Shown piece after piece: positions 1-64,000 of a stretch of DNA of 64,000 bases. Positions within the stretch are counted from its first letter, which is position 1, and each line of letters starts with the position of its first letter. Origin of the DNA: Acidobacteriota bacterium (GTDB lineage Bacteria; Acidobacteriota; Terriglobia; Terriglobales; Acidobacteriaceae); assembly GCA_013289685.1 (NCBI GenBank), contig JABCZL010000003.1, forward strand, positions 248,001-312,000, read 5' to 3'. The notes beneath the pieces are model-generated. The model searched no databases and was not told the DNA's origin. It worked only from the letters and a program-made list of their open reading frames with translations. Both the position numbers and the translations under genes were made by a program.

Positions 1-320
1 GCCGCAATTTCGCGCCGCAAGATCACCGACCCGTCGTCGGACTCGTCCAATCCATTCGCCTCCAGAATCCCGGCCAGAGGCTTCTCCGCCGGACTTCCCC
101 TTGCACCCTCGGCCTCAAACACCGCGGACACCACGGCCCGCTCCGCTCCCGCGCGAATCACATCGCTTGAAGCCTTATCGCCCAGCAGCAAGGCCAGCGC
201 GTCGACAAGAATCGACTTCCCCGCCCCGGTTTCGCCCGTCAGCAGGTTCAAGCCCTGCCCGAATTCCACGGCCAGGTTGTCGATCACCGCATAGTTCTCG
301 AGCCGCATTTCAATCAGCAC
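1..320 (-). CDS. recN: DNA repair protein RecN, N-terminal part (runs off the window)
   Basis: Partial CDS. The reverse strand from a GTG at 318-320 reads MLIEMRLENYAVIDNLAVEF, then a Walker A loop (TGETGAGKS), the standard N-terminus of the SMC-like ATPase RecN. RecN acts in recombinational repair of double-strand breaks. About 106 codons are present; the rest lies left of the window. GTG is chosen because RecN proteins begin a few residues before the E-N-x-x-V-I-D strand; an in-frame ATG lies four codons downstream. It is divergent from the next gene, with about 170 bp between them. Confidence 0.9.
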   Translation of the reverse strand, partial: MLIEMRLENYAVIDNLAVEFGQGLNLLTGETGAGKSILVDALALLLGDKASSDVIRAGAERAVVSAVFEAEGARGSPAEKPLAGILEANGLDESDDGSVILRREIA

Positions 321-492
321 AGGTCAGTCCCGGAAAACCGAAGTTTTGCGCAGCATAGCATGAAAGACTGCTGCCGGTGGCCAGCAGCCAGTTGCCAGTG
401 TTCTGAGGCTCTACAGACGCCCGGCGTTACTATTGGGCAACCCACGCCCTGATTTGAAGCGAACCGCCCCTCACATCATCTAAAATAAGGCG

Positions 493-1608
493 ATGGCCAT
501 AGCCGGACCGTACACGGTCGAAACTCCTGTGCATGCGATTCCCGCTAGCATGCAGGCCGCAGTCTACCGGGGAGTCAACGACGTCCGCATGGAAATCGTG
601 CCCGTACCCAAAATCGGTCCGGGAGAGATGCTCGTCCGCGTACATTCCTGCGGCGTCTGCGGTACCGACCTCAAGAAGATTTCGACCGGTTCGCATTCCG
701 CCCCCCGCATCTTCGGGCACGAAACCTCCGGCGTAGTAGCCGCCGTCGGCGAAGACGTCCAAGCCTACCGTCCCGGCGACCGGGTCATGGTGTTCCACCA
801 CATTCCCTGCCGCCAGTGTTTTTATTGCCAGAGCAAGACCTTCGCTCAGTGCTCCACTTACAAGAAAGTCGGCTGCACCGCCGGATTCGAGGCTTCCGGC
901 GGCGGTTTCGCCGAGTACATCCGCGTCATGGACTGGATCGTGGAGCACGGCACGGTCCGCATCCCCGATGACGTCTCATTCGAACAGGCCTGCTTCGTCG
1001 AACCGGTCAATACCTGCATGAAAGGGATCGCGGCTTTGCGCCTCCAGCGGGGCGAAACCGTGCTGGCCATCGGGCAGGGCCCTATCGGCATCATATTGAG
1101 TGTATTGGCCAAACGGGCGGGGGCCACCTTAATTACTTCCGATTTGTATCCCGAGAGGCTTAGAATAGGATCAAGTTTCGGTCTTGAGCTTACAATTGAT
1201 GCATCGCGGGCAAATGTGGTGGAGCGCGTCCGCGAGTTAACCGAAGGGCGTGGCGCCGATGCGGTGATCCTTGCCGTGGGCGGTAACTCCCTGATTCGCA
1301 CCGCGATGGATGCGGCCCGTCCCGGTGGCCGGGTATTGCTGTTTGCGCAAACGCAGCACGGAGAGGCATTGATCGATCCTGCAGCCATCTGTGTCGATGA
1401 GAAAACTCTGGTGGGGTCTTATAGTGCGTCGGTCGACTTGCAGGATGAGTCGGTCCGCTTTGTCATGAACCGTGAGATGGATCTGGAACGGCTGGTCAGC
1501 CATCGCTTCCCGCTCCCCGAGAGCCCGCAAGCCCTGGATCTGGCCGCCCATCCACAGCCTTCGTCAATGAAGATCATGATTCAGCCCGGTAGTCTCTGGG
1601 CTCAGTAG
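493..1608 (+). CDS. Zinc-dependent MDR dehydrogenase (threonine/sorbitol dehydrogenase type)
   Basis: 371 aa medium-chain dehydrogenase. The catalytic zinc region shows CGVCGTD and GHE. The structural zinc lobe has the C-x2-C-x2-C-x7-C spacing (CRQCFYCQSKTFAQC). The Rossmann glycine motif is GQGPIG. The first residues before MQAAVY are not typical of the family, so ATG 550 is an alternative start. A second, similar dehydrogenase follows 165 bp downstream in the same direction, ahead of the squalene genes. The substrate cannot be told from sequence. Confidence 0.85.
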   Translation: MAIAGPYTVETPVHAIPASMQAAVYRGVNDVRMEIVPVPKIGPGEMLVRVHSCGVCGTDLKKISTGSHSAPRIFGHETSGVVAAVGEDVQAYRPGDRVMVFHHIPCRQCFYCQSKTFAQCSTYKKVGCTAGFEASGGGFAEYIRVMDWIVEHGTVRIPDDVSFEQACFVEPVNTCMKGIAALRLQRGETVLAIGQGPIGIILSVLAKRAGATLITSDLYPERLRIGSSFGLELTIDASRANVVERVRELTEGRGADAVILAVGGNSLIRTAMDAARPGGRVLLFAQTQHGEALIDPAAICVDEKTLVGSYSASVDLQDESVRFVMNREMDLERLVSHRFPLPESPQALDLAAHPQPSSMKIMIQPGSLWAQ

Positions 1609-1611
1609 TTT

Positions 1612-1750
1612 TGAAAGGGCGCGGCTTTAAGCCGCGCTGTGAAACGTCGCAGAATCAAGCGCGGCTTTAGCCGCGAGGTTCGTGGAAGGGCACGGCTTCA
1701 GTCGTGCCGTTAAGGAAGCAAATCCTCGGGGGGCTTTAGCCCCTGAGGGT
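1612..1750. repeat. Block of four short palindromes
   Basis: The space between the two dehydrogenases is filled with palindromes: GCGCGGCTTTAAGCCGCGC at 1619-1637, GCGGCTTTAGCCGC at 1661-1674, a GGCACGGCTTCAGTCGTGCC type at about 1687-1706, and GGGGCTTTAGCCCC near 1729-1744. The last two form one composite unit of about 65 bp (about 1685-1750), which recurs inside hpnE at about 6202-6268. They could form RNA hairpins between the two genes. Confidence 0.75.
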
Positions 1751-1773
1751 GAGCAACTGGAAGGAAGCCAGCA

Positions 1774-2823
1774 GTGAACGGAAAAATGACCGCTGCCGTC
1801 CTATACGGCAAAGAAGATCTCAAGATTGAAAAAGTACCCATCCCTCGCGTCGGCGACGGCGAGGTTTTGGTCAAAGTTCAAGTCGCTTTGACCTGCGGCA
1901 CCGATCTGAAGGTGTATCAGCGCGGCTACCACGCCCGCATGATTGTTCCCCCTGCCCTGTTCGGCCACGAACTGGCCGGCGTAATCGAGGAAGTCGGGGC
2001 CGGCGTCAACGGCTTCAAAAAAGGCATGCGCGTCGTAGCCCTGAACTCCGCGCCCTGCCAGATGTGCTTCTACTGTTCCAAACATCAGGAAAACCTCTGC
2101 GAAGACCTCCTTTTCAACAACGGCGCCTACGCAGAATACATTCGCGTCCCGAAACGCATAGTCGAAGCCAACATGCTCATCATCCCAACTGGCGTCAGCT
2201 TTGAAGACGCTGCCATGACTGAGCCCCTGGCCTGCGTTCTGCGCGGTTTGCATGAAACGGGAGTGGAAATCGGCGACACCGTCACCATTCTCGGCGGCGG
2301 CCCCATTGGATTAATGTTCGTCCAGGTAGCCCGCGCCATCGGCTGCAACGTGATTTCGGTCGTCAAGCGCGATGGGCAAGTCGAAGCCGCCAAACAAATG
2401 GGCGCACACGAGATTATCCAGACCACCAAGGTACCGAGTGTAGTCGATGCCGTCCGCGCTCTCTCTCCGCAGAAGCGAGGTTGCGACGTCGTCATCGAAG
2501 CCGTCGGCAAGCCCGAAGCGTGGGAGTGGGCGGTCGATATGGTCCGCAAAGGCGGCACCGTCAACTTCTTCGGCGGATGCGCCAGTGGAACGAAAGTGCA
2601 GCTCGAAACCAATCGCCTGCACTATTCCGAAATCACTCTCAAAGCCACGTTCCACCACACGCCGGAAACGGTTCGCCGGGCCTTTGGATTGATCGCGGCC
2701 AAGAAGATTCGGCCCACCGACTACATCACCGGGGAGGCGCCATTGTCCCGCCTACAGCAGGTTCTGCGTCACATGCTGAACCGCGGCGGCGACATCAAAA
2801 CCGCAATCATCCCCGGCCACTGA
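1774..2823 (+). CDS. Zinc-dependent MDR dehydrogenase, second copy
   Basis: 349 aa. Same family as the gene before it: CGTD, GHE, a C-x2-C-x2-C-x7-C structural zinc lobe (CQMCFYCSKHQENLC) and a GGGPIG nucleotide-binding loop. The start is GTG 1774, with GGAAGG about 8 bases upstream; ATG 1786 in frame (MTAAVLYGK) is equally possible. The two dehydrogenases are divergent in sequence and so probably have different substrates. Their position upstream of hpnC-hpnD-hpnE suggests, but does not show, a link to lipid metabolism. Confidence 0.85.
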   Translation: MNGKMTAAVLYGKEDLKIEKVPIPRVGDGEVLVKVQVALTCGTDLKVYQRGYHARMIVPPALFGHELAGVIEEVGAGVNGFKKGMRVVALNSAPCQMCFYCSKHQENLCEDLLFNNGAYAEYIRVPKRIVEANMLIIPTGVSFEDAAMTEPLACVLRGLHETGVEIGDTVTILGGGPIGLMFVQVARAIGCNVISVVKRDGQVEAAKQMGAHEIIQTTKVPSVVDAVRALSPQKRGCDVVIEAVGKPEAWEWAVDMVRKGGTVNFFGGCASGTKVQLETNRLHYSEITLKATFHHTPETVRRAFGLIAAKKIRPTDYITGEAPLSRLQQVLRHMLNRGGDIKTAIIPGH

Positions 2824-2860
2824 CCTACGCACAGGAACGCAAGGTGAAGACAAGAGTATT

Positions 2861-2922
2861 GTCATCCTGAGCGAAGTAACTGGTTCGCGAACGCGAACCA
2901 GTTACGCAGTCGAAGGACCCCT
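2861..2922. repeat. Palindromic repeat, GTCATCCTGAGCGAAG family, copy 1
   Basis: Starts GTCATCCTGAGCGAAG, ends CGCAGTCGAAGGACC, and has a perfect inner palindrome (GTAACTGGTTCGCGAA and its mirror). The same outer arms with a different inner palindrome occur at 47561-47623 and, reversed, at 47724-47786. It lies between the second dehydrogenase and hpnC. Confidence 0.8.
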
Positions 2923-3013
2923 GTACTGCCTGTGATGACACGAATGCGAGCAGGAGTTCTCACGACGCTCTTGAGCCGTTGAATAAGTTTCGTGAACGCG
3001 AGCGCTGAACGGA

Positions 3014-3976
3014 ATGACTCAAACTGCTATCCAAAGCCCGATCCATTCCACCCCTTCCGCCCTCGGATGGTCCCGCCTGCCCGCGGCCTACGCGATCCCG
3101 TCTACTCCGCCCCCGCTCGCCGAAGCCCGCGAATACTGCGCCCGCCTGGCCCGCACGCACTACGAAAATTTCTCCGTCGCCAGCTGGTTCCTTCCCCGCC
3201 GGCTGCGCCAGCATTTCTTCAACGTCTACGCCTACTGCCGCATCTCCGACGATCTCGGCGATGAAGTCGGCGACACTGCCGCCTCGCTCGAACTATTAGA
3301 TCAGTGGGAGCGCGAACTCGACGCCTGCTACAACGGCACTCCGAAACATCCGGTATTCGTAGCATTGGCCGAGACCGTCGGCCAATTCGACATTCCGAAA
3401 CACGAATTCTCTGATCTGCTCACCGCTTTCCGTCAGGATCAAACCGTCACACGCTTCGAAACTTTCAACGATGTCCTGGCGTATTGCCGCTACTCTGCGA
3501 ATCCCGTCGGCCACCTTGTCCTCTACCTTTGCGGATACCGCGATCCCGAGCGCCAACAACTCTCCGACTTCACCTGCACGGCCTTGCAACTCGCCAACTT
3601 CTGGCAAGACGTAACCACCGACTATGGCAAAGGCCGCATCTATCTCCCGCTCGAGGACCTGCGCCGCTTCAACGTCACCGAAGACGACATCGCTCGCAGC
3701 CGGAACACCCCACCCTTTTTCTCCATGATGAAATTCGAGGTAGAGCGCGCCCGCGACTGGTTTCGCCAGGGCCTGCCGCTGATTGGGAAAGTCGATCGCG
3801 AGCTGGCGATTGATCTCGATCTGTTCAGCCGCGGTGGACAGGAAATCCTGAACGCGATTGAGAAGCAACACTACGCCGTCCTCGGTAATCGTCCCGTCAT
3901 TTCGAAGCCCCGCAAACTCGCGCTAGTCGCGCGTGCGACGATGGGCAAACTCTTCGGCAGCGGAGCGAATCGATGA
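3014..3976 (+). CDS. hpnC: Squalene synthase-like protein HpnC (hydroxysqualene synthase)
   Basis: 320 aa trans-isoprenyl diphosphate synthase fold. First aspartate-rich motif DDLGDE at residues 79-84; second motif NFWQDVTTDYGKGRIYLP around residues 195-215. In the HpnCDE route, HpnD makes presqualene diphosphate from farnesyl diphosphate, HpnC converts it to hydroxysqualene and HpnE reduces that to squalene for hopanoids. The stop overlaps the hpnD start by ATGA (3973-3976), so the two are probably translationally coupled. Confidence 0.93.
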   Translation: MTQTAIQSPIHSTPSALGWSRLPAAYAIPSTPPPLAEAREYCARLARTHYENFSVASWFLPRRLRQHFFNVYAYCRISDDLGDEVGDTAASLELLDQWERELDACYNGTPKHPVFVALAETVGQFDIPKHEFSDLLTAFRQDQTVTRFETFNDVLAYCRYSANPVGHLVLYLCGYRDPERQQLSDFTCTALQLANFWQDVTTDYGKGRIYLPLEDLRRFNVTEDDIARSRNTPPFFSMMKFEVERARDWFRQGLPLIGKVDRELAIDLDLFSRGGQEILNAIEKQHYAVLGNRPVISKPRKLALVARATMGKLFGSGANR

Positions 3977-4917
3977 GCGCGGGCACACAGCAAGTCCCCA
4001 TACCCTGGACTCCCGCCCCGCCCCAGCTGGTCATGGCGTATTCGGTGTGCAAGGGCATTACGCGCACTGCGGCGAAGAATTTCTACTACGCCTTCCTGGT
4101 CCTGCCGCACCGCAAGCGTGAGGCCCTCTGCGCCGTCTACGCCTTCATGCGCCACTGCGACGACATCACCGACGACTCCACGCTCAGCCTGCCCGACCGC
4201 CGTCAGAAACTCGACGTCTGGCTCGACGCTCTCCACCGCGCCCAGCAGGGGCAGCCCACCGACGACGCTATCCTGCTCGCCCTGACCGACGCGCAGCGGC
4301 GGTTCTCCATTCCCGCCGGATTGCTCGACGAACTCGCCCTCGGCACCGCCATGGATGTGGAAGAGGCTGAAGCCTCCGCACCAACCACCAGCGTTCCGGG
4401 CCTGACCGTTCAGTACAAGACTTTCGAAGACCTGCGCCTCTACTGCTATCGCGTCGCCTCAGTCGTGGGCCTGGTCTGTATCCACGTCTTCGGATATCGC
4501 GATCCCGCTGCCGAGTCCCTGGCCGAGCGTTGTGGCCTGGCATTTCAGCTGACTAACATCATTCGCGACGTGAAGGAAGACGCCGCCATGGGGAGGATTT
4601 ATCTCCCGGAAGAGGACCTGGCGCGATTCAATCTGTCCGCCTCGGAACTGCTCGCGACGCCCGATCCGGCGCGCTTCCGCCCCTTGCTTGCGCTTGAAGC
4701 CGATCGCGCCCGCGAATTTTATGCGTCGGGCGAAGAACTGATTCCCTACATCTCCGAAGACAGCCAGCCAGCTCTGTGGGTGCTCATCACGATCTACCGC
4801 CGCCTGCTCGAAAAGATCGCGGAAAAACAATACGACGTCTTCACTGCCAAAGTCGCCCTGAGCACGTGGGAAAAGGTACGCATCCTGGGGAAAGGCTTCT
4901 TCAAGCGCCTGACCTAA
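3973..4917 (+). CDS. hpnD: Presqualene diphosphate synthase HpnD
   Basis: 314 aa paralogue of HpnC with aspartate motif DDITDD at residues 63-68 and second motif LTNIIRDVKEDAAMGRIYLP. The N-terminal SVCKGITRTAAKNFYYAF is the usual squalene/phytoene synthase substrate-binding helix. Overlaps hpnC by 4 bp. The next gene, hpnE, starts 184 bp downstream after a repeat-rich spacer, which is unusual for a block normally packed tightly. Confidence 0.93.
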   Translation: MSAGTQQVPIPWTPAPPQLVMAYSVCKGITRTAAKNFYYAFLVLPHRKREALCAVYAFMRHCDDITDDSTLSLPDRRQKLDVWLDALHRAQQGQPTDDAILLALTDAQRRFSIPAGLLDELALGTAMDVEEAEASAPTTSVPGLTVQYKTFEDLRLYCYRVASVVGLVCIHVFGYRDPAAESLAERCGLAFQLTNIIRDVKEDAAMGRIYLPEEDLARFNLSASELLATPDPARFRPLLALEADRAREFYASGEELIPYISEDSQPALWVLITIYRRLLEKIAEKQYDVFTAKVALSTWEKVRILGKGFFKRLT

Positions 4918-4929
4918 CGATCCCATGCA

Positions 4930-5080
4930 AAACTCCTGTCATTCCGACCGAAGCAAGCGAACCTTCCCCTCACTCTGTCATTCCGACCGAAGCGAGCGAA
5001 CGCGAGCGCAGTGGAGGAACCTGCTTTTTTGACGCAGGGTGCCCCATCCTGCTTTCGCGCTCTTTGCGAAAGCGGATGGA
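4930..5080. repeat. Repeat-rich spacer between hpnD and hpnE
   Basis: Two copies of GTCATTCCGACCGAAGC at about 4937 and 4977, then a hairpin unit at 5037-5079 (AGGGTGCCCCATCC, a GCTTTCGCG...TTTGCGAAAGC stem, GGATGGA). This is a member of the GGTGCCCC family also found at 5886-5933, 17087-17128, 22851-22889, 23057-23095, 23709-23743 and 26073-26110. Confidence 0.75.
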
Positions 5081-5101
5081 GATTTTGAATCCGAACTAAG
5101 A

Positions 5102-6661
5102 ATGCCCTCCACGCCACAACCCAAAGTAGCCGTCGCCGGAGGCGGCCTGGCCGGACTCGCCGCGGCCTGCGCCTTATCCGACGCCGGTTTCCGCGTGACG
5201 TTGTTCGAGAAGCGTCCGTTCCTCGGCGGCCGAGCCTCGTCCTGGGAACATCCCGGCACCGGTGAAGTCGTCGACAACTGCCAGCACGTGCTGTTTGGCG
5301 TGTGCACGAACCTGATGGAGTTCTACCACCGCATCGGCGTCGCCGATCAAATCCGCTGGTACGACCAGATGACGTTCATCGAACCCGGCGGCCGCACCTC
5401 GGTGATGAAATCTTCGCCCCTTCCGGCGCCACTGCACACCGCGCCCTCGTTCGTAAATTTTTCGTTCCTGAGTGCAGCCGACAAGTTCGCAATCGCGCGC
5501 GCTCTGGTCCCACTCACCTTGACTGAACAGCGCGACACCGGACAATCCTTTCAGCACTGGCTCGATCAGCACGGCCAAACCAAAGGCGCGGTCGAGCGCT
5601 TCTGGCGCCCCATCCTGATCAGCGCCCTCAGCGAGGAACTCGATCTGATTTCTATTTCCGCGGCCGCGCAGGTCGTCCGTGAGTCGATGAAGTCCCCCTC
5701 CGCCCGGCAGATGGGAGTACCCACCGTCCCGCTCACCGACCTCTACAACGCGGCCGGGGACTACATCCGCGCCCGTGGCGGAGTGCTGCACTTCCGTCAA
5801 CCAATCGAACGCTTCACAGCCCACGCATCGCGCATTCAGTTACAACTTCGGAACCAGGAAGAGAATCAGCAGAATCATTCAAAAGAGGGTGCCCCACCCT
5901 TGTCCCTGCGTAGTTTGCAGGGACAGGGTGGGGATTTTGACTTCCTGGTCCTCGCCCTCCCGTTCGACGCGCTCGATCGTGTTCTTCCCCAAGCCCCTGA
6001 GAGCGCTCCCATCCGTGAACAAATCACCCACTTCGAAACCGCCCCCATCACCGGCATTCATCTCTGGTTCGATCGTCAGATCTCCGATCTCGACCACGCC
6101 GTGCTGCTCGACCGCACCATCCAATGGATGTTCCATAAATCGCGTCTCCAACCGATGCGGACCGCAAGAGAAACACTGGAGGGGCCGGATGAGCACGCAC
6201 CGGAAGGGCACGACTTAAGTCGTGCCGTTAAGGATCAAAATATTGACCGGGCTTTAGCCCCTGCGGGCGGCAGCTACATCGAACTGGTCGTAAGCTCGTC
6301 GAAGACGCTGATCGACAAATCGAAATCCGAGATTGTCGATCTGGCCCTCGCCGAAGTCCGCGAGTTCTTCCCCGCAGCGCGCACCGCCAACCTCGTGAAG
6401 TCCACCGTGATTAAGGAACTCAATGCCACTTACTCGCCGCGCCCTGGGATCGACGCTCACCGTCCCACCGCGGCAACCGCTTGGCCACGCGTTTTTCTCG
6501 CCGGAGACTGGACCGCTACCGGATGGCCTGCGACCATGGAAGGCGCCGTCCGCAGCGGATACCTCGCCGCCGAAGCGCTAGCCCGTGCCGCAGGATTCAA
6601 AGACTCACGCTTTCTCTCCCCCGACCTGCCCGCCACCGGTTTTATGCGCCTGTTCGCATAG
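5102..6661 (+). CDS. hpnE: Hydroxysqualene dehydroxylase HpnE, with two repeat-derived insertions
   Basis: 519 aa FAD-dependent amine oxidase/phytoene desaturase-type protein. N-terminal dinucleotide motif VAVAGGGLAGLAAACALSDA, then the FLGGRASSW flavin loop, and the C-terminal FAD motif VFLAGDWTATGWPATMEGAV. Start ATG 5102 is preferred; an upstream in-frame ATG at 5039 lies inside the preceding repeat. The protein is longer than I would expect for the family. Two stretches look foreign: about residues 260-280 (DNA 5886-5933) and about 357-390 (DNA about 6170-6270). Both coincide with palindromic repeats seen elsewhere in the window, and the frame stays open. Function is probably kept because both nucleotide-binding ends are intact. 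Confidence 0.9.
   Translation: MPSTPQPKVAVAGGGLAGLAAACALSDAGFRVTLFEKRPFLGGRASSWEHPGTGEVVDNCQHVLFGVCTNLMEFYHRIGVADQIRWYDQMTFIEPGGRTSVMKSSPLPAPLHTAPSFVNFSFLSAADKFAIARALVPLTLTEQRDTGQSFQHWLDQHGQTKGAVERFWRPILISALSEELDLISISAAAQVVRESMKSPSARQMGVPTVPLTDLYNAAGDYIRARGGVLHFRQPIERFTAHASRIQLQLRNQEENQQNHSKEGAPPLSLRSLQGQGGDFDFLVLALPFDALDRVLPQAPESAPIREQITHFETAPITGIHLWFDRQISDLDHAVLLDRTIQWMFHKSRLQPMRTARETLEGPDEHAPEGHDLSRAVKDQNIDRALAPAGGSYIELVVSSSKTLIDKSKSEIVDLALAEVREFFPAARTANLVKSTVIKELNATYSPRPGIDAHRPTAATAWPRVFLAGDWTATGWPATMEGAVRSGYLAAEALARAAGFKDSRFLSPDLPATGFMRLFA
5886..5933. repeat. GGTGCCCC-family hairpin inside hpnE
   Basis: GGGTGCCCCACCC, a TGTCCCTGCG...GCAGGGACA stem and GGGTGGGG, in frame in hpnE. It encodes residues such as EGAPPLSLRSLQGQGGD, unlike the surrounding protein. 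Confidence 0.75.
6202..6268. repeat. Composite palindrome inside hpnE
   Basis: GGCACGACTTAAGTCGTGCC at 6207-6226, followed by CGTTAAGGAT and a GGGCTTTAGCCC palindrome near 6250-6262. Same order and spacing as at about 1685-1750 upstream. Translated in frame within hpnE as, for example, EGHDLSRAVKD. Confidence 0.75.
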
Positions 6662-6690
6662 CATGTTGTGGGGCTGGGTGGCCTGTGTGG

Positions 6691-6730
6691 GTCCGGGTCT
6701 TAGACCCGGACGGGCCGAGCAAAGCTCGGC
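6691..6730. repeat. Two palindromes after hpnE
   Basis: GTCCGGGTCTTAGACCCGGAC (6691-6711, perfect arms) and GGCCGAGCAAAGCTCGGC (6713-6730). They may act as transcript-end hairpins for the hpn genes, but no T-run follows. The rest of 6662-6860 shows no gene. Confidence 0.5.
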
Positions 6731-6860
6731 TGACTCACCTCGACAGCGAGCCATCTTGGGAAGACATCCCAGTTTGGTCGTAAAAGACATCCATGTCCCC
6801 AGCATGCCCCCTTAGCCTCAGGTAACTAAACTCCTCTCCTCCTAAGCCGATACAAATGGA

Positions 6861-8216
6861 ATGGACGGGCGTAACCTCGAGCCGAGATTCGTGATGTGGG
6901 CGGTGGCCGAAGTGGTCTGGGAAGACGACGGCAAACCGTCGCGGGTTCCAGGAACCCTCGAAGACACATCCCGGTCCGGGGCGTGCATCCGGGTCAAGAC
7001 CCCCATCACAGTCGGGTCCAGGCTCACAGTGAGGTGGCACCGGGAACAGTTTGCCGGGGTCGCCCAAAACTGCCGCAGCGACGGAAGAGAATTTCTGTTG
7101 GGCGTACTGCGAGAGGCGGCTCCGAGCACTCTTCCGGCCAGCCCTCCGCCCAAGCCAGATCATTCGCAGGAAGCCGCCCCGCCGGTCAAGGCCGCACCCG
7201 CAGATGTCGCGCCGAAAGAAATTGCTCCCCCGCCAGCGAAAAGCGCAAGTCCTCCCGCGCGGCAGCCAGCCAAGCCGAACACATCCGCCTCCCCGCCCGC
7301 ACCGGTTCGAGCCGTAACCGCTGCGAGTGCTCGCACGGCGACGAAGATCGACCGCAAGAACGATTCCCGGTCATCCACTGATCGACCCACCAATCATCGA
7401 CCCACCAATGATCGACCCACCAATGATCGACCCACCAATCGACCCGTCGATCCGGTTGCACGCGTTCCATCTCAAAATGAAGGTTCGTCCGCCCGTCAAG
7501 AAAGGAAAGTTATGCAACCGAAACGGTTCTTTCCCAAGTTCTGGCGACGCCAGCAGGACGGCACCGACGCGCCCGAAAAAGCTGCACGAACGGAGGCTCC
7601 AGTGAACAAATCGCAAACTAGTCCCGCAGAAGGCCTAACCGGCCCCCATAACGATCTGCTCTCCTATGAAGACATTTATCACGCAGCTGGAATCCTGAGC
7701 GCGCGCTCCGGATACGGCGTTCACAAAGTTGTCGACATGCTCAACAGCGACCGCATCCGCGATTTGTCGAACGACGTCAAGCGCGCCTCAGTGCTCATGG
7801 CTCTCGACGCCGCCGGCACGTCGGCGGACGATCTGCTCCAGGACGCGACGCGCCGTCAGCAAGCGCTCAATTCCTATGAGGCTGGCCAGCAGCAACAACT
7901 GGAGGAGTTCGAAGCCCGCAAGGCGCAGGAAAACGTTAAGATCCAGGCGGAACTGGACAAGGTCACGGCGCACTACGCCGAGCGCATCCAGCAAAACCAG
8001 GATCAGGCGGCGCGGGAGAAAGAAACGCTGCGCAGTTGGCAGATGGCCAAGCAGTATGAAAGCCAGCGGATTGCCGAAGTGATCGAACTCTGCTCCAAGC
8101 GTCCCGCTACCCAGCCCGCGAGTGATTCACAACCTGTTGCGGCAAGCGATTCTGCCGGACCCGCGGTGAACACTACGCGGCCGAACTTGGTTGCCAAGGC
8201 CTCTGCAGGACACTAA
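6861..8216 (+). CDS. PilZ-domain protein with Pro/Ala linker and coiled-coil C-terminus
   Basis: 451 aa in three parts. Residues 1-95 look like a PilZ fold, with an arginine-containing start (RNLEPRF) and the D-x-S-x-x-G motif (LEDTSRSGACI); PilZ domains often bind cyclic di-GMP. Residues about 95-235 are low-complexity Pro/Ala/Lys, including four 15-bp repeats at 7380-7439 giving RPTN units. Residues about 250-410 are charged and predicted by eye to form a long Gln/Glu/Arg coiled coil (AGQQQQLEEFEARKAQEN). No catalytic domain is seen. It could link c-di-GMP to a structural partner; that is inference. Confidence 0.75.
   Translation: MDGRNLEPRFVMWAVAEVVWEDDGKPSRVPGTLEDTSRSGACIRVKTPITVGSRLTVRWHREQFAGVAQNCRSDGREFLLGVLREAAPSTLPASPPPKPDHSQEAAPPVKAAPADVAPKEIAPPPAKSASPPARQPAKPNTSASPPAPVRAVTAASARTATKIDRKNDSRSSTDRPTNHRPTNDRPTNDRPTNRPVDPVARVPSQNEGSSARQERKVMQPKRFFPKFWRRQQDGTDAPEKAARTEAPVNKSQTSPAEGLTGPHNDLLSYEDIYHAAGILSARSGYGVHKVVDMLNSDRIRDLSNDVKRASVLMALDAAGTSADDLLQDATRRQQALNSYEAGQQQQLEEFEARKAQENVKIQAELDKVTAHYAERIQQNQDQAAREKETLRSWQMAKQYESQRIAEVIELCSKRPATQPASDSQPVAASDSAGPAVNTTRPNLVAKASAGH
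7380..7439 (+). repeat. Four tandem 15-bp repeats in the PilZ gene
   Basis: The unit GATCGACCCACCAAT is repeated four times (second copy begins C), in frame, encoding repeated RPTN(D/H). Because 15 is a multiple of 3, gain or loss of copies would keep the frame. Confidence 0.9.
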
Positions 8217-8279
8217 GGTCCATTGGACTCGAACGATGGTGGTCAACGCCCTTCCCGAATCTAGTTGGCGAGACCGCCA

Positions 8280-9680
8280 CTACTGGCTTGCGGACGGACT
8301 ATCCGAACTGAACGTCTCCGGCGGATCAAAGTAGGATTGATGCCACAGAGCCGAGTCTGACAGCTTGCCCGCCTTCCATTGCTGCAGGGTGCCGACGGTG
8401 GTTGCGATCATGCCGCCATCGGCAGAATCGAAAATCAGCACGATGCCCGCAGATGTGTCCCCGTTTTTTTCCCGTTCCGCGTAGCTCTTGTCGAGCAGAG
8501 ACTTCGCGAATGCAAGCTTCAGTTTTGCGCCACCGTCCCGCGCCGACGCATCCGTCTTCTGCACGGAAATAATCTTTACGCTCTTGTTGCGGAGAGGTTC
8601 CCAGTCTCCAGGAAAGATAGCCGTTTCCTCCCGGCTGACCCTAAACAATTCGTCGGCCGCAGCTCCCTGAGCGGCGCCGGAGCCAGCAGCCACCGCTGGG
8701 ATGCCTTCGGGCATTTCCAAACTGTTGCGCCACACCCATCCCCGCGATAAACCAGAAATCCGCAGATGCACCCAGTCGGCGTTGAAATCCAGCATCTCGA
8801 ACTCATCGTGGGCGCTGGCCATAAATAAAGTTTTGGCGGTCAGGCTTGGACTGGCGACCACTGGCGTACCCGATTTCTTCACCGCCACCAGGTTCTTGGG
8901 ATGTGTCTGGTTCTTTAGAATCTCCTCCAGGCTCTCCGCTTCTGCTTTCAACGCTGCCCGTTCCGGATCCGCAGGAGGATTCTGTCCCGTCTGGGGCACC
9001 CCGGTCTGTTGGGCGCCAAGGTTCTGCGCCAGTGACGAGGAGAACGTCCTGCCAGTTTCCGGCAATCGCGGCGTCGGTGCAGTTGGGACAGATGATTCGC
9101 GTGATGAAGAGGGAGAGGATGATGGCCCCGATTCTACGGTCTGGGGTTGAGCAACCGGCTTGGTCGATGGCGATGCCGCAGAAGTCACGTTTGCCGAAGC
9201 CAGCTGAGGTTGTGCTCCATTTCCAGCCGCTCTTCTTCCGAGTTCCGCCGCCAGCTCATCCAGCAGATCCACTTCGAGACGGCCGTTGGAGTTCAACAAC
9301 TGATATCCCGAACGGGAAGGAATGGAATCGGAATACCATGCCGTCACCTTGGTGCTCACGCGCACGACCGACCCTCCGGAAGCAATAGCGCTTACCTGCA
9401 CCGTCGACTGGAAATACGCTCGCTGGTAGCGGTCGAGCGGATGATCGCCGGCAAGAGCGAAACCCTCCAGCACCGGCAACCGTCCAGCTATTGCAAACTG
9501 CATGTCTTTCAGGACGCTTTCGACCGTGGCCTTGGACTGGGGAAAGCTCCTTTCATAACCGCCTTCCTGGGCCGTCCCGCGCCCGACGAACAACGTCAAA
9601 ATCGCGAGCCCCACAAACGCGCCCAAGACTTCCCGGTTCACCCCTGCCCAGTGCACTCCTGTTGGCCGCTCCCACTTCAT
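8280..9680 (-). CDS. Secreted SH3-like domain protein
   Basis: 466 aa from ATG 9678-9680. That start overlaps the stop of the upstream gene as ATGA, so I prefer it to the longer frame from 9713. The N-terminus has a basic stretch, a hydrophobic segment (VLGAFVGLAILTLFVG) and a likely signal cleavage after GTAQ. An N-terminal domain (about 45-155) is followed by a Ser/Pro/Gln-rich linker. An SH3-like barrel sits at about 290-340 (SLTAKTLFMASAHDEFEML ... WVHLRI ... GWVWRNSLE). The C-terminal 110 residues are a separate unknown domain. The upstream gene also carries an SH3-like domain. Confidence 0.7.
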   Translation of the reverse strand: MKWERPTGVHWAGVNREVLGAFVGLAILTLFVGRGTAQEGGYERSFPQSKATVESVLKDMQFAIAGRLPVLEGFALAGDHPLDRYQRAYFQSTVQVSAIASGGSVVRVSTKVTAWYSDSIPSRSGYQLLNSNGRLEVDLLDELAAELGRRAAGNGAQPQLASANVTSAASPSTKPVAQPQTVESGPSSSPSSSRESSVPTAPTPRLPETGRTFSSSLAQNLGAQQTGVPQTGQNPPADPERAALKAEAESLEEILKNQTHPKNLVAVKKSGTPVVASPSLTAKTLFMASAHDEFEMLDFNADWVHLRISGLSRGWVWRNSLEMPEGIPAVAAGSGAAQGAAADELFRVSREETAIFPGDWEPLRNKSVKIISVQKTDASARDGGAKLKLAFAKSLLDKSYAEREKNGDTSAGIVLIFDSADGGMIATTVGTLQQWKAGKLSDSALWHQSYFDPPETFSSDSPSASQ

Positions 9681-10606
9681 GGCAGCAACTCCAAGTCGTC
9701 GCGCGACATCCATCCATGCTGCCCTGCTCTGGTCTCCACGCCATACCAGTACGGCGTTGAAATTAAGACTAAGACCTCGGTGCCCGTCGGCAACGGGCTG
9801 AGAGTGGTCGCCGTGTGGAACGGCGCGGACTTCAGCGGAGCACCGGGCGCCTTTACCAGTCGCTCCACCTGGCGGCGCAGATCCTGAACGTGCTGCTCTA
9901 GCGTCGGCACTGCTTCGGACGGCGGTTGGGTTGCGGCGCCGCCGTTACCGGCCACGCCTTCGGTTGCAGCCACGGTCGCTGCCGCAGCGGGTTGAGTGGT
10001 AGGGTGAGCCTCGCTGTTCATCGCCGGGGAGGGTTCCTTCGAAAGATGTTGCGGTCGCTCTTTTTCCGCCTCCGCGGCCTGTTGCTTCATCAAGTCGAGG
10101 CCGTCGAGACGGTCGCGGATGTCTTTGTATTCGCTGCTTTCTACCGAGCCGTTCGAAGCATGCACGGTCCGGCGGAAGTCCTCCACAAAGACCGCGTTGA
10201 TCCGCAACACCGTATTCTTATCGCCCTGGGGTTGCAGCACGTAGCGCACCGCGAGCGTACCCACATCGCCGCTGTCTTTGAAATTGCGCGGATCAAGGGC
10301 CTGCAGCCGCACCTTATAGAAAACCTTCCCGCCTTCAGTCCAGGGCGGGAACACGCGCGTGGAATCGGCAGCCTTGGCGCCGCCGACGTTCTCGTCCTTG
10401 TTGTATTCCTTGGTGCCTCGGATGATCCCGTTCTGTGCAACGTCCTGTACGACTCGCTCTACCTCCGCCTCGGAATAGGGGACATTGACGATGAGTCCCT
10501 CGCCGTAAGCTAGCTTTTCCTTCTCGCGGGCCTGAAGAGGAGGCACCGCGGTAAACACCGTGGTAAACAGTAAGACCCACGCGGCCCACAGAACCGGGCG
10601 CATGAG
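9677..10606 (-). CDS. Secreted protein with C-terminal SH3-like domain
   Basis: 309 aa from ATG 10606, chosen because MRPVLWAAWVLLFTTVFTA then PPLQA is a clean signal peptide and GGAAG lies just upstream. ATG 10672 and TTG 10732 extend the same frame. The mature N-terminal domain (about 25-160) has no family I recognise. A Lys/Glu and Ala-rich linker with a short coiled coil (LEQHVQDLRRQVERLV) leads to an SH3-like module ending YGVETRAGQHGWMSRDDLE. It overlaps the following SH3 gene by 4 bp. Confidence 0.7.
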   Translation of the reverse strand, partial: LMRPVLWAAWVLLFTTVFTAVPPLQAREKEKLAYGEGLIVNVPYSEAEVERVVQDVAQNGIIRGTKEYNKDENVGGAKAADSTRVFPPWTEGGKVFYKVRLQALDPRNFKDSGDVGTLAVRYVLQPQGDKNTVLRINAVFVEDFRRTVHASNGSVESSEYKDIRDRLDGLDLMKQQAAEAEKERPQHLSKEPSPAMNSEAHPTTQPAAAATVAATEGVAGNGGAATQPPSEAVPTLEQHVQDLRRQVERLVKAPGAPLKSAPFHTATTLSPLPTGTEVLVLISTPYWYGVETRAGQHGWMSRDDLELLP

Positions 10607-10823
10607 CTTCCGAGCGTTCGCAGGTGGAAGTTTGACAGGGCCCGGTTTTTTTAGGAGCTGACTGAAAACCATGATGGTTGTTCTGCCGACCGGCTCCGCC
10701 GCAGACCCGCAATCCGGAACGCCGTCGAACAAGATTCTTAACTCTTAATCGAGGGGCGGGAGGCTGTCAACCTGGAGAGGCTGTCCCCGTCGAATACAAA
10801 TGCCGAAACTCCACGGTAGTGGG

Positions 10824-11096
10824 TTACTTTGAAATTGCCCGCGATCTGCGGCGTTGCACGCTATAGATGATCTTTCCGACAAGCAGAAACAGGCCGCCGA
10901 GTCCTCCCACCACGACTGTCATCAAGACCCCATCGCGAATTGCCCATTCGCTCATACCAAAACGACGGTGATAGCGCTCTTGAAGTAATATCGCTACCCC
11001 TGCGGGAAGAGCACCGATTAGCATCAAATATCCTGTTGAGAACAGTAGGCCCAGCAGGACGTTGCCAACAGATCGGTTTGGCAATGGACTGTTCAT
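10824..11096 (-). CDS. Small two-helix membrane protein
   Basis: 90 aa with two hydrophobic stretches (about 12-38 and 55-78) separated by a short charged loop (QERYHRRFGMSEW) and ending in a basic tail (QRRRSRAISK). No family recognised. Spaced about 200 bp from the SH3 genes on the same strand. Coding status rests on the hydrophobic pattern and an ATG start, so confidence is moderate. Confidence 0.5.
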   Translation of the reverse strand: MNSPLPNRSVGNVLLGLLFSTGYLMLIGALPAGVAILLQERYHRRFGMSEWAIRDGVLMTVVVGGLGGLFLLVGKIIYSVQRRRSRAISK

Positions 11097-11297
11097 TTAT
11101 ACTGCTCTTTCTGCCTCCGCTGCTCGTAGGCTTCCTAGAGGGCAACCAAGTCCTGTACGCTCAGGCGATCTGTAACACCAGCGGCCATAGCTGGGGACGT
11201 GCGAAGTGTACGATGAATCTTGATGAGGTGGTAGGCGAAATAGTCCAAAGTAGCCCACTACCAACTCCACCAGCCTACTTTTGTTTTTCATCCATCT

Positions 11298-12218
11298 ATG
11301 GGAGAATCGGGGCTCAACATGGCGACCCCAAACCTAGTGGCAAGCACCGCGCCTCTCCAAACGTTGCAGTCCAGAATCCGGGACTATTACACCCTGACCA
11401 AGCCGGAGGTAAACCTGCTGATTCTGATGACGACCTCGGCCGGTTATTATCTTGCCTCGCGGGGCCCGTTCCGGATCGCCGGTCTGATCAACACCCTTGT
11501 AGGCACGCTGCTGGTGGCCAGCGGCACCGCAACCCTGAATCAGTGGATGGAGCGCGTGTGGGACGGCCAGATGCGTCGCACCGCCTCTCGTCCGCTGCCC
11601 TCGGGCAGGCTCACGAGCCGCGAGGCGCTGACGTTCGGCCTTTTGCTTAGCATCACCGGGGGGTTCTATCTTCTGGTAGCCGTCAATGCCCTGTCCGCTT
11701 TGCTCGCGGTTTCGACTCTGCTCTCTTATCTTCTCGTCTACACCCCGCTCAAGCGCAAGACGCCGCTCTGCACGCTACTGGGCGCGTTCCCCGGAGCCAT
11801 GCCCACGCTGATCGGCTGGGCGGGAGCTTCCGCAACCATCAATCGGCAAGCGTGGTTTCTCTTCGCCATTCTTTTTCTCTGGCAGTTTCCGCATTTCCTG
11901 GCAATCGCGCTGATGTATCGCGACGACTACAGCCGCGCGGGGTATCACATGCTCCCCGAATTCGATCGGGACGCGCGCTTTACTCACGCGGAAATCATTG
12001 GCTTTTCCGTGCTCTTGGTGCTCGTAACCCTGCTGCCCATGGTGGCTCACGCCGGCTTGTTGTACGGTGCGGGAATGGGCGTCGCCGGAGCATTCCTGCT
12101 CTATCACTCCGGCAAGCTAGTAGCATCGAACTCAAAGATTATGGCCAGCCGTCTACTGCACGCCTCCGTGCTCTACCTGCCCGTAGTTCTTGTGATCATG
12201 GTTGCCGCGAAGAAGTAA
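11298..12218 (+). CDS. ctaB: Heme O synthase (protoheme IX farnesyltransferase)
   Basis: 306 aa UbiA-family prenyltransferase with about eight to nine membrane segments. The signature loop is NQWMERVWDGQMRRTASRPL (N-x-x-x-E/D ... RT-x-x-RP), typical of CtaB/CyoE; a second acidic loop (YRDDYSRAGYHMLPEFD) binds the prenyl diphosphate in this family. It converts heme B to heme O for heme-copper oxidases. ATG 11319 (MATPNL) is a possible shorter start. No cox or cta genes are next to it. Confidence 0.92.
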   Translation: MGESGLNMATPNLVASTAPLQTLQSRIRDYYTLTKPEVNLLILMTTSAGYYLASRGPFRIAGLINTLVGTLLVASGTATLNQWMERVWDGQMRRTASRPLPSGRLTSREALTFGLLLSITGGFYLLVAVNALSALLAVSTLLSYLLVYTPLKRKTPLCTLLGAFPGAMPTLIGWAGASATINRQAWFLFAILFLWQFPHFLAIALMYRDDYSRAGYHMLPEFDRDARFTHAEIIGFSVLLVLVTLLPMVAHAGLLYGAGMGVAGAFLLYHSGKLVASNSKIMASRLLHASVLYLPVVLVIMVAAKK

Positions 12219-12237
12219 TCCGATTGTCCGAAGCCAT

Positions 12238-12269
12238 GTGGGGCGGACACTCCTGTCCGCCGCCTTTGA
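12238..12269. repeat. GGGCGGACACTCCTGTCCGCC hairpin
   Basis: An interrupted palindrome (GGCGGACA / TGTCCGCC) with GTGG before and CTTTTGA-like after. Almost the same unit sits inside a protein-coding gene at 46675-46707. Confidence 0.7.
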
Positions 12270-12363
12270 CCTCTGGTCTCGGTGGTAGCTCACAAACCCA
12301 CGGCTTTCACTTCCTCCTCAGTTTCGTGCCACGAAAAACAAATCAAGTCGGGGGTGGACGCTC

Positions 12364-12396
12364 AAAGAAAAATGCGCCGGAAATCTCCGGCGCATC
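12364..12396 (-). terminator. Intrinsic terminator of the DUF1326-like gene
   Basis: On the minus strand TGCGCCGGAGATTTCCGGCGCA (12373-12394) is followed by TTTTTCTTT. It is a strong GC stem with a T-run, 25-50 bp past the stop at 12419. Confidence 0.85.
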
Positions 12397-12418
12397 GGGT
12401 GGCACTTGCAAGCATGCT

Positions 12419-13138
12419 TCAGTTGCCCATCGAGGAACCCTTGGGCGCAGGAACATCTTTCGAGGTCATGTCGAAAGTGAGCATGAACCCGTTCGTTCCC
12501 TTGAATTCATAGGCCTTGGGCCCCACTTTATAAGTCTCCACCTCATTCGGCATCATCACGAAGCCATCGTTGCGCGGCGTTCCCCAGTACTTGACGTTCT
12601 TCAGCACCGCCGGTTCGTCGGTCATTCCTTGAAACCGCTTCAGCTTGACCTCAGCCGTCTTGCCGCCGTCGAGCGTCGCGTGCGCCTGATCCTTGTCGGC
12701 GGCCCAGGCGATGTCGCCCTCGGCGGTAACGAAAGAATTCCACTTCACCGGAAATACATGTCCCAGGATTTCCCCCAGCGCCTGCCGCTGCTCGGCGCTC
12801 GTACCTTTATCGAACGTCGCCACCACCCAATCCATCTGGCCCTGCGTGAAGTCGCCCCCGAGATCGCCGCTTAACCAAATCTTGGCGCCTGCCAGATCGA
12901 CGCTTCCGTAATGTCCCTTGTTGACTTTGTAGGCGTTGTTGAACTTGCAATAGTGTTCCGTCTTGCCGTTTTCGTGGTGACCTGCAGGATGTGCGTTGAA
13001 ATAGCACATGCAAAAGTGTGGACAGCTGCACGCCTCAATGGCCGTGGCGTTGATCGCCCAGTCCGCCGTCGGCGAAGTCGAATGACCCGCGCTGACGCTC
13101 AGCAGAGCGATCACAGTAAGCAATGCGATTCTGTGCAT
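12419..13138 (-). CDS. Secreted DUF1326-like protein
   Basis: 239 aa from ATG 13138, chosen because MHRIALLTVIALLSVSAG is a good signal peptide; an upstream ATG at 13171 would only add 11 residues before it. The mature protein begins with a cysteine cluster (EACSCPHFCMCYFN) followed by a His-rich loop (HPAGHHENGKTEHYC). From memory this resembles DUF1326; the molecular role is unknown. The Cys/His cluster could bind metal (inference). A clear terminator follows the gene. Confidence 0.75.
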   Translation of the reverse strand: MHRIALLTVIALLSVSAGHSTSPTADWAINATAIEACSCPHFCMCYFNAHPAGHHENGKTEHYCKFNNAYKVNKGHYGSVDLAGAKIWLSGDLGGDFTQGQMDWVVATFDKGTSAEQRQALGEILGHVFPVKWNSFVTAEGDIAWAADKDQAHATLDGGKTAEVKLKRFQGMTDEPAVLKNVKYWGTPRNDGFVMMPNEVETYKVGPKAYEFKGTNGFMLTFDMTSKDVPAPKGSSMGN

Positions 13139-13807
13139 AGAGGAGCACCCCTTTTGCGCGCCAGTATGCACCCGTCAGGATCGCAGTGCAAGCGATAGAT
13201 TCGGCTCCGTGTGGAAATCTGAATTGGGTACTGTCCCGCCTCCCGTCATCATCCCGTGGATAGATAGACAGGTATCGATGGAAGATGTGGGGATGGCCGC
13301 CCTCGGCTGTCCGCCGGGCGCAGCCCGGCTCTGGTGCGACCGAATTGAGATTCGTGGTGGGACATATGTCTCGATATTTTTTTTCGTCACTTTCCCTAAA
13401 ATCCTGATTCCTAAGAACTTGCGGGCTCGGGATCTGGGGGGATCCGGGCAAAATCCTGAGCCGCAAGGACTTACAGCCAAAATATTCTCGAATAAGGACT
13501 TAGCTTCGAACTTATCGCCGGTGATGAAGTTGTTGGTAGAGCCTTCGTGCATACGGCAACCTTGCGCCTTCCAGAATTCTTGGTCAAGGTTGTTCGTCAC
13601 ACGAACTGGCTGTGGAAAGCTGTGGAAAAAGCAATGCTGGGGCGAGAGCCGGCAGGAAACGAATACCTGTTTGTATTCACCATCTCTTGAACGCTCGAGG
13701 GGAGCACGCGCCGCGATGAACCTTATGAGGTCTCACCTCGGAGGCATCCATTCTCCCACCAGGACCTGAACCGAGCTAAAGGCTGTGGCAAACAGGAGTG
13801 ATTCCCC
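13139..13807. other. Gene-poor stretch with a dispersed repeat
   Basis: No convincing gene. 13445-13640 matches, in inverted orientation, 26210-26440: shared blocks include AAAATCYTGAGCCG, AAGGACTTRCAG, AAAATATT, GTTGTTCGTCAC and paired TGTGGAAA boxes. On the minus strand the copy contains a short reading frame starting MTNNLDQEFWKAQG that looks like a remnant. CTGTCCCGCC fragments near 13230 are of the repeat type common in this window. Confidence 0.5.
13445..13640 (-). repeat. Dispersed repeat copy 1 (partner at 26210-26440)
   Basis: On the minus strand: TTTTTCCACAGCTTTCCACAG, then GTGACGAACAACCTTG, a frame ending AKSLFENILAVSPCGS, and CTCAGGATTTTG. The plus-strand copy near 26.3 kb gives VTNNL ... 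AKSLFHNILAASPYGS. The two copies are conserved at both ends and drifted in the middle. Confidence 0.6.
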
Positions 13808-14269
13808 ATGAGCAGAGATTCGATTACCGATCACCTGAATGATCAGAACTACGTCCTCCAGAATCTTTCGGCGAAACCGCAGGGCGAGCTCAACTGGTTT
13901 GACGAAGACATTGCGTTTTTCACTACGCCGTTTAAACGGCTCGGGTTCTTCGGGTGGACACGGACCGGATGTAGCGCAGGAGGCAAAGGGCAACCAGTCC
14001 GCCCAGCGCAGCATTCCACGGACGGCTTTTGGACCATCGACGCGAAAATCATCACACTGGCAGTGAGCTCTAGCCATGGCACGGGGCAACTGATTCGACC
14101 GACCTCAGCCTTTCTGCGACTGGAAGTCGAACCGGGGAACACGGCGCATGAGGTCTGCGCACACCGCCATCCTCAACCATCGGATACTGTCTGTTTTCAG
14201 GGAGAGGTTCTGATCGACCGCGACGGACCATTTTACGAGGTACATCCCACGAAGTTGTGGTTTGAGTAG
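13808..14269 (+). CDS. Hypothetical protein, 153 aa
   Basis: Not recognised. ATG 13808 has AGGAG about 10 bases upstream, which supports translation. The protein is soluble-looking, without signal or membrane segments. The C-terminal half alternates hydrophobic and polar residues (FWTIDAKIITLAVSSSHG; AFLRLEVEPGNTAHEVCAHR), suggesting a beta-rich domain. It lies between the dispersed repeat and the direct repeat flanking the calpain-like gene, so it may be accessory. Confidence 0.55.
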   Translation: MSRDSITDHLNDQNYVLQNLSAKPQGELNWFDEDIAFFTTPFKRLGFFGWTRTGCSAGGKGQPVRPAQHSTDGFWTIDAKIITLAVSSSHGTGQLIRPTSAFLRLEVEPGNTAHEVCAHRHPQPSDTVCFQGEVLIDRDGPFYEVHPTKLWFE

Positions 14270-14290
14270 TTCTCTCCCCACGGATTGGCT

Positions 14291-14479
14291 GGCCCACCCT
14301 CGCATTTGTTTTTTCACGACATGATTGTCACTAAGGCTGCCCCACCCTCTGCGGTTTTCAGAGGGTGGGAACCGATGCGGCCTGCATCACGCCGGTTTTC
14401 TATCCGTTTGCGTTACGCTTGACACGCCAAGGTAAAGTCAAAACCTCAAGAGGTTGAGAGTGTCGTCCCCACCCTCTGG
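14291..14479 (+). repeat. Direct repeat, left copy (flanks the calpain-like gene)
   Basis: About 189 bp, roughly 90% identical by eye to 15781-15969. It contains GCCCACCCTCGCATTTG, CACGACATGATTGT, a CCCACCCTCTGCGG / CAGAGGGTGGG hairpin, GCGGCCTGCATCACGC and GGTAAAGTCAAAACCTCAA. The rest of 14270-14790 has no gene; at 14694-14724 there is a partial GTCATTCTGAGCGAAGTCGAAGGACC element. Confidence 0.85.
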
Positions 14480-14790
14480 GGAAACCTGAGGACATTCCCC
14501 ACCATTCTTCCGAAGGCAAACGGAACAGACGAGGCGCCTGGGACGACAACCGTGACTGGAGGTTGGGCTATCGATCTTACAGGCGCGAGAAAAGAAGGGT
14601 CAGACGGCGGTGGGGGTGGAAGGAAGGAATGGCAAAACTGCCACACCCCTTGGGTACCAAACCATCCTGTAGGTTGCAAAAAGCGTCTTTCCCTGTCATT
14701 CTGAGCGAAGTCGAAGGACCTTTTCCCGTCTAATTCCAAAAAGGGGGACAGGCGGGAGTGACCCTAAGTGTTCCCGCTGGAGCCTGAATC

Positions 14791-15576
14791 ATGAAATCCA
14801 CCACCATGCCCCCGCCCCTCAACCTCGATCGCGACAGCATCGACGTCCACGTCGTCTCCACGCCGCTGTTCAAGGGCAACGCCACCTTCACGCAAATCAA
14901 GCAGGCCCCCGGCATCGCCAATTGCCCCGTCGCCTCCATTCTTTCCGCCTTCGCGTTCGCGACTGGCGGCACCTTCATCAAGAGCATGGTTAACGAAAAA
15001 CCCGATGATGTCTCCACCGACATTTCCAAGGTCCCGCCCTCCCGCCTCTCCAACCCGCCCAAAAGCAACACCATCAAGTCGGACCGCTATTTTATCGTCA
15101 AGCTCCGCGGCGGTGACGTCGAGGTCAGCGACGTCCTCTACACCGATGACCACGACTCCGGCTGGTCGCCCATCTACCTTCGCGATCCCGGCGACGACAC
15201 GATTTGGGGTTCCATTATCGAAAAGGCTCTCGCCGTCCAGTTCAAAGGCTATGAAAACTTCGACGCCCTCGACACCAAAGCCAACGAGTTCTGGGCCAGA
15301 ATCTCCGGCGTCAATCCCGACGGCATCCCTATCGACGACTCCACCTCCCTCGAAGACATTCTCGATGCCGCCAAAAAGTCTCTCCACCGCCCCACCATCG
15401 GCGCCTCCAAACCAGATTCCGCCGATGTCAAAATCGTCAGCGAGTTCCACGGCTACGCCATGCTCGGCGTCCAGGATTCCAAAATCAAGCTCTACGACGC
15501 CGCCAAGGCGACCACCATTTTCATCTCCACCGCCGATTTCCGGCACGACTTCCAGGCCATCCTCTGGCGCAAATAA
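14791..15576 (+). CDS. Calpain-like (C2 family) cysteine protease homologue
   Basis: 261 aa. Three calpain-type signatures are in the right order: the nucleophile helix ANCPVASILSAF (Cys45; calpains have G-x-C-x-F/V-x-A), the core segment IWGSIIEKALAVQFKGYENF (around 138-157; family W-x-x-x-x-EKA-x-A), and the histidine strand FHGYAMLGV (His220) followed by KIKLYDAAK, where classical calpains have LRNPWG with the catalytic Asn. The Asn position is not obvious here. No signal peptide; GGAG lies about 8 bp before the ATG. Codons end strongly in C. It may cleave intracellular proteins or be an effector; the family assignment is from motif memory, not a search. Confidence 0.65.
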   Translation: MKSTTMPPPLNLDRDSIDVHVVSTPLFKGNATFTQIKQAPGIANCPVASILSAFAFATGGTFIKSMVNEKPDDVSTDISKVPPSRLSNPPKSNTIKSDRYFIVKLRGGDVEVSDVLYTDDHDSGWSPIYLRDPGDDTIWGSIIEKALAVQFKGYENFDALDTKANEFWARISGVNPDGIPIDDSTSLEDILDAAKKSLHRPTIGASKPDSADVKIVSEFHGYAMLGVQDSKIKLYDAAKATTIFISTADFRHDFQAILWRK

Positions 15577-16054
15577 ACGGCCCCGGCCCATTAGTCGCTC
15601 ACGGGCAAATGGTATGGAATGCAGGGAAGACAAACCACTGTTGTTGAAGCTCGATAGTGCACTTAAGGAAATGAGAAACCTGGGAGAAACCTGGGGAAAG
15701 AAACCTGGGGACAGACGGGTGGAGGGCACCCCTTGCGTGAGACAAAGAAACTAGGGACAGTTGGATTACGTGGGGGGCTCGCCCACCCTCGCATTTGGTT
15801 TCTCACGACATGATTGTAAGTAAGGCTGCCCCACCCTCTGCGGTTTTCAGAGGGTGGGAACCGATGCGGCCTGCATCACGCTGGTTTTCTATCCGTTTGG
15901 GTTACGCTGGACGCGCCAAGGTAAAGTCAAAACCTCAAAAGGGGTTGAGAGCATCGTCCACACCCTCTGAAATTCGCAGAGGGGGCGGCCTCAGTTGGTT
16001 TGATGGAAAGGTGGGCCAGCCCCCTTATTCGCTGGATGACATGATGAAGGTCGT
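15577..16054. other. Intergenic region with direct repeat and REP-like debris
   Basis: No gene. Contains tandem AACCTGGG(G/A) stretches at about 15676-15712 with CCTGGGGACAGACGGG (also at 26157-26173), then the right copy of the direct repeat at 15781-15969. Confidence 0.6.
15781..15969 (+). repeat. Direct repeat, right copy
   Basis: Partner of 14291-14479, same orientation, offset 1,490 bp, with the calpain-like gene between them. The differences are scattered substitutions and 1-2 bp indels, so the duplication is not very recent. Confidence 0.85.
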
Positions 16055-16519
16055 CTAAACCTTTCTGATGTGTGCCCTCGCTCCCATCAGGATCAGGGCG
16101 CTCAGTTCGCCAAACGCTGTTCCGAAAGTCTCCGGATCGTGATCTTGGTCGAACCGCCCCAACGCTGTCTTCCATCTCGTGAACAGGCCCCGGTCTCTCA
16201 CTTCCCCAGCAATAAAGATACGATTAGTCAGTACTTCATTCACCAGATTTCTTGCCTGAAGTTTCCTCTTCAGACTCTCAATCTCCTCACCTGGCACTTT
16301 GGGTATTTTGTCGTCCGTCTGGACTGTCGCTATGAACGACGTGGTGAGAGTCGTGAGTAGTTCTCGCCATTCTTTGACCTCATTGTCCGCGAGCCACTGC
16401 CTTCGTTGCTGAGATCGCGACAGATAATGACCAATCCCGATGCCAACCAACGGTCCAACCGGTGCCCAGATTGTCAGAAAGAGCGTAACCCAGAGAGGCA
16501 TCAATGGAACTTCGTGCAT
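16055..16519 (-). CDS. Membrane-anchored hypothetical protein
   Basis: 154 aa from ATG 16519; an in-frame ATG at 16567 would add 16 residues. AAAGGAGG lies about 13 bp before 16519, a little far. One or two N-terminal membrane segments (MPLWVTLFLTIWAPVGPLVGIGIGHYL split by a short turn) are followed by a charged cytoplasmic region with a helical stretch (SRSQQRRQWLADNEVKEWRE). Not recognised. Confidence 0.55.
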   Translation of the reverse strand: MHEVPLMPLWVTLFLTIWAPVGPLVGIGIGHYLSRSQQRRQWLADNEVKEWRELLTTLTTSFIATVQTDDKIPKVPGEEIESLKRKLQARNLVNEVLTNRIFIAGEVRDRGLFTRWKTALGRFDQDHDPETFGTAFGELSALILMGARAHIRKV

Positions 16520-16673
16520 GTGACTCGTTTGTCCTCCTTTGAGTGAATTGACGAACCCCGCCGTCATCGTACGACTTAGCTAAGCCTGCCATGAAAGACT
16601 TGATTCTACTCCTTAGAGAAATATAGGAAGAAATATAGGGATACACGGGACGTTCCCTCGCAAGAATGAGGAC

Positions 16674-17054
16674 TTACCCCGCCAGCAGCGCCACTCCCGC
16701 CGCCACCAGCACGGCGGCGATCCAGCGGCGCCGATCCACTTTTTCATGTAGGAAGATTTTCGCCGCGAAGGCGTTGCCGATAAAAGTAAGCGATGCGGCG
16801 GCGGGGGCCACCAGGCTGACGTCTCCCCAGGAGAGCGCGAAGAGCAGGCTGAAGAAGGCGACTGCCATGGCGGTGACGCCCAGAAAAAAGTTCGAGTTGC
16901 CGAGGATGCGGCGGACTACCGTCCACAGTCCGGCGCGGCGCAAGAGGGCGTGCACGTCGCCGACTTGCTTCATGGCGCGGGCCAGAAGAATGTCTCCCAC
17001 GACGGAAGCGAAAACGATAACCAGAATCCCGCCCCATGTATAAGCGCTCTTCAT
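16674..17054 (-). CDS. Half-size EamA/SMR-type membrane protein (second of pair)
   Basis: 126 aa with four hydrophobic helices, the size of one EamA/SMR unit. Motifs: ILVIVFASVVGDILLARAMKQ near the start, ALSWGDVSLVAPAAASL in helix 3 and LHEKVDRRRWIAA before helix 4. Coupled to the previous gene by an ATGA overlap (17051-17054). Size, pairing and orientation recall ArnE/ArnF-like lipid-carrier flippases and heterodimeric SMR pairs. Substrate unknown. Confidence 0.75.
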   Translation of the reverse strand: MKSAYTWGGILVIVFASVVGDILLARAMKQVGDVHALLRRAGLWTVVRRILGNSNFFLGVTAMAVAFFSLLFALSWGDVSLVAPAAASLTFIGNAFAAKIFLHEKVDRRRWIAAVLVAAGVALLAG

Positions 17055-17515
17055 CGCTGCACTCCGCCGGAAACAACTTCTTCAGTGGGTGCCCCATCCT
17101 TCTCGCGTTCTTCGCGAGAGGGTGGGGGTTTGTGATCGTGCGAAGTGAGCGCCGGTCCGCCCGCGACGAATCCAACTCCCCCAGAGATCAGTGCGATTCC
17201 CAACCAGCGCAATGGACTGACTTCCTCGTGCAGTGCAAACTTTGCGACCAGCGCCAACAAAACATAGCCCAGCGACGTGGCGGGCAGCACGTAGGTGAGG
17301 TCGGCCCAGGAGAGCGCGTTCATATACGAAGCGAAGAAGGCGAGCAGCAGAACGATGCCCACCGCGACCCAGGGATTCAGCACCGCGAGAAGTACGCCTT
17401 GCAGGTGATGGAGGGAAATGTTGCCGGCCTGCTTCATCCCGTGCGAAAGCATGGAGTCACCCGCCGCTCCAAAGACGGTTACTCCAGCCAGCACCAGATA
17501 CTTGCGAGTGGTCAC
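17051..17515 (-). CDS. Half-size EamA/SMR-type membrane protein (first of pair)
   Basis: 154 aa with four helices and the same internal signposts as its neighbour (GDSMLSHGMKQAG; ALSWADLTYVLPATSLGY; LHEEVSPLRWLGIA). About 30 extra residues after helix 4 (HDHKPPPSREEREKDGAP) are encoded by a GGTGCCCC-family hairpin at 17087-17128. The tail is therefore repeat-derived, yet it keeps the coupling with the next gene. It lies 93 bp downstream of hpnJ on the same strand. Confidence 0.75.
   Translation of the reverse strand: MTTRKYLVLAGVTVFGAAGDSMLSHGMKQAGNISLHHLQGVLLAVLNPWVAVGIVLLLAFFASYMNALSWADLTYVLPATSLGYVLLALVAKFALHEEVSPLRWLGIALISGGVGFVAGGPALTSHDHKPPPSREEREKDGAPTEEVVSGGVQR
17087..17128. repeat. 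GGTGCCCC-family hairpin in the EamA 3' end
   Basis: GTGGGTGCCCCATCC, TTCTCGCG...CGCGAGAG stem, GGTGGGGG. Lies within the last 80 bp of the 154-aa gene and is translated in antisense orientation. Confidence 0.75.
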
Positions 17516-17533
17516 TTAAGATTCAAGCTTTTG

Positions 17534-17597
17534 GGTATCGCAGCGCTTTCAGCGCTGCGATACCCGCCGCACACGATCGAGGGCTTTAGCCCCCGAG
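17534..17597. repeat. Two palindromes between hpnJ and the EamA pair
   Basis: A perfect stem GGTATCGCAGCGC / GCGCTGCGATACC around TTTCA (17534-17564) and GGGGGCTTTAGCCCCCG-type at about 17577-17597. They may attenuate or process the hpnJ-EamA transcript. Confidence 0.6.
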
Positions 17598-17608
17598 AGA
17601 TCTCCGTC

Positions 17609-19078
17609 TTACGCTTTCACCGGCTCCGCCGCAGCGGCTTCGGCGGCATGCTGCTTCACCATCTTGTTACGCGCCGCGCGCAGTTTCAAAAAGCTCTTGG
17701 CCTCTTTGTACAGCCGCTTGCGATCGTTGCTGTCAAAGACCGCCTTGCGCAAAATGCGGTACACGGCTTTCGGACGGAAATAATACTCATCATAGAAACG
17801 ATGCACCGCCGACATGATGTCATCGGCAGGCAGCCCGGGATATTGAATCTGGGCCAGCTGATGTCCGCCTTCGTCGACCATCTTGTTGTCGCCGAGAATA
17901 AAGCCGTTCTTCACCACGTGGTCGTAGAGTTCCGTGCCGGGGTACGCATGCGCCACAGAAACCTGGATGGTCTCCACGTCAAGTTCCTTGGCGAATGCGA
18001 TGGTGTTGTTGATGGTCGCGTGCGTCTCGCCCGGCAGGCCCAGGATGAAGTCGCCATGCACGACCAGCCCCAGTTTGTGGCAGTCTTTGGTGAACTGGCG
18101 CGCGCGCTCTACGGTTGCGCCCTTCTTGATGTTCTTCAGGATCTGCTGGTCACCGGATTCGTAGCCGACGATCAGCAGGCGGCATCCCGCTTCCTTCATC
18201 GCCTTCAGTGTTTCGAAGTCCGTAGTGACGCGCGAGGTGCACGACCAGGTCAGGCCGAGCGGCTTCAGCTTGGCGCAGAGTTCGATGGTGCGCGCCTTCT
18301 GAATATTGAACGTGTCATCGTCGAAGAAAAATTCCTTCACGTCCGGCCACAGCTGTTTGGCCTTGGCCATTTCAGCCGCGACGTCGTCGGTGGAGCGTTT
18401 ACGCCACGGATGTCCGCTCAGCGTCTGCGGCCACAGGCAGAACGTGCACTGCGCCGGGCAACCGCGCGTAGTGTAGAGCGAAACGTAGGGATGCAGCAGA
18501 AATGGCACGTTGTAATTCTTGATATTGAGATCGCGCTTATAAATCTCGGTGACGTGCGGGAGTGCGTCCAGATTCTCAATCTGCGGGGCGTCGGGATTAT
18601 GCACGACCTTCCCATCCTTCAGGAACGACACGCCGGGAATATCCGCCAGGGGCTTGCCCTTCGCGTAATCCACCACCGAGTAGTCGAATTCCTTGCGGCA
18701 AATAAAATCGATTTCCGGGCAATCGCGCAGAGACTTTTCCGGCAGCACGGTCACGTGCGGTCCGACAAACGCAATCTTGATCTTGGGATTGGCCTGCTTG
18801 ATCGCCCGTGCCAGCAGGATGTCGCCGGGGAATCCGGGCGTCGAAGTAAACAGCACCAGGAACTCGTATTCCTTCGCGATCTTGATCGTCTCTTCGCCCG
18901 ATACGTGATGCGACGGCCCATCGAGCAACCGCGCGCCCTCCAGCATCCCCGCCGGATAAGCCAGCCAAACCGGATACCAGAAACTTTCTACTTCGCGGGT
19001 GGCGGGCCAACGCGAGCCAGCGCCTCCGTCGAAATTTTCAAAGGAAGGAGGATTGAGAAATAGTGTTTTTAAAGGCAT
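17609..19078 (-). CDS. hpnJ: Hopanoid-associated radical SAM protein HpnJ
   Basis: 489 aa from ATG 19078 (MPLKTLFLNPPSFENFDGG), the usual start of B12-binding-like radical SAM proteins; ATG 19168 upstream would add 30 atypical residues. Cobalamin-type N-terminal domain to about 170. The iron-sulfur motif RGCPAQCTFC has C207, C211 and C214 (C-x3-C-x2-C). GYESGDQQILKNIKKG and DFILGLPGET are typical downstream radical SAM strands. Family knowledge places HpnJ in modification of the hopanoid polyol head group to the cyclitol ether. It is 11 kb from hpnCDE. Confidence 0.85.
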   Translation of the reverse strand: MPLKTLFLNPPSFENFDGGAGSRWPATREVESFWYPVWLAYPAGMLEGARLLDGPSHHVSGEETIKIAKEYEFLVLFTSTPGFPGDILLARAIKQANPKIKIAFVGPHVTVLPEKSLRDCPEIDFICRKEFDYSVVDYAKGKPLADIPGVSFLKDGKVVHNPDAPQIENLDALPHVTEIYKRDLNIKNYNVPFLLHPYVSLYTTRGCPAQCTFCLWPQTLSGHPWRKRSTDDVAAEMAKAKQLWPDVKEFFFDDDTFNIQKARTIELCAKLKPLGLTWSCTSRVTTDFETLKAMKEAGCRLLIVGYESGDQQILKNIKKGATVERARQFTKDCHKLGLVVHGDFILGLPGETHATINNTIAFAKELDVETIQVSVAHAYPGTELYDHVVKNGFILGDNKMVDEGGHQLAQIQYPGLPADDIMSAVHRFYDEYYFRPKAVYRILRKAVFDSNDRKRLYKEAKSFLKLRAARNKMVKQHAAEAAAAEPVKA

Positions 19079-19362
19079 AGTGGGTATTCTTTTAATTTTA
19101 GCATCCGGACAGAGCTCATCCACGGTTTGACCCGTGTTTTTGCAGGTTCCCCATGAACCGCCGGACATGACCTAAACGCTTGATTTTAATGTACTAGCTC
19201 CGCAGCGAAAAGCAAATGCCCTTCGGGTCAATGTAGGGTTGGATGCAGCGAAAGGCGAAACGGCGCGGTAAGCGGGCGTGACGATAGTTTGAAATGTCCG
19301 GGCTGAAGTAGCTGCGTCGAAGTAGGATGGGTCGAAGTTAGGATCGTCCGAGACGAAAAGAT

Positions 19363-20181
19363 CTATTGGGCTTCGCCGCTGGCCGGAACGCGGAAGGTCA
19401 GGCCGCGTTCGTCATTGGCTTTCGCAGTTGCAGGCAGATCTAGCTCTGACAACGGAATTTTCTCCGTGCGCTGTTGCGAGAAGTTCCACAGCGTCTGGCC
19501 GACGATGGCGTAGTTGCGGACCTCCTGCTTGTGCTGATCGCGGAAAACTAACACCGTATCGGGCAGGACTGGCGCACCGTCCACCTCGCGCGTGACCGGG
19601 CGCGGCGCCAGATCGGAACGCGCGTAAAGATCCTGATCGCCGTCGGCTTCTTCCTGACGCAGCATGCGCTGCTCTTCGAGGTTTTGGCGGTTCATCTCGG
19701 CAGCGGCGGCTACATCCTGGCTGGGGTCGTCCTGGTCATAAGTCGAGCCGGAATCCCACCAGTCCCACAGCCACGGATCGTAGTAGCCGTAGGTACCGGG
19801 ATATCCGTATCCGGCACAAGGGTAACCGTAACAGTTGTTGCGGAATCCGTAGGTATGGAAACGGCCTCGGTCGCGATCTCGGAAGCGGTTGCCGCCGAAA
19901 CCGCGATTCGAATAGGGGTCGCGAGAAAAGCTGCGCGCAGAGTGTGCAGGAGGGCGCGTGAAGGCCCGCGAAGCCATCGGGGTGGGGCGCGCGCCACTCA
20001 AGGCGTGGACACCACTGGCGTGCCCGCCGCTGACGCCTCCGTTGTGGCTGCCGCTAAAGCCTGCGTGGCCGCCGCCGAAGCCGCCACTATGTCCGCCACC
20101 ACCGTGGCCGCCGCCATGCTGCGCCCAGAGCGGCACGGCCAGGAAAAGCGCGAACGCCGAAATGGCTGTCAGGCGGCGCAT
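19363..20181 (-). CDS. Secreted Gly/His-rich protein
   Basis: 272 aa. Signal peptide with cleavage after LWAQ, then a long Gly/His/Ser-rich stretch (HGGGHGGGGHSGG), Arg/Tyr/Gly-rich and Tyr/Trp-rich segments, and a C-terminal domain of about 100 residues (EVRNYAIVGQTLWNF) with normal composition. This layout is common in Acidobacteriota; function unknown. The His repeats could bind metal (inference). 19079-19362, between it and hpnJ, holds the hpnJ upstream region and nothing else I can identify. Confidence 0.75.
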   Translation of the reverse strand: MRRLTAISAFALFLAVPLWAQHGGGHGGGGHSGGFGGGHAGFSGSHNGGVSGGHASGVHALSGARPTPMASRAFTRPPAHSARSFSRDPYSNRGFGGNRFRDRDRGRFHTYGFRNNCYGYPCAGYGYPGTYGYYDPWLWDWWDSGSTYDQDDPSQDVAAAAEMNRQNLEEQRMLRQEEADGDQDLYARSDLAPRPVTREVDGAPVLPDTVLVFRDQHKQEVRNYAIVGQTLWNFSQQRTEKIPLSELDLPATAKANDERGLTFRVPASGEAQ

Positions 20182-20343
20182 ACTGCATCAATTATAGGCC
20201 GTTTGGGCCAGCGGCAAACAATTTATAACCTCTCGAATCTCTATGACATGCAGGCGGTGTAGTGTTGACGCGTCGAAAAGCCGCGCGTGGCGGCCTGACT
20301 CGAATAGAACGCCAAAGGCTTGGCTTTCTTGCAACCGACAGCG

Positions 20344-21918
20344 CTATTTCTTCTTTTTTTTCTTCGACGCGGATTTGGGCGCAGCTTTCTTTGCCGGCTT
20401 CGGTGCAGGCTTTGCCGGCTTATGCGCAGGCGGGGCAGCCTTGGATTTTTCGGGCGCTTTCGCCTGGGCTTTCGCCGACGGCTTTGCAGGTTGCACCGCC
20501 GCAGGCGCGGGTGGCGCGACCACCGTGGCCGCCTTCCCCTTCTTCCCTTTCGGGCCAGGCTTGCTGGCCGCAGCCTCAACGGGCACCTCCGCGGCGGCCT
20601 TGGCAGCGCGTCCGCGCCTGGGTGGTGGCGGCGGAGGTGGCGGCGGAGGCGCGAACGGCTTCAGGAACTTCAACGTCTCGGTACGGGAGCGCAGCTTGCC
20701 ATCAAGCAAAAGCAGGAAGACGTCGTTCGCGAGCTTCGGATACACGGGCAATTGCGGCGTGATCAGCAATTCCGTCATTTCGGGCAACGGAATCTTCTGC
20801 TGCACTTGACGCCACTTCGTAAGGTAATTCTTGATCTTCTGTTCGACCGACTGCTGCTTCGCCGTCACCGCCAGGAACAGCACCATCTCTGGCCGCGCCG
20901 AAGAGAGCAACTGCCAGGTGCGCGACGGAGTCGCTGCTTCCTTCCCCATCAAACGCTTAGCCAGTTCCTTCGCGTGATCCTCAATGTCGCGCCACGCTTC
21001 GACCAGATCCTTGCGCGGAATCAGTTTTTGAATCTCCGACACTTCTTTGTCGGAAAAGTGTCCCGTCAAGAAATACATCACCGCTGGGCCGGCATCGGGA
21101 GCGTATCCCAGGTCGACCATCTGCTGGCGCGTCTTCATCAGCTGAGTGATGCCGTTGGTGTCGACCTTGGCAACGGTCCAGCGATCATGAAGAATCTGGA
21201 GCCAGCCTTCCTTCTCGAGCATCTTCACGACGTGCAGCGGATCATCTTCGTGCGCCAGCGCGGCGATTTCGTGCCCAATCGACGAACGCAGAATGTGGTC
21301 GATGTACTTGCCTTCTTTGGCGGCGTCGTAGCGAGCCTGGGTGCGCTCCTCCAGCATCCAGTGGAAGCGGGCGGCAAAGCGCGTGGCGCGAATAAGGCGC
21401 GAAGGATCTTCCAGGAACGAATAATTATGCAGAATGCGGATAACTTTGGTCTCGATATCGGCAACGCCGTTGAACGGATCAAGCAGCAGTCCGCGCGATC
21501 CTTCATTGAGCGACAGCGCCATGGCGTTCACGGTGAAGTCCCGGCGGCGCAGGTCGTCGTGGATGGTGGCCGGGGTGACGATCGGAGCCTTGCCCGTCTT
21601 CTCGAAACGCTCGGTGCGCGCCATGCTGATCTCGGCCCGGGCGTTGCCCGGCAGCGAGATGAAGATGGTGCGGTTGTCCTCTTCGACGGCGGTGATTTTC
21701 GCGCCCGCTTTTTCCAGATCTTTCTGAAGTTTGAGCGGATTGCCCTGGACGGTGAAATCCAGGTCGCGGATGGTAAAACCGCTGATGATGTCGCGGATGG
21801 CGCCGCCCGTGAGGTAAAGATTCATGCCCGCGGCGCGGGCTACGTCTTGCACCAGCCCGACGCCCTTCAGTTGGTCCGGCGTCAGCCGGATTTCCATCGT
21901 GTAAATGTAGTCAGCCAT
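20344..21918 (-). CDS. CCA tRNA nucleotidyltransferase / poly(A) polymerase family with long basic tail
   Basis: 524 aa. Nucleotidyltransferase head: LTGGAIRDIISG (GG-x-x-RD) and DLDFTV with the metal-binding aspartates; then RRRDFTVNAMA and EDPSRLIRATRFAARF, typical of class II CCA-adding enzymes and bacterial poly(A) polymerases. Matures or polishes tRNA 3' ends. After about residue 420 a ten-proline run leads into about 100 residues of Ala/Lys/Pro repeats ending in KKKKKK, like histone H1 tails. The tail is encoded in frame by GC-rich DNA. Confidence 0.88.
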   Translation of the reverse strand: MADYIYTMEIRLTPDQLKGVGLVQDVARAAGMNLYLTGGAIRDIISGFTIRDLDFTVQGNPLKLQKDLEKAGAKITAVEEDNRTIFISLPGNARAEISMARTERFEKTGKAPIVTPATIHDDLRRRDFTVNAMALSLNEGSRGLLLDPFNGVADIETKVIRILHNYSFLEDPSRLIRATRFAARFHWMLEERTQARYDAAKEGKYIDHILRSSIGHEIAALAHEDDPLHVVKMLEKEGWLQILHDRWTVAKVDTNGITQLMKTRQQMVDLGYAPDAGPAVMYFLTGHFSDKEVSEIQKLIPRKDLVEAWRDIEDHAKELAKRLMGKEAATPSRTWQLLSSARPEMVLFLAVTAKQQSVEQKIKNYLTKWRQVQQKIPLPEMTELLITPQLPVYPKLANDVFLLLLDGKLRSRTETLKFLKPFAPPPPPPPPPPRRGRAAKAAAEVPVEAAASKPGPKGKKGKAATVVAPPAPAAVQPAKPSAKAQAKAPEKSKAAPPAHKPAKPAPKPAKKAAPKSASKKKKKK

Positions 21919-22313
21919 TCGCTTTCAAGCGGCTGTCAGGCCCTGTTTTCAGCGCGATCAGGGTGCAATCGCGGCTGGGGGAGGGCCAGACATACCAAGA
22001 AGACCAGCCAAACTTTCCACAAGATTTCCACAGCCCTGGGCACCACGCCATCCGGCCCCTCAGCCACCCGAATGCAAGTGGCTTAATACAAAGTACTTAT
22101 ACCAAGTGGAAACTTTGCGGCAAGATTAAGAAAATAACACAACGTTTACATTTTGGCTACTGCCGAGGCGGATTCCGGTAGTTTGCGCCGAAAAGGTGCG
22201 AGAATCAGAGGCAAGTGGCTAGTGATTAGTGGTTAGTGCTCAGTAAGCGCCTTTGCGGTCGTTGCCTCTGAATCACTAGCGACCAACCACTAGCCACCAA
22301 CCACTGCTTTTCT
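21919..22313. other. Intergenic region with paired TTTCCACA boxes and an inverted repeat
   Basis: Divergent region between the CCA gene (minus) and the next plus-strand gene. ACTTTCCACAAGATTTCCACAG at about 22013-22034; AT-richer stretch AATACAAAGTACTTATACC at about 22086-22104 (palindrome AAGTACTT). An inverted repeat spans 22203-22304 (CAGAGGCAAGTGGCTAGTGATTAG facing CACTAGCGACCAACCACTAG), likely a mobile-repeat relic. Confidence 0.5.
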
Positions 22314-22793
22314 ATGCCCTCAACGCACAAAAAAGTAATCGTCCGCAAGATGGACCGCGATTCCGTCTCGGGCTACGTGTCGCCGGCCCAGTTCGTGAGT
22401 GAGGGCAAACTGGAACTCCTGAATACTTCAGGCACGGTCATTTCCATGGACCTGCGCGAGATCAAGGGCGTGTATTTCGTGCGCGAGTTCGGCGATTCAG
22501 AGTCGCTGACGCGCAAGACCTTCACCTCGCGCCCGCGCTCAGAGGGACTGTGGGTGCGCCTGCGCTTCAAAGACAGCGAGATCCTCGAAGGACTGATGCC
22601 CGCCGACCTCACCCAGACCACGCCCGAAGGATTCTTGGTAAACCCTCCCGACCAGCGTTCGAATACGCAGCGCATCTTCGTACCGCGCACCGCGCTGGAG
22701 TCGCTAACCGTGCTGGCGGTCATCGGCGCAACACGGCGCCAGCGGCGCGGCGGCACGCAGGATCAGCGGCAGGTTCCCATGTTCGAAGAGTAG
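22314..22793 (+). CDS. Conserved hypothetical protein (beta-rich, 159 aa)
   Basis: Starts MPSTHKKVIVRKMDRDSVSGY and contains SEGKLELLNTSGTVISMDL and EIKGVYFVREF, followed by repeated strand-like blocks (LWVRLRFKDSEILEGLMP) and IFVPRTALESLTVLAVIG. It resembles a small family I associate with Acidobacteriota (possibly DUF6982) but cannot confirm. Soluble, no signal. The basic tail TRRQRRGG precedes a short acidic end. Confidence 0.65.
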   Translation: MPSTHKKVIVRKMDRDSVSGYVSPAQFVSEGKLELLNTSGTVISMDLREIKGVYFVREFGDSESLTRKTFTSRPRSEGLWVRLRFKDSEILEGLMPADLTQTTPEGFLVNPPDQRSNTQRIFVPRTALESLTVLAVIGATRRQRRGGTQDQRQVPMFEE

Positions 22794-22850
22794 AGGATGC
22801 GTTCTGGCGGGTGGCGCAGGCTTTTGATCTGTTGTGCGCAACCAGTACTT

Positions 22851-22889
22851 AGGGTGCCCCGTCCTTGCGTTTTTTTTGCAAGGGCGGGC
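22851..22889. repeat. GGTGCCCC-family hairpin
   Basis: AGGGTGCCCCGTCCTTGC, T-rich loop, GCAAGGGCGGGC. Member of the window-wide family; lies just past the RAYT fragment at 22914-23013. Confidence 0.75.
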
Positions 22890-22913
22890 ATGGGAATGCC
22901 GGCAGCGGCGAAG

Positions 22914-23013
22914 CTACGCCGCATGATCGCGAAACGAAATCTTGGTCCATCCCTCATCCACTCGAACCGTACCAGTTTCTCCGAGGAGATAGAACCGGTA
23001 ACTGCTCCAGCGC
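22914..23013 (-). pseudogene. RAYT transposase C-terminal fragment
   Basis: Minus strand reads RWSSYRFYLLGETGTVRVDE then GWTKISFRDHAA and a stop, matching the end of the neighbouring RAYT remnant (RWSSYRFYFLDEAGPVRVNE ...). Only the last 32 codons remain; the 5' part is replaced by the second tandem unit. Confidence 0.7.
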
Positions 23014-23056
23014 CGGGTGGCCTAGGCTTTTGATCTCGCTGGCGTCACCAACACTG

Positions 23057-23095
23057 TGGGTGCCCCGTCCTTCGCGCACTTTGCGAAGGGCGGGA
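23057..23095. repeat. GGTGCCCC-family hairpin, 3' of the RAYT remnant
   Basis: GGGTGCCCCGTCCTTCGC / GCGAAGGGCGGG. Plus orientation; its partner at 23709-23743 is inverted, so the pair brackets the RAYT remnant. Confidence 0.75.
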
Positions 23096-23124
23096 GTCGG
23101 AAATGCCGGCACGACGCGGGCCGA

Positions 23125-23678
23125 TCACGCTGCAGGCGCTCGAAACGAAATCTTAGTCCAGCCCTCATTCACTCGCACGGGCCCGGCTTCGTCCAAGAAG
23201 TAGAAACGGTAACTGCTCCAACGCATTTGCTCCGGCGAACTCACCAAACCCCGCTTCACCGGATTGCGGTGCATATACCTTAGCTTTTCCACCGCTTCTT
23301 GGTCGTCCACACGTTGAAGTCGTAAAAGCGGGCCTGCCAGAAAGGTGTACGCAGACTCACGCCTTCAAACCGGCGACGCTGGCGCACGTCCACCCGCTTC
23401 TGCTTCGGCAACAGGGCGCGGGCCGTGCGCTGCTTCAACACCTGCATCACCGTCGACGGAGTCCCTACCTCCGGCTCGGTGATGAGCAGGTGAACATGTT
23501 CCGGCATGACGACGTATCCCACCACCACAAAGCGATAGCGCTCGCGCGTCTGTTCCAGAATCGAGAGCAAGCAGTCGCAGCTGCGTGCCGCGCGCAGAAA
23601 CGGCAATCGCCGGTGGCACGAACAAGTGATAAAGTGCAGGTGATGAGCACCGTAAGTGCGATGCAGGCCGCTGGGCAT
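23125..23678 (-). pseudogene. REP-associated tyrosine transposase (RAYT, IS200-like Y1), frameshifted
   Basis: Starts at ATG 23678 (MPSGLHRTYGAHHLHFITCS). Has the HUH motif in MPEHVHLLITEP and ends of the family (FYDFNVW ... YMHRNPVKRGLV ... RWSSYRFY). The frame breaks near 23308: one frame reads FNVWTTKKRWKS and stops, while the next base register continues DQEAVEKLRYMHRNP, as if one G were missing in GTGTGGACGACC. RAYTs cut single-stranded DNA at REP hairpins. The gene is probably inactive unless this is a sequencing error. Confidence 0.8.
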
Positions 23679-25326
23679 GACAAAACCCATGGTACCGGCA
23701 GCATCGTACCCGCCCTTGCCAAAAACGCAAGGACGGGGCACCCACCAAGTCTTCTATGGGACGAATACTCCCCTCACGCTCACAGGTTCGACCTGCCCGA
23801 GCACAGTTGGCAACATCATGCACCGGGTCTACGCCTTCAACTTCGGCAGCAGCGATAACGGGAATGTCATGTCCATCGCCAATTGCCGCGACGCGACCAG
23901 GACCCAGAGCTTCACCTACGATGTGCTGAACCGGATTGCCAGCGCCCAATCCAGCGGACCGCAATGGGGCGAGACGTTTACGATTGACCCCTGGGGTAAT
24001 CTTACTAACGAGGCAGGGATAGCGGGCAAGACTAACCATGAGGGACTTAACACCTCCGCAGGTCCCAGTAACCAACTCTCCAGTTTTGGCTACGACCCCC
24101 CTGGAAACATGACCAGCAACGGTGGAACGACCTACATTTACGATGCCGAGAATCGCCTGATCTGGACCACCGGGGGCTACCGTTACCTCTACGACGGCGA
24201 TGGGAATCGGGTCGAGAAATGCGTGGCGGGAAGCGCGGGCACGCCCTGCCCGACCAGCGGCACCAACGGCACGCTGTACTGGATGGGCACCGGCACTGCC
24301 GCGCTGAACGAAAGCGATCTCTCGGGGAACATCCTGGAACAGTACGTGTTCTTCGGCGGTCAGAGGGTTGCGCGACGGGACGTCGCCACCAACACCGTCC
24401 ACTACTATTTCTCGGACCATCTGGGCACTCACACCGTGGTGGAGAATGCGACGGGAACGTCGTGTGAGCAGGATATCGACTATTATCCCTACGGCGGCCA
24501 GGAGAACGACTACTGCCCGAATGTTGCGCAGCACTACAAGTTCACCGGCAAAGAACGGGATGCCGAAAGTGGGCTGGATAACTTCGGCAAACGCTACAAC
24601 GCATCCAGCCTGGGACGCTTCATGACACCTGATCCGCTGCACATCATGAAGCAGAAACTCGCCGATCCACAGCAGTGGAATATGTATGCCTACGTTCGCA
24701 ACAACCCGTTGCGGTTCATTGACCCGACAGGACTCTACGTGTGCCAAGGAAATACCGATCAGTGCAAAGCAATTCAGACCGCTCTCCAGAATGTCCAAAA
24801 GGCCGCCGATACTTTGGCAAAAGGCACTGACGCGCAGAAGAAGGAGGCAGCTGGACTTCAAAAGGTCCTAGGCTTATACGGTGATGAAGGCAAGAAGAAC
24901 GGCGTTGTTGTGAAATTTGGCGACCTCAAGGGCAAAGCTGAGGCAAACACCGGAACCTCATCCATTTTCGGATTTCACAAAACAACAACTGTCACCTTCG
25001 ACCTTAACCAGGTCCATCACGACTTTAGCGTCGGTGGACGAGATGAGGCGGGCGAAACCGCGGCACTTGCTGCACACGAAGGGCAACACGGGATCGACCA
25101 ACGAGAAGGGCTGCCACAGAGAGGTCTGGCGAATACGACTGCCGAAGAAAATAGGGCATTCACAACTGGCCAAGGATATGTGAGCGAAGGGCTCGGTTTT
25201 AAGTCTGCGTATGGCATTTGGGATCCGGGATGGGCCTCAGATGAAGCACAGGAGAATCGGGAAAGTGCTATTGGGTACAACGCGGAAAAGGCCGCCGAGC
25301 AAGAGTGTAAGGATGGTGGGTGTTAG
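23656..25326 (+). CDS. 5'-truncated RHS-repeat protein with zincin-like C-terminal domain
   Basis: 556 aa open frame. RHS/YD-repeat homology begins near 23760; the first 40 codons lie antisense to the RAYT remnant, so the true 5' end is lost. First ATG inside the homology is 23818. YD repeats (FTYDVLNRIASAQ; YIYDAENRLIW; YLYDGDGNRVEK) lead to the RHS core (FTGKERDAESGLDNFGKRY, GRFMTPDPL) and the boundary NPLRFIDPTGL. The last ~195 residues (from about 24740) are a separate domain with AAHEGQHGIDQ, a HExxH zinc-protease motif, then EENRAF. RHS tips are polymorphic toxins in many bacteria. No secretion part is present, so activity is doubtful. Confidence 0.75.
   Translation: MRCRPLGMTKPMVPAASYPPLPKTQGRGTHQVFYGTNTPLTLTGSTCPSTVGNIMHRVYAFNFGSSDNGNVMSIANCRDATRTQSFTYDVLNRIASAQSSGPQWGETFTIDPWGNLTNEAGIAGKTNHEGLNTSAGPSNQLSSFGYDPPGNMTSNGGTTYIYDAENRLIWTTGGYRYLYDGDGNRVEKCVAGSAGTPCPTSGTNGTLYWMGTGTAALNESDLSGNILEQYVFFGGQRVARRDVATNTVHYYFSDHLGTHTVVENATGTSCEQDIDYYPYGGQENDYCPNVAQHYKFTGKERDAESGLDNFGKRYNASSLGRFMTPDPLHIMKQKLADPQQWNMYAYVRNNPLRFIDPTGLYVCQGNTDQCKAIQTALQNVQKAADTLAKGTDAQKKEAAGLQKVLGLYGDEGKKNGVVVKFGDLKGKAEANTGTSSIFGFHKTTTVTFDLNQVHHDFSVGGRDEAGETAALAAHEGQHGIDQREGLPQRGLANTTAEENRAFTTGQGYVSEGLGFKSAYGIWDPGWASDEAQENRESAIGYNAEKAAEQECKDGGC
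23709..23743. repeat. GGTGCCCC-family hairpin, inverted, between RAYT and RHS
   Basis: CCCGCCCTTGC ... GCAAGGACGGGGCACCC. Marks the junction at which RHS homology is lost. Confidence 0.75.
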
Positions 25327-25328
25327 CA

Positions 25329-25790
25329 ATGAATCTAAGCAGATTACAGATAGGGATCGTTTTCCTCATCAGCGGGTGCCTCTTGCATTCTTGTTTCGCA
25401 ATGGGGCAAGAACGACAAGGGCTCTCGGAGACCCATTTGTGCGCCTTGGTTGCACATCCGGAGCAGTTCAATAAGAAACGAGTGCGGGTACATGCACAAG
25501 TTGAGAGCGCGGTTATCGAAGGCGGCACTTGGCTAGAAGATCCTTCTTGTAAGGAGGATGGCGGAGTCGAACTATTTGTGCCAGACCCGATTCGTAATCA
25601 TCCGGCAGAACATCCAGACTTCAAAGCGTTGGACGATGCCATTCGGCTGCAAGGAAACATCGGGACCGTTGGGAAGAAAATCACGGCGACGTTTACAGGA
25701 GAGTTCACGTCCCACTCCAAGCGGCCCAAGAGGGTTCTCACGCTAGAGAAGGTCGAAAATCTGGATGTGAAAATTGAAAAGCCAAACTAG
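25329..25790 (+). CDS. Putative lipoprotein, candidate RHS immunity protein
   Basis: 153 aa starting 2 bp after the RHS stop (ATG 25329; an in-frame GTG at 25320 overlaps it). The N-terminus has a hydrophobic helix ending in a lipobox (LISGC, Cys17), so it is probably lipid-anchored. The body (HLCALVAHPEQFNKKRVRVHAQ) is beta-like and soluble, and resembles small OB-like secreted proteins. In RHS loci the gene right after the toxin tip usually encodes immunity; here that is inferred from position only. Confidence 0.6.
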   Translation: MNLSRLQIGIVFLISGCLLHSCFAMGQERQGLSETHLCALVAHPEQFNKKRVRVHAQVESAVIEGGTWLEDPSCKEDGGVELFVPDPIRNHPAEHPDFKALDDAIRLQGNIGTVGKKITATFTGEFTSHSKRPKRVLTLEKVENLDVKIEKPN

Positions 25791-26030
25791 TGAAATACTT
25801 CTATGATGCGGCGTGCGACGTGTGCAGACCAGCTCGCGTGAGGAACTACAATTTCACCGGCAAAGAACGCGATGCCGAATCCGGCCTGGATAACTTTGGC
25901 AAACGCTACCATGCCTCTACGATGGGCCGCTTCATGACGCCCGACCCCATCATGATCATGAAGCAGAAGCTAACCGATCCACAGCAATGGAACATGTACT
26001 CGTACTCTCGTAACAATCCCTTGGGCGGGT
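25790..26030 (+). pseudogene. Orphan RHS core fragment
   Basis: Reads NYNFTGKERDAESGLDNFGK then RYHASTMGRFMTPDP and QKLTDPQQWNMYSYSRNN, nearly the same as the core in the preceding RHS gene. It breaks off at about 26022 in GGGCGGGTGGCCCACCC repeat sequence, before the DP-x-G boundary. Displaced core fragments after a toxin/immunity pair are a known feature of RHS tip exchange. Confidence 0.75.
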
Positions 26031-26072
26031 GGCCCACCCTTCGCGTGATGTTTTGTCTGAGCTATTTCAACT

Positions 26073-26110
26073 TAGGGTGCCCCATCCTTGCGTTCTTCGC
26101 AAGGGTGGGT
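26073..26110. repeat. GGTGCCCC-family hairpin
   Basis: AGGGTGCCCCATCCTTGCG, TTCTT loop, CGCAAGGGTGGG. Follows the orphan RHS core. Confidence 0.75.
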
Positions 26111-26209
26111 AGCGGTGCCGCCCGGAGCGCCGGTTTTCGAAAACACAGGGGAACTCGGGGACAGACGGGACGTTCCACTGGTTTCTCTGAACCAGGGCGG
26201 GCGGCCACG

Positions 26210-26440
26210 CCGACGGCCAACCTTTTCCACAGTCTTCCACAGAAAAAATTCCACTTCTTGTGACGAACAACCTTTACTGAGGATTTCCAAAAGCGCATGC
26301 TCAATGGATGCGCGAAAGATCTCTCAACCAGTTCTCCGCCAGCTATCGCCGTGGCGGCTTGGGGCCGAGCGCTAAGTCCTTGTTCCATAATATTTTAGCT
26401 GCAAGTCCTTACGGCTCAAGATTTTGGCCGCGCCACCCCT
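26210..26440 (+). repeat. Dispersed repeat copy 2 (partner at 13445-13640)
   Basis: Plus-strand order: TTTTCCACAGTCTTCCACAG, GTGACGAACAACC, a frame ending AKSLFHNILAASPYGS, and GGCTCAAGATTTTG. Opposite orientation to the first copy, about 12.7 kb away. Confidence 0.6.
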
Positions 26441-26488
26441 GCCCCGCGCCCGCAAACTCCTAGCAATTAGTATTTTACGGACAACGGC

Positions 26489-26522
26489 GAAAAAAAAAGA
26501 GGGAGCCCCAAGCGTAGGGCTC
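26489..26522 (-). terminator. Intrinsic terminator of the HAF-repeat gene
   Basis: On the minus strand GAGCCCTACGCTTGGGGCTC followed by CCTC and a run of T (A-run on plus at 26490-26499). About 30 bp past the stop at 26550. Confidence 0.8.
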
Positions 26523-26549
26523 GCCTCAATCCAAGTGGAATTACGCTTC

Positions 26550-27629
26550 TCAGTTCACCGGCGTCAGCACGAAGGCGTGGTTGTAGCCGTTCTTGATGCC
26601 GTAGCCGGTGATCTGGCCGAGGTTGTTGATCGCGTTGGCGTTGATCAGCACCCATCCGGTGCCGGCCGGGATCAGGGAGTTCAGATCCTGCATGCCCGCG
26701 GTCGAGGTCCAGACCATGGCGTGCGGCGCGTTGTCGAACAGGTTGCCGTAGCCGACGACGACATTGGAGTCGTTCACGCCAAAAGCCATGCTGTAGGTCC
26801 CGCCGGGGAGCACGCCCAGATCCTGAATCTTGCCCGAGGTGTTCCACAGGACGGCATGCCAAGTGCCTCGGGTGCTGGTGCCGTCGGATTGGCCGACGAT
26901 CACGCCCGAGGAATTAACCGCATTCGCCATACTGGTGACGCCGCCCGGCAGCGTGCCGAGATCCTTCATAGCGGAGCCGTTCCACCGGAAACCGTGCGAG
27001 GTGAAGGGCGGTCCGTAGCCAAACACCGATTCGCCGACGATGTCGCCGTTATCGTTGATGGCGAGTCCGGCCGTAAAAATCGCCTTGGGCAGAGCACCCA
27101 GGTTCTTGATTTTCTTGCTGCTCCAGCTGGTGGCGTCGACCAGACCGTTGCTGAGGAAAGAATCGCCCGCGACCTCGCCGGCTGAATTGATTACGAAGGC
27201 GGCGCTGGAAGAACCTCCCGCCAGCGTGCCCAGGTTGGTGATGGCTCCTGTTGAGGACCATTGCACGGCGACAAAGTTGGTGGCGGGCTGGCCCTTGACG
27301 TTGGAATAGCCGACGACAGTGCCGGAGTCGTTAAGGCCGCTCGCGCCGCTGACGGTAGCGCCAGGAAGCACGCCCAGATCTTTTATCCCACCGCTCCGGG
27401 TCCAGGAAAACGCATGCTGGCCAGCCACGAGGCCGGTGCAGGGATAGCCCTGGATTGTCTTTGTGTCGGAGCAGCCGACGACCTCGCCAAGGTTGTTAAT
27501 CCAGAAGCCGCTGCTCTCGTTGTCGCCCTTGAGCACGCCGATCTCGGTGATCGTGTACGTCTGCGCTGTTGCTGCGGCGGCCGCTGCCAGAACGAACACC
27601 AACCACGCGCTCGCGATCCTGCTTGTCAT
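26550..27629 (-). CDS. Secreted HAF-repeat protein
   Basis: 359 aa from ATG 27629; signal peptide with an Ala-rich core cleaved after ATAQ. The body is a series of about six repeats, each with a G/A-x-x-N-x-x-G-x-V-V/A-G core followed by HAFxW-like and L-G-x-L-P/A-G motifs (for example INNLGEVVGCSD, KDLGVLPGATVSGASGLND, HAVLWNTSGKIQDLGVLPGG). This is the HAF repeat, probably a propeller-like extracellular domain. Role unknown. Divergent from the S53 peptidase; 27630-27920 shows no other gene. Confidence 0.85.
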   Translation of the reverse strand: MTSRIASAWLVFVLAAAAAATAQTYTITEIGVLKGDNESSGFWINNLGEVVGCSDTKTIQGYPCTGLVAGQHAFSWTRSGGIKDLGVLPGATVSGASGLNDSGTVVGYSNVKGQPATNFVAVQWSSTGAITNLGTLAGGSSSAAFVINSAGEVAGDSFLSNGLVDATSWSSKKIKNLGALPKAIFTAGLAINDNGDIVGESVFGYGPPFTSHGFRWNGSAMKDLGTLPGGVTSMANAVNSSGVIVGQSDGTSTRGTWHAVLWNTSGKIQDLGVLPGGTYSMAFGVNDSNVVVGYGNLFDNAPHAMVWTSTAGMQDLNSLIPAGTGWVLINANAINNLGQITGYGIKNGYNHAFVLTPVN

Positions 27630-27920
27630 GAATCCCCCCAAACCCGTTTGAAGTCGTGTCAGTATGGCATCCGGACGCAGCCCAGGAAAAGACTCACTAG
27701 TGCAGACAGGTTACCTTGGGAACCGTTGGGCGGAGCGCGCCCCAGACCGGGCCAGCGGACGCAATTGAAATCATCCGAAATGCGTTGAATTCGGCGAAGA
27801 GTTCATGTAGCGTGTGACGCAGGCCAAGGCCTGGCAAAGAGGCGACCGGACTCCCTTCCTTCCTCCGTCCGAGCGGCCTCCCGTGGGTGCCGTCCATCTC
27901 GATCTACAGGTGCGTCTGCC

Positions 27921-30900
27921 ATGCAAGCGATCCCAGTGTCGGGTCCCAGGTTTCTATCTTCTGTGATCCATTCAACCGCCATCCATTCCACTCTTATCGC
28001 AGCCATTGTTGTCGCCGTCGCAGGGATGATGTGCGCCCCCATGCAGGGGCAAGGAGCTGCTCCAGCGACTGCGGCGCAGCGCCCGCTGATCACGCAGGCG
28101 GTGGACGAGTCGCAGCTCACCACGCTGACGGGCAACACGCATCCCCTGGCGCGGCCGGAAAACGATCTGGGGACAGCCCCAGCAAGCCTGTCCATGGCAA
28201 GGATGCTGCTGGTATTGAAGCGCAGCGCCGACCAGGAGACTGCGCTCCGGAAACTGCTCGACGATCAGCAGGACAAGGCGTCGCCGAACTATCACCAGTG
28301 GCTCACGCCGGAACAATACGGCCAGCAATTCGGGCCAACCGATACTGATCTGCAGACGATTACCGCGTGGTTGCAATCGCATGGCTTTGAAGTGGGCTCG
28401 ACCAAAGGTCGGACGGTGCTGGAGTTCTCCGGCACGGCGGGGCAAGTGCAGGAAGCGTTCCACACCACGATTCACAAATACGTGGTGAAAGGCGAGCAGC
28501 ACTGGGCCAACGCCAGCGACCCGCAGATTCCGACGGCGCTGACGCCGGCGGTCGCGGGGATTGACTCGCTGAATAACTTTCCCAGAAGAGCGATGAATCG
28601 CTTTGTCGGCACATACTCTGAAAAAACGAAGTCGCTGACCACCCCAGAACCGAATTACACGGTTTCGTGCGGCAGCGGGCAGAGCTGCTACGCGGTTTCT
28701 CCGTACGACTTTGCGACCATCTACGATGTGTTGCCGCTGTGGAACGCATCTCCGGCCATTGACGGCACGGGGGAGACAATCGCAATCGTGGGCAGAACCA
28801 ACATCAATCCCCTGGATGCAACGGAGTTCTGGCAGATATTCGGCCTGACGGTCCCCGCAAATAAGCTGAACATTATCTTGAACGGGCCCGATCCCGGAAT
28901 CAACGGCGACGAACCCGAGGCCGACATTGACGTTCAGTGGTCGGGTGCCGTGGCACCGCAAGCGACCATCGATTTTGTGACCTCGGCATCGACTCAGACC
29001 ACCGATGGCGTCGATCTGTCGGCCGTCTACATCGTGGAAAACAACCTCGCTCCCGTCATGAGCGAGAGCTACGGCCTGTGCGAACTCGGCCTGGGCACCG
29101 CCGGAAACCAGTTCTATTCTCGCCTCTGGGAGCAAGCGGCGGCGCAAGGCACCAGCGTTTTTGTTTCCTCGGGCGACAACGGCGCTGCCGGTTGCGACGA
29201 TCCCGGCGGACCCGCGCAGTACGGATTGAACGTGAATGGGATAGCGTCCACCCCGTTCAATGCCGCCGTGGGCGGAACGGACTTCAACCAGTACAACAAG
29301 CAGACGACTTACTGGAATCCGACCAACGCCGCCACCACAGAGGAATCTGCCAAGGGGTACATTCCCGAAACCACCTGGAATGATTCCTGCACTAACGCGC
29401 TTGCCGTTACTCTGGGATATGGCTCAACCGCGGAGCAGGCATGCAACAACTCGCAGATGATCGCTCTGGGCGGCGTAAACTCGACTGGCGGCAGCGGCGG
29501 CCCAAGTAATTGTGTGGTGAACACGCAGAACGTGGGAAGCTGCACGCAGGGCTACGCCAAGCCGTCATGGCAGAGCGGAAACAACGTCCCGCCCGATGAT
29601 TTGCGCGACCTTCCCGACGTTTCCCTCTTCGCCAGCAGTGGCTTCATGGGCAGCTTCTATGTCATTTGCCAGCAGGATCAAACCGGCGGTGCGTGTAATC
29701 TAAATCTTCTTCTCGCATACGGTGGGACCTCAGTCGCATCGCCCGCCTTCGCCGGAATCATGTCTCTAGTCAATCAGAAAACAGGCACACCGCAGGGAGT
29801 TCCGGGCTTCGCCCTGTACCAACTGGTGAGCAAGCAGGCGAATGCATTTCACGATGTACCTTCGGGCTCAACCATCGCCATGCCGTGTTACAGCGGCACT
29901 CCGAATTGCACGGTCTCGACAGCGGGCGATCAATTCGGCGTGTTATCGGGCTACAACACTGCAACGGGATACGATCTCGCTACCGGGCTCGGCACCGTGG
30001 ACGCCGCAAACCTGGTGAACAATTGGACGAAAGCCACATTCACGGCCACGACTGCGACACTGAAACTGAACAACGGCAACGCCGTCAACGTGACACACGG
30101 CAACGCTGTGCCGGTGAGTCTTGCTATCAATCCGACGGCTGCCACGGGGAATGCCTCGTTGCTGGTCGACGTCGGTCCGGGGACGACAACCGGGCAAGCC
30201 ATTGACTTGTTCTCACTGAGCAGCGGGTCAGTTTCGGGAAGCACGAGCCTATTGCCGGCTGGGACCTACAACGTGATCGCGCACTATGGTGGCGACGGTA
30301 CCTACGGCGGCAGCTATTCCAATTCCGTGAGTGTAACTGTGAGTAAAGAGAACAGCACGGTAGATTTCCCCGGCTTGCAGCTGGGCGGCGTGGCCGTAAC
30401 AACAGTCAATTACGACGACCAATACACCCTGCTCGCAGGTGTACAAAATTCTCAGCGTAAGTCTTGCAGTCCGCCATTTGGTGAGGTCACCTGTCCGACG
30501 GGAACGCTCACGCTGACCGATGGCGGCACTGCCCTCGGAAGCGGGACGTACAACCTGGATAACACTGGCTTCGTGCAGACCGCGTCCGAGGCGTTCATCC
30601 TGACCGGCGGAACGCACGCCCTGAAGGCGCAGTACGGGGGCGACACCAACTACAACGCCGGATCTACATCGGTTTCAGTGAAGGTGAATCCGGCGGCTAC
30701 TACCACGGTTGCTCCGTATGTCCAGGCAAATGACTACACTTCGGTGGGCCTCTCTACCCAGGTGCTGGATCCGAACGCGCAATCGAACGTCGCGACGCCA
30801 ACGGGGCAAGTCAAGTTTTATTCCAATGGAACCCTGCTTGCTGGAACGGTCAGCTATGGCTACGGCTCCGGCACTTCAATGATCGCGAGCATGACCGCCG

Positions 30901-32102
30901 CGTTCCCAGGTCCGGGAACTTACAGCATCACTGCCCAGTACTTTGGAGATCAGAATTATCAAGGCTCGACGTCGCAGGCGACCTCGGCGACGCTGAAATA
31001 TCCGGCGCCGGCGATGACGTTGACCCCCGCGACGCAAACCGTCCCATATGGCGGAACGGCCACCGTCACTGCCTTGGTGGATACGACGAACAAGAAGGTA
31101 TATCCGACGGGAACCATCACCTTCACAGATGCAAATACTGGAGCGGTAATATCCGGTCCCACTGCATGTACTCAGACCACCGACAGCTCTGGAAACTACG
31201 CGTGCCAGGCAGCTACAACATTTACGGTGACGTCCGGCGACGGGGTAGCCGCTGGATACAGCGGTGATGCAAACTATCCCTCCACGTTCGACAGCGCCAG
31301 CATTAACATGCCCGACTTCCAAATAACCGATGTTAGTGGTGCGGTCACTGTGACGGCGGGCCAATCTCAGAGCCAAACCATCGTCGCTGGGGGCTTTTCC
31401 GGATTCAACGGAACCATCAGCAACTTCACCTGCTCTGGGCTGCCTGCGCAGACGACCTGCACGTTTAATCCGACGCAACTTACCCCCACGGGCGCAGGGA
31501 ATGTCTCAACCACGCTTACTGTCACGACCACCGCCGTGGGACAATCTCGTCGAGCGTTTAACGGTTACCGGGCCATTGGCTGGACCGCCGCAGCTTTCGT
31601 CTTTCTATTCAGCGCCTGTTTGTTTGGAATCCCATCGTCTGTTCGACGCCGCGGAATGCTACCTACTCTGGTGGTCCTTGCTGTGTGCATAACACTGCTC
31701 AGTTGCGGAGGGGGCGGCGGAGGAGGGGGCGTTATAAACAATCCTGTACCCTCGATTTCGTCGCTCAATCCATCGCAGGTGGCCGCTGGCTCACAGTTGC
31801 AGAGTCTCACGATCAACGGCTCGGGATTCATGAACACCTCGACTGTCACGTTGGGCGGAGTTCAACAGTCGGGAATCATCCCAAGCGCAAATCAAATCAC
31901 GATCTATCCTTCCGCGAGTCAATTAGCGGCCACCGGCCAACTCCCGGTTGTGGTCACCAATCCGGCCCCGGGAGGAGGGCCCTCAAGTCCTGTAAATCTT
32001 GTCGTTACGACGGGTACACCCACCGGGACCTTCACGGTGACCGTGACTGCCACCAGTGGGGCGCTGACTCACACTACGACCTTCACACTGACCGTTCAGT
32101 AA
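27921..32102 (+). CDS. S53 (sedolisin/pro-kumamolisin) peptidase with Ig-like repeats and IPT domain
   Basis: 1393 aa. N-terminal hydrophobic signal/anchor (about 24-40), pro-domain (about 55-215) with NYHQWLTPEQYGQQFGPT, and catalytic domain about 240-700 with Glu333/Asp337 (EADID), Asp419 (SSGDNG) and Ser604 (GGTSVASP), the full sedolisin set. Three to four Ig-like repeats follow (YGGDGTYGGSYSNSV; YGGDTNYNAGS; YFGDQNYQGST), then a hydrophobic segment near 1205-1250, a Cys-Gly run (LLSCGGGGGGGG) and an IPT/TIG domain (SISSLNPSQVAAGSQ). Sedolisins act at acid pH outside the cell. Upstream starts are uncertain by a few codons. Confidence 0.9.
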   Translation: MQAIPVSGPRFLSSVIHSTAIHSTLIAAIVVAVAGMMCAPMQGQGAAPATAAQRPLITQAVDESQLTTLTGNTHPLARPENDLGTAPASLSMARMLLVLKRSADQETALRKLLDDQQDKASPNYHQWLTPEQYGQQFGPTDTDLQTITAWLQSHGFEVGSTKGRTVLEFSGTAGQVQEAFHTTIHKYVVKGEQHWANASDPQIPTALTPAVAGIDSLNNFPRRAMNRFVGTYSEKTKSLTTPEPNYTVSCGSGQSCYAVSPYDFATIYDVLPLWNASPAIDGTGETIAIVGRTNINPLDATEFWQIFGLTVPANKLNIILNGPDPGINGDEPEADIDVQWSGAVAPQATIDFVTSASTQTTDGVDLSAVYIVENNLAPVMSESYGLCELGLGTAGNQFYSRLWEQAAAQGTSVFVSSGDNGAAGCDDPGGPAQYGLNVNGIASTPFNAAVGGTDFNQYNKQTTYWNPTNAATTEESAKGYIPETTWNDSCTNALAVTLGYGSTAEQACNNSQMIALGGVNSTGGSGGPSNCVVNTQNVGSCTQGYAKPSWQSGNNVPPDDLRDLPDVSLFASSGFMGSFYVICQQDQTGGACNLNLLLAYGGTSVASPAFAGIMSLVNQKTGTPQGVPGFALYQLVSKQANAFHDVPSGSTIAMPCYSGTPNCTVSTAGDQFGVLSGYNTATGYDLATGLGTVDAANLVNNWTKATFTATTATLKLNNGNAVNVTHGNAVPVSLAINPTAATGNASLLVDVGPGTTTGQAIDLFSLSSGSVSGSTSLLPAGTYNVIAHYGGDGTYGGSYSNSVSVTVSKENSTVDFPGLQLGGVAVTTVNYDDQYTLLAGVQNSQRKSCSPPFGEVTCPTGTLTLTDGGTALGSGTYNLDNTGFVQTASEAFILTGGTHALKAQYGGDTNYNAGSTSVSVKVNPAATTTVAPYVQANDYTSVGLSTQVLDPNAQSNVATPTGQVKFYSNGTLLAGTVSYGYGSGTSMIASMTAAFPGPGTYSITAQYFGDQNYQGSTSQATSATLKYPAPAMTLTPATQTVPYGGTATVTALVDTTNKKVYPTGTITFTDANTGAVISGPTACTQTTDSSGNYACQAATTFTVTSGDGVAAGYSGDANYPSTFDSASINMPDFQITDVSGAVTVTAGQSQSQTIVAGGFSGFNGTISNFTCSGLPAQTTCTFNPTQLTPTGAGNVSTTLTVTTTAVGQSRRAFNGYRAIGWTAAAFVFLFSACLFGIPSSVRRRGMLPTLVVLAVCITLLSCGGGGGGGGVINNPVPSISSLNPSQVAAGSQLQSLTINGSGFMNTSTVTLGGVQQSGIIPSANQITIYPSASQLAATGQLPVVVTNPAPGGGPSSPVNLVVTTGTPTGTFTVTVTATSGALTHTTTFTLTVQ

Positions 32103-32125
32103 AACTTAACCCGTAAGACTCGCGA

Positions 32126-32153
32126 GCGGGGATTGATTCCAGGATCATCCCCG
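32126..32153. terminator. Hairpin after the S53 gene
   Basis: GCGGGGAT (32126-32133) pairs with ATCCCCGC (32146-32153), 24 bp past the stop. There is no T-run, so this is only a possible terminator. Confidence 0.35.
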
Positions 32154-32245
32154 CCGGCGTTGTTCGTTCTTCATTTCGCACGCGAGCTTCGCGACCGGCA
32201 TCCGCCCGTCTGGTGTAGGATTTACTCGCGTCTTCACCTACCACA

Positions 32246-33250
32246 ATGAAACTTTCTGCGATTGCAGCTGCGCTCGAAGTGCGTTTGGAAAACGGCTCTC
32301 CTGAGATGGAGATCACCGGGCTCAACGGAATTGAACAGGCCGGGCCGGGGGAACTCACGTTCGTATCCAATCCCAAGTACTCCGCGGCGGCGCGGACCAC
32401 AAAGGCTTCCGCCGTGATCGTCGGCGAGGACTTCCCTGCTATCCCTGCGGCGATGCTGCGCGCGAAGGATCCTTATCTGACGTTCGCACGGGCGCTCGAA
32501 TTGTTTCATCCACCGGTACGCTATGCGCCCGGGGTGCACGCTACCGCCGTCGTGCATGCCAGCGCGCGCATTGGAGCGCATGCTCACATCGGGCCGTATG
32601 TGGTGATCGGCGAGGAGGTCGAGATCGGCGCGGACGTCGTATTGCTGGCACATGTTGTCATCTATCGCGGGGTGAAGATTGGAGACAACTTTTTTGCCCA
32701 TGCGCACTCGGTGGTGCGCGAGAACTGCCGCATTGGCAACAACGTGCTTCTGCAGAACGGCGTGGTGATTGGGGCGGACGGGTTCGGGTTCGCGAAGACG
32801 GCCCAGGGACGCTGGCATAAGATTCCGCAGCCGGCTCCGGTGGTGATTGGCGACGACGTGGAAGTGCAGGCCAATTCGTGCATCGACCGCGCCAGCGTGG
32901 GCGAAACGCGGATTGGGCGCGGCGTGAAGGTCGACAATCTTGTACAGGTGGGACACGGTTCGCAGGTGGGTGAAGATGCGCTGCTGTGCGCGCAGGTTGG
33001 GCTGGCGGGGTCGTCGGAGATTGGGAACCGGGTCATTCTCACGGGGCAGGTCGGGGTAGTGGGTCACTGCAAAGTCGGGGACGACGCGATCGTTACGCCG
33101 CAGAGCGGCGTTGCCCACGATATTGCCGCCGGGGCGTTCGTGAGTGGAGCGCCTGCCGTGGATCACAAATTGTGGCTGAAATATTCGGCGATACTTCCGC
33201 GATTGCCGGAGATTGCGCGGGCGGTCCGGGAGAAGAAGAAGCAAGAATAA
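32246..33250 (+). CDS. lpxD: UDP-3-O-acylglucosamine N-acyltransferase LpxD
   Basis: 334 aa. N-terminal uridine-binding domain (ELTFVSNPKYSAAARTTKAS), then many hexapeptide repeats of a left-handed beta-helix (RIGAHAHIGPYVVIGEEV; NVLLQNGVVIGADGFGF). The NGVVIGADGFGF and HVVIYRGVKIG segments are typical of LpxD. Transfers the N-linked 3-hydroxyacyl chain in lipid A biosynthesis. Single gene here, so lipid A genes are not clustered. A CCACAGAGGACACCGAGGAAC relic follows at 33250. Confidence 0.93.
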   Translation: MKLSAIAAALEVRLENGSPEMEITGLNGIEQAGPGELTFVSNPKYSAAARTTKASAVIVGEDFPAIPAAMLRAKDPYLTFARALELFHPPVRYAPGVHATAVVHASARIGAHAHIGPYVVIGEEVEIGADVVLLAHVVIYRGVKIGDNFFAHAHSVVRENCRIGNNVLLQNGVVIGADGFGFAKTAQGRWHKIPQPAPVVIGDDVEVQANSCIDRASVGETRIGRGVKVDNLVQVGHGSQVGEDALLCAQVGLAGSSEIGNRVILTGQVGVVGHCKVGDDAIVTPQSGVAHDIAAGAFVSGAPAVDHKLWLKYSAILPRLPEIARAVREKKKQE

Positions 33251-33283
33251 CCACAGAGGACACCGAGGAACACAGAGGAAGAC
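33248..33283. repeat. CCACNGAGGACAC relic
   Basis: ACCACAGAGGACACCGAGGA(AC)ACAGAGGAAG. Related short relics at 37449-37485 (ACCACGAAGGACACTAAGG) and 42909-42939 (ACCACGAAAGACACGGAGG). All are intergenic. Confidence 0.5.
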
Positions 33284-34045
33284 CTACGCGAAGGCGGTTC
33301 CTCCGCGTTGTTGCGTGCTCTGGGTGGTTGAGGGCAGCGACGCTCTACATTCTTCCGGCAAGGCGCTTTCGATCACGGAGCGGACTTTTTCCATCAGGCA
33401 ATCGCGGCTGCCGAAATCCTTCGGCTCGATTGGAGGATGAAAGATCACTTTGACCAATCCCGGCCGGATGGCGAATCTGGCTTTCGGCATGGTGTAGTGG
33501 GTGCCGACGATCGTGATGGGGATTACGGGCACACCGCACTCGACGGCCAAATAGAACGGGCCTTTCTTAAAGGGCAGGAGCTTGCCGTCGAACGAACGCT
33601 TGCCTTCGATGTAGATGGTCATGTTGAGTCCGTGCTCGACGACGGCCTTTGCGGCACGCACGGCTTCGATGCCGGCGTCACGATTGCCACGGTCGACGGG
33701 CACGAGCGATCCCATGCGCATGGCACGGCCGAGGATGGGAACCTTGAACAACTCTTTCTTCACCATCACCGATGTGCGCTTGGGGATCAGCGGGATTTGA
33801 ATCGGCGGGTCGAGATTCGAGACGTGATTGGTCATGAAGATGTAGCTGCGGGAGTGATCGAACCGATCGAGTCCGATGGTTTCGACGCGCACTCCGGTGA
33901 TCCACACGCCGGCCCACGCGCCCCACATGAAGAGGCGATACAGGACGCGGACGTCGCCCATAATGAAGCTCGCCGGGAATCCGATGATCGCAGCCACGGG
34001 AGCGGCCAGCGCCCAGAACATCAGCATGAGAATCGTGCGGATCAT
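33284..34045 (-). CDS. plsC: 1-acyl-sn-glycerol-3-phosphate acyltransferase
   Basis: 253 aa from ATG 34045 (MIRTILMLMFWALAAP); the longer frame upstream is the antisense of the previous gene's Ala/Gly tail. Motif I is NHVSNLDPP (H-x4-D); motif III is EGKRSFDG (EGTRS-like), then FKKGPFYLA and VIPITIVGTH. N-terminal membrane anchor. Makes phosphatidic acid from lysophosphatidate. Its start overlaps the M61 stop by one base (TAATG). Last gene of the envelope operon. Confidence 0.88.
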   Translation of the reverse strand: MIRTILMLMFWALAAPVAAIIGFPASFIMGDVRVLYRLFMWGAWAGVWITGVRVETIGLDRFDHSRSYIFMTNHVSNLDPPIQIPLIPKRTSVMVKKELFKVPILGRAMRMGSLVPVDRGNRDAGIEAVRAAKAVVEHGLNMTIYIEGKRSFDGKLLPFKKGPFYLAVECGVPVIPITIVGTHYTMPKARFAIRPGLVKVIFHPPIEPKDFGSRDCLMEKVRSVIESALPEECRASLPSTTQSTQQRGGTAFA

Positions 34046-35967
34046 TATTGGTTTGCACCTGTTGGGCTCGCACCGGCTTGGCTTGCACCGGCTGCTGCGG
34101 CTCCTGCAATTCCTGCGGCCCCGGCTGGCGCGGCTGCGGACGCTGCATCTGTGGCGCTCTGGGCTTCGCCTTTCAGCCAGGCAGTGCGGCGCGCCCGCTG
34201 CCCGGCGGTGACCTGGTCGAGGTCTCTGACTTCGTAGGAAATTTCCTGACGGCTGCCGATTTTCCATTTCAAGTCGCGCTCCGCTCCGCGGCGCGAGCGG
34301 ACCTTCACTGCGAGCGTGTCGCCGGGATTCAGCCGCGCCAACTCCTGACGAGATTCCTGACCGGCGGTCTTGCCTTGCAGTTCAACGATCGTGTCACCCG
34401 CCTGCAGGCCGGAATGTTCGGCGTCGCTGCCTGGAGTAACTGCCGCGACCGTCATGGGGCCATCGAAGTTGCGGGACGCGATGAAGCCCGCGTCGGGCAT
34501 GGTGTTGGTAATGGCCTGCACGCGCAAGCCAACCGGACGGAAGAAATCATCCCAGGAAATCTCTTCGGTTCCGGCCACATACTGCGCGAAGAAAGAAGTC
34601 AGGTCGGCGTGACTGACAGCTTCGGCGGCCTCGCGAACGCCTTCGGAATCGTTGAAGAAGCGGCCCTTCTTGGCGAAGTTCTCATTCATCCATTGCAGAA
34701 GTTCTCGGAGTGAAGCGTGCCCGTGGCTGACGTCGCGGACCGACAAGTCAAGAATTGTGCCCAGCAGTTCGCCTTTGTTGTAGTACGAGATGCTGCGCTC
34801 GGGACGGCGGTAGTAACCGTTGCCTTCGAGCCAGGCGTCGAGGCTGGATTCCTCGGCCGACTGCGTCAGATGCGCCGGACGGCGCTCGAGTTCCGTGATC
34901 TGCTGGCCGAGTCCGTTGAGGTATCGTTTTTCGTCGATCAGGCCGGCACGGAACTGAATGGTCTCTTCGGCGGTGCTGGTGACTCCTTCGCTGAACCACA
35001 GCGCGCGCGTGTAATTTTCCTTCGTGTAGTCCACCGGTTCGAGCGTTTGTGGCCGGATGCGCTTCACGTTCCACAGATGAAAGAATTCATGCGAGGTCAC
35101 GCTGGTCAGGGGATACAGCGATTGCTTCATGACGTCGGCATTCAGTTCGATGGCGGTGGAGTAGGCGTGTTCCATGCCGCCGCCAGCCTGGCCGTGCGGA
35201 AAGTGGTAGATGAACGTGTAGGTGTCGAAGGGGCGGTCGTTCATCCAACTGATGGCGGCGACGACGATTTTGTGCAGGGCGGAAACGATCTTTGCCATGT
35301 CGTAGTCGGCGGGGTCGGCGTCGACGATGACGCGGAAGTGGCCGCCGGATTCGTCGAAGTCGGACTCCTCAAAGTTGCCGATCTCGACGGGAGAGTCGAC
35401 GAGGCGGTCGTAATTTGTGGCTGTGAACTCGCCGCCCGCGGACAAGGTGAGCGGAGTGGCGATGTGCCATCCTTCAGGAATAAGGCTGAAACGCAGGCTG
35501 AGCGCGGCAGCGCGAGCGTCGACGGGGTACATCAGAATCTGCGCCAGATTCAGAAAGGCGTGATGAGGGTTCAGTTGCGCGCCGAACGGTCCGGGCGAAT
35601 CGACATAAATCTGATACTCCACAATCGCTCCGCCCTGTGCGCCCTCAATCCGCCAGCGGCTTGAGTTGAGTTCCTGCAGGACCAGAGGCTTGCCCGAGCG
35701 ATCCTTGGCGCGAATCCAGTTCACGTACTGGGCGAAATCGCGGACCTGATACAGAGCGTTCCACACGGGGAGTTGGAGTTCGCGCTGGGCCGCGCCTGCA
35801 GGCAGGATGATCTGCACGTTTACCAGATGCAGCTCAGGAGAAGACAACGAGACGGTGTACGCGACGGCAGCGACGGACTGCGCGGTCGATGTGGTCGATG
35901 CCGCGAGAATCACCGTACAAAGTGCTCGACGCAGAGATCGACATGCAACCCCAGGGAGAAAGTTCAT
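34045..35967 (-). CDS. M61 family metallopeptidase (glycyl aminopeptidase type) with PDZ domain
   Basis: 640 aa. N-terminal hydrophobic segment, then a beta-rich domain, then the zinc site HEFFHLWNVKRI with the downstream acidic FSEGVTSTAEE. The M61 fold is followed by a PDZ domain near 510-590 (PDAGFIASRNFDGPMTVAA; GLQAGDTIVELQGKTA). The C-terminus is Ala/Gly/Ser-rich (AAPAGAAGIAGAAAAGAS). Overlaps mpl upstream by 4 bp (ATGA) and plsC downstream. Likely periplasmic peptide turnover (inference). Confidence 0.87.
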   Translation of the reverse strand: MNFLPGVACRSLRRALCTVILAASTTSTAQSVAAVAYTVSLSSPELHLVNVQIILPAGAAQRELQLPVWNALYQVRDFAQYVNWIRAKDRSGKPLVLQELNSSRWRIEGAQGGAIVEYQIYVDSPGPFGAQLNPHHAFLNLAQILMYPVDARAAALSLRFSLIPEGWHIATPLTLSAGGEFTATNYDRLVDSPVEIGNFEESDFDESGGHFRVIVDADPADYDMAKIVSALHKIVVAAISWMNDRPFDTYTFIYHFPHGQAGGGMEHAYSTAIELNADVMKQSLYPLTSVTSHEFFHLWNVKRIRPQTLEPVDYTKENYTRALWFSEGVTSTAEETIQFRAGLIDEKRYLNGLGQQITELERRPAHLTQSAEESSLDAWLEGNGYYRRPERSISYYNKGELLGTILDLSVRDVSHGHASLRELLQWMNENFAKKGRFFNDSEGVREAAEAVSHADLTSFFAQYVAGTEEISWDDFFRPVGLRVQAITNTMPDAGFIASRNFDGPMTVAAVTPGSDAEHSGLQAGDTIVELQGKTAGQESRQELARLNPGDTLAVKVRSRRGAERDLKWKIGSRQEISYEVRDLDQVTAGQRARRTAWLKGEAQSATDAASAAAPAGAAGIAGAAAAGASQAGASPTGANQ

Positions 35968-37433
35968 CGCTTCCCTGCCAATTCTTGCAGGCGTGCGGGC
36001 AGCTTTTCATAAATTCCGCCGAAGCCGCCGTTGGAAAGAATCGCCACGACATCACCACTGCGCATCTCAGGAGCGGCGGTCTGCACAATTGCGTCAGCGT
36101 CGGCGAGAAGCCGCGCCCGGCGGCCGTTGCGCTCGATCTCGGCGGCGAGAGCAGGCAACTCGAGGCGCTCATTTTCCGGGACCGCTTCTAAGCGGAACAC
36201 GCCCGCCACGATTACTTCGTCGGCCTGCGCCAGGCTGTGGGCCAGGTCCGCTTGCAGGACGCGGCGGCGCAGTGTGTTGGAACGTGGCTCCAGGATTGCC
36301 CATAGTCGCGCGCCGGGATAACGCGCGCGCAGCGCTTTCAGCGTTCCCGCGATCGCGGTGGGATGATGCGCGAAATCGTCGATGATGGTAATGCCGTTCA
36401 CCTGCGCCTTTACTTCGAGGCGCCGCTTCACGCTCTTGAATGTCTTGAGCGCCGCCGCAATCGCCTCTTTCGGAATGCCGCAGGAAACCGCGAGCGCTGC
36501 GGCCGACGTGGCATTCCAAACGTTGTACTCACCGGCCAACGGAAATTCGAGATCGGCCCATGGCTGCCCGTCGTGCAAGACGCTCCAGGAGGTGCGCGCG
36601 GGTTCGAGGCGCAGGTTCGTGACTTTCCAGTTCGCCCGCGGCCCCGCGCCGTAGCGCTCTACGGGACAGAACGCTTTGGCCAGACATCGGTCGAGACTCG
36701 GACTGCCCGCGGCTTCGCCAGCGAAACCGTCGAAGGCTACGATTCGTCCGCGGCGTGGGATCAGGTTCACCAGCCGCTTGAATGCGGTCTCGACGGCATC
36801 GAGATCTTTGTAGATGTCGGCGTGATCGAACTCGACCGAGGTCAGAATCACAGAGTCGGGAAAGTAGTGCAGGAACTTCGGGCCCTTGTCAAAGAAGGCC
36901 GTGTCGTACTCGTCGCCTTCGAGGATGAAGTGCTTGCCTTCGCCCAGATGAAAGCTAGAACCGAAATTCTCGGCGATGCCGCCGATCAGGAACGACGGTT
37001 GCAGCCCAGCGAAATGAAAGATCCATGCCAGCATGGAAGTCGTCGTGGTCTTGCCGTGAGTTCCGGCGACGACCAGTACTTCCTTGCCGCGGAGAAATTC
37101 GTCGTGCAGTAATTGTGGCAGAGAGCAAAAAGGAATGCGCCGGTCGAGAAGGTGCTCCAGTTCAACGTTACCGCGCGACATGGCGTTGCCGACGACGACC
37201 AGGTCGGGACGCGGTTCGAGATTTTTCGCGTCGAAGGGCTGCGCCACGGGAATGCCCAACTCGCGCAGAAAGTCCGACATCGGGGGATAGGCCGCGGCGT
37301 CGGAACCAGTCACGTGAAAACCGCGCTGCTTCAGCATTCCGGCCAAGGAAGCCATGGCGGTGCCGCAGATGCCGATCAGGTGAATGTGCTTTTCTTCGCT
37401 CTGCTTGTTTTCGCTCTGCTTGTTTTCGCTCAT
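35964..37433 (-). CDS. mpl: UDP-MurNAc:tripeptide ligase Mpl
   Basis: 489 aa Mur-ligase fold. N-terminal HLIGICGTAMASLAGML, the ATP loop VVAGTHGKTTTTSMLAW, EGDEYDTAFFDKGPKF (typical of Mpl) and DDFAHHPTAI. Attaches the recycled L-Ala-gamma-D-Glu-meso-DAP tripeptide to UDP-MurNAc. Begins with a SENKQSENKQ repeat. Lies in an operon with ldcA (murein recycling) and dapF. Confidence 0.93.
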   Translation of the reverse strand: MSENKQSENKQSEEKHIHLIGICGTAMASLAGMLKQRGFHVTGSDAAAYPPMSDFLRELGIPVAQPFDAKNLEPRPDLVVVGNAMSRGNVELEHLLDRRIPFCSLPQLLHDEFLRGKEVLVVAGTHGKTTTTSMLAWIFHFAGLQPSFLIGGIAENFGSSFHLGEGKHFILEGDEYDTAFFDKGPKFLHYFPDSVILTSVEFDHADIYKDLDAVETAFKRLVNLIPRRGRIVAFDGFAGEAAGSPSLDRCLAKAFCPVERYGAGPRANWKVTNLRLEPARTSWSVLHDGQPWADLEFPLAGEYNVWNATSAAALAVSCGIPKEAIAAALKTFKSVKRRLEVKAQVNGITIIDDFAHHPTAIAGTLKALRARYPGARLWAILEPRSNTLRRRVLQADLAHSLAQADEVIVAGVFRLEAVPENERLELPALAAEIERNGRRARLLADADAIVQTAAPEMRSGDVVAILSNGGFGGIYEKLPARLQELAGKR

Positions 37434-37504
37434 CGAATGGGTAAATCAATTACCACGAAGGACACTAAGGTGCACGAAGGAAAACAATTAAAGACGCCTT
37501 CGTG

Positions 37505-38452
37505 CTACGGCCTCACCGCCGATTCCAATATTCTCAGGGCCACGCGCCCATCGCTTACCTGAAGTCTGGCCTGCACCCCGAACGGCAACGTAATGTTTCC
37601 CGAAGAAACATGGCCTGAGCGGACGCCGAAGGCGACGGGCACTCCCAGGTCCCCAACAACTCGGCGGACGACATCCTGCAGAGTGTAACCCTGATTTGCG
37701 GCTTGTACGCAGTCGACCATCTCGCCGAAAACGATGCCGCGTACTTCGTCGAAAAATCCAGCCAGCTTCAACTGCATTAACATGCGGTCGATCTGAAAGG
37801 GCTTGGCGGCGATGTCTTCCAGAAACAGGATTGTGCCGGCGGTCTCGATTTCATTGGGCGTGCTGAGCGAGGCGACCAGGATCGAAAGGCATCCACCGTA
37901 TAACGTGCCCTCGGCCAGGCCGTCGACCAATCCAGTGACTCCCGCGCCAAGAGGCACGTCCCACGCTGCCGCTTTCGAAACCGCCACTTGCCAGGATGTC
38001 AGGTCGACCCCGTTTTCGTGCGACCAATCTTTGGCGACCATTGGGCCGTGGAACGTGATGAGGTCTCCGGCATCGTGAAACCACGTCAGCAAAGTGGTGA
38101 TGTCGCTGTAGCCGACGAATATCTTAGGATGGGACTTGATCTTTTCGAAATCGAATTCCCGCAGCAGATAATTCGCGCCATAGCCGCCGCGTGCACAAAC
38201 AATGGCGCGCACGTCGTCGCGAGCGAACATCTCTTCCAACTCACGGGCTCTGCGATCGACCGAACCGGCGAAATAAAGGTCCTTCTCCAGAATCGAATCG
38301 AAATAGAACGGAATGTATCCGGCGCGCCGCAGCGCCTCGCAGCCTGCTTCCAAGTCAGCCCGTTTCACGTTGCTGGCGGGGGCGACAATGCCCACGGTAT
38401 CGCCGGGACGAAGAGCGGGTGGTTTCACGGGCTGAAAATTCGAGGAAGACAT
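37505..38452 (-). CDS. ldcA: LD-carboxypeptidase (S66 family)
   Basis: 315 aa. PGDTVGIVAPAS at the N-terminus, GARGGYGA-like ARGGYGANYLL, nucleophile serine in GYSDITTLL, FHGPMV, and a C-terminal domain. Removes the terminal D-Ala from murein tetrapeptides in the cytoplasm, making the tripeptide used by Mpl, the next gene. 71 bp separate the two, with a repeat relic between. Confidence 0.88.
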   Translation of the reverse strand: MSSSNFQPVKPPALRPGDTVGIVAPASNVKRADLEAGCEALRRAGYIPFYFDSILEKDLYFAGSVDRRARELEEMFARDDVRAIVCARGGYGANYLLREFDFEKIKSHPKIFVGYSDITTLLTWFHDAGDLITFHGPMVAKDWSHENGVDLTSWQVAVSKAAAWDVPLGAGVTGLVDGLAEGTLYGGCLSILVASLSTPNEIETAGTILFLEDIAAKPFQIDRMLMQLKLAGFFDEVRGIVFGEMVDCVQAANQGYTLQDVVRRVVGDLGVPVAFGVRSGHVSSGNITLPFGVQARLQVSDGRVALRILESAVRP

Positions 38453-38503
38453 GGATTTCAGAACTGCTATGAGCGATGAAGCGGATCAGCACGAGCCGGG
38501 GAC

Positions 38504-39304
38504 TCAACTCACCAGAAATTCTCCCCGGCACACCAGCCGCGCCGGACCGCGCAGAAAAACTTTATTCCCATTCGTGCGGACCGTCTGAATCCCGCCGGGT
38601 GCGTGGACCTTTACCGGCGAAACCGCCCGTCGCGTTGCCATCGCGGCGACTGCCAAGGCGCAGGAGCCGGTGCCGGACGACTGTGTTTCTCCGACGCCGC
38701 GTTCAAAAAAACGCGCTCTCAAATCGTACTTGCTGTCGACCGCGACGAGTTCCACGTTTACGCCTTGTTGAAAGTGCGGGTTGCGCTGGATTTCTGCAGC
38801 TTGCGCCTGCCAGTTGGTTTTGAACTCAGAAACGAAGGTGACAAAGTGCGGGTTGCCCATGGATACAGGAATGCCTCGCACTTCTCCGTTGGGCAGTTTG
38901 AGCGCGAGTTCGTCCTGGACGACGGCCTCGCCCATCTCGACTTCAAACTCATACTCGGAATCTCTGCGCGAGATCAGCTGGCAGATCTTCATCCCGGCGC
39001 CGGTCAAAATTGAAACCCGTTCTTTTCCCAACTGGGCGCAAACGTAAGCCGCTACGCAGCGCGTTCCATTGCCGGAAATCTCCGCCGCGGAGCCGTCGGC
39101 ATTGATCAAGCGGATTTCCACGTCGGCGGTAAAGTGTGGAACCATCCACTCCACTCCGTCGGCGCCAACACCGTCGTGGCGGTCACAGATGCACCGCGTA
39201 AACGCCGACACATCCTGCGGAGCCGACGCGCCGTCAATCAAAAGAAAATCGTTGCCGCAGGCGCTGGCCTTGACGAATGGAATGGTGCGGACGTCCGTGC
39301 TCAC
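38504..39304 (-). CDS. dapF: DapF-family protein with both catalytic cysteines replaced by serine
   Basis: 266 aa, DapF fold by full-length likeness to diaminopimelate epimerase: FVKASACGNDFLLIDG, the DGVGADG loop, NADGSAAEISGNGTRC, SMGNPHFVTFV and ERGVGETQSSGTGSC. In E. coli DapF the catalytic cysteines are Cys73 (QCGNGARC) and Cys217 (ACGSGACA). The aligned residues here are Ser77 and Ser210, both TCC codons. Start is GTG 39304, overlapping the MgtC stop. If Ser cannot replace Cys, this may not be an active LL-DAP epimerase. Confidence 0.8.
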   Translation of the reverse strand: MSTDVRTIPFVKASACGNDFLLIDGASAPQDVSAFTRCICDRHDGVGADGVEWMVPHFTADVEIRLINADGSAAEISGNGTRCVAAYVCAQLGKERVSILTGAGMKICQLISRRDSEYEFEVEMGEAVVQDELALKLPNGEVRGIPVSMGNPHFVTFVSEFKTNWQAQAAEIQRNPHFQQGVNVELVAVDSKYDLRARFFERGVGETQSSGTGSCALAVAAMATRRAVSPVKVHAPGGIQTVRTNGNKVFLRGPARLVCRGEFLVS

Positions 39305-40005
39305 TCGTGGTCCACCCGTCCGAGCGAGGTCACGCCGAGCAGCACGGTCGACGCTTTCAATTTCTGGAGTAATTGTTTCTGCTCGCGGTTGCAGCCTGAA
39401 ACGTCGAATTGCAGGCGGACGTGCTGGCCGGTGTTCGCGCTGACCGTGTTTTTCATCAATTGGTGGTAACTCTCCAGAATGCGGTTAACCTCGTTGCTGA
39501 TTTCTTCGACACTGGCGCCGGTGACTTCGTAGCTGGTCATCAGCAGCTTGAGATTAAATGTTTCTTCGAAGTGGCCGAGAAAAAAGAGTGCGAGCAACAC
39601 CAGTCCGGTGGCGAAGACGGCGGTCAGGTAAAGGCCGCCTCCCGCGGCCATTCCAACCGAGGCGACTACGAACAGCGTGGCCGCCGTGGTCAGGCCGGTG
39701 GTGAGGCCGCGGGTGTGTAGAATCGAACCCGCACCGATAAAGCCGATGCCCGGGATGATCTGAGCCGCAATCCGTGCGGAATCCGAGGGCACGCCTGCCA
39801 GCCGTTGAGAAAGTACGGTGAACATCGCGGCGCCGAAACAAATGAACATATTGGTACGGAGGCCGGCGGCGCGGTGTCTGAATTCGCGCTCCAGGCCGAT
39901 GAGACCGCCGAGAATCGCCGCCAATACCAGACGCGTGAGCGAACTGCCAACGACTCCACTCGCCATCTCCCGGCGCAGCAAATCGACGAAATGTTGCCAG
40001 TTCAT
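39301..40005 (-). CDS. MgtC/SapB family membrane protein
   Basis: 234 aa. Four to five N-terminal helices with MgtC signposts: AILGGLIGLEREFRHRAAGL, RTNMFICFGAAMFT, IIPGIGFIGAGSIL and GLTTAATLFVVASVGMAAGGG. The soluble ACT-like C-terminus covers residues 155-234. Role in the family: magnesium-linked adaptation and modulation of F-type ATPase. Overlaps the next gene by GTGA. Confidence 0.88.
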   Translation of the reverse strand: MNWQHFVDLLRREMASGVVGSSLTRLVLAAILGGLIGLEREFRHRAAGLRTNMFICFGAAMFTVLSQRLAGVPSDSARIAAQIIPGIGFIGAGSILHTRGLTTGLTTAATLFVVASVGMAAGGGLYLTAVFATGLVLLALFFLGHFEETFNLKLLMTSYEVTGASVEEISNEVNRILESYHQLMKNTVSANTGQHVRLQFDVSGCNREQKQLLQKLKASTVLLGVTSLGRVDHE

Positions 40006-40087
40006 GAGATTTCACGCTACCCGAAGCAGGCTTCCGATGGCCGGATTCTATCATCCGAAATGCCGGCTTCAGCGTTTACCTGCGTGA

Positions 40088-41788
40088 TTACCGCGCACGG
40101 TAAACGATGGCGCGCGCCTGCCCAGTAACGTGAATCTCGACAATTTCGGGAAGATGGCGGCCCTGCACCGCTTGCCACACGCTATCGCCTTCGAAAGCAA
40201 TCACGTAGTCGGCACTTCTCGCGGGATCGGCCAGAGCTTGCTCCCACAAACCATCGGGATCGGCGGGCTGTTTCCAGGTGCGGTGGTTGCCTTCGTTGAT
40301 AACGCGCCGAAGCGGAATCCCCGCCCGCTGCAACGCGCCTACATGGTCGCCCACGTACATGAGCAGGGTGGAATCCGACGGCAGCTTCTGCAGCCAGAGC
40401 GCGAGTTCCTTTTCGAATTGAGTGCGGGTGCGCATGTTGACCTGGGCTTCGATCAGAGAGACTGGCCCGGCGCGCCAGATGAAGGCATAACTTGCGATCA
40501 CAAACGCGAACAGTCCCAGCACGCACGCCAAACGCACGCGCGGCTTCCATCCTGCCGACCGCACGGCTAAATTCACGAGCATCGCCAGCGCTGCCGCGAA
40601 CGCTGGGAGCAGTTGCAATCCATAGCGAACGTTGTAGTGGGTGAACGGCCACCAGGCGGGGACGAAGATAGGAACGCCGCCGTATGCCACCGACAACGCG
40701 TAAAACGGCAAGGGGACCAGCAAGAAGAGTAGCGGCCACGCGCGCGTCGAGGATGATCCGGTAACTGTGGGCTGGGAGCGATAGTTCAGCGCACCAGTCG
40801 CCAGGCCCGCGACCGCGAGGAAAGCCCAGGCGCGCTGCATCCATTCGTTTTCGGCGACATTGGCCTCGGCCGATTTTAGAAAATACATTTCTGCCAGCAC
40901 AGGATTGCCGGTGCCCGGATGCGCCGGCTTGCCGCCGCCCGTCCGGCGTTCAATCGCCTTTGCGGAGTACGGCCCATTGGCGAATTCAAGCGGATTGCGA
41001 TAGACGATTCCGTTATAGGCAATCCAGAGCAACGGTGCCGCCGCCGCGATCAACACGAACTTCAGCGCTGCGGCGCGTGGGGTCCGGAATGCGGCGGCGG
41101 TCGGCGGAGCTGCCTTGCCGTCGACGATGCTACAGAATACGACTGCCGCTGCAATCGCCACAGCCAGGAACCATCCGTCATAGCGCGTGAGGCAGGCCGC
41201 CGCCACACACAGGCCGCATTTCGTAAGGGCCTTCGCGTCCCCGCGCACGAACTCGCTGAAATAAACAATCACCCAGAGGAAAAGCGCGAGATACAGCGCC
41301 TCCCCCATGGCGGTCGCCTGCATGTAGATCAGGTTCGGATTGGCCGCGAACACTAATGCCGCGGTCCACGCGGCGATTCGGGCGGCGCCGTCTGGCTCGA
41401 GGCTGCGGGAAAGTGCGCCTCGAACGTATGTATTGCGAAACAGCCGGAACATTCCGATCACGCCAAACACGAACGCCACCATGGAAGGAATCGAGCCGCC
41501 CACGCCTCGCCGCCACATTTCGTTGGAGATCAGGAAAGGAATCATCAGCAGGTGCGGCAGTGGCAGCCACACGGTTCCCAGTTGCAGCAGGCCGGGAGTT
41601 TTCGAATCGAAGACGCGGCGCGCGATGTTGATGTGGGCGATCGCGTCGCCATAGAGCAATACATCGCCGCGCTGGTAATAGGCGAGGAAAGAGATCACGG
41701 AAACGCAGGTCGCCAGCCAGGCCAGCAGCCGGGTCTCGGAATCCCAAGGGGAACTGGGCGGCGGCGCGTTCTTTATTTTCTTGGACAT
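40088..41788 (-). CDS. Multi-pass membrane glycosyltransferase-like protein (ArnT/PMT type)
   Basis: 566 aa with about ten to twelve hydrophobic helices. A periplasmic first loop carries acidic residues (YGDAIAHINIARRVFDS), as in lipid-linked-sugar GT-C transferases; the last 120 residues are soluble (LWLQKLPSDSTLLMYVGDHV). Family placement rests on topology and the first loop only. Sugar and acceptor are unknown. Separate transcript from the mgtC operon; 82 bp between. Confidence 0.65.
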   Translation of the reverse strand: MSKKIKNAPPPSSPWDSETRLLAWLATCVSVISFLAYYQRGDVLLYGDAIAHINIARRVFDSKTPGLLQLGTVWLPLPHLLMIPFLISNEMWRRGVGGSIPSMVAFVFGVIGMFRLFRNTYVRGALSRSLEPDGAARIAAWTAALVFAANPNLIYMQATAMGEALYLALFLWVIVYFSEFVRGDAKALTKCGLCVAAACLTRYDGWFLAVAIAAAVVFCSIVDGKAAPPTAAAFRTPRAAALKFVLIAAAAPLLWIAYNGIVYRNPLEFANGPYSAKAIERRTGGGKPAHPGTGNPVLAEMYFLKSAEANVAENEWMQRAWAFLAVAGLATGALNYRSQPTVTGSSSTRAWPLLFLLVPLPFYALSVAYGGVPIFVPAWWPFTHYNVRYGLQLLPAFAAALAMLVNLAVRSAGWKPRVRLACVLGLFAFVIASYAFIWRAGPVSLIEAQVNMRTRTQFEKELALWLQKLPSDSTLLMYVGDHVGALQRAGIPLRRVINEGNHRTWKQPADPDGLWEQALADPARSADYVIAFEGDSVWQAVQGRHLPEIVEIHVTGQARAIVYRAR

Positions 41789-41847
41789 CTGCGGCTGGGT
41801 AGAGAGTGTTTCACAAATGAAGGATTGCGCAAGTCAACCGGTTTGCC

Positions 41848-41906
41848 CCAGCGGCTAAAAGCCGGATAACTTTGCAGCCGTATGGCACGGCTGAAGCCGT
41901 GCCCCT
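41848..41906. repeat. Palindrome pair after the PfkB gene
   Basis: GCGGCTAAAAGCCG-type and GGCACGGCTGAAGCCGTGCC (41884-41903, near-perfect), same family as at about 1687 and 6207. The pair lies within the 161-bp space 41789-41949 between two minus-strand genes. Confidence 0.65.
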
Positions 41907-41949
41907 CCCAGAACAGCCCGTCGTGCCCGTCGAGTGGTTCCGGACCACC

Positions 41950-42873
41950 CTACTCGAGGTGCGTTAGTTCGCGAAAGATCTGAAAGCGCTCGTCAATCTC
42001 TTCCCGGGTCAGCGACTGCAGGCGCTCGGTACCGAAGCGCTCGACCGCGAACGATCCCATGACTCCGCCGTAGAACAGAGCGCGCTTCAGGACCTCGCGG
42101 CTCAGTTCCTCCTGAGACGCCAAGTAACCCATGAATCCGCCGGCGAAGGAATCGCCCGCGCCGGTGGGATCTTTCACCTCATCGATGGGCAGCGTGGGAG
42201 CGCGGAACGGATGACGCCCGATGCCGAACGCTCCCTCGCGAAAGAAAATTGTGGCGCCATATTCGCCGTGTTTGATAACCAGCGCTTGTGGACCCATGGC
42301 CAGCACTTTGTTCGCGGCCCGCGGCAGATTGGTTTCGTTGGCGAGCATCTTCGCCTCGGTGTCGTTTATGAGCAAGACATTTACCAGCTTCAGCGTTTCC
42401 TGGAGTTCCTTTAGCGCGCCTTTGATCCAATAATTCATGGTGTCGCAGCCGGTCAGGCGCACACGGCTCATCTTGCGCCGCACGTCGGCCTGCAGAGTCG
42501 GCTGGATATTGGCAAGGAAGAGAAACTCGGTGTCCTCGTATTCCTTCGGAATACGTGGCTGAAAAGTCTCGAATACGTTCAGGTCGGTAAAATTCGTTTT
42601 CGCTTCATTGAGGTTGTCGGTATAGGAACCGCCCCAGCGGAACGTCTTGCCTTTGGCGCGTTCGAGGCCGCGGGTATCGATGCCGTGCTGGTGGAAGACC
42701 TGTTCCTGCTCGGCGCCAAAGTCTTCGCCGACCACCGCTACGACCCGCACTTTTGTGAAATAACTGGCCGCCAGCGCGAAATAGGTGGCCGCGCCACCCA
42801 GAATGTTTTGCATGCTGCCCGAAGGCGACGTGACGTCATCGAACGCGACCGAACCGACTACAAGAATGCTCAT
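41950..42873 (-). CDS. PfkB family carbohydrate/nucleoside kinase
   Basis: 307 aa from ATG 42873 (MSILVVGSVAFDDV); the frame extends 11 codons further upstream without family likeness. N-terminal GGAATYFALAASYF, then the anionic-hole/ATP motif DPTGAGDSFAGGFMGY with catalytic Asp in GAGD. Substrate not clear. Its position 72 bp after mtnP hints at methylthioadenosine or nucleoside salvage; that is inference. Confidence 0.85.
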   Translation of the reverse strand: MSILVVGSVAFDDVTSPSGSMQNILGGAATYFALAASYFTKVRVVAVVGEDFGAEQEQVFHQHGIDTRGLERAKGKTFRWGGSYTDNLNEAKTNFTDLNVFETFQPRIPKEYEDTEFLFLANIQPTLQADVRRKMSRVRLTGCDTMNYWIKGALKELQETLKLVNVLLINDTEAKMLANETNLPRAANKVLAMGPQALVIKHGEYGATIFFREGAFGIGRHPFRAPTLPIDEVKDPTGAGDSFAGGFMGYLASQEELSREVLKRALFYGGVMGSFAVERFGTERLQSLTREEIDERFQIFRELTHLE

Positions 42874-42945
42874 TGTGGATCTTGTTCCTTTTCCAGTTAA
42901 AGGCATCGACCACGAAAGACACGGAGGTTCACGAAGGAAAAACTC

Positions 42946-43827
42946 TTACTTGGATTTTGCCTTCGCATGAAGGTATTTGCCGAGGATCAGTTTTAGTTTC
43001 TTCTTGGTTGCCGGGGGAATCAGTTTTTGATCTGTCAGGATCGCATGGGCCAGTGCCGAGGCGCATTTGCACGAGCGTTCATGCGGCATCGCGGCTACCG
43101 TGGCGCGGACAACTTTCGCGGCGTTGTCCGCGTTCTTGAGGAGCACGGCAACGATTTGATCGACCGTCACCGAATCGTGATGCGGATGCCAGCAGTCGTA
43201 GTCGGTCACCATGGCGACCGTGACATAACAAAGTTCCGCCTCGCGCGCCAGCTTGGCTTCCTGCAGGTTGGTCATGCCGATCACATCCATCCCCAGGCCG
43301 CGATAGACGTTCGATTCCGCCTTGGTGGAAAACTGCGGGCCCTCCATGCACAGGTAGGTTCCGCCCCGCTTGCCGACTACGCCTACTTTTTGGCACGCGG
43401 ACTCGACCACACCGGCGAGTTCCCCGCAGACGGGATCGGCGAAGGCGATGTGTGCCACCACGCCGCCGCCGAAAAACGTATCCACGCGATGGCGAGTGCG
43501 ATCGAAGAATTGATCGGGGATGACGAAGTCCAGCGGCTTGTGTTCTTCTTTCAGCGATCCGACCGCGGAGATCGAGACGATGCGCTCAACCCCAAGCTGC
43601 TTGAACCCGTGAATGTTGGCGCGGAAATTCAGTTCGCTGGGCAGGATGCGATGGCCGCGGCCATGCCGCGCCAGAAATGCGACTTTGCGTCCCTCGAGCA
43701 TGCCGCACACGTAGGCGTCGGAAGGCGCGCCGAACGGCGTCGTCAGCCGCACTTCTTTCACCCGGCTCAGCCCGGGCATCGAGTAGAGCCCGCTGCCGCC
43801 GATAATTCCGATTTCCGCCTGTGCCAA
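42946..43827 (-). CDS. mtnP: S-methyl-5'-thioadenosine phosphorylase
   Basis: 293 aa. Family signposts: [45 protein letters not shown], and the substrate loop [20 protein letters not shown], then [18 protein letters not shown]. Splits methylthioadenosine to adenine and methylthioribose-1-phosphate. Start is TTG 43827 with GGAGG five bases upstream; no in-frame ATG fits. The tail is Lys-rich ([17 protein letters not shown]). Confidence 0.9.
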
Positions 43828-43970
43828 TCATCCTCCAGAACGCGTACGCACACTCAAGTCAAAATCGTGATTATACAGGACGACGATCAACGGTCTGGGC
43901 TCGGCGGCGTAAGAGTCTTGAAGCATCCCGGCGTCAACACGGCGAAAGAAGTGGCGCTACAATTTGGAAC

Positions 43971-45224
43971 ATGAGGGTTTGTAGCGCGGGCTGTGCGTTG
44001 CTATCGCTGTGCGTTTTCAGCTGGGGGCAGGACAGAGCTGCACTCTCGTCCGCACCGAACTCCGTCACCGTCCCCGCGGCGATCGATCACAACCGCGTTG
44101 TCATCAACACTGAGGTCCCGCTTCCCAACGGATCGACCGAACGCGTTCACGCCTGGGTGGATAACGGCAATCCGGATCTCTATTTGTCGCGTCGGCTGGC
44201 TACGCTGCTGGGGCTTGCGGTCTCCTGCAATGAGCAGGAGTGCTCTTCACCGCCGCCGAAGGAGATCGTCGTGGGCGGCATGACGATTCCTTTGGCGGGA
44301 GTGAAGGAAGCGAAGATTCCGCTGAAACCCGTGAATGCCGCCTCAGTGCTGGCTGCCGGGATGAACGCCGAGATCAACTTGCCATCGAGTATTCTCCGTC
44401 ACTACGACGTATTGGTCGATTTTCCCGGGCATAAGTTTTCGATCGGCATGCCAGGTACGGTTCATTTCAGGGGCCCGAGCGGCAAGGTTCAGATCAATGC
44501 GGAGAATGGACTGATCCAGGTGCCCAGCCTGATCGAGAACAAAAAATACAATCTTGCGCTCGACATTGGATCCTCTATCAGTTTTCTTTCCGACGAACTG
44601 TTTAACAAACTCACCGCCGCGCATCCGGATTGGCCGCACATGACTGGAGCGGTGGGATCGGCCAACATGTGGGGGCTCGATGAAGAGCCGAAGTGGAAGC
44701 TGATGCGCGTGGACCGCGTGCAGTATGGGCCGCTCTTTCTAGCCAACGTGGCTGTCGTAGACTTCCCGAAAGACAGAATGGAATTCTTTGCAAAGCGCGC
44801 CGGTATACCAACCGCCGGACTGCTCGGCTCGAATGCTCTTCTGAACTATCGAATCGGAATCGACTACGCCCACTCCACGGTCTACTTCGAGTTTGGCCGC
44901 ATGTTTAACTTCCCTGATTTTGATGTCGTCGGACTCATCCTGCGTCCCGAGGATGACGGCCGTTACGCGATTCTCGGCGTCGCGGAGCTTGATGGGAAGC
45001 CGTCGGTGCCAGACAGCGTCCAGGCTGGCGATCATCTGGTCGCAGTCGATGGCATCCCAGTGGGCGGGTCCACCATGGGACAGGTGTGGGCCATGCTCGG
45101 AGGAACACCGGGGCAGGAACGCAAACTTACGATCGAGCGCGGGGGCAGGCAGTTCACGGTCGCGGCTCAGGTCCAACATTTTCTGGCGGAACGGCCGGAC
45201 GAGAGAGAAAAGAAAAAGAAGTAG
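43971..45224 (+). CDS. Secreted retropepsin-like protein with C-terminal PDZ domain
   Basis: 417 aa from ATG 43971 (signal peptide MRVCSAGCALLSLCVF; an in-frame ATG at 43821 lies far upstream). Two aspartyl-like hairpins: HAWVDNGNPDLYLSRRLA and LALDIGSSISFLSDELF, the second with a D-[IT]-G-S/A pattern, and LLGSNALLNYRIGIDY. A PDZ domain follows at about 320-400 (VPDSVQAGDHLVAVDG; TPGQERKLTIERGG). The first Asp sits in DNG rather than DTG. May be a periplasmic protease or a non-catalytic relative. Confidence 0.7.
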   Translation: MRVCSAGCALLSLCVFSWGQDRAALSSAPNSVTVPAAIDHNRVVINTEVPLPNGSTERVHAWVDNGNPDLYLSRRLATLLGLAVSCNEQECSSPPPKEIVVGGMTIPLAGVKEAKIPLKPVNAASVLAAGMNAEINLPSSILRHYDVLVDFPGHKFSIGMPGTVHFRGPSGKVQINAENGLIQVPSLIENKKYNLALDIGSSISFLSDELFNKLTAAHPDWPHMTGAVGSANMWGLDEEPKWKLMRVDRVQYGPLFLANVAVVDFPKDRMEFFAKRAGIPTAGLLGSNALLNYRIGIDYAHSTVYFEFGRMFNFPDFDVVGLILRPEDDGRYAILGVAELDGKPSVPDSVQAGDHLVAVDGIPVGGSTMGQVWAMLGGTPGQERKLTIERGGRQFTVAAQVQHFLAERPDEREKKKK

Positions 45225-45236
45225 CGAAGGGGTGGT

Positions 45237-46856
45237 TCACTGCGGGGATTGCGCGGCGAACACTTCCCTCTCGAGAACCGCTGTGGTGGCCGCATCCAGG
45301 CTCTCGCTGACGAACACCGTGTCGCCTTGCTCCTCGATCACGACCGTGCCGTCCTCGGTGATCCAGGTGTGGCGGCCTTTCAGCAGATCGAGCTTGGAAT
45401 CGGCATTCCCGCCGACGGCGTTCTCTGGTGCAGGATCTCCTACCTCTTCTGCTTTTTTGTAGCGTTGCTTCAGCGAGTGCGCGTAGATCTCCGCAAACTC
45501 CGCGGCCTTATCGGCGCTCGACCAGCGCGAAACGTAGAGCAGGCCCAGCGGCGCGACCCGAGAGGCGTCTGACTTGGGATCGGGCTTAGGCTTGGCGGCG
45601 TAATAATATCCGCCGCGCCATTCTGGATACATGCGCTTCGACAACGGCTTTCCCGCATATTGCTCGATGAGCACTGCGACATCGAACTCGCCCATCGCAC
45701 CGATGTCGAACTTCTGATAGTCCTGGAAATCGCGCTTGAAATCGGGGACGCGCATAGGCTCGATCTTTTCGCCCGACAGATACGTCTCCGGTTCCATGAT
45801 CTGGCGCGTGGTGTGCGGTGGATTCCGCAGCGCTCCTAGAAATGCCTTCTCCTTGCCGCCTTTTTGCATCAATGTGATTACGAATTCCATGCCGTAGCTG
45901 TAGGGAAACGTGAGCGACTCTTTCATGAAGATTGGCGCTTCGTTGAAAACCTTGGTGCTGGCCGAACGGGTAAGAGTCTCCTCTTCCATGGCACGCACGA
46001 GTTCCGGTGAGCTGGCAATCGAGTGGCCGGTTGGGGCGATGGCGTACTGAAACATCATGGCCTGGGCCTGGCCCTCGAGCACGGCCTCGCGGGCATTGTC
46101 TATCTCGTCGTTTTCGATGTCGGCGGGAGTGGGATCCTTTCTGATTTCGGCTAAATCTTTCTCGCCTTTCTTCATCCACTTCTGCAGGCCGACCGCCTGG
46201 TCCTGGAGGGCGTGCGTCAACTCGTGAGCCATCACCGGCTCCTGCTCCTCCATGGGCACCCAGTCAAGCAGGTTCACGGTTTTCGTTTTCGGATCATAGT
46301 AGCCGGCCACTTCTTCCCGCAGAAGCGCGACCAGAAAAGTTTCCAGATTGAAGTCGCGCGGAAGCAGGCCAAATTTTTTCAGCACCAGCTCCGACCGCCG
46401 CAGGCGCTTTGTGTCTTCGTCGTTCAGGTGCTTGGTGAGAAAGGCGACGACCTCATCCCGGCTGGTCAGTTTGCGTTTGATTTCTCTCTTGATGGGCAGG
46501 CCGGTCTGCTTGCTGTCGAAGTCGAGAATTTCGTCGATGGAGTGGAACAGTTCTTCGGCTTGACGCGGCGTGATCTTGACTTCTTTCGGGGGCTCTGCGG
46601 TGGGTGAGGAGGGCTTGGGCTGGTCTTGTTTGGGCTGACCCTGTGTGGGGTGGTCTTGTGTGGCCTGGTCTTGTGTGGGGCGGACACTCTTGTCCGCCGG
46701 CTTTTGATCTTGCTGCTCTTTAGTCTGGGGCTGAGCCGGTGTCTGCGCGGCATGATCTTGCGCGCGCAACGAAGCCGCAGCACTCAGCACGGCGAACAAA
46801 CCAACCGCAAAAAGCAACCGAAGAATCCGCGAAGAAAGCCGTTTACTCTTATTCAT
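45237..46856 (-). CDS. Secreted HExxH metalloprotease-like protein
   Basis: 539 aa. Signal peptide ending SLRAQ, a Gln/Pro/Asp-rich linker (TQDQATQDHPTQGQPK), then a domain with VMAHELTHALQDQ, a HExxH motif, and later LEGQAQAMMFQYAI with a possible third ligand. No family I can name; similar secreted zincins occur in this phylum. The linker contains the GGGCGGACACTCTTGTCCGCC hairpin (46675-46707). Convergent with the previous gene (12 bp gap). Confidence 0.7.
   Translation of the reverse strand: MNKSKRLSSRILRLLFAVGLFAVLSAAASLRAQDHAAQTPAQPQTKEQQDQKPADKSVRPTQDQATQDHPTQGQPKQDQPKPSSPTAEPPKEVKITPRQAEELFHSIDEILDFDSKQTGLPIKREIKRKLTSRDEVVAFLTKHLNDEDTKRLRRSELVLKKFGLLPRDFNLETFLVALLREEVAGYYDPKTKTVNLLDWVPMEEQEPVMAHELTHALQDQAVGLQKWMKKGEKDLAEIRKDPTPADIENDEIDNAREAVLEGQAQAMMFQYAIAPTGHSIASSPELVRAMEEETLTRSASTKVFNEAPIFMKESLTFPYSYGMEFVITLMQKGGKEKAFLGALRNPPHTTRQIMEPETYLSGEKIEPMRVPDFKRDFQDYQKFDIGAMGEFDVAVLIEQYAGKPLSKRMYPEWRGGYYYAAKPKPDPKSDASRVAPLGLLYVSRWSSADKAAEFAEIYAHSLKQRYKKAEEVGDPAPENAVGGNADSKLDLLKGRHTWITEDGTVVIEEQGDTVFVSESLDAATTAVLEREVFAAQSPQ
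46675..46707. repeat. GGCGGACA hairpin inside the HExxH gene
   Basis: GTGGGGCGGACACTCTTGTCCGCCGGCTTTTGA, almost identical to 12238-12269. Translated on the minus strand as part of the linker (QKPADKSVRPTQ). Confidence 0.7.
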
Positions 46857-46894
46857 TGAGATTGAGTTTATACGTTTCCGTATACTTTTCCCTC

Positions 46895-47551
46895 ATGACT
46901 GCCAGCAAGCCTGTCAATCTCTGGACTTCGAGCGAACACGCCCGCGATTATCTGGAGCGCGCCGACTCCATTACCCATCGTAGCGAAGGAGAGTCGGCCT
47001 TGCTTGAATTCATTCCGCCGGGCACGCGGCGTGTCCTCGACCTGGGCACTGGGGACGGGCGCCTGCTGGCTCTGGTGCGAGAGGAATTGGTCCGGCGCGA
47101 GCACCCTGGCACGGAAGCGGTGGCTGTCGATTTCTCTCCGACGATGCTCGACGAGGTCCGCAGGCGCTTTGCCGGGGAGTCTTCGGTTAGCGTTATTGCG
47201 CACAATATGGACGAGCCTCTGCCTGCTCTCGGCCCGTTTGATGCAGTCATATCCAGCTTTGCGATTCATCATCTGGTCCATGAACGCAAGCGGGCGCTCT
47301 ACGCGGAGATTTACGGGCTGCTCAATCCGGGCGGCGTGTTCTGCAATCTGGAGCACGTGGCCTCGCCAACTCCGCGGCTGCATAAGGAATTTCTGGAGCG
47401 CATCGGATTTACGGTGGAGACCGAAGATCCGTCGAACAAGTTATTGGATGTCGAAACCCAACTGGGATGGTTGCGCGAGATTGGGTTTCTGGATGTGGAC
47501 TGCACATGGAAGTGGCGGGAATTGGCGCTCCTGGTGGGACGGCGACCATAA
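46895..47551 (+). CDS. SAM-dependent class I methyltransferase
   Basis: 218 aa from ATG 46895 (MTASKPVNLW). Rossmann motif I is RVLDLGTGDGRLLALV; motif II region VAVDFSPTMLDEV; motif III DAVISSFAIHHLVHERK; LLNPGGVFCNLEHV follows. Similar to small methyltransferases acting on metabolites; the substrate is unknown. Divergent from the HExxH gene with 38 bp between. Confidence 0.88.
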   Translation: MTASKPVNLWTSSEHARDYLERADSITHRSEGESALLEFIPPGTRRVLDLGTGDGRLLALVREELVRREHPGTEAVAVDFSPTMLDEVRRRFAGESSVSVIAHNMDEPLPALGPFDAVISSFAIHHLVHERKRALYAEIYGLLNPGGVFCNLEHVASPTPRLHKEFLERIGFTVETEDPSNKLLDVETQLGWLREIGFLDVDCTWKWRELALLVGRRP

Positions 47552-47560
47552 CCTTCGCGT

Positions 47561-47623
47561 GTCATCCTGAGCGAAGCATCGGCTTTCCCGAAGGGAAAGC
47601 CGATGCGTAGTCGAAGGATCCCT
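47561..47623. repeat. GTCATCCTGAGCGAAG palindrome, copy 2
   Basis: Arms GTCATCCTGAGCGAAGC and CGTAGTCGAAGGATCC around GCATCGGCTTTCCC / GGGAAAGCCGATGC. Follows the methyltransferase and faces copy 3. Confidence 0.8.
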
Positions 47624-47723
47624 GGAATCGCTGATACTGATGGCCGTCGAGGGTTCATGTGATCTCGCTGCATGCGCCATGGGGAGAACTCTCCGACAGG
47701 TCCAGGGTTGCGCTTGCGACGCA

Positions 47724-47786
47724 GGGTCCTTCGACTGCGTGTGCCGATTCGCGTTCGCGAATCGGCGCACTTCGCTCAGGATGACA
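47724..47786. repeat. GTCATCCTGAGCGAAG palindrome, copy 3 (reversed)
   Basis: GGGTCCTTCGACTGCG ... CTTCGCTCAGGATGAC around GTGCCGATTCGCG / CGCGAATCGGCGC. With copy 2 it forms a large inverted repeat between two convergent genes; possible bidirectional transcript end. Confidence 0.8.
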
Positions 47787-47790
47787 GGAC

Positions 47791-48903
47791 TTATGATCGG
47801 CTGACTTTTGTTGCCACCCACTCGCCCGCCTCACGCGTCCCGAGCGGACCGCCGATGTCCTGCGTTGTCTTCTTCTGGCGGATGGCTTCGAGCACGGTGG
47901 CTTCGATCCTCGCTGCTTCGCTCGAGAATCCCAAGTGAGCCAACATCATCGCAGCGGTCAGGATCGCTCCGAAGGGATTCGCCAGGTTCTTGCCTGCGAT
48001 CGACGGCGCGGAGCCGTGGACTGGTTCGAACATCGACGTCTTCCCGGGATGGATGTTGCCGCTGGCGGCCATGCCGAGGCCGCCCTGCAAGCCGGCGGCT
48101 AGGTCGGTGATGATATCGCCAAACATGTTATTGGTGACGATTACGTCGAACTGGCGGGGGTCGCGGACCATGTGCATGCACAGGGCGTCGACGTACATGT
48201 GCTGCGCGGTGAGTTGCGGATATTCGCCGCTGACTTCCTTGAACACGCGCTGCCACAGGCTTCCGGCGTGGGTCATGGCATTCGACTTGTCGCACATCAG
48301 GACAGTTTTGCGCGGTGAACCGTCGAGCTTGGTGTGACGTTCGCAATATTGAAACGCATAGCGGATGATGCGCTCGACGCCCTTGCGCGTGTTGATATCT
48401 TCTTGGGTTGCGATTTCGTCGGGCGTGCCCTGCTTGAAGACGCCGCCCGCGTCGGTGTACACGCCCTCGGTGTTTTCGCGGAGCACGACGAAATCCACGT
48501 CCTTGGGCTCGACTCCTTTCAGCGGACACAACGAGGCATCGAGCAGGCGGACCGGACGCACATTGGCATAGAGGTCCATCTTGAAGCGCATTCCGAGCAA
48601 AATTTCTTTGGCATGAATGTTGGTCTTGACCCGCAAATCTCCGAAGGCTCCAACCAGAATCGCATCGAAATCGCGGCCCAGCATGGCAAAGCCGTCGGGA
48701 GGCACCGTGATTTGATCAAGCAGATAGCGATCGGCGCCCCAGTCGAAGTCGGTCAACTCGACATCGGCGCCGGATGCCCGAATCACCTTCACCGCCTGGG
48801 GGATGACTTCCTGGCCTATGCCGTCGCCGGGGATGACCGCGATGCGATGCTTCGTTTGTCGGGTTCCGGGTTCCTGGGTCCTGGTTTCCTTTTTTGAGTC
48901 CAC
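47791..48903 (-). CDS. leuB: 3-isopropylmalate dehydrogenase-like protein (isocitrate/isopropylmalate family)
   Basis: 370 aa. IAVIPGDGIGQEVIPQA at the N-terminus, the phosphate/Arg region VRPVRLLDASLCPL, VLRENTEGVYTDAGG, VTNNMFGDIITDLA and EPVHGSAPSIAGK. Decarboxylating dehydrogenase family; whether the substrate is isopropylmalate or tartrate/malate cannot be told. No leuC/leuD nearby. Residues 1-18 (DSKKETRTQEPGTRQTKH) look like low-quality leader, so ATG use is uncertain there. Confidence 0.82.
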   Translation of the reverse strand: MDSKKETRTQEPGTRQTKHRIAVIPGDGIGQEVIPQAVKVIRASGADVELTDFDWGADRYLLDQITVPPDGFAMLGRDFDAILVGAFGDLRVKTNIHAKEILLGMRFKMDLYANVRPVRLLDASLCPLKGVEPKDVDFVVLRENTEGVYTDAGGVFKQGTPDEIATQEDINTRKGVERIIRYAFQYCERHTKLDGSPRKTVLMCDKSNAMTHAGSLWQRVFKEVSGEYPQLTAQHMYVDALCMHMVRDPRQFDVIVTNNMFGDIITDLAAGLQGGLGMAASGNIHPGKTSMFEPVHGSAPSIAGKNLANPFGAILTAAMMLAHLGFSSEAARIEATVLEAIRQKKTTQDIGGPLGTREAGEWVATKVSRS

Positions 48904-48944
48904 GGCAGGAAAGTTAACACAATCGCTATAATCGAACTACCAGT

Positions 48945-50051
48945 ATGGGGCTCACGGCACTCCAAGGACACGGCGAGGGATTGGGCGCGGCGGGCGTCGG
49001 CGACTATTGCGGCGCTACGACGGCCGCGCGGTTCCGCGATCCACAGGCGGAGTTTGCCGCTCTGCGCGGCGGTTGTGGCGTGTATGACCTCGGTTTCCGG
49101 GCGAAGATCTCGCTCACGGGCGGCGATCGGGTGCGCTGGTTGAACGGCATGGTCACGAGCAACATCCGCGACCTGGCTGTTGGGCATAGCGTGTACGCCT
49201 TTCTGCTGAATCCGCAGGGGCACATTCTGGGCGATCTTTACGCTTACAACCGCGGGGAGTCCATCACGATCGATACCGACCGCGGGCAGGAGGAAAAGAT
49301 TCTGGCAACGTTCGACCACTACATCATCATGGACGATGTTGAAGTCACGAACCTCAGCGAGCAACTGACCGCGCTGGGAATTGCCGGTCCGAAGTCCCGC
49401 GAGGTGTTGGCGGCGGCGGGATTCGCGATTGCTGAGATGCAGGCTTTGCAGGTGCAGTCGGTGATGTGGCAAGGTACTGAGTGCACGCTGGTGCGCGGCG
49501 AAGAATCGGAGTCTGCCTCGTATCAGATATGGGTTGCGCCGGGGAGCGTGCGGCAACTTTGGGACGCTTTGCTGGCCGCTGGGGCTGTGGCCGCGGGGTT
49601 CGAGGCGTTGGAGCTGCAGCGCATTGTCTCTGGCGTTCCGCGCTATGGTGTGGACATCCGCGAGCGCGACTTGCCGCAGGAAACGGAGCAGGCGCGCGCT
49701 TTGAACTTCAATAAGGGTTGCTATGTCGGGCAGGAAATCGTTGAGCGCATTCGCTCGCGTGGAGCGGTGCACCGTAAGTTCACGGGATTTGTCGCTGACG
49801 GCACGGTGCCGATTGCTGCCGGAACCAAGATTCTGGCCGGGGAAAAGGAAGTCGGAGAGATCACGAGCGCAGCTTCCGTGCAACTAAACGGCCGGGAAAA
49901 AACTATCGCGCTGGGATACGTCCGTCGTGAAGTGGGTGTGCCGGGGCGTGAGATAACGATTGGCACGGCGAAGGCGACCGTGGTGCAGTTGCCGATTTCG
50001 GATAGCCTGCTGTTGCAGGAGGAGCGTTCTCTGGAACAGCATCCCGCGTGA
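48945..50051 (+). CDS. ygfZ: YgfZ/GcvT-like folate-binding protein
   Basis: 368 aa aminomethyltransferase-like protein. The family signature KGCYVGQE sits in NFNKGCYVGQEIVERI, following VSGVPRYGVDI. Supports iron-sulfur enzyme function with tetrahydrofolate in known homologues. The N-terminus ARFRDPQAEFAALRGGCGVY is the GcvT-type start. Divergent from the leuB-like gene (41 bp). Confidence 0.87.
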   Translation: MGLTALQGHGEGLGAAGVGDYCGATTAARFRDPQAEFAALRGGCGVYDLGFRAKISLTGGDRVRWLNGMVTSNIRDLAVGHSVYAFLLNPQGHILGDLYAYNRGESITIDTDRGQEEKILATFDHYIIMDDVEVTNLSEQLTALGIAGPKSREVLAAAGFAIAEMQALQVQSVMWQGTECTLVRGEESESASYQIWVAPGSVRQLWDALLAAGAVAAGFEALELQRIVSGVPRYGVDIRERDLPQETEQARALNFNKGCYVGQEIVERIRSRGAVHRKFTGFVADGTVPIAAGTKILAGEKEVGEITSAASVQLNGREKTIALGYVRREVGVPGREITIGTAKATVVQLPISDSLLLQEERSLEQHPA

Positions 50052-50136
50052 TTCACAAAGCTTTTGACCGCAAAGGTCGCTGAGAAATCGCGGAGTACGC
50101 GGAGAAAAGCTGGCGATTTTTCTTAGGAAAGGATTT

Positions 50137-50754
50137 ATGGCTGAGAAGAAACACGAACAATCTGGATTCAAAGTAACGGACCGTCGACTGTTCACTTCGG
50201 ACGGCGAGCTGCGCGTTGAGGTGCCCGAGGAAGTAGAAACGCCGAAAGCTGCGGCGCCCTCTGTGCCCCCGGCTGCTTCATCCGTGGAACCGGCCTCTGT
50301 GCCTGCGGTTTCAGAGACGGGCGAGATGCCGGAGCGTGAAATGCCTGTGCCACCCACTAGCGCCGAGCAGGACGCGCAGGCGGCGGCTTACCGGCAGTCT
50401 TCCAAGGATCTCGATGCCCAGGTCGAACTCAGCGGACATTCCGCCAAGGATTTCGAGATTACGTTTGAGCGCTTTCTGGCCTCGCTCTACATGACGTCGA
50501 TGATGCAGTTGGGGTTGATGCGCCAGGAGGGCGAGCAGCCGCGAGTCGATCTGATTGGAGCGCGCCAGAGCATCGACACGCTGAGCCTGATCGCGGAAAA
50601 GACGAAGGGCAATCTCACCCCGGCCGAAGAGAATTTTCTGCAAAACAGCCTCTATGAGCTGCGCATGGCCTATGTGGAAGTGACCAATGCGATCGCACGG
50701 CCGCCGCAAGCCGGCCCTGCTACCGGAACCGGCGCTGGAACCCGAGGACGATGA
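50137..50754 (+). CDS. DUF1844 protein
   Basis: 205 aa. A Pro/Ala/Glu linker (residues 20-85) is followed by the DUF1844 core: FLASLYMTSMMQLGLM, VDLIGARQSIDTLSLIAEKT, NLTPAEENFLQNSLYELRMAY. Function unknown; often encoded near translation or metabolic genes. Overlaps the next gene by ATGA. Confidence 0.85.
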   Translation: MAEKKHEQSGFKVTDRRLFTSDGELRVEVPEEVETPKAAAPSVPPAASSVEPASVPAVSETGEMPEREMPVPPTSAEQDAQAAAYRQSSKDLDAQVELSGHSAKDFEITFERFLASLYMTSMMQLGLMRQEGEQPRVDLIGARQSIDTLSLIAEKTKGNLTPAEENFLQNSLYELRMAYVEVTNAIARPPQAGPATGTGAGTRGR

Positions 50755-51524
50755 AAGCGACCTTGACCGTGTTGGGAAGTGGGACGTCGATGGGCGTACC
50801 CACGTTGGGATGTGACTGCGCCGTGTGCCGGTCGAGCGATCCGCGCGACCGGAGGACGCGGCCTTCGATCATGTTGGAGTACGACGGCAAAGTTGTGCTC
50901 ATCGATACCACTCCGGATTTTTACACGCAAGCCGTGCGGGAAAACATTACGCGTGTGGATGCCGTGCTCTACACTCACACGCACGCCGACCACATTCTGG
51001 GCATCGACGACCTGCGGCCTCTCAGCTATCGGCACAAGCCAAATAAGTTGCCCCTGTATGCGCGGCCGGACGCGGCGGCGTTTCTGCGCAAAATGTTCAG
51101 CTACATTTTTGACGCCGATTATAAGTTTGGCGGACTGCCTCTGCTGGAACTTCGCCCCATTGATGGGCCGGTCGATGTGTTCGGAGTGCAGTTTGAGCCG
51201 GTGATTCTGATTCATGGAGAATCGCAGATTTACGGCTACCGGTTTGGCTCGGGAGCCTATCTGACCGATCACAGTGAGATTCCGGAATCTTCCCTGCATC
51301 AACTGGAAGGGCTGGACATTCTGTTTCTGGATGCGCTGCGGCACAAGCCGCATCCGACCCACTCGACGGTCAAGAATTCGCTGGCCATCGTCGATCGGTT
51401 GAAACCGAAGCGGGCGTTCTTCACCCATATTTGCCACGATCTGGCGCACGAAGCGACTAACGCTTCTCTACCCAGGCACGTGCGGTTGTCGCACGACGGG
51501 ATGAAGCTGGAGTTTGAAATCTAA
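50751..51524 (+). CDS. MBL-fold metal-dependent hydrolase (PhnP/RNase Z-like)
   Basis: 257 aa. LGSGTSMGVPTLGCDCAVC at the N-terminus (PhnP-like Cys pair), then zinc motif THTHADHILGID, YLTDHSEI and FTHICHDL. A phosphodiesterase of this branch is likely; substrate unknown. Translationally coupled to the DUF1844 gene. Confidence 0.85.
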   Translation: MKATLTVLGSGTSMGVPTLGCDCAVCRSSDPRDRRTRPSIMLEYDGKVVLIDTTPDFYTQAVRENITRVDAVLYTHTHADHILGIDDLRPLSYRHKPNKLPLYARPDAAAFLRKMFSYIFDADYKFGGLPLLELRPIDGPVDVFGVQFEPVILIHGESQIYGYRFGSGAYLTDHSEIPESSLHQLEGLDILFLDALRHKPHPTHSTVKNSLAIVDRLKPKRAFFTHICHDLAHEATNASLPRHVRLSHDGMKLEFEI

Positions 51525-51529
51525 GAGCG

Positions 51530-51640
51530 ACGTCGGACTTCGGACATCAGACCTCAGACAAATTGAGTGAGTAGCGGCCTGGCACTTAAACGCTGACGAT
51601 TATGGCTGACGCCTGAGGTCCGACGTCCGACGCCACTTCT
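51530..51640. repeat. Inverted repeat in the gap before ribF
   Basis: GACGTCGGACTTCGGACATCAGACCTCAG facing CTGAGGTCCGACGTCCGACG. A stem of about 25-30 bp flanks 45 bp. No FMN riboswitch features were seen in this gap. Confidence 0.6.
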
Positions 51641-51648
51641 TAGTCCCT

Positions 51649-52605
51649 ATGCAGGTGTTTCACAAACTCGACGAGGTTCCTGCTGACTTCGGGCCGACCT
51701 TCGTGAGCGTGGGCAACTTTGATGGAGTCCACCGGGCGCACGCGCACGTGTTGCGGGAGATCGTTGCGCGGGCGCGGGCCAGCGGAGCCACCTCTGTAGC
51801 AGTCACGTTTGAGCCGCATCCTACGCGGATTCTGCGGCCCGAGATCGGATTGAAATTACTTACTCCCACTCCGGAAAAGTTACGCTTGCTCGAAAGCACG
51901 GGCATCGACGCCGTGCTGCTACTTCCTTTTGGGCGCGATCTTTCTCTGATGACCCCTCGACAGTTCGCGGAGCGAATTCTAAAGAGGAAGCTGCACACCC
52001 GCGAAGTACACGAAGGGTTCAACTTCCGCTTCGGGCATAAGGCGGCGGGCGACATGGACCTGCTGGCAGAATTCGGCCGCGAGATGGGATTCGAGGTCAA
52101 AGTCTATCCCGAGATGACCCTGCGCGGCGAAACCGTCTCGAGCAGCCAGATTCGCAAGTTGCTCACGGCGGGGCGTGTGAGCCGGGCGCGGCATCTGCTG
52201 GCGCGGCCGTTCAGCATTCTGGGGACACCGGGGCGCGGGCGCGGCTACGGCTCGAAGTACACAGTGCCGACCATCAACCTGGCGCGCTACGAAGAACTTG
52301 TTCCCATGGACGGCGTCTATATCACCTGGACGCGCGTAGGGAGCGAACGGTTTGATTCGGTCACAAATGTGGGCAGTCGTCCGACGTTTGGGGCGGAATT
52401 GTTTGCGATTGAAACGCATCTGCTCAACTTCCATCCCCTCGAACTGCTGCCGGAGACTGAGGTCGAGATCTGCTTTTTGGAACGCCTGCGGGATGAAATC
52501 AAGTTTCCGTCGGTCGACGCTTTGCGGGAGCAGATTGGGCGAGATGTAAGAAAAGCGCGGCGATATTTTCACTTGCTGCGCAGGGCCAGCGGGGCAAGCT
52601 CTTAG
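51649..52605 (+). CDS. ribF: Bifunctional riboflavin kinase/FAD synthetase
   Basis: 318 aa. Nucleotidyltransferase half: SVGNFDGVHRAHAHVL (usual family text is GVH-x-GH; here the Gly is Ala), TFEPHPTRIL, NFRFGHKAAGD and SSSQIRKLL-like. Kinase half: GRGRGYGSKYTVPTINL and FDSVTNVGSRPTF. Makes FMN and FAD. Convergent with the next gene, overlapping by 4 bp. Confidence 0.93.
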   Translation: MQVFHKLDEVPADFGPTFVSVGNFDGVHRAHAHVLREIVARARASGATSVAVTFEPHPTRILRPEIGLKLLTPTPEKLRLLESTGIDAVLLLPFGRDLSLMTPRQFAERILKRKLHTREVHEGFNFRFGHKAAGDMDLLAEFGREMGFEVKVYPEMTLRGETVSSSQIRKLLTAGRVSRARHLLARPFSILGTPGRGRGYGSKYTVPTINLARYEELVPMDGVYITWTRVGSERFDSVTNVGSRPTFGAELFAIETHLLNFHPLELLPETEVEICFLERLRDEIKFPSVDALREQIGRDVRKARRYFHLLRRASGASS

Positions 52606-53048
52606 TGAGGCAAATAGCCAAACTCCATGGGGAGTTTGCCGTCCACGTGGACCACGTTGATGCTGTTGTCAATGGAGTGGACCTCGATCAGGCCCACGGC
52701 ACCGGGTTCGGACTGCACCGCCTTGAGTACGTCGGCGTCGGTGTCGACAAATACAATCGAATCCTTGCGCGCTGTGAGAAAACTCTTCCACTCAGCGGCG
52801 GACATCTTGTTCAGCCGTTGCAGAGTTTCGGTCTCACCGGCGGAGTCCTTGTGGAGCACCAGCACGATGTTCTTGCCGTCGGGCCACTTCTTGACTTCGC
52901 CGCGAATGATTCTTGCGAGATGAGCGGAGCTGACATTCTCGACCGTGTTGTCTTTATTGACGACCACGGCCGTGTGGTGCGCGAAACAAGGGGTGAGGCA
53001 CGCGGAGAGAAACGCGAGCACGTAGATCGCGGAGCGGATTTTCGACAT
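52602..53048 (-). CDS. Secreted PstS-like substrate-binding-domain protein
   Basis: 148 aa. Signal peptide MSKIRSAIYVLAFLSACLTPC, cleaved near FA-HH. The mature part resembles one lobe of phosphate-type periplasmic binding proteins: HLARIIRGEVKKWPDGKNIV and VLKAVQSEPGAVGLIEV. Too short for a full two-lobe transporter SBP. No ABC genes nearby, so it may be a sensor or scavenger. Confidence 0.75.
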   Translation of the reverse strand: MSKIRSAIYVLAFLSACLTPCFAHHTAVVVNKDNTVENVSSAHLARIIRGEVKKWPDGKNIVLVLHKDSAGETETLQRLNKMSAAEWKSFLTARKDSIVFVDTDADVLKAVQSEPGAVGLIEVHSIDNSINVVHVDGKLPMEFGYLPH

Positions 53049-53198
53049 ACTGACCTCGCATTACCGGTCGGGATAGGTAAAGCGTATCCAACAACCGCCG
53101 ATTGTCGTGTAAAAAGCGCGTCAAATGCGACACCAAGGTAACCGGGGAGTACATACTGCTCCTTAGATAATCACGTCGCCCTTTACGTTTTTCTGGTT

Positions 53199-54182
53199 TT
53201 ATTCGATCGGCTCGACGACCACTGCCTCTTGCGCTCCCCGACCTGGCAGTTGCACGATCACGATCGCCGACAGCACCAGCACTATCCCCAACGTCTGCAC
53301 AGGCCGCAGGCCTTCCCCCAACAGCGCGGCCGCCAGCAGGATCGAGAAAACCGGCTCCAGGCAGCTGGCGATGATGGCGCGCGTCGGCTCAAGATGTTGC
53401 AAGCCGAGGAAGTAGAGCGAGAACGATCCCAGCACCGAGATCATGGAGAACACGAACAGGAATCCCCACTGCGCCGGCGCGTAGTGCGCGGCGAAAACCT
53501 TCCACGGGGGATTCCAGAAGAGCCAGAACACCGCGGCCGAGGTCAGTGTCCAGACCAGAACGCGCCAGCGGTCATAGCGGGCCAGGAGGTGGTGTCCGCC
53601 GACGTTGTAGAACGCGAACGAGAACGAAGCCACCAGTGCAGCCAGGAAACCGTAGCGGTCGAGATGGAGAGGCGTCGCGGACTTCCCTCCAACGATTCCG
53701 ATCGTTAGAGCGATTCCGGCAATGGCGACTGCCACAGCGGCGACTTTCTGCAGTGAGAGTTTCTGCTGGCGGCGAGCGACCACGTACAACAGCACCCAGA
53801 CTGGCGCCGTGTATTGGACAATAATGGCGATGGCAACGCTCGTCTTCTGAATCGCGAAGTAATAGAAGTAGTTCGACGCGGCTACGCCAAACATGCCTAG
53901 CACGAGGCATCGGATTAGATCGGGCGCAGGGAGCTGGATGCGCTGCCAGCCGCGCCTTCCCACCAGAACTGGAAGCAAAACGAGCAGCGAGAAGGAAGTC
54001 CGCGTTTGCGACAGGATGAGCGGGTCGATGGGATGCAGAGCTTCCCCGCTCAGGGGCAATCTTCCGGTGAACACGGCGCGTCCGAGCACGGCCGAGACTC
54101 CCCAGAGAAATGCGGCGGCGCCGATAAAGAAATATCCGCGCAGGGGATGAGGGATTCTTCCGCTGGAGCTTACGGAGCTCAG
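53199..54182 (-). CDS. EamA/DMT family transporter, possible CTG start
   Basis: 327 aa if started at CTG 54182; the first ordinary start is GTG 54089 (296 aa). The codons before GTG read LRGYFFIGAAAFLWGVSAVL, the typical first helix of an EamA protein, and an in-frame stop is met before any ATG/GTG/TTG. CTG 54182 overlaps the stop of the upstream gene as CTGA, mirroring ATGA coupling. Ten helices are then countable, with two EamA halves (SNYFYYFAIQKTSVAIA; YFLGLQHLEPTRAIIA). Substrate unknown. Confidence 0.75.
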   Translation of the reverse strand: MSSVSSSGRIPHPLRGYFFIGAAAFLWGVSAVLGRAVFTGRLPLSGEALHPIDPLILSQTRTSFSLLVLLPVLVGRRGWQRIQLPAPDLIRCLVLGMFGVAASNYFYYFAIQKTSVAIAIIVQYTAPVWVLLYVVARRQQKLSLQKVAAVAVAIAGIALTIGIVGGKSATPLHLDRYGFLAALVASFSFAFYNVGGHHLLARYDRWRVLVWTLTSAAVFWLFWNPPWKVFAAHYAPAQWGFLFVFSMISVLGSFSLYFLGLQHLEPTRAIIASCLEPVFSILLAAALLGEGLRPVQTLGIVLVLSAIVIVQLPGRGAQEAVVVEPIE

Positions 54183-54460
54183 GATTCAGTCACCGAATCC
54201 GATGATGGGGCTGAATCGAGGTACTGGTCAAGACGGACGGGATCGAAGCCGATGATGATTTCCGTTGTTTCGCCCGAAAAGATCACCAAGGTTGGGGTTT
54301 CGCTGCTGTCGTGCTGCTCGGTCATTTCTCGGCGGGCTTCTAAATCGCTGCTGATGTCGCGCTCTTCGAATGTAATCTCCTTGGCTTCGAGAAACACCTT
54401 CATCAACTCGCAGGAGAGGCAGCCGGGTTGGGTGAAGAGCAAGACGCGGGTAAAGGCCAT
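54179..54460 (-). CDS. Glutaredoxin/thioredoxin-like protein
   Basis: 93 aa. Redox motif TQPGCLSCELMKVFL (CLSC), EERDIS strand and cis-Pro in ETPTLVIF, then GFDPVRLDQYL. Small cytoplasmic disulfide reductase type. Begins directly after the stop of the OsmC gene (54461) and overlaps the transporter gene, suggesting one transcript. Confidence 0.85.
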   Translation of the reverse strand: MAFTRVLLFTQPGCLSCELMKVFLEAKEITFEERDISSDLEARREMTEQHDSSETPTLVIFSGETTEIIIGFDPVRLDQYLDSAPSSDSVTES

Positions 54461-54862
54461 TTACTCCACCAGTTCAATCTTGGACGTGATCTTCGCGGTC
54501 TTTTCCAGCATCGCGGAGACCGAACAATATTTTTCTTTGGAGAGGCGGACGGCGTCTTCCACCGCCTTGCGAGAAACTTTACCACCGATGCGATAGATGA
54601 GGCTGATTTCCGTGTACACGGCGGGATAGCCAGATGCGCGCTCGCCAGTGGCCGTGACTTCTAAGCTCGTGAAAAACTCGCGCTTCTTTCGAAGGATCCC
54701 GACGACATCGGAGGCCGTACAGCCACAAAGCGCGATCAGCACCAGTTCCATCGGTGTGCTCGCGGTCTTTTCGGTTGCGGTGTCCATGACGATGGCGTGG
54801 TGTGAGCTGGCTTGGCCGATGTAACGCTCGTTGTCGGTCCAGATCGCTTTTGCGGTGATCAT
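54461..54862 (-). CDS. OsmC family protein
   Basis: 133 aa. OsmC/Ohr fold with reactive cysteines in IALCGCTASDVVGIL and KEKYCSVSAML, and TPMELVLIAL. Hydroperoxide or thiol detoxification in the family. First of a three-gene run OsmC - glutaredoxin - EamA transporter. Confidence 0.88.
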   Translation of the reverse strand: MITAKAIWTDNERYIGQASSHHAIVMDTATEKTASTPMELVLIALCGCTASDVVGILRKKREFFTSLEVTATGERASGYPAVYTEISLIYRIGGKVSRKAVEDAVRLSKEKYCSVSAMLEKTAKITSKIELVE

Positions 54863-54866
54863 CGTG

Positions 54867-56297
54867 CTATCTCCGGTTGTCAGTGCTGGGCTCAGGGTGA
54901 ATCAGGACGCGGAACAGTTCAGGTGCGTCCTGCTTGAAACGGATTTCCAACTCGGTCTGGATGTCATGCACGCGCGCCAGAGAAAGATCGTCGGGCAGCG
55001 TGCAGTGACAGGAGATGTACATACGGCCGCGCACGCGCTTGATCACGAAGTCGTGAACGTCGAGCACTTCTGGAAACTGCGACGCCACGCCTTTCAGACG
55101 ATGTTCAAGTTCCGCGTCGCTGACGACTTCCTCCGGTTTTTCGATGGTGGCGGGCTCGCTCTCGATGTGGGTAAGGATGTCGGCAATCTCGGGCACGTCG
55201 CGGCGCATATCCGCTTCGAGCTCGGTGACCTGATCGTGGGCGTGCTTGAGGGTCATGCGCTCGTCGAGTTCAATGTGCTGCTCGACGTGCAGGCGGCCGG
55301 CGAAATCCTGGACGCTGATGTCGTGCACGTTGAGATTATTGTTGGTGGCTACGGCGCGAATGCGGTCGAAGATATTTTCCGAATGTTGCGCGCGCGGAAG
55401 AGGCTGCACGGTCACGTCGGCGTCGGGAAGAACCCGGTGCACAGCCCTGGTAACCGAAGCGGCCAGCTGGCCTGAGCGCTGGAAGGTCACGGTGCGGGCG
55501 AGACCCACGGCGAGATCGGCGAAATAGCGGTTGCCGGCCCGGCGGATGCGGATGCGATCGACTTCGAGAACTCCGTCCACGCGCAAAACCGCGTCGTAGA
55601 TCTTGGATCGAACTCCTGGCGGGGCGGCGTCGAGCAGGGCGTCGACGGTACGGCGGGCAAGGCGCCAGCTCACCGAAACCACAACGCCGGCCACGAAGAG
55701 AGCGGCGACAGGATCGGAAACGCGCAGCCAGTCGATGCGATAGGTTCGGCCTATGAGAACCAGCGCCAGCCCAAGCACCACGACTCCGGCTGACCAGATG
55801 TCGGTGGAGAAATGAAGCGCGTCGGCTTCCAGGGCCTGGCTGTCGTACTTGCTGGCGATGCGGCCGAGCACGCGTGAGCGCCACCAGTCCAGCCCCATCG
55901 AGAAAAGCATCACCGCAAAAGCGGCGATGGAAGGCTCGATGTCAATCCGGCGAAAGAAGAGACGCAAGGCGGCTTCGTAGATGATCCAGGCGCAAGTCAG
56001 CAGCAGCAGACCGGTTTCGACGAAGGCGGAAAAATTTTCGATCTTGCCGTGACCGTACTGGTGGTCCGCGTCGGCGGGCTTGTCGGAAACTCCTACAGAG
56101 AAAAATGTGAGAAGCGAGGCAATCAGATCCAAGCCAGAGTGCGCGGCTTCCGAGAGAATGCCGAGGCTGCCCGTGCTGAATCCGACTACGAGCTTGAGGC
56201 TCGTGATGACGACCGCGGCCAGCACGGAATTCCCCGCCGCTGCGCGCTTTTCCGAGCGCATCAAGTCAGACGGAGAAATGGCGGGGCTTCCCGACAT
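54867..56297 (-). CDS. Cation diffusion facilitator with extended C-terminus
   Basis: 476 aa from ATG 56297 (MSGSPAISPSDLM); an upstream ATG at 56333 is less likely. Six N-terminal helices with CDF metal sites: EAAHSGLD in helix 2, HQYGHGKIE after it, ALHFSTD in helix 5 (H-x3-D twice). The C-terminal half contains at least two cytoplasmic ferredoxin-like repeats (AVHRVLPDADVTVQPLP; FVIKRVRGRMYISCHC). Exports divalent metals such as Zn, Fe or Mn. Ends 4 bp from the OsmC start. Confidence 0.88.
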   Translation of the reverse strand: MSGSPAISPSDLMRSEKRAAAGNSVLAAVVITSLKLVVGFSTGSLGILSEAAHSGLDLIASLLTFFSVGVSDKPADADHQYGHGKIENFSAFVETGLLLLTCAWIIYEAALRLFFRRIDIEPSIAAFAVMLFSMGLDWWRSRVLGRIASKYDSQALEADALHFSTDIWSAGVVVLGLALVLIGRTYRIDWLRVSDPVAALFVAGVVVSVSWRLARRTVDALLDAAPPGVRSKIYDAVLRVDGVLEVDRIRIRRAGNRYFADLAVGLARTVTFQRSGQLAASVTRAVHRVLPDADVTVQPLPRAQHSENIFDRIRAVATNNNLNVHDISVQDFAGRLHVEQHIELDERMTLKHAHDQVTELEADMRRDVPEIADILTHIESEPATIEKPEEVVSDAELEHRLKGVASQFPEVLDVHDFVIKRVRGRMYISCHCTLPDDLSLARVHDIQTELEIRFKQDAPELFRVLIHPEPSTDNRR

Positions 56298-56490
56298 GCA
56301 GGAATTATCGCCGCTGTGAGCCGAAAGCGCCAAGCAAATCGCGGCGAGGCAATGGTCGCGCTCAGACGGTCACAGTACCGGCGCCGGAAGCCATTCGCTC
56401 GGCGGCGGGCGTGCAATGGGCTGTTGTGCTACGATTTCTTGCTTGGCCATTTTCAACTTTCTGAAGGACCAATCCTGGAGGAAACGATTT

Positions 56491-57672
56491 ATGCGTAAGA
56501 GTTGGCTGATGTGTGTTTTGCTGGGGACGCTGGCCTGGGGACAAGCCGCACCGAGCGCGCCTGCGCCGGTAGTGGGCGGGCACCTTCCGGAGAATCCGGC
56601 GATGCAACAGGCTCCGGCCGAGCAGGTGGATACGTCTGCTTCCGTGGCGCCCGACGCCGCCGTGATCACCATAATCGGCGTATGCTCGTCGGAGTCTCAG
56701 ACCATGGCAAAGGCTCCCGCGGCGGAAACTCCGGCGGCCGATTGCAAGACCGTGATCACCAAGGCTGAGTTTGAGAAACTGATCCACAATCTCACTCCCA
56801 ATGTCACTCCTCAGACGAAGAAGCAATTGGCCGGCATGCTCCCCCGGTTGATGGCGATGTCCAGCGAGGCGAAGAAGAAAGGGATGGACCAGACTCCGCA
56901 GTTTGAAGACCGGGTCAAGTTCAACAAGATGCAGATCCTGGCCCAGGAACTACAGCAAAGCATTCAGGAAGAAGGGGCGAACGTTCCGCCAGAAGAAATC
57001 GAGAAGTATTACCAAGAGCATGCCAACGACTTCGAACAATTCAACCTGGACCGGCTCTTCGTGCCGCGCACTAAGCAGCCGGACGCCGAGGCCAAAGACG
57101 ACGACGACAAGGACGAAAAGCTGACCGAGGAGTCGAAGAAAGCCAAAGAAGCCAAAGAGAAGGCGAAGGCGGATGCAGCCGAGCTGGCGATGACCAAACT
57201 CGCCGAGAGTTTGCGGGTGCGGGCTGCGGCCGGAGAGGATATCGCCAAGCTGCAGAAAGAAGCGTTCGAAGCTGCTGGAATGAAGATCGCGTCTCCGAAC
57301 GTAAATCTGCCGTCGGTTCGCCGCACTGCCTTGCAAGCAGCGCATGCGGCGGTATTCGATTTGAAACCTGGCGAAGTTTCGCAAGTGATCAACGATGCGG
57401 GCGGGCACTACATTTACAAGATGAACAGCAAGAGTGGGCTTCCGCTCGATCAGGCCAAGAACGAGATTCATGGCAAGCTGCAAAATGATCGAACGCGCGA
57501 AATGCTGGACAAGGTGAACAATTCGTTCAAGGTGGAGACCAACGACACCTACTTTGGCCCGGGCGGAGCGGGCGCGGCGCAGCCAGCGCGACCTCCGCGT
57601 CCGCGATTGCCTCCGCCGGGTCAGCCGCAAACTCCGCCTCCGGCGCAGCCTCCGGCGGCAAAACCGAACTGA
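56491..57672 (+). CDS. SurA/PrsA-like parvulin peptidyl-prolyl isomerase
   Basis: 393 aa from ATG 56491, with TGGAGGAAA about 7 bases upstream. Signal peptide MRKSWLMCVLLGTLAWGQA. Helical chaperone part (about 90-210; LIHNLTPNVTPQTKKQLAGM), an acidic/Lys-rich linker (DDDDKDEKLTEESKKAKEA), a parvulin domain (about 235-330; VFDLKPGEVSQVINDAGGHY) and a Pro-rich tail. Likely a periplasmic folding factor. Confidence 0.87.
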   Translation: MRKSWLMCVLLGTLAWGQAAPSAPAPVVGGHLPENPAMQQAPAEQVDTSASVAPDAAVITIIGVCSSESQTMAKAPAAETPAADCKTVITKAEFEKLIHNLTPNVTPQTKKQLAGMLPRLMAMSSEAKKKGMDQTPQFEDRVKFNKMQILAQELQQSIQEEGANVPPEEIEKYYQEHANDFEQFNLDRLFVPRTKQPDAEAKDDDDKDEKLTEESKKAKEAKEKAKADAAELAMTKLAESLRVRAAAGEDIAKLQKEAFEAAGMKIASPNVNLPSVRRTALQAAHAAVFDLKPGEVSQVINDAGGHYIYKMNSKSGLPLDQAKNEIHGKLQNDRTREMLDKVNNSFKVETNDTYFGPGGAGAAQPARPPRPRLPPPGQPQTPPPAQPPAAKPN

Positions 57673-58730
57673 TGGCTAAACCTGTCGTCGTCGTTACCGG
57701 CGTGTCGGGCAACCTGGGTTCCAGGCTACTGCCGTTGCTCGGAAGTTACTCGGTGATTGGGGTGGACGTGAGTCCGCCCCGCACCGACTCCGAGTTGCAG
57801 TTCGAGAGCCTGGATCTGGGCCAGGAATCGTCCACCCGGGTTCTGTACGAGCTGCTGCGCGATACGCACGCTTACGCGGTGGTTCACCTTGCATTCGTGA
57901 TCGATCCCGTACGCACGGGCGTAGTCGATGTGGAGCGCATGTGGCAGATCAATGTAGCCGGAACGGCGCGCGTGATGGAAGCCGTCACGGAGGCCAATCG
58001 CAGTACCGACGATGGAGTCAAGCAGTTTATCTTTCCTAGCAGCGTCTCGGCGTACGGGCCGAACCTTCCCGCACCCGCGACCGAAGAATCGGTGCTGGCG
58101 GCGCACACCCTGCCTTACGCCATCCACAAGAAACAGTCGGATGAAGTTGTGCAAACCCGCTCCCACGCCCTGCGCGGATGCAGCGCCTATATTTTGCGGC
58201 CGCACATCTTCACCGGCGCCAGCGTCGAGAATTATCTGATGGGAGCGTTCCACGGCACGCCCAACGGCAAGAGCGCGCGGGCGCAGAAAATGCGGAGCGA
58301 GGGCAAGCGTCTGCCCTGTATGCTGCCGCGCGGCCAGCAATATCTCGACAACAAGATTCAATTCATCCACGTCGACGACATGGCGCGGCTGATCCGGCAC
58401 ATCCTGCAGCGCGAGCCGGAGACCCAGCGCCTGACCGTGTTGAACGTTGCCGGCCGCGGCGAGCCGCTCACCTTCGGGCGCTGCGTCGAGATGGCGCAGG
58501 CAAAACTGATCCGCGTCCCTGGGAAGTGGGTGATGCGGCAGGTGCTGAAATTTCTTTGGAGGTACAAGATTTCGGCGATCCCACCTGAGGCGGTCCCGTA
58601 CATGACCGGGGAGTACATCATGAATACCGACCGCCTGCGCCGCTTCCTGGGCCCGGAGTATGAACACGTGATTCGCTACACAATTGCCGACGCCTTTGCG
58701 GACAGTTTCAAGACGGCGCGGCCGAACTAG
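57672..58730 (+). CDS. NAD(P)-dependent epimerase/dehydratase (extended SDR)
   Basis: 352 aa. N-terminal VVVTGVSGNLGSRLLPLL (TG-x-x-G-x-x-G), Ser in FPSSVSAYGPN and active-site Tyr/Lys in PYAIHKKQSDE. One base overlap with the PPIase gene (TGATG). Probably acts on a nucleotide sugar or sterol-like lipid; substrate unknown. Confidence 0.87.
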   Translation: MAKPVVVVTGVSGNLGSRLLPLLGSYSVIGVDVSPPRTDSELQFESLDLGQESSTRVLYELLRDTHAYAVVHLAFVIDPVRTGVVDVERMWQINVAGTARVMEAVTEANRSTDDGVKQFIFPSSVSAYGPNLPAPATEESVLAAHTLPYAIHKKQSDEVVQTRSHALRGCSAYILRPHIFTGASVENYLMGAFHGTPNGKSARAQKMRSEGKRLPCMLPRGQQYLDNKIQFIHVDDMARLIRHILQREPETQRLTVLNVAGRGEPLTFGRCVEMAQAKLIRVPGKWVMRQVLKFLWRYKISAIPPEAVPYMTGEYIMNTDRLRRFLGPEYEHVIRYTIADAFADSFKTARPN

Positions 58731-58847
58731 GACTCCACCCGCGTTCTCCAGGCTTCTCCTTTCAGCCCTGTACTCCGCTGATGGCCCCAGCCCCGAATAT
58801 ATTTCACCGGCATGAGGGAATAAAACCGGTCCTATGGCGGTTATTCT

Positions 58848-59393
58848 ATGGAGGTGCCGGACCAAGCCTTGCCTGCCGCGACATTTGAAGATCTGGCCAT
58901 GCCTTTGTTCGACCAGCTCTACAACTTCGCGCGCTGGCTTACACACGACACTACGGAGGCGGAGGATCTGGTGCAGGAAACCTACACCAAGGCTCTGCGC
59001 GGATTTTCTTCGTTTCAGCCGGGCACAAATTTCCGGGCGTGGATGTATCGCATCCTGCGGAATTCTTTCCTGAGTTCGCGGACCGGGCTCAAGGTCATGG
59101 TCGCGCTCGATGGAGAAGCGGACGAGAGTCTGCTGCCTCCGGAAAGTAGTACCCCGGAGAGCATCCTGATGGAGCAGGCAGGCCGTGAAACCGTGCAGCA
59201 GGCGCTGGCCGATCTGCCCGTGCCCTTCCGCGAGATCCTGCTGCTGTGCGAGGTGGAAGAGATGTCATATCAGGAAATCTCCGAAGCGCTGGCGATTCCC
59301 ATGGGCACGGTGATGTCGCGTCTTTTTCGCGCCCGCAAGGCACTGCGCGATTTGCTGCGGAAGAAGAGAGACGGAGGCCGGCATGGCGTGTGA
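58848..59393 (+). CDS. ECF RNA polymerase sigma factor
   Basis: 181 aa. Sigma region 2: PLFDQLYNFARWLTHD and DLVQETYTKALRGF, with FRAWMYRILRN; region 4: LPVPFREILLLCEVEEMSYQ and MGTVMSRLFRARKALRDLL. Overlaps the next gene by 11 bp, the usual arrangement with an anti-sigma. A GGGAATAAAACCGG sequence lies about 30 bp upstream and could be an autoregulated promoter (inference). 58731-58847 holds nothing else. Confidence 0.93.
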   Translation: MEVPDQALPAATFEDLAMPLFDQLYNFARWLTHDTTEAEDLVQETYTKALRGFSSFQPGTNFRAWMYRILRNSFLSSRTGLKVMVALDGEADESLLPPESSTPESILMEQAGRETVQQALADLPVPFREILLLCEVEEMSYQEISEALAIPMGTVMSRLFRARKALRDLLRKKRDGGRHGV

Positions 59394-60135
59394 TCAAGGG
59401 CGAAGCAAGCTCGATGCTTATCTGGATGGCGAACTCGATCCCGCGGAAGCCAATGTACTGGGAAAGCATCTGCAGGGATGCGCAGCGTGTTCCGCCGACG
59501 CGCTGGGACGAGTACAGATGAAGCGTTCGGTGCAGATGGCCGGCAAGCGCTATGCGGCGAGCGCAGAACTGCGGAATCGTATCGCGAAAAGTGTGGCCGC
59601 GAAACCGCGCCGGGAGTCCCGCGGACTCTGGTGGACCCTGGGTGTGGCGGTCGTGTCGGTGCTGATCCTCTCAGTCGCTATGAATTTCTACCTGGGGCGT
59701 GACAGCGCACGCCGGCGGCGGGTATACAGCGAACTGGCTGACTTACACGTGGCCGCCTTGGCAAGCGCAACGCCGGTGGATGTCATATCAACTGACCGGC
59801 ATACCGTGAAGCCGTGGTTTCAGGGAAAGATTCCGTTCAGCTTCAATCTGCCGGAGTTACAAGGAACAGAATTTACGCTGCTCGGCGGACGGGTCACCTA
59901 TCTGGCACAGACACCGGGCGCGCATTTGATCTATCAGGTCCGCAAGCACGAGGTTTCAGTTTTTATTTTTCAGGATCGCGGAGAAGAGACGGCGAGTCTA
60001 CCGTCGGGGGCTGTTCATGCGGTGTCGTTCAACATGGACAGCTGGACGCAGAATGGCTTGCGATATTTTGTTGTGGGGGATGCCGGCGCTAATGACATTC
60101 AGGCGCTGAGTAGACTTCTGCGCGATGCCGGGTAG
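59383..60135 (+). CDS. Anti-sigma factor with zinc-finger domain
   Basis: 250 aa. N-terminal anti-sigma domain with the zinc site H-x3-C-x2-C in GKHLQGCAAC, KRSVQMAGKRYAA; one membrane helix at about 87-105 (TLGVAVVSVLILSVAMNF); periplasmic C-terminal domain of about 140 residues. Its partner sigma factor overlaps it. Signal sensed unknown. Confidence 0.88.
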   Translation: MACDQGRSKLDAYLDGELDPAEANVLGKHLQGCAACSADALGRVQMKRSVQMAGKRYAASAELRNRIAKSVAAKPRRESRGLWWTLGVAVVSVLILSVAMNFYLGRDSARRRRVYSELADLHVAALASATPVDVISTDRHTVKPWFQGKIPFSFNLPELQGTEFTLLGGRVTYLAQTPGAHLIYQVRKHEVSVFIFQDRGEETASLPSGAVHAVSFNMDSWTQNGLRYFVVGDAGANDIQALSRLLRDAG

Positions 60136-60149
60136 TCCGCCGGGCTTCG

Positions 60150-60232
60150 CCCCTTCGACTCGCTGCGCTCACTCAAGGCAGGCTCTGGCGGGACAGCCCG
60201 AGAGCCTGCCCTGAGCGCGGTCGAAGGGCGGC
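60150..60232. repeat. Large inverted repeat between convergent genes
   Basis: CCTTCGACTCGCTGCGCTCACTCAAGGCAGGCTC facing GAGCCTGCCCTGAGCGCGGTCGAAGG around TGGCGGGACAGCCC. A common soil-bacterial repeat type; may stop transcription from both sides. Confidence 0.75.
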
Positions 60233-60237
60233 TGTCG

Positions 60238-61026
60238 CTACATACGTTTCTTGCCGCGATACAGACCCGCGATTCCGAACGTGTAGGGCGTCCAGGTTGC
60301 TTCGGCAAAACCGGCGCGCTTCATCCTCGCCAGCATTTCCTCCGGTGGCGGGAAGCGCTCGACCGACGCGGGCAAGTACGCATAGGGACCGCGCACGCCG
60401 GAGATCATGGTGCCGACTCGCGGCAGGACTTGCTTGAAATAGATACGGTACAGCGCACCCATCATCCCTTGGGGCTCACCGAAATCGAGGATGCCGCATT
60501 CCCCGCCGGGACGCAGCGCACGCACAATCTCACGCAGTCCGGCATCGTAGTCGGCAAGATTGCGGAAACCGAAAGCCGAGGTCACAAGATCGAAATGGGC
60601 GCTGGGAAACGGAAGGTTTAGGGCGTCGGCTTCGATCCATCCGGGCCCTGATCCATTTTGAGTCGACGACTTCGCAGTGGCGCGTTGCAGCATGGCGTGT
60701 GAGAAGTCGGCACCAATAATCTGAGGAGAGGACTTCCCTGCCTGGCGGCGCAGGGCGAACGTCATGTCGCCCGTTCCGCAGCACAGGTCGAGGATGCGTG
60801 CATCGGGGCGGGCCACGATGTCACGGAACGCGCGCGCGGTGCGGCGCCACCACATGCGGTCGACATTGAACGACAACACGTGGTTGAGCAGATCGTAGCG
60901 CGGCGCGATCGCGGTAAACATATCGCGTACGGCGCGCGCGGCGGAGTTCGGGTCGCTGGCACCTTCCGGCGCCGCGCCGAGTACTGCCGATTTGCTGATT
61001 TCCTGCACCATTTGCGCGAAGGCCAC
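60238..61026 (-). CDS. ubiE: Menaquinone/ubiquinone methyltransferase UbiE/MenG
   Basis: 262 aa. Start is GTG 61026, directly next to the dinB-family stop. FTAIAPRYDLLNHVLSFN, motif I LDLCCGTGDMTFAL, GADFSHAMLQRA, and YLPASVERFPPPEEM near the C-terminus are the UbiE pattern. C-methylates demethylmenaquinone. Sits with aroB and a DinB-fold gene. Confidence 0.92.
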   Translation of the reverse strand: MAFAQMVQEISKSAVLGAAPEGASDPNSAARAVRDMFTAIAPRYDLLNHVLSFNVDRMWWRRTARAFRDIVARPDARILDLCCGTGDMTFALRRQAGKSSPQIIGADFSHAMLQRATAKSSTQNGSGPGWIEADALNLPFPSAHFDLVTSAFGFRNLADYDAGLREIVRALRPGGECGILDFGEPQGMMGALYRIYFKQVLPRVGTMISGVRGPYAYLPASVERFPPPEEMLARMKRAGFAEATWTPYTFGIAGLYRGKKRM

Positions 61027-61575
61027 TTATCCGCGCTTCTTCTTGCGGGCGGTCTTCGGGCGCGCGCTCTTCAATTGCGTGGCGATGCCTTCGACCTGCA
61101 GGATGTGGTTGGTATCGTGCCCGGCAAACATGCGCGCCAAATGGGCGATCGTCTCTTTGCCGCGCTCGGCGTGCATCCCGTAGTTGTCCCAGCTCTCGCG
61201 CGGAAGCGCCTTCAGCATCGCCAGATTGTTCTCGCGCAGCACGCGAAATACTTCCAGCGACTGCCCGACATCGCGCTTGCTGTATTGAAACACCGACGCC
61301 CAGGCATCCTGATCAAAGGCCTGGATGGCCGTGCCATTCGCACCGAGCACCGAGCGCATCCGCCAACTGGCCACAATTTCGACGTCGGCCAGGTGGGCGA
61401 CGATTTCCGCGATCGACCACTTCCCCGGTTCGGGCTTCCACTTCAGTTCTCTGGGAGTCAGGCCTTGAGTCATTTTTTTCAGCTTCGCACCGGTCGCCCG
61501 CTGCACTTTGATTGCGTCTTGGCCATCCACGTGGCCCAGGATCCGCTGGATGTACTGCTGTGCCGTTTCCTGCAT
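61027..61575 (-). CDS. DinB-fold protein
   Basis: 182 aa from ATG 61575 with GAGAGG five bases upstream. Four-helix DinB-like: PEPGKWSIAEIVAHLADVEI carries the first His, HAERGKETIAHLARMFAGHD and NHILQVE the later ones, giving a probable three-His metal site. Basic tail ARPKTARKKKRG. Possible thiol-dependent enzyme; unknown substrate. Confidence 0.85.
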   Translation of the reverse strand: MQETAQQYIQRILGHVDGQDAIKVQRATGAKLKKMTQGLTPRELKWKPEPGKWSIAEIVAHLADVEIVASWRMRSVLGANGTAIQAFDQDAWASVFQYSKRDVGQSLEVFRVLRENNLAMLKALPRESWDNYGMHAERGKETIAHLARMFAGHDTNHILQVEGIATQLKSARPKTARKKKRG

Positions 61576-61603
61576 GTCATCCTCTCGCTCTCGTATGATT
61601 GAA

Positions 61604-62719
61604 CTATTTTCCCCAAACACGGCCGCCGCGCGACACGCGGCGCAACTCTTCAACGGCGTCAACCACCGCGCTTGCGGGCACGTCGCTGGCAACTTCCACC
61701 TTGCCGATTTCGCGCGGCAGGATGAAATGAACGACTCCATTCTGCGTCTTCTTGTCAGACTGCAGACGGGCCAGAATCTTGCGCGCGTTGACATTGACTT
61801 CCGGAAGCCGGCCCAGGCTCAGCACGGCGTCCGCGATGCGGCCGGCGGTCACGCTGTCGGTGCGGCCCACGCTGAGCGCAATGTTGGTCGCGGCGATCAT
61901 CCCCCAGGCAACGGCCTCGCCGTGCAGCAGGCGGCGGTAGCCGGTTTCGGCCTCAAGCGCGTGGCCAATGGTGTGGCCCAGGTTCAGAACGCGGCGAAGC
62001 CCTCCTTCGCGCTCGTCGGCGGAAACCACTTCGGCTTTCAGCCTGACGGATTGCGCAATCAGCCACTCGAGTTCCACGGGATCCCGCTTCAGGATGCGCG
62101 CGCGATTCTGCTCGAAGCGCAGAAACAGTTCGATGTTTCCGATGATGCCGCACTTCAGCGCTTCGTAGAGTCCGGCTCGAAATTCGCGATCGGGCAACGT
62201 CTTCAGCACCGTGGGATCGATCAGCACTACCCGCGGATGGTGAAACGTTCCCAACAGGTTCTTGCCGGCAACGAGGTTGACGCCGGTTTTCCCGCCAATC
62301 GAGGCATCTACCTGTGCCAGCACTGTCGTGGGAATCTGTACCAACTCGATCCCGCGCATATACAGCGAAGCCAGCAGTCCGCCGACGTCGCCTGCGATGC
62401 CACCGCCGAGAGTGACGATCACGGCCTTGCGGTCGGCCCCCAGGCGCGCCAGTTTTTCGGCGAGCGCCTCGACGGTCGCCAAGCGCTTGGTGGGCTCGCC
62501 GTCAGGCATCGGAATAACCTGCGGGGTGAAGCCGCTGGCTCTCAGCGAACTGACCAGTTTCGATCCCCAGCGCTTCCGTACGGGAGGAACGGTCACCACA
62601 AAAATGCGGCTGGCCTGCGGCAACAACTCGCTCAGGACAGACCCCGCTCGGCCGAGCAGACCGTTCTCGATCCAGGCCTGATAGGGCCGCGGGGGTACGT
62701 GGATGGTCACTTGCGGCAT
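61604..62719 (-). CDS. aroB: 3-dehydroquinate synthase
   Basis: 371 aa from ATG 62719 (MPQVTIHVPPRPYQAW). Motifs: VTLGGGIAGDVGGLLASLYM, IPTTVLAQVDASIGGKTGVN, NLGHTIGHALE and LHGEAVAWGM, all in order. Second step of the shikimate pathway. The frame is open far upstream (to 63160) but that part is antisense to nadB. 28 bp to the DinB gene, so probably one transcript with ubiE. Divergent from nadB with 84 bp between. Confidence 0.94.
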   Translation of the reverse strand: MPQVTIHVPPRPYQAWIENGLLGRAGSVLSELLPQASRIFVVTVPPVRKRWGSKLVSSLRASGFTPQVIPMPDGEPTKRLATVEALAEKLARLGADRKAVIVTLGGGIAGDVGGLLASLYMRGIELVQIPTTVLAQVDASIGGKTGVNLVAGKNLLGTFHHPRVVLIDPTVLKTLPDREFRAGLYEALKCGIIGNIELFLRFEQNRARILKRDPVELEWLIAQSVRLKAEVVSADEREGGLRRVLNLGHTIGHALEAETGYRRLLHGEAVAWGMIAATNIALSVGRTDSVTAGRIADAVLSLGRLPEVNVNARKILARLQSDKKTQNGVVHFILPREIGKVEVASDVPASAVVDAVEELRRVSRGGRVWGK

Positions 62720-62803
62720 GCGGTCCCATAATAGCGTATGAAGTCGAATGCTTGCCTTGGCTCGTGAAGTGGTACCATTCCCCGTCTCAATTTTGTCTTG
62801 TCT

Positions 62804-64000
62804 ATGAAGGGTCTTCCAGCCGAGACCGACTTCGTGGTGATTGGCGCCGGTGTTGCCGGCCTGCGCGCGGCCATTGAATTGGCCGCGGCTGGACGTGTGC
62901 TCGTGCTGGCGAAAAAGGAAGTTTCCGAGTCGAACCCGCAATCTGCGCCGGTCACGGCTTTGAGCGATGAAGATGAAGTCATCCTGCACCTGCAGGACAC
63001 ACTCGATGCCGGCGATCACCTGTGCAATCCAGAGGCGGTGAAGATTCTGCTGGAAGAAGGTCCGCCGCGCATCGATGAATTGATCGCGTGGGGCAGCCAC
63101 CATGGAAGCAAACTGGTTTTCGGGTTGGAGAGTGCGCACAGCCGCCACCGCAGTCTGCACTCCGAAGGGGACTCAACCGGCGGCGACATCCTGCGAGTGC
63201 TTCACGCCAAGGCAAATTCTCTGAAACACATCTCGGTGGCACCGTTTTGTTTTTCGACCGGACTGCTGACCGACGCAGGACACATCACCGGAATTTCGCT
63301 AATCGACGACAAGGGTGTTCCTCAGGAGATTGCATGCTCCGCCGTGCTGCTGGCCACGGGAGGCATGGGCCAGATTTATCGCAACACGACCAACCCTGAC
63401 GTGGCCACGGGAGATGGCGTAGCGATGGCCTTCCGAGCAGACGCGGAGGTCGGCGACCTGGAGTTCGTTCAGTTTCATCCGACGGCGCTTTACGTGAAGA
63501 AGGTGCCCCGGTTTCTGCTGTCCGAGGCGCTGCGCACAGAGGGCGCGCACTTGCGGAACTTCGAAATGAACCGCTTCATGGGCAAGTACCATCCCATGGG
63601 AGAGCTGGCGCCGCGCGATCTGGTGGCCCGCGCCATTGTTCATGAAATGGAAGTGAGCCGGGCGAAAGATCCGTTCGTGTATCTGGATTTGACGCACCTC
63701 AACACCGCGAAGGTACGGAAGCGGTTTCCGCGTACTTACGCGGCCTGCATGGCGCACAACATTGACATCACCGAGGACATGATTCCGGTGCGGCCGGCGG
63801 CACATTTCATGATCGGGGGCGTGCGTACGAACCTCGACGGCAAGACGAACGTCAACGGGCTCTACGCCGCGGGCGAGACAGCCGCGACGGGCGTGCACGG
63901 AGCGAACCGCCTGCCCAGCAATTCTCTGCTGGAAGGCCTGGTATACGGAGCGCGCACCGGCAAAGCAATGCGCGAGGGAGTAAAACCAGTGTCGCGTTCG
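62804..64000 (+). CDS. nadB: L-aspartate oxidase, N-terminal part (runs off the window)
   Basis: 399 codons read to the window edge without a stop. FAD motif TDFVVIGAGVAGLRAAIEL, substrate region SAHSRHRSLHSEGDSTGGDI, LATGGMGQIYRNTTNPDVATG, EFVQFHPTALY, LSEALRTEGAHLRN and GGVRTNLDGKTNVNGLYAAGE. Oxidises L-aspartate to iminoaspartate for NAD synthesis. The family stretch YAQGG near residues 44-50 is not seen; here the frame reads SNPQSAPVTALSDED. Starts at ATG 62804, which leaves the reading frame exactly in register at the window end. Confidence 0.9.
   Translation, partial: MKGLPAETDFVVIGAGVAGLRAAIELAAAGRVLVLAKKEVSESNPQSAPVTALSDEDEVILHLQDTLDAGDHLCNPEAVKILLEEGPPRIDELIAWGSHHGSKLVFGLESAHSRHRSLHSEGDSTGGDILRVLHAKANSLKHISVAPFCFSTGLLTDAGHITGISLIDDKGVPQEIACSAVLLATGGMGQIYRNTTNPDVATGDGVAMAFRADAEVGDLEFVQFHPTALYVKKVPRFLLSEALRTEGAHLRNFEMNRFMGKYHPMGELAPRDLVARAIVHEMEVSRAKDPFVYLDLTHLNTAKVRKRFPRTYAACMAHNIDITEDMIPVRPAAHFMIGGVRTNLDGKTNVNGLYAAGETAATGVHGANRLPSNSLLEGLVYGARTGKAMREGVKPVSRS

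Follow-up and report, generated by a model that had tools for sequence, protein, structure and literature searches.

Serine at both catalytic positions of a DapF homologue: a probably active diaminopimelate epimerase variant of many Acidobacteriota families

The accepted chemistry of DapF, the diaminopimelate (DAP) epimerase, is that of a thiol/thiolate pair. A dapF homologue in a 64,000-nucleotide stretch of DNA (the whole stretch that was analysed, called the window here) encodes a protein from which the two catalytic cysteines of DapF are absent, with Ser77 and Ser210 in their place. Either serines can do DapF chemistry, or these bacteria make meso-DAP by an unrecognised route. Because both catalytic cysteines are replaced, we describe the gene as a variant of DapF and not as a standard Cys/Cys DapF. 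The relevant features of the window are the following.

38504..39304, minus strand: homologue of the diaminopimelate epimerase gene dapF in its Ser/Ser form; GTG start, 266 aa (TIGR00652, 195.5 bits)
39074..39076, minus strand: TCC codon of Ser77, which replaces the cysteine of the E. coli CGNG motif (Cys73 in the numbering of the sequence-only reading that preceded this analysis)
38675..38677, minus strand: TCC codon of Ser210, which replaces the cysteine of the E. coli ACGSG motif (Cys217 in the same numbering)
37505..38452, minus strand: ldcA-like muramoyltetrapeptide carboxypeptidase gene, the next gene downstream of dapF (NF008424, 156.5 bits, below the cut-off of 378)
35964..37433, minus strand: mpl, murein tripeptide ligase gene, the second gene downstream of dapF (TIGR01081, 458.5 bits, cut-off 388.7)
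39301..40005, minus strand: MgtC/SapB-family gene, upstream of dapF (profile matches below curated cut-offs)

The match of the window protein to the DapF family model is above the curated cut-off of 114.65 bits. The sequence-only reading had placed TCC serine codons at both catalytic sites within otherwise retained motifs, and both statements held. When the protein is aligned to E. coli DapF, whose sequence was translated from an E. coli record, Ser77 sits on the cysteine of CGNG and Ser210 on that of ACGSG, alignments with five DapF structures from the PDB place the two serines on the same catalytic positions, and the flanking motifs together with E. coli DapF fix the alignment at both sites. 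The ldcA and mpl neighbours that the sequence-only reading named are also present, both downstream, with mpl above its cut-off and the ldcA-like gene below. On the upstream side, the stop codon of the MgtC/SapB-family gene overlaps the dapF start, which suggests co-translation. Five other dapF loci have PBP4 (L136, L176 and L200) or degP/htrA (L147 and L169) as their immediate upstream neighbour.

In an AlphaFold2 model of the window protein (pLDDT 96.7, pTM 0.92), Ser77 and Ser210 are each predicted to directly precede a helix. The top PDB matches to the model are ligand-bound DAP epimerases, 9mro (Z 36.9, rmsd 1.4 over 252 residues) and 3ejx (Z 36.0), and proline-racemase-type structures share 11–18% identity with it. 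Since the third-best match is an O-ureidoserine racemase (Z 34.7), the substrate cannot be read from the fold alone. Residues that contact DAP-like ligands at both ends are described for Anabaena DapF in the available part of PMC12039745. The window protein itself has N18, N68, N79, N151, N183, E201, R202 and T212, and these contacts are kept almost throughout the 130 Ser/Ser sequences described below (N18 in 128, N68 in 130, N79 in 129, N151 in 129, N183, E201 and R202 in 130 each, and threonine or serine at 212 in 130). The protein therefore shares its family score, predicted fold, DAP contacts and helix-start catalytic positions with the DapF enzymes of E. coli, H. influenzae, Anabaena and A. 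thaliana (TIGR00652), but has a serine pair where these have a cysteine pair.

Besides positions 77 and 210, the sites that separate Ser/Ser from Cys/Cys sequences include 13, 15, 76, 86, 165 and 209. Across the 130 Ser/Ser sequences, the serine pair is not joined by any newly invariant ionisable residue that could obviously activate it. Cys16 (KASACGND) was considered as a compensating residue and rejected, since this position is variable in the other Ser/Ser sequences (L, Y, S, R and others).

How widely the serine pair is shared was determined by typing 210 DapF sequences, after duplicates of L003 (L001 and L002), fragments (L017 and L106) and two loci chosen for their matches to meso-DAP dehydrogenase (Ddh; L131 and L132) had been left out. 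The count is 130 Ser/Ser, 78 Cys/Cys and two Cys/Ser, with no other state. Within the genus, where 43 genomes matched and 30 loci were taken, all 29 sequences typed are Ser/Ser, the window's own included. Further sequences of the phylum, typed from 288 matched genomes besides the own genome (G000) and G006, are Ser/Ser in 68 of 68 cases and span 26 family codes, a sample biased by having been drawn from the top matches of a Ser/Ser query. Phylum genomes with a weak match or none to this query (51 chosen, giving 30 loci) yielded 24 Cys/Cys and 5 Ser/Ser among 29 sequences typed. Both versions occur within one family code, f27, where L103 is Cys/Cys and L093 Ser/Ser. A pattern-based scan of named genomes, sampled as the best 80 of 576 confirmed stretches, gave 52 Cys/Cys and 28 Ser/Ser. 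All 28 Ser/Ser records among these best 80 of 576 are titled as Acidobacteriota groups, including Acidobacteria, Terriglobia, Bryobacterales, Vicinamibacteria, Blastocatellia, Pyrinomonadaceae and Aminicenantes, whereas no title among the 52 Cys/Cys records names such a group, although two of these (L179 and L188) name no phylum at all. Aminicenantes we take to be part of the Acidobacteriota, and their sequences sit in the tree beside loci marked as the same phylum, which fits this membership. The remaining two Cys/Cys sequences, L215 and L216, come from loci that were chosen for lysA and also contain dapF; L128 and L129 are Cys/Cys in the full alignment.

This distribution settles whether the serines are real. 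Sequencing error, a pseudogene or a misalignment has virtually no chance of being the explanation: the frame is intact, the pair recurs in all 29 sequences typed from the genus and across 26 of the phylum's family codes, and the flanking motifs and E. coli DapF hold the alignment in place. Conservation in relatives, which the sequence-only reading had proposed as the check on sequencing error, thus rules out an error or a local mutation. The refuting case that it named, relatives with cysteine at both sites, found no example among the close relatives typed, although other families of the phylum do have Cys/Cys enzymes.

A natural half-way case is seen in the two Cys/Ser sequences, L133:2953-3816 and L134, which come from IMG/VR viral contigs and read CGNA...ASGSCSC. 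The two are alike, and thinning at 70% identity kept one of them. By eye, the remaining open reading frames of L133 look part phage-like and part bacterial. Three Ser/Ser sequences (L079, L176 and L200) have a cysteine three residues past Ser210 (SGTCS), in the same place as in L133. Plasmid and phage collections gave no match of at least 60% identity.

The number of copies per genome was also considered. With the Ser/Ser query, 67 of the 68 typed phylum genomes have one DapF match and G327 has two, a query that can miss divergent copies because two of nine no-match genomes (G227 and G330) were positive for PF01678. Two genomes, G102 (L102 and L242) and G282 (L101 and L243), carry a divergent DapF of the Cys/Cys type together with a Ser/Ser paralogue; the paralogue has the motif SG[ND]GLRIF and may have another role.

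The serine codons were compared across the 130 Ser/Ser sequences. At Ser77 they are TCC (59), TCG (32), TCA (15), TCT (15) and AGC (9), and at Ser210 TCG (55), TCC (45), TCA (19), TCT (10) and AGC (1). TCC and TCT are one change away from a cysteine codon. A quick tree with long branches was built from 140 sequences thinned at 70% identity, with the two catalytic columns removed. Its main Ser/Ser group comprises 70 rows with no other state (SH-aLRT 99), and a second, separate Ser/Ser group contains three rows (L101, L104 and L108). This tree calls for two changes, although a topology with just one Ser/Ser clade is not rejected (p-AU 0.588). The main group has no other state although its codons are of the TCN and, in a few lineages, the AGC type, so it seems to be serine itself that is maintained at both sites there.

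If the serine enzyme were inactive, meso-DAP would have to come from elsewhere. The sequence-only reading had proposed looking for a second dapF or an LL-DAP aminotransferase, and neither turned up: the own genome (98.9% complete) has one PF01678 gene at E 0.001, and TIGR03540, the model for the aminotransferase DapL, is above its cut-off in none of 119 phylum genomes. The aminotransferase would in any case be no bypass of the epimerase, as its product is LL-DAP and not meso-DAP; a bypass would come from Ddh. Ddh (PF16654) has no match in the own genome at E 0.001 and none in 117 of the 119 sampled phylum genomes, the own genome included. The two exceptions, G118 and G199 (L131 and L132), have Ddh-like matches that cover PF16654 positions 1-59 and 1-58 of 154, and G199 carries a Cys/Cys DapF (L216). 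None of the 26 genomes with Ser/Ser DapF only (a set that excludes G102, which holds both versions) is among these two positives, the sample being drawn with the same settings. A Ddh bypass was accordingly rejected.

Two other candidate sources were rejected as well. A proline-racemase-type enzyme (PF05544) is encoded in 36 of the 119 genomes, and the own genome has one such gene, on another contig; as a general substitute it fails, since 11 of the 26 Ser/Ser-only genomes match, the own genome among them, and G006, a 100%-complete member of the genus, has no match. A hidden epimerase beside lysA was sought in 15 lysA neighbourhoods, where no family but lysA was common to more than five; the simple ORF picker used found lysA in nine of the 15, and on visual inspection the shared genes resemble UvrA, LpxC and YebC.

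In the own genome, lysA (501.7 bits) and murE (510 bits) are both over their cut-offs, and the murE translation contains DNPR, presumably the DAP-type motif. Among the 26 Ser/Ser-only genomes of the 119-genome sample, lysA is over its cut-off in 25 and has no match in G297. The supply of LL-DAP is a real gap: DapL was above its cut-off in none of the 119 genomes and DapE (TIGR01246, one model) in none of 11, so these model searches did not identify the LL-DAP-forming enzymes here. In G215 (L241:8735-10832), an M20 peptidase gene and the Ser/Ser dapF overlap at a distance of about 4 kb from lysA, an arrangement that is suggestive only; the DapE/ArgE-like matches of this peptidase gene are below cut-off.

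From sequence and model, we lean, with some reserve, towards the window gene being the organism's DAP epimerase, a member of an Acidobacteriota DapF lineage in which two serines replace the thiols. The case for a function on DAP is that an intact pocket has long been conserved together with held serines. As judged by the conserved residues and predicted fold, LL-DAP would enter the standard pocket, where Ser77 and Ser210, at helix starts on opposite faces of the alpha carbon, would replace the two cysteines as acid and base. One serine would take the alpha proton and the other would return one, giving meso-DAP, which could then pass to lysine through LysA, to peptidoglycan through MurE and into recycling through Mpl. 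A bolder claim, which we hold tentatively and at just under an even chance, is that this natural racemase works without a cofactor and without any catalytic thiol: the two-base transfer of the alpha proton of DAP would fall to two serine hydroxyls, a chemistry retained in many Acidobacteriota families that would feed lysine and the cell wall and that neither thiol reagents nor aziridine-type DapF inhibitors would affect.

Viable dapF mutants exist in E. coli. This weakens the argument from necessity, and activity does not follow from being the sole copy. A larger LL-DAP pool in an E. coli dapF mutant is cited in the available part of PMC6254735.

Precedents from related enzymes bear on the chemistry. 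In the proline racemase superfamily, an active 4-hydroxyproline 2-epimerase whose catalytic pair is Ser/Cys (B9JQV3 in the legend of a figure) is described in the available portions of PMC4113996, which also mention clusters lacking one or both cysteines. Like the window protein, this enzyme has a DapF-like fold and a natural serine as one catalytic residue, but it retains a single cysteine, numbered Cys236 in the legend and Cys255 in the text, and acts on another substrate. By analogy with it, a serine can act in a DapF-like fold. The same source describes a Ser90/Thr256 enzyme that is likewise without a catalytic cysteine and uses serine as base, although its chemistry is that of a dehydratase and a threonine, not a serine, stands opposite. 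One-sided threonine replacement in an aspartate/glutamate racemase is named in the available part of a review (PMC8142540), which gives no Ser/Ser case. Within the literature searched, which covered few subscription papers, neither a Ser/Ser DapF nor the stereochemistry of DAP in Acidobacteriota is reported, and the accessible portions of PMC6403190, PMC8841776 and PMC5900883 hold nothing on either subject.

The sequence-only reading had left two branches, a working serine version or a changed role with another enzyme making meso-DAP. Under the latter, which is the chief rival and which we consider unlikely, the Ser/Ser protein is not an epimerase and binds DAP or a close analogue for other chemistry or a regulatory job. 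Laboratory mutants lend it weight, as Cys-to-Ser changes nearly abolish activity in relatives: such mutants of PddB keep <0.1% activity, likened by the authors to M. tuberculosis DapF mutants (PMC8225329, in part), and those of HisR are greatly reduced (PMC11602996, in part). HisR, PddB and O-ureidoserine racemase are also DapF relatives in which the substrate has changed, as in F. nucleatum, where a predicted DapF is a histidine racemase (PMC11602996), although HisR and PddB differ from the window protein in having a Cys/Cys pair. The rank of O-ureidoserine racemase among the structural matches, the dehydratase chemistry of the Ser/Thr enzyme, the Ser/Ser paralogues beside Cys/Cys copies in G102 and G282, and the failure of TIGR03540 and TIGR01246 to find LL-DAP-forming enzymes point the same way. 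Against a changed role stand the contacts to both DAP ends, kept in nearly all 130 sequences, the single PF01678 match in the own genome, and the patchy occurrence of PF05544, even though the own genome has one such gene. The sole PF01678 gene, the lack of a Ddh match, the presence of lysA and murE and the retained binding residues together favour the branch with a working serine enzyme.

An improbable alternative keeps DAP epimerase activity and has Cys40, Cys83, Glu75 or water transfer the proton, the serines only positioning the substrate. Cys40 is found in 128 of 130 Ser/Ser against 38 of 78 Cys/Cys sequences, and Glu75 in 119 of 130 against 30 of 78. However, Cys40 is absent from L037 and L169 and Cys83 from ten sequences, and the glutamate two residues before the catalytic position forms a salt bridge to the substrate-binding arginine in Anabaena and A. 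thaliana DapF (PMC12039745, available part). The sequence-only reading had also raised other active-site cysteines; Cys40 and Cys83 are not new, both being found in Cys/Cys enzymes as well.

The Ser/Ser DapF variant of many acidobacterial families is, on sequence and predicted structure, probably active. With two serines in an otherwise intact DAP pocket, the question of hydroxyl-based epimerisation is directly testable. Were the Ser/Ser protein inactive, these bacteria would require an unrecognised source of meso-DAP. Either outcome would correct how dapF is annotated automatically in a major phylum of soil bacteria, and would have a bearing on thiol-directed DapF inhibitors.
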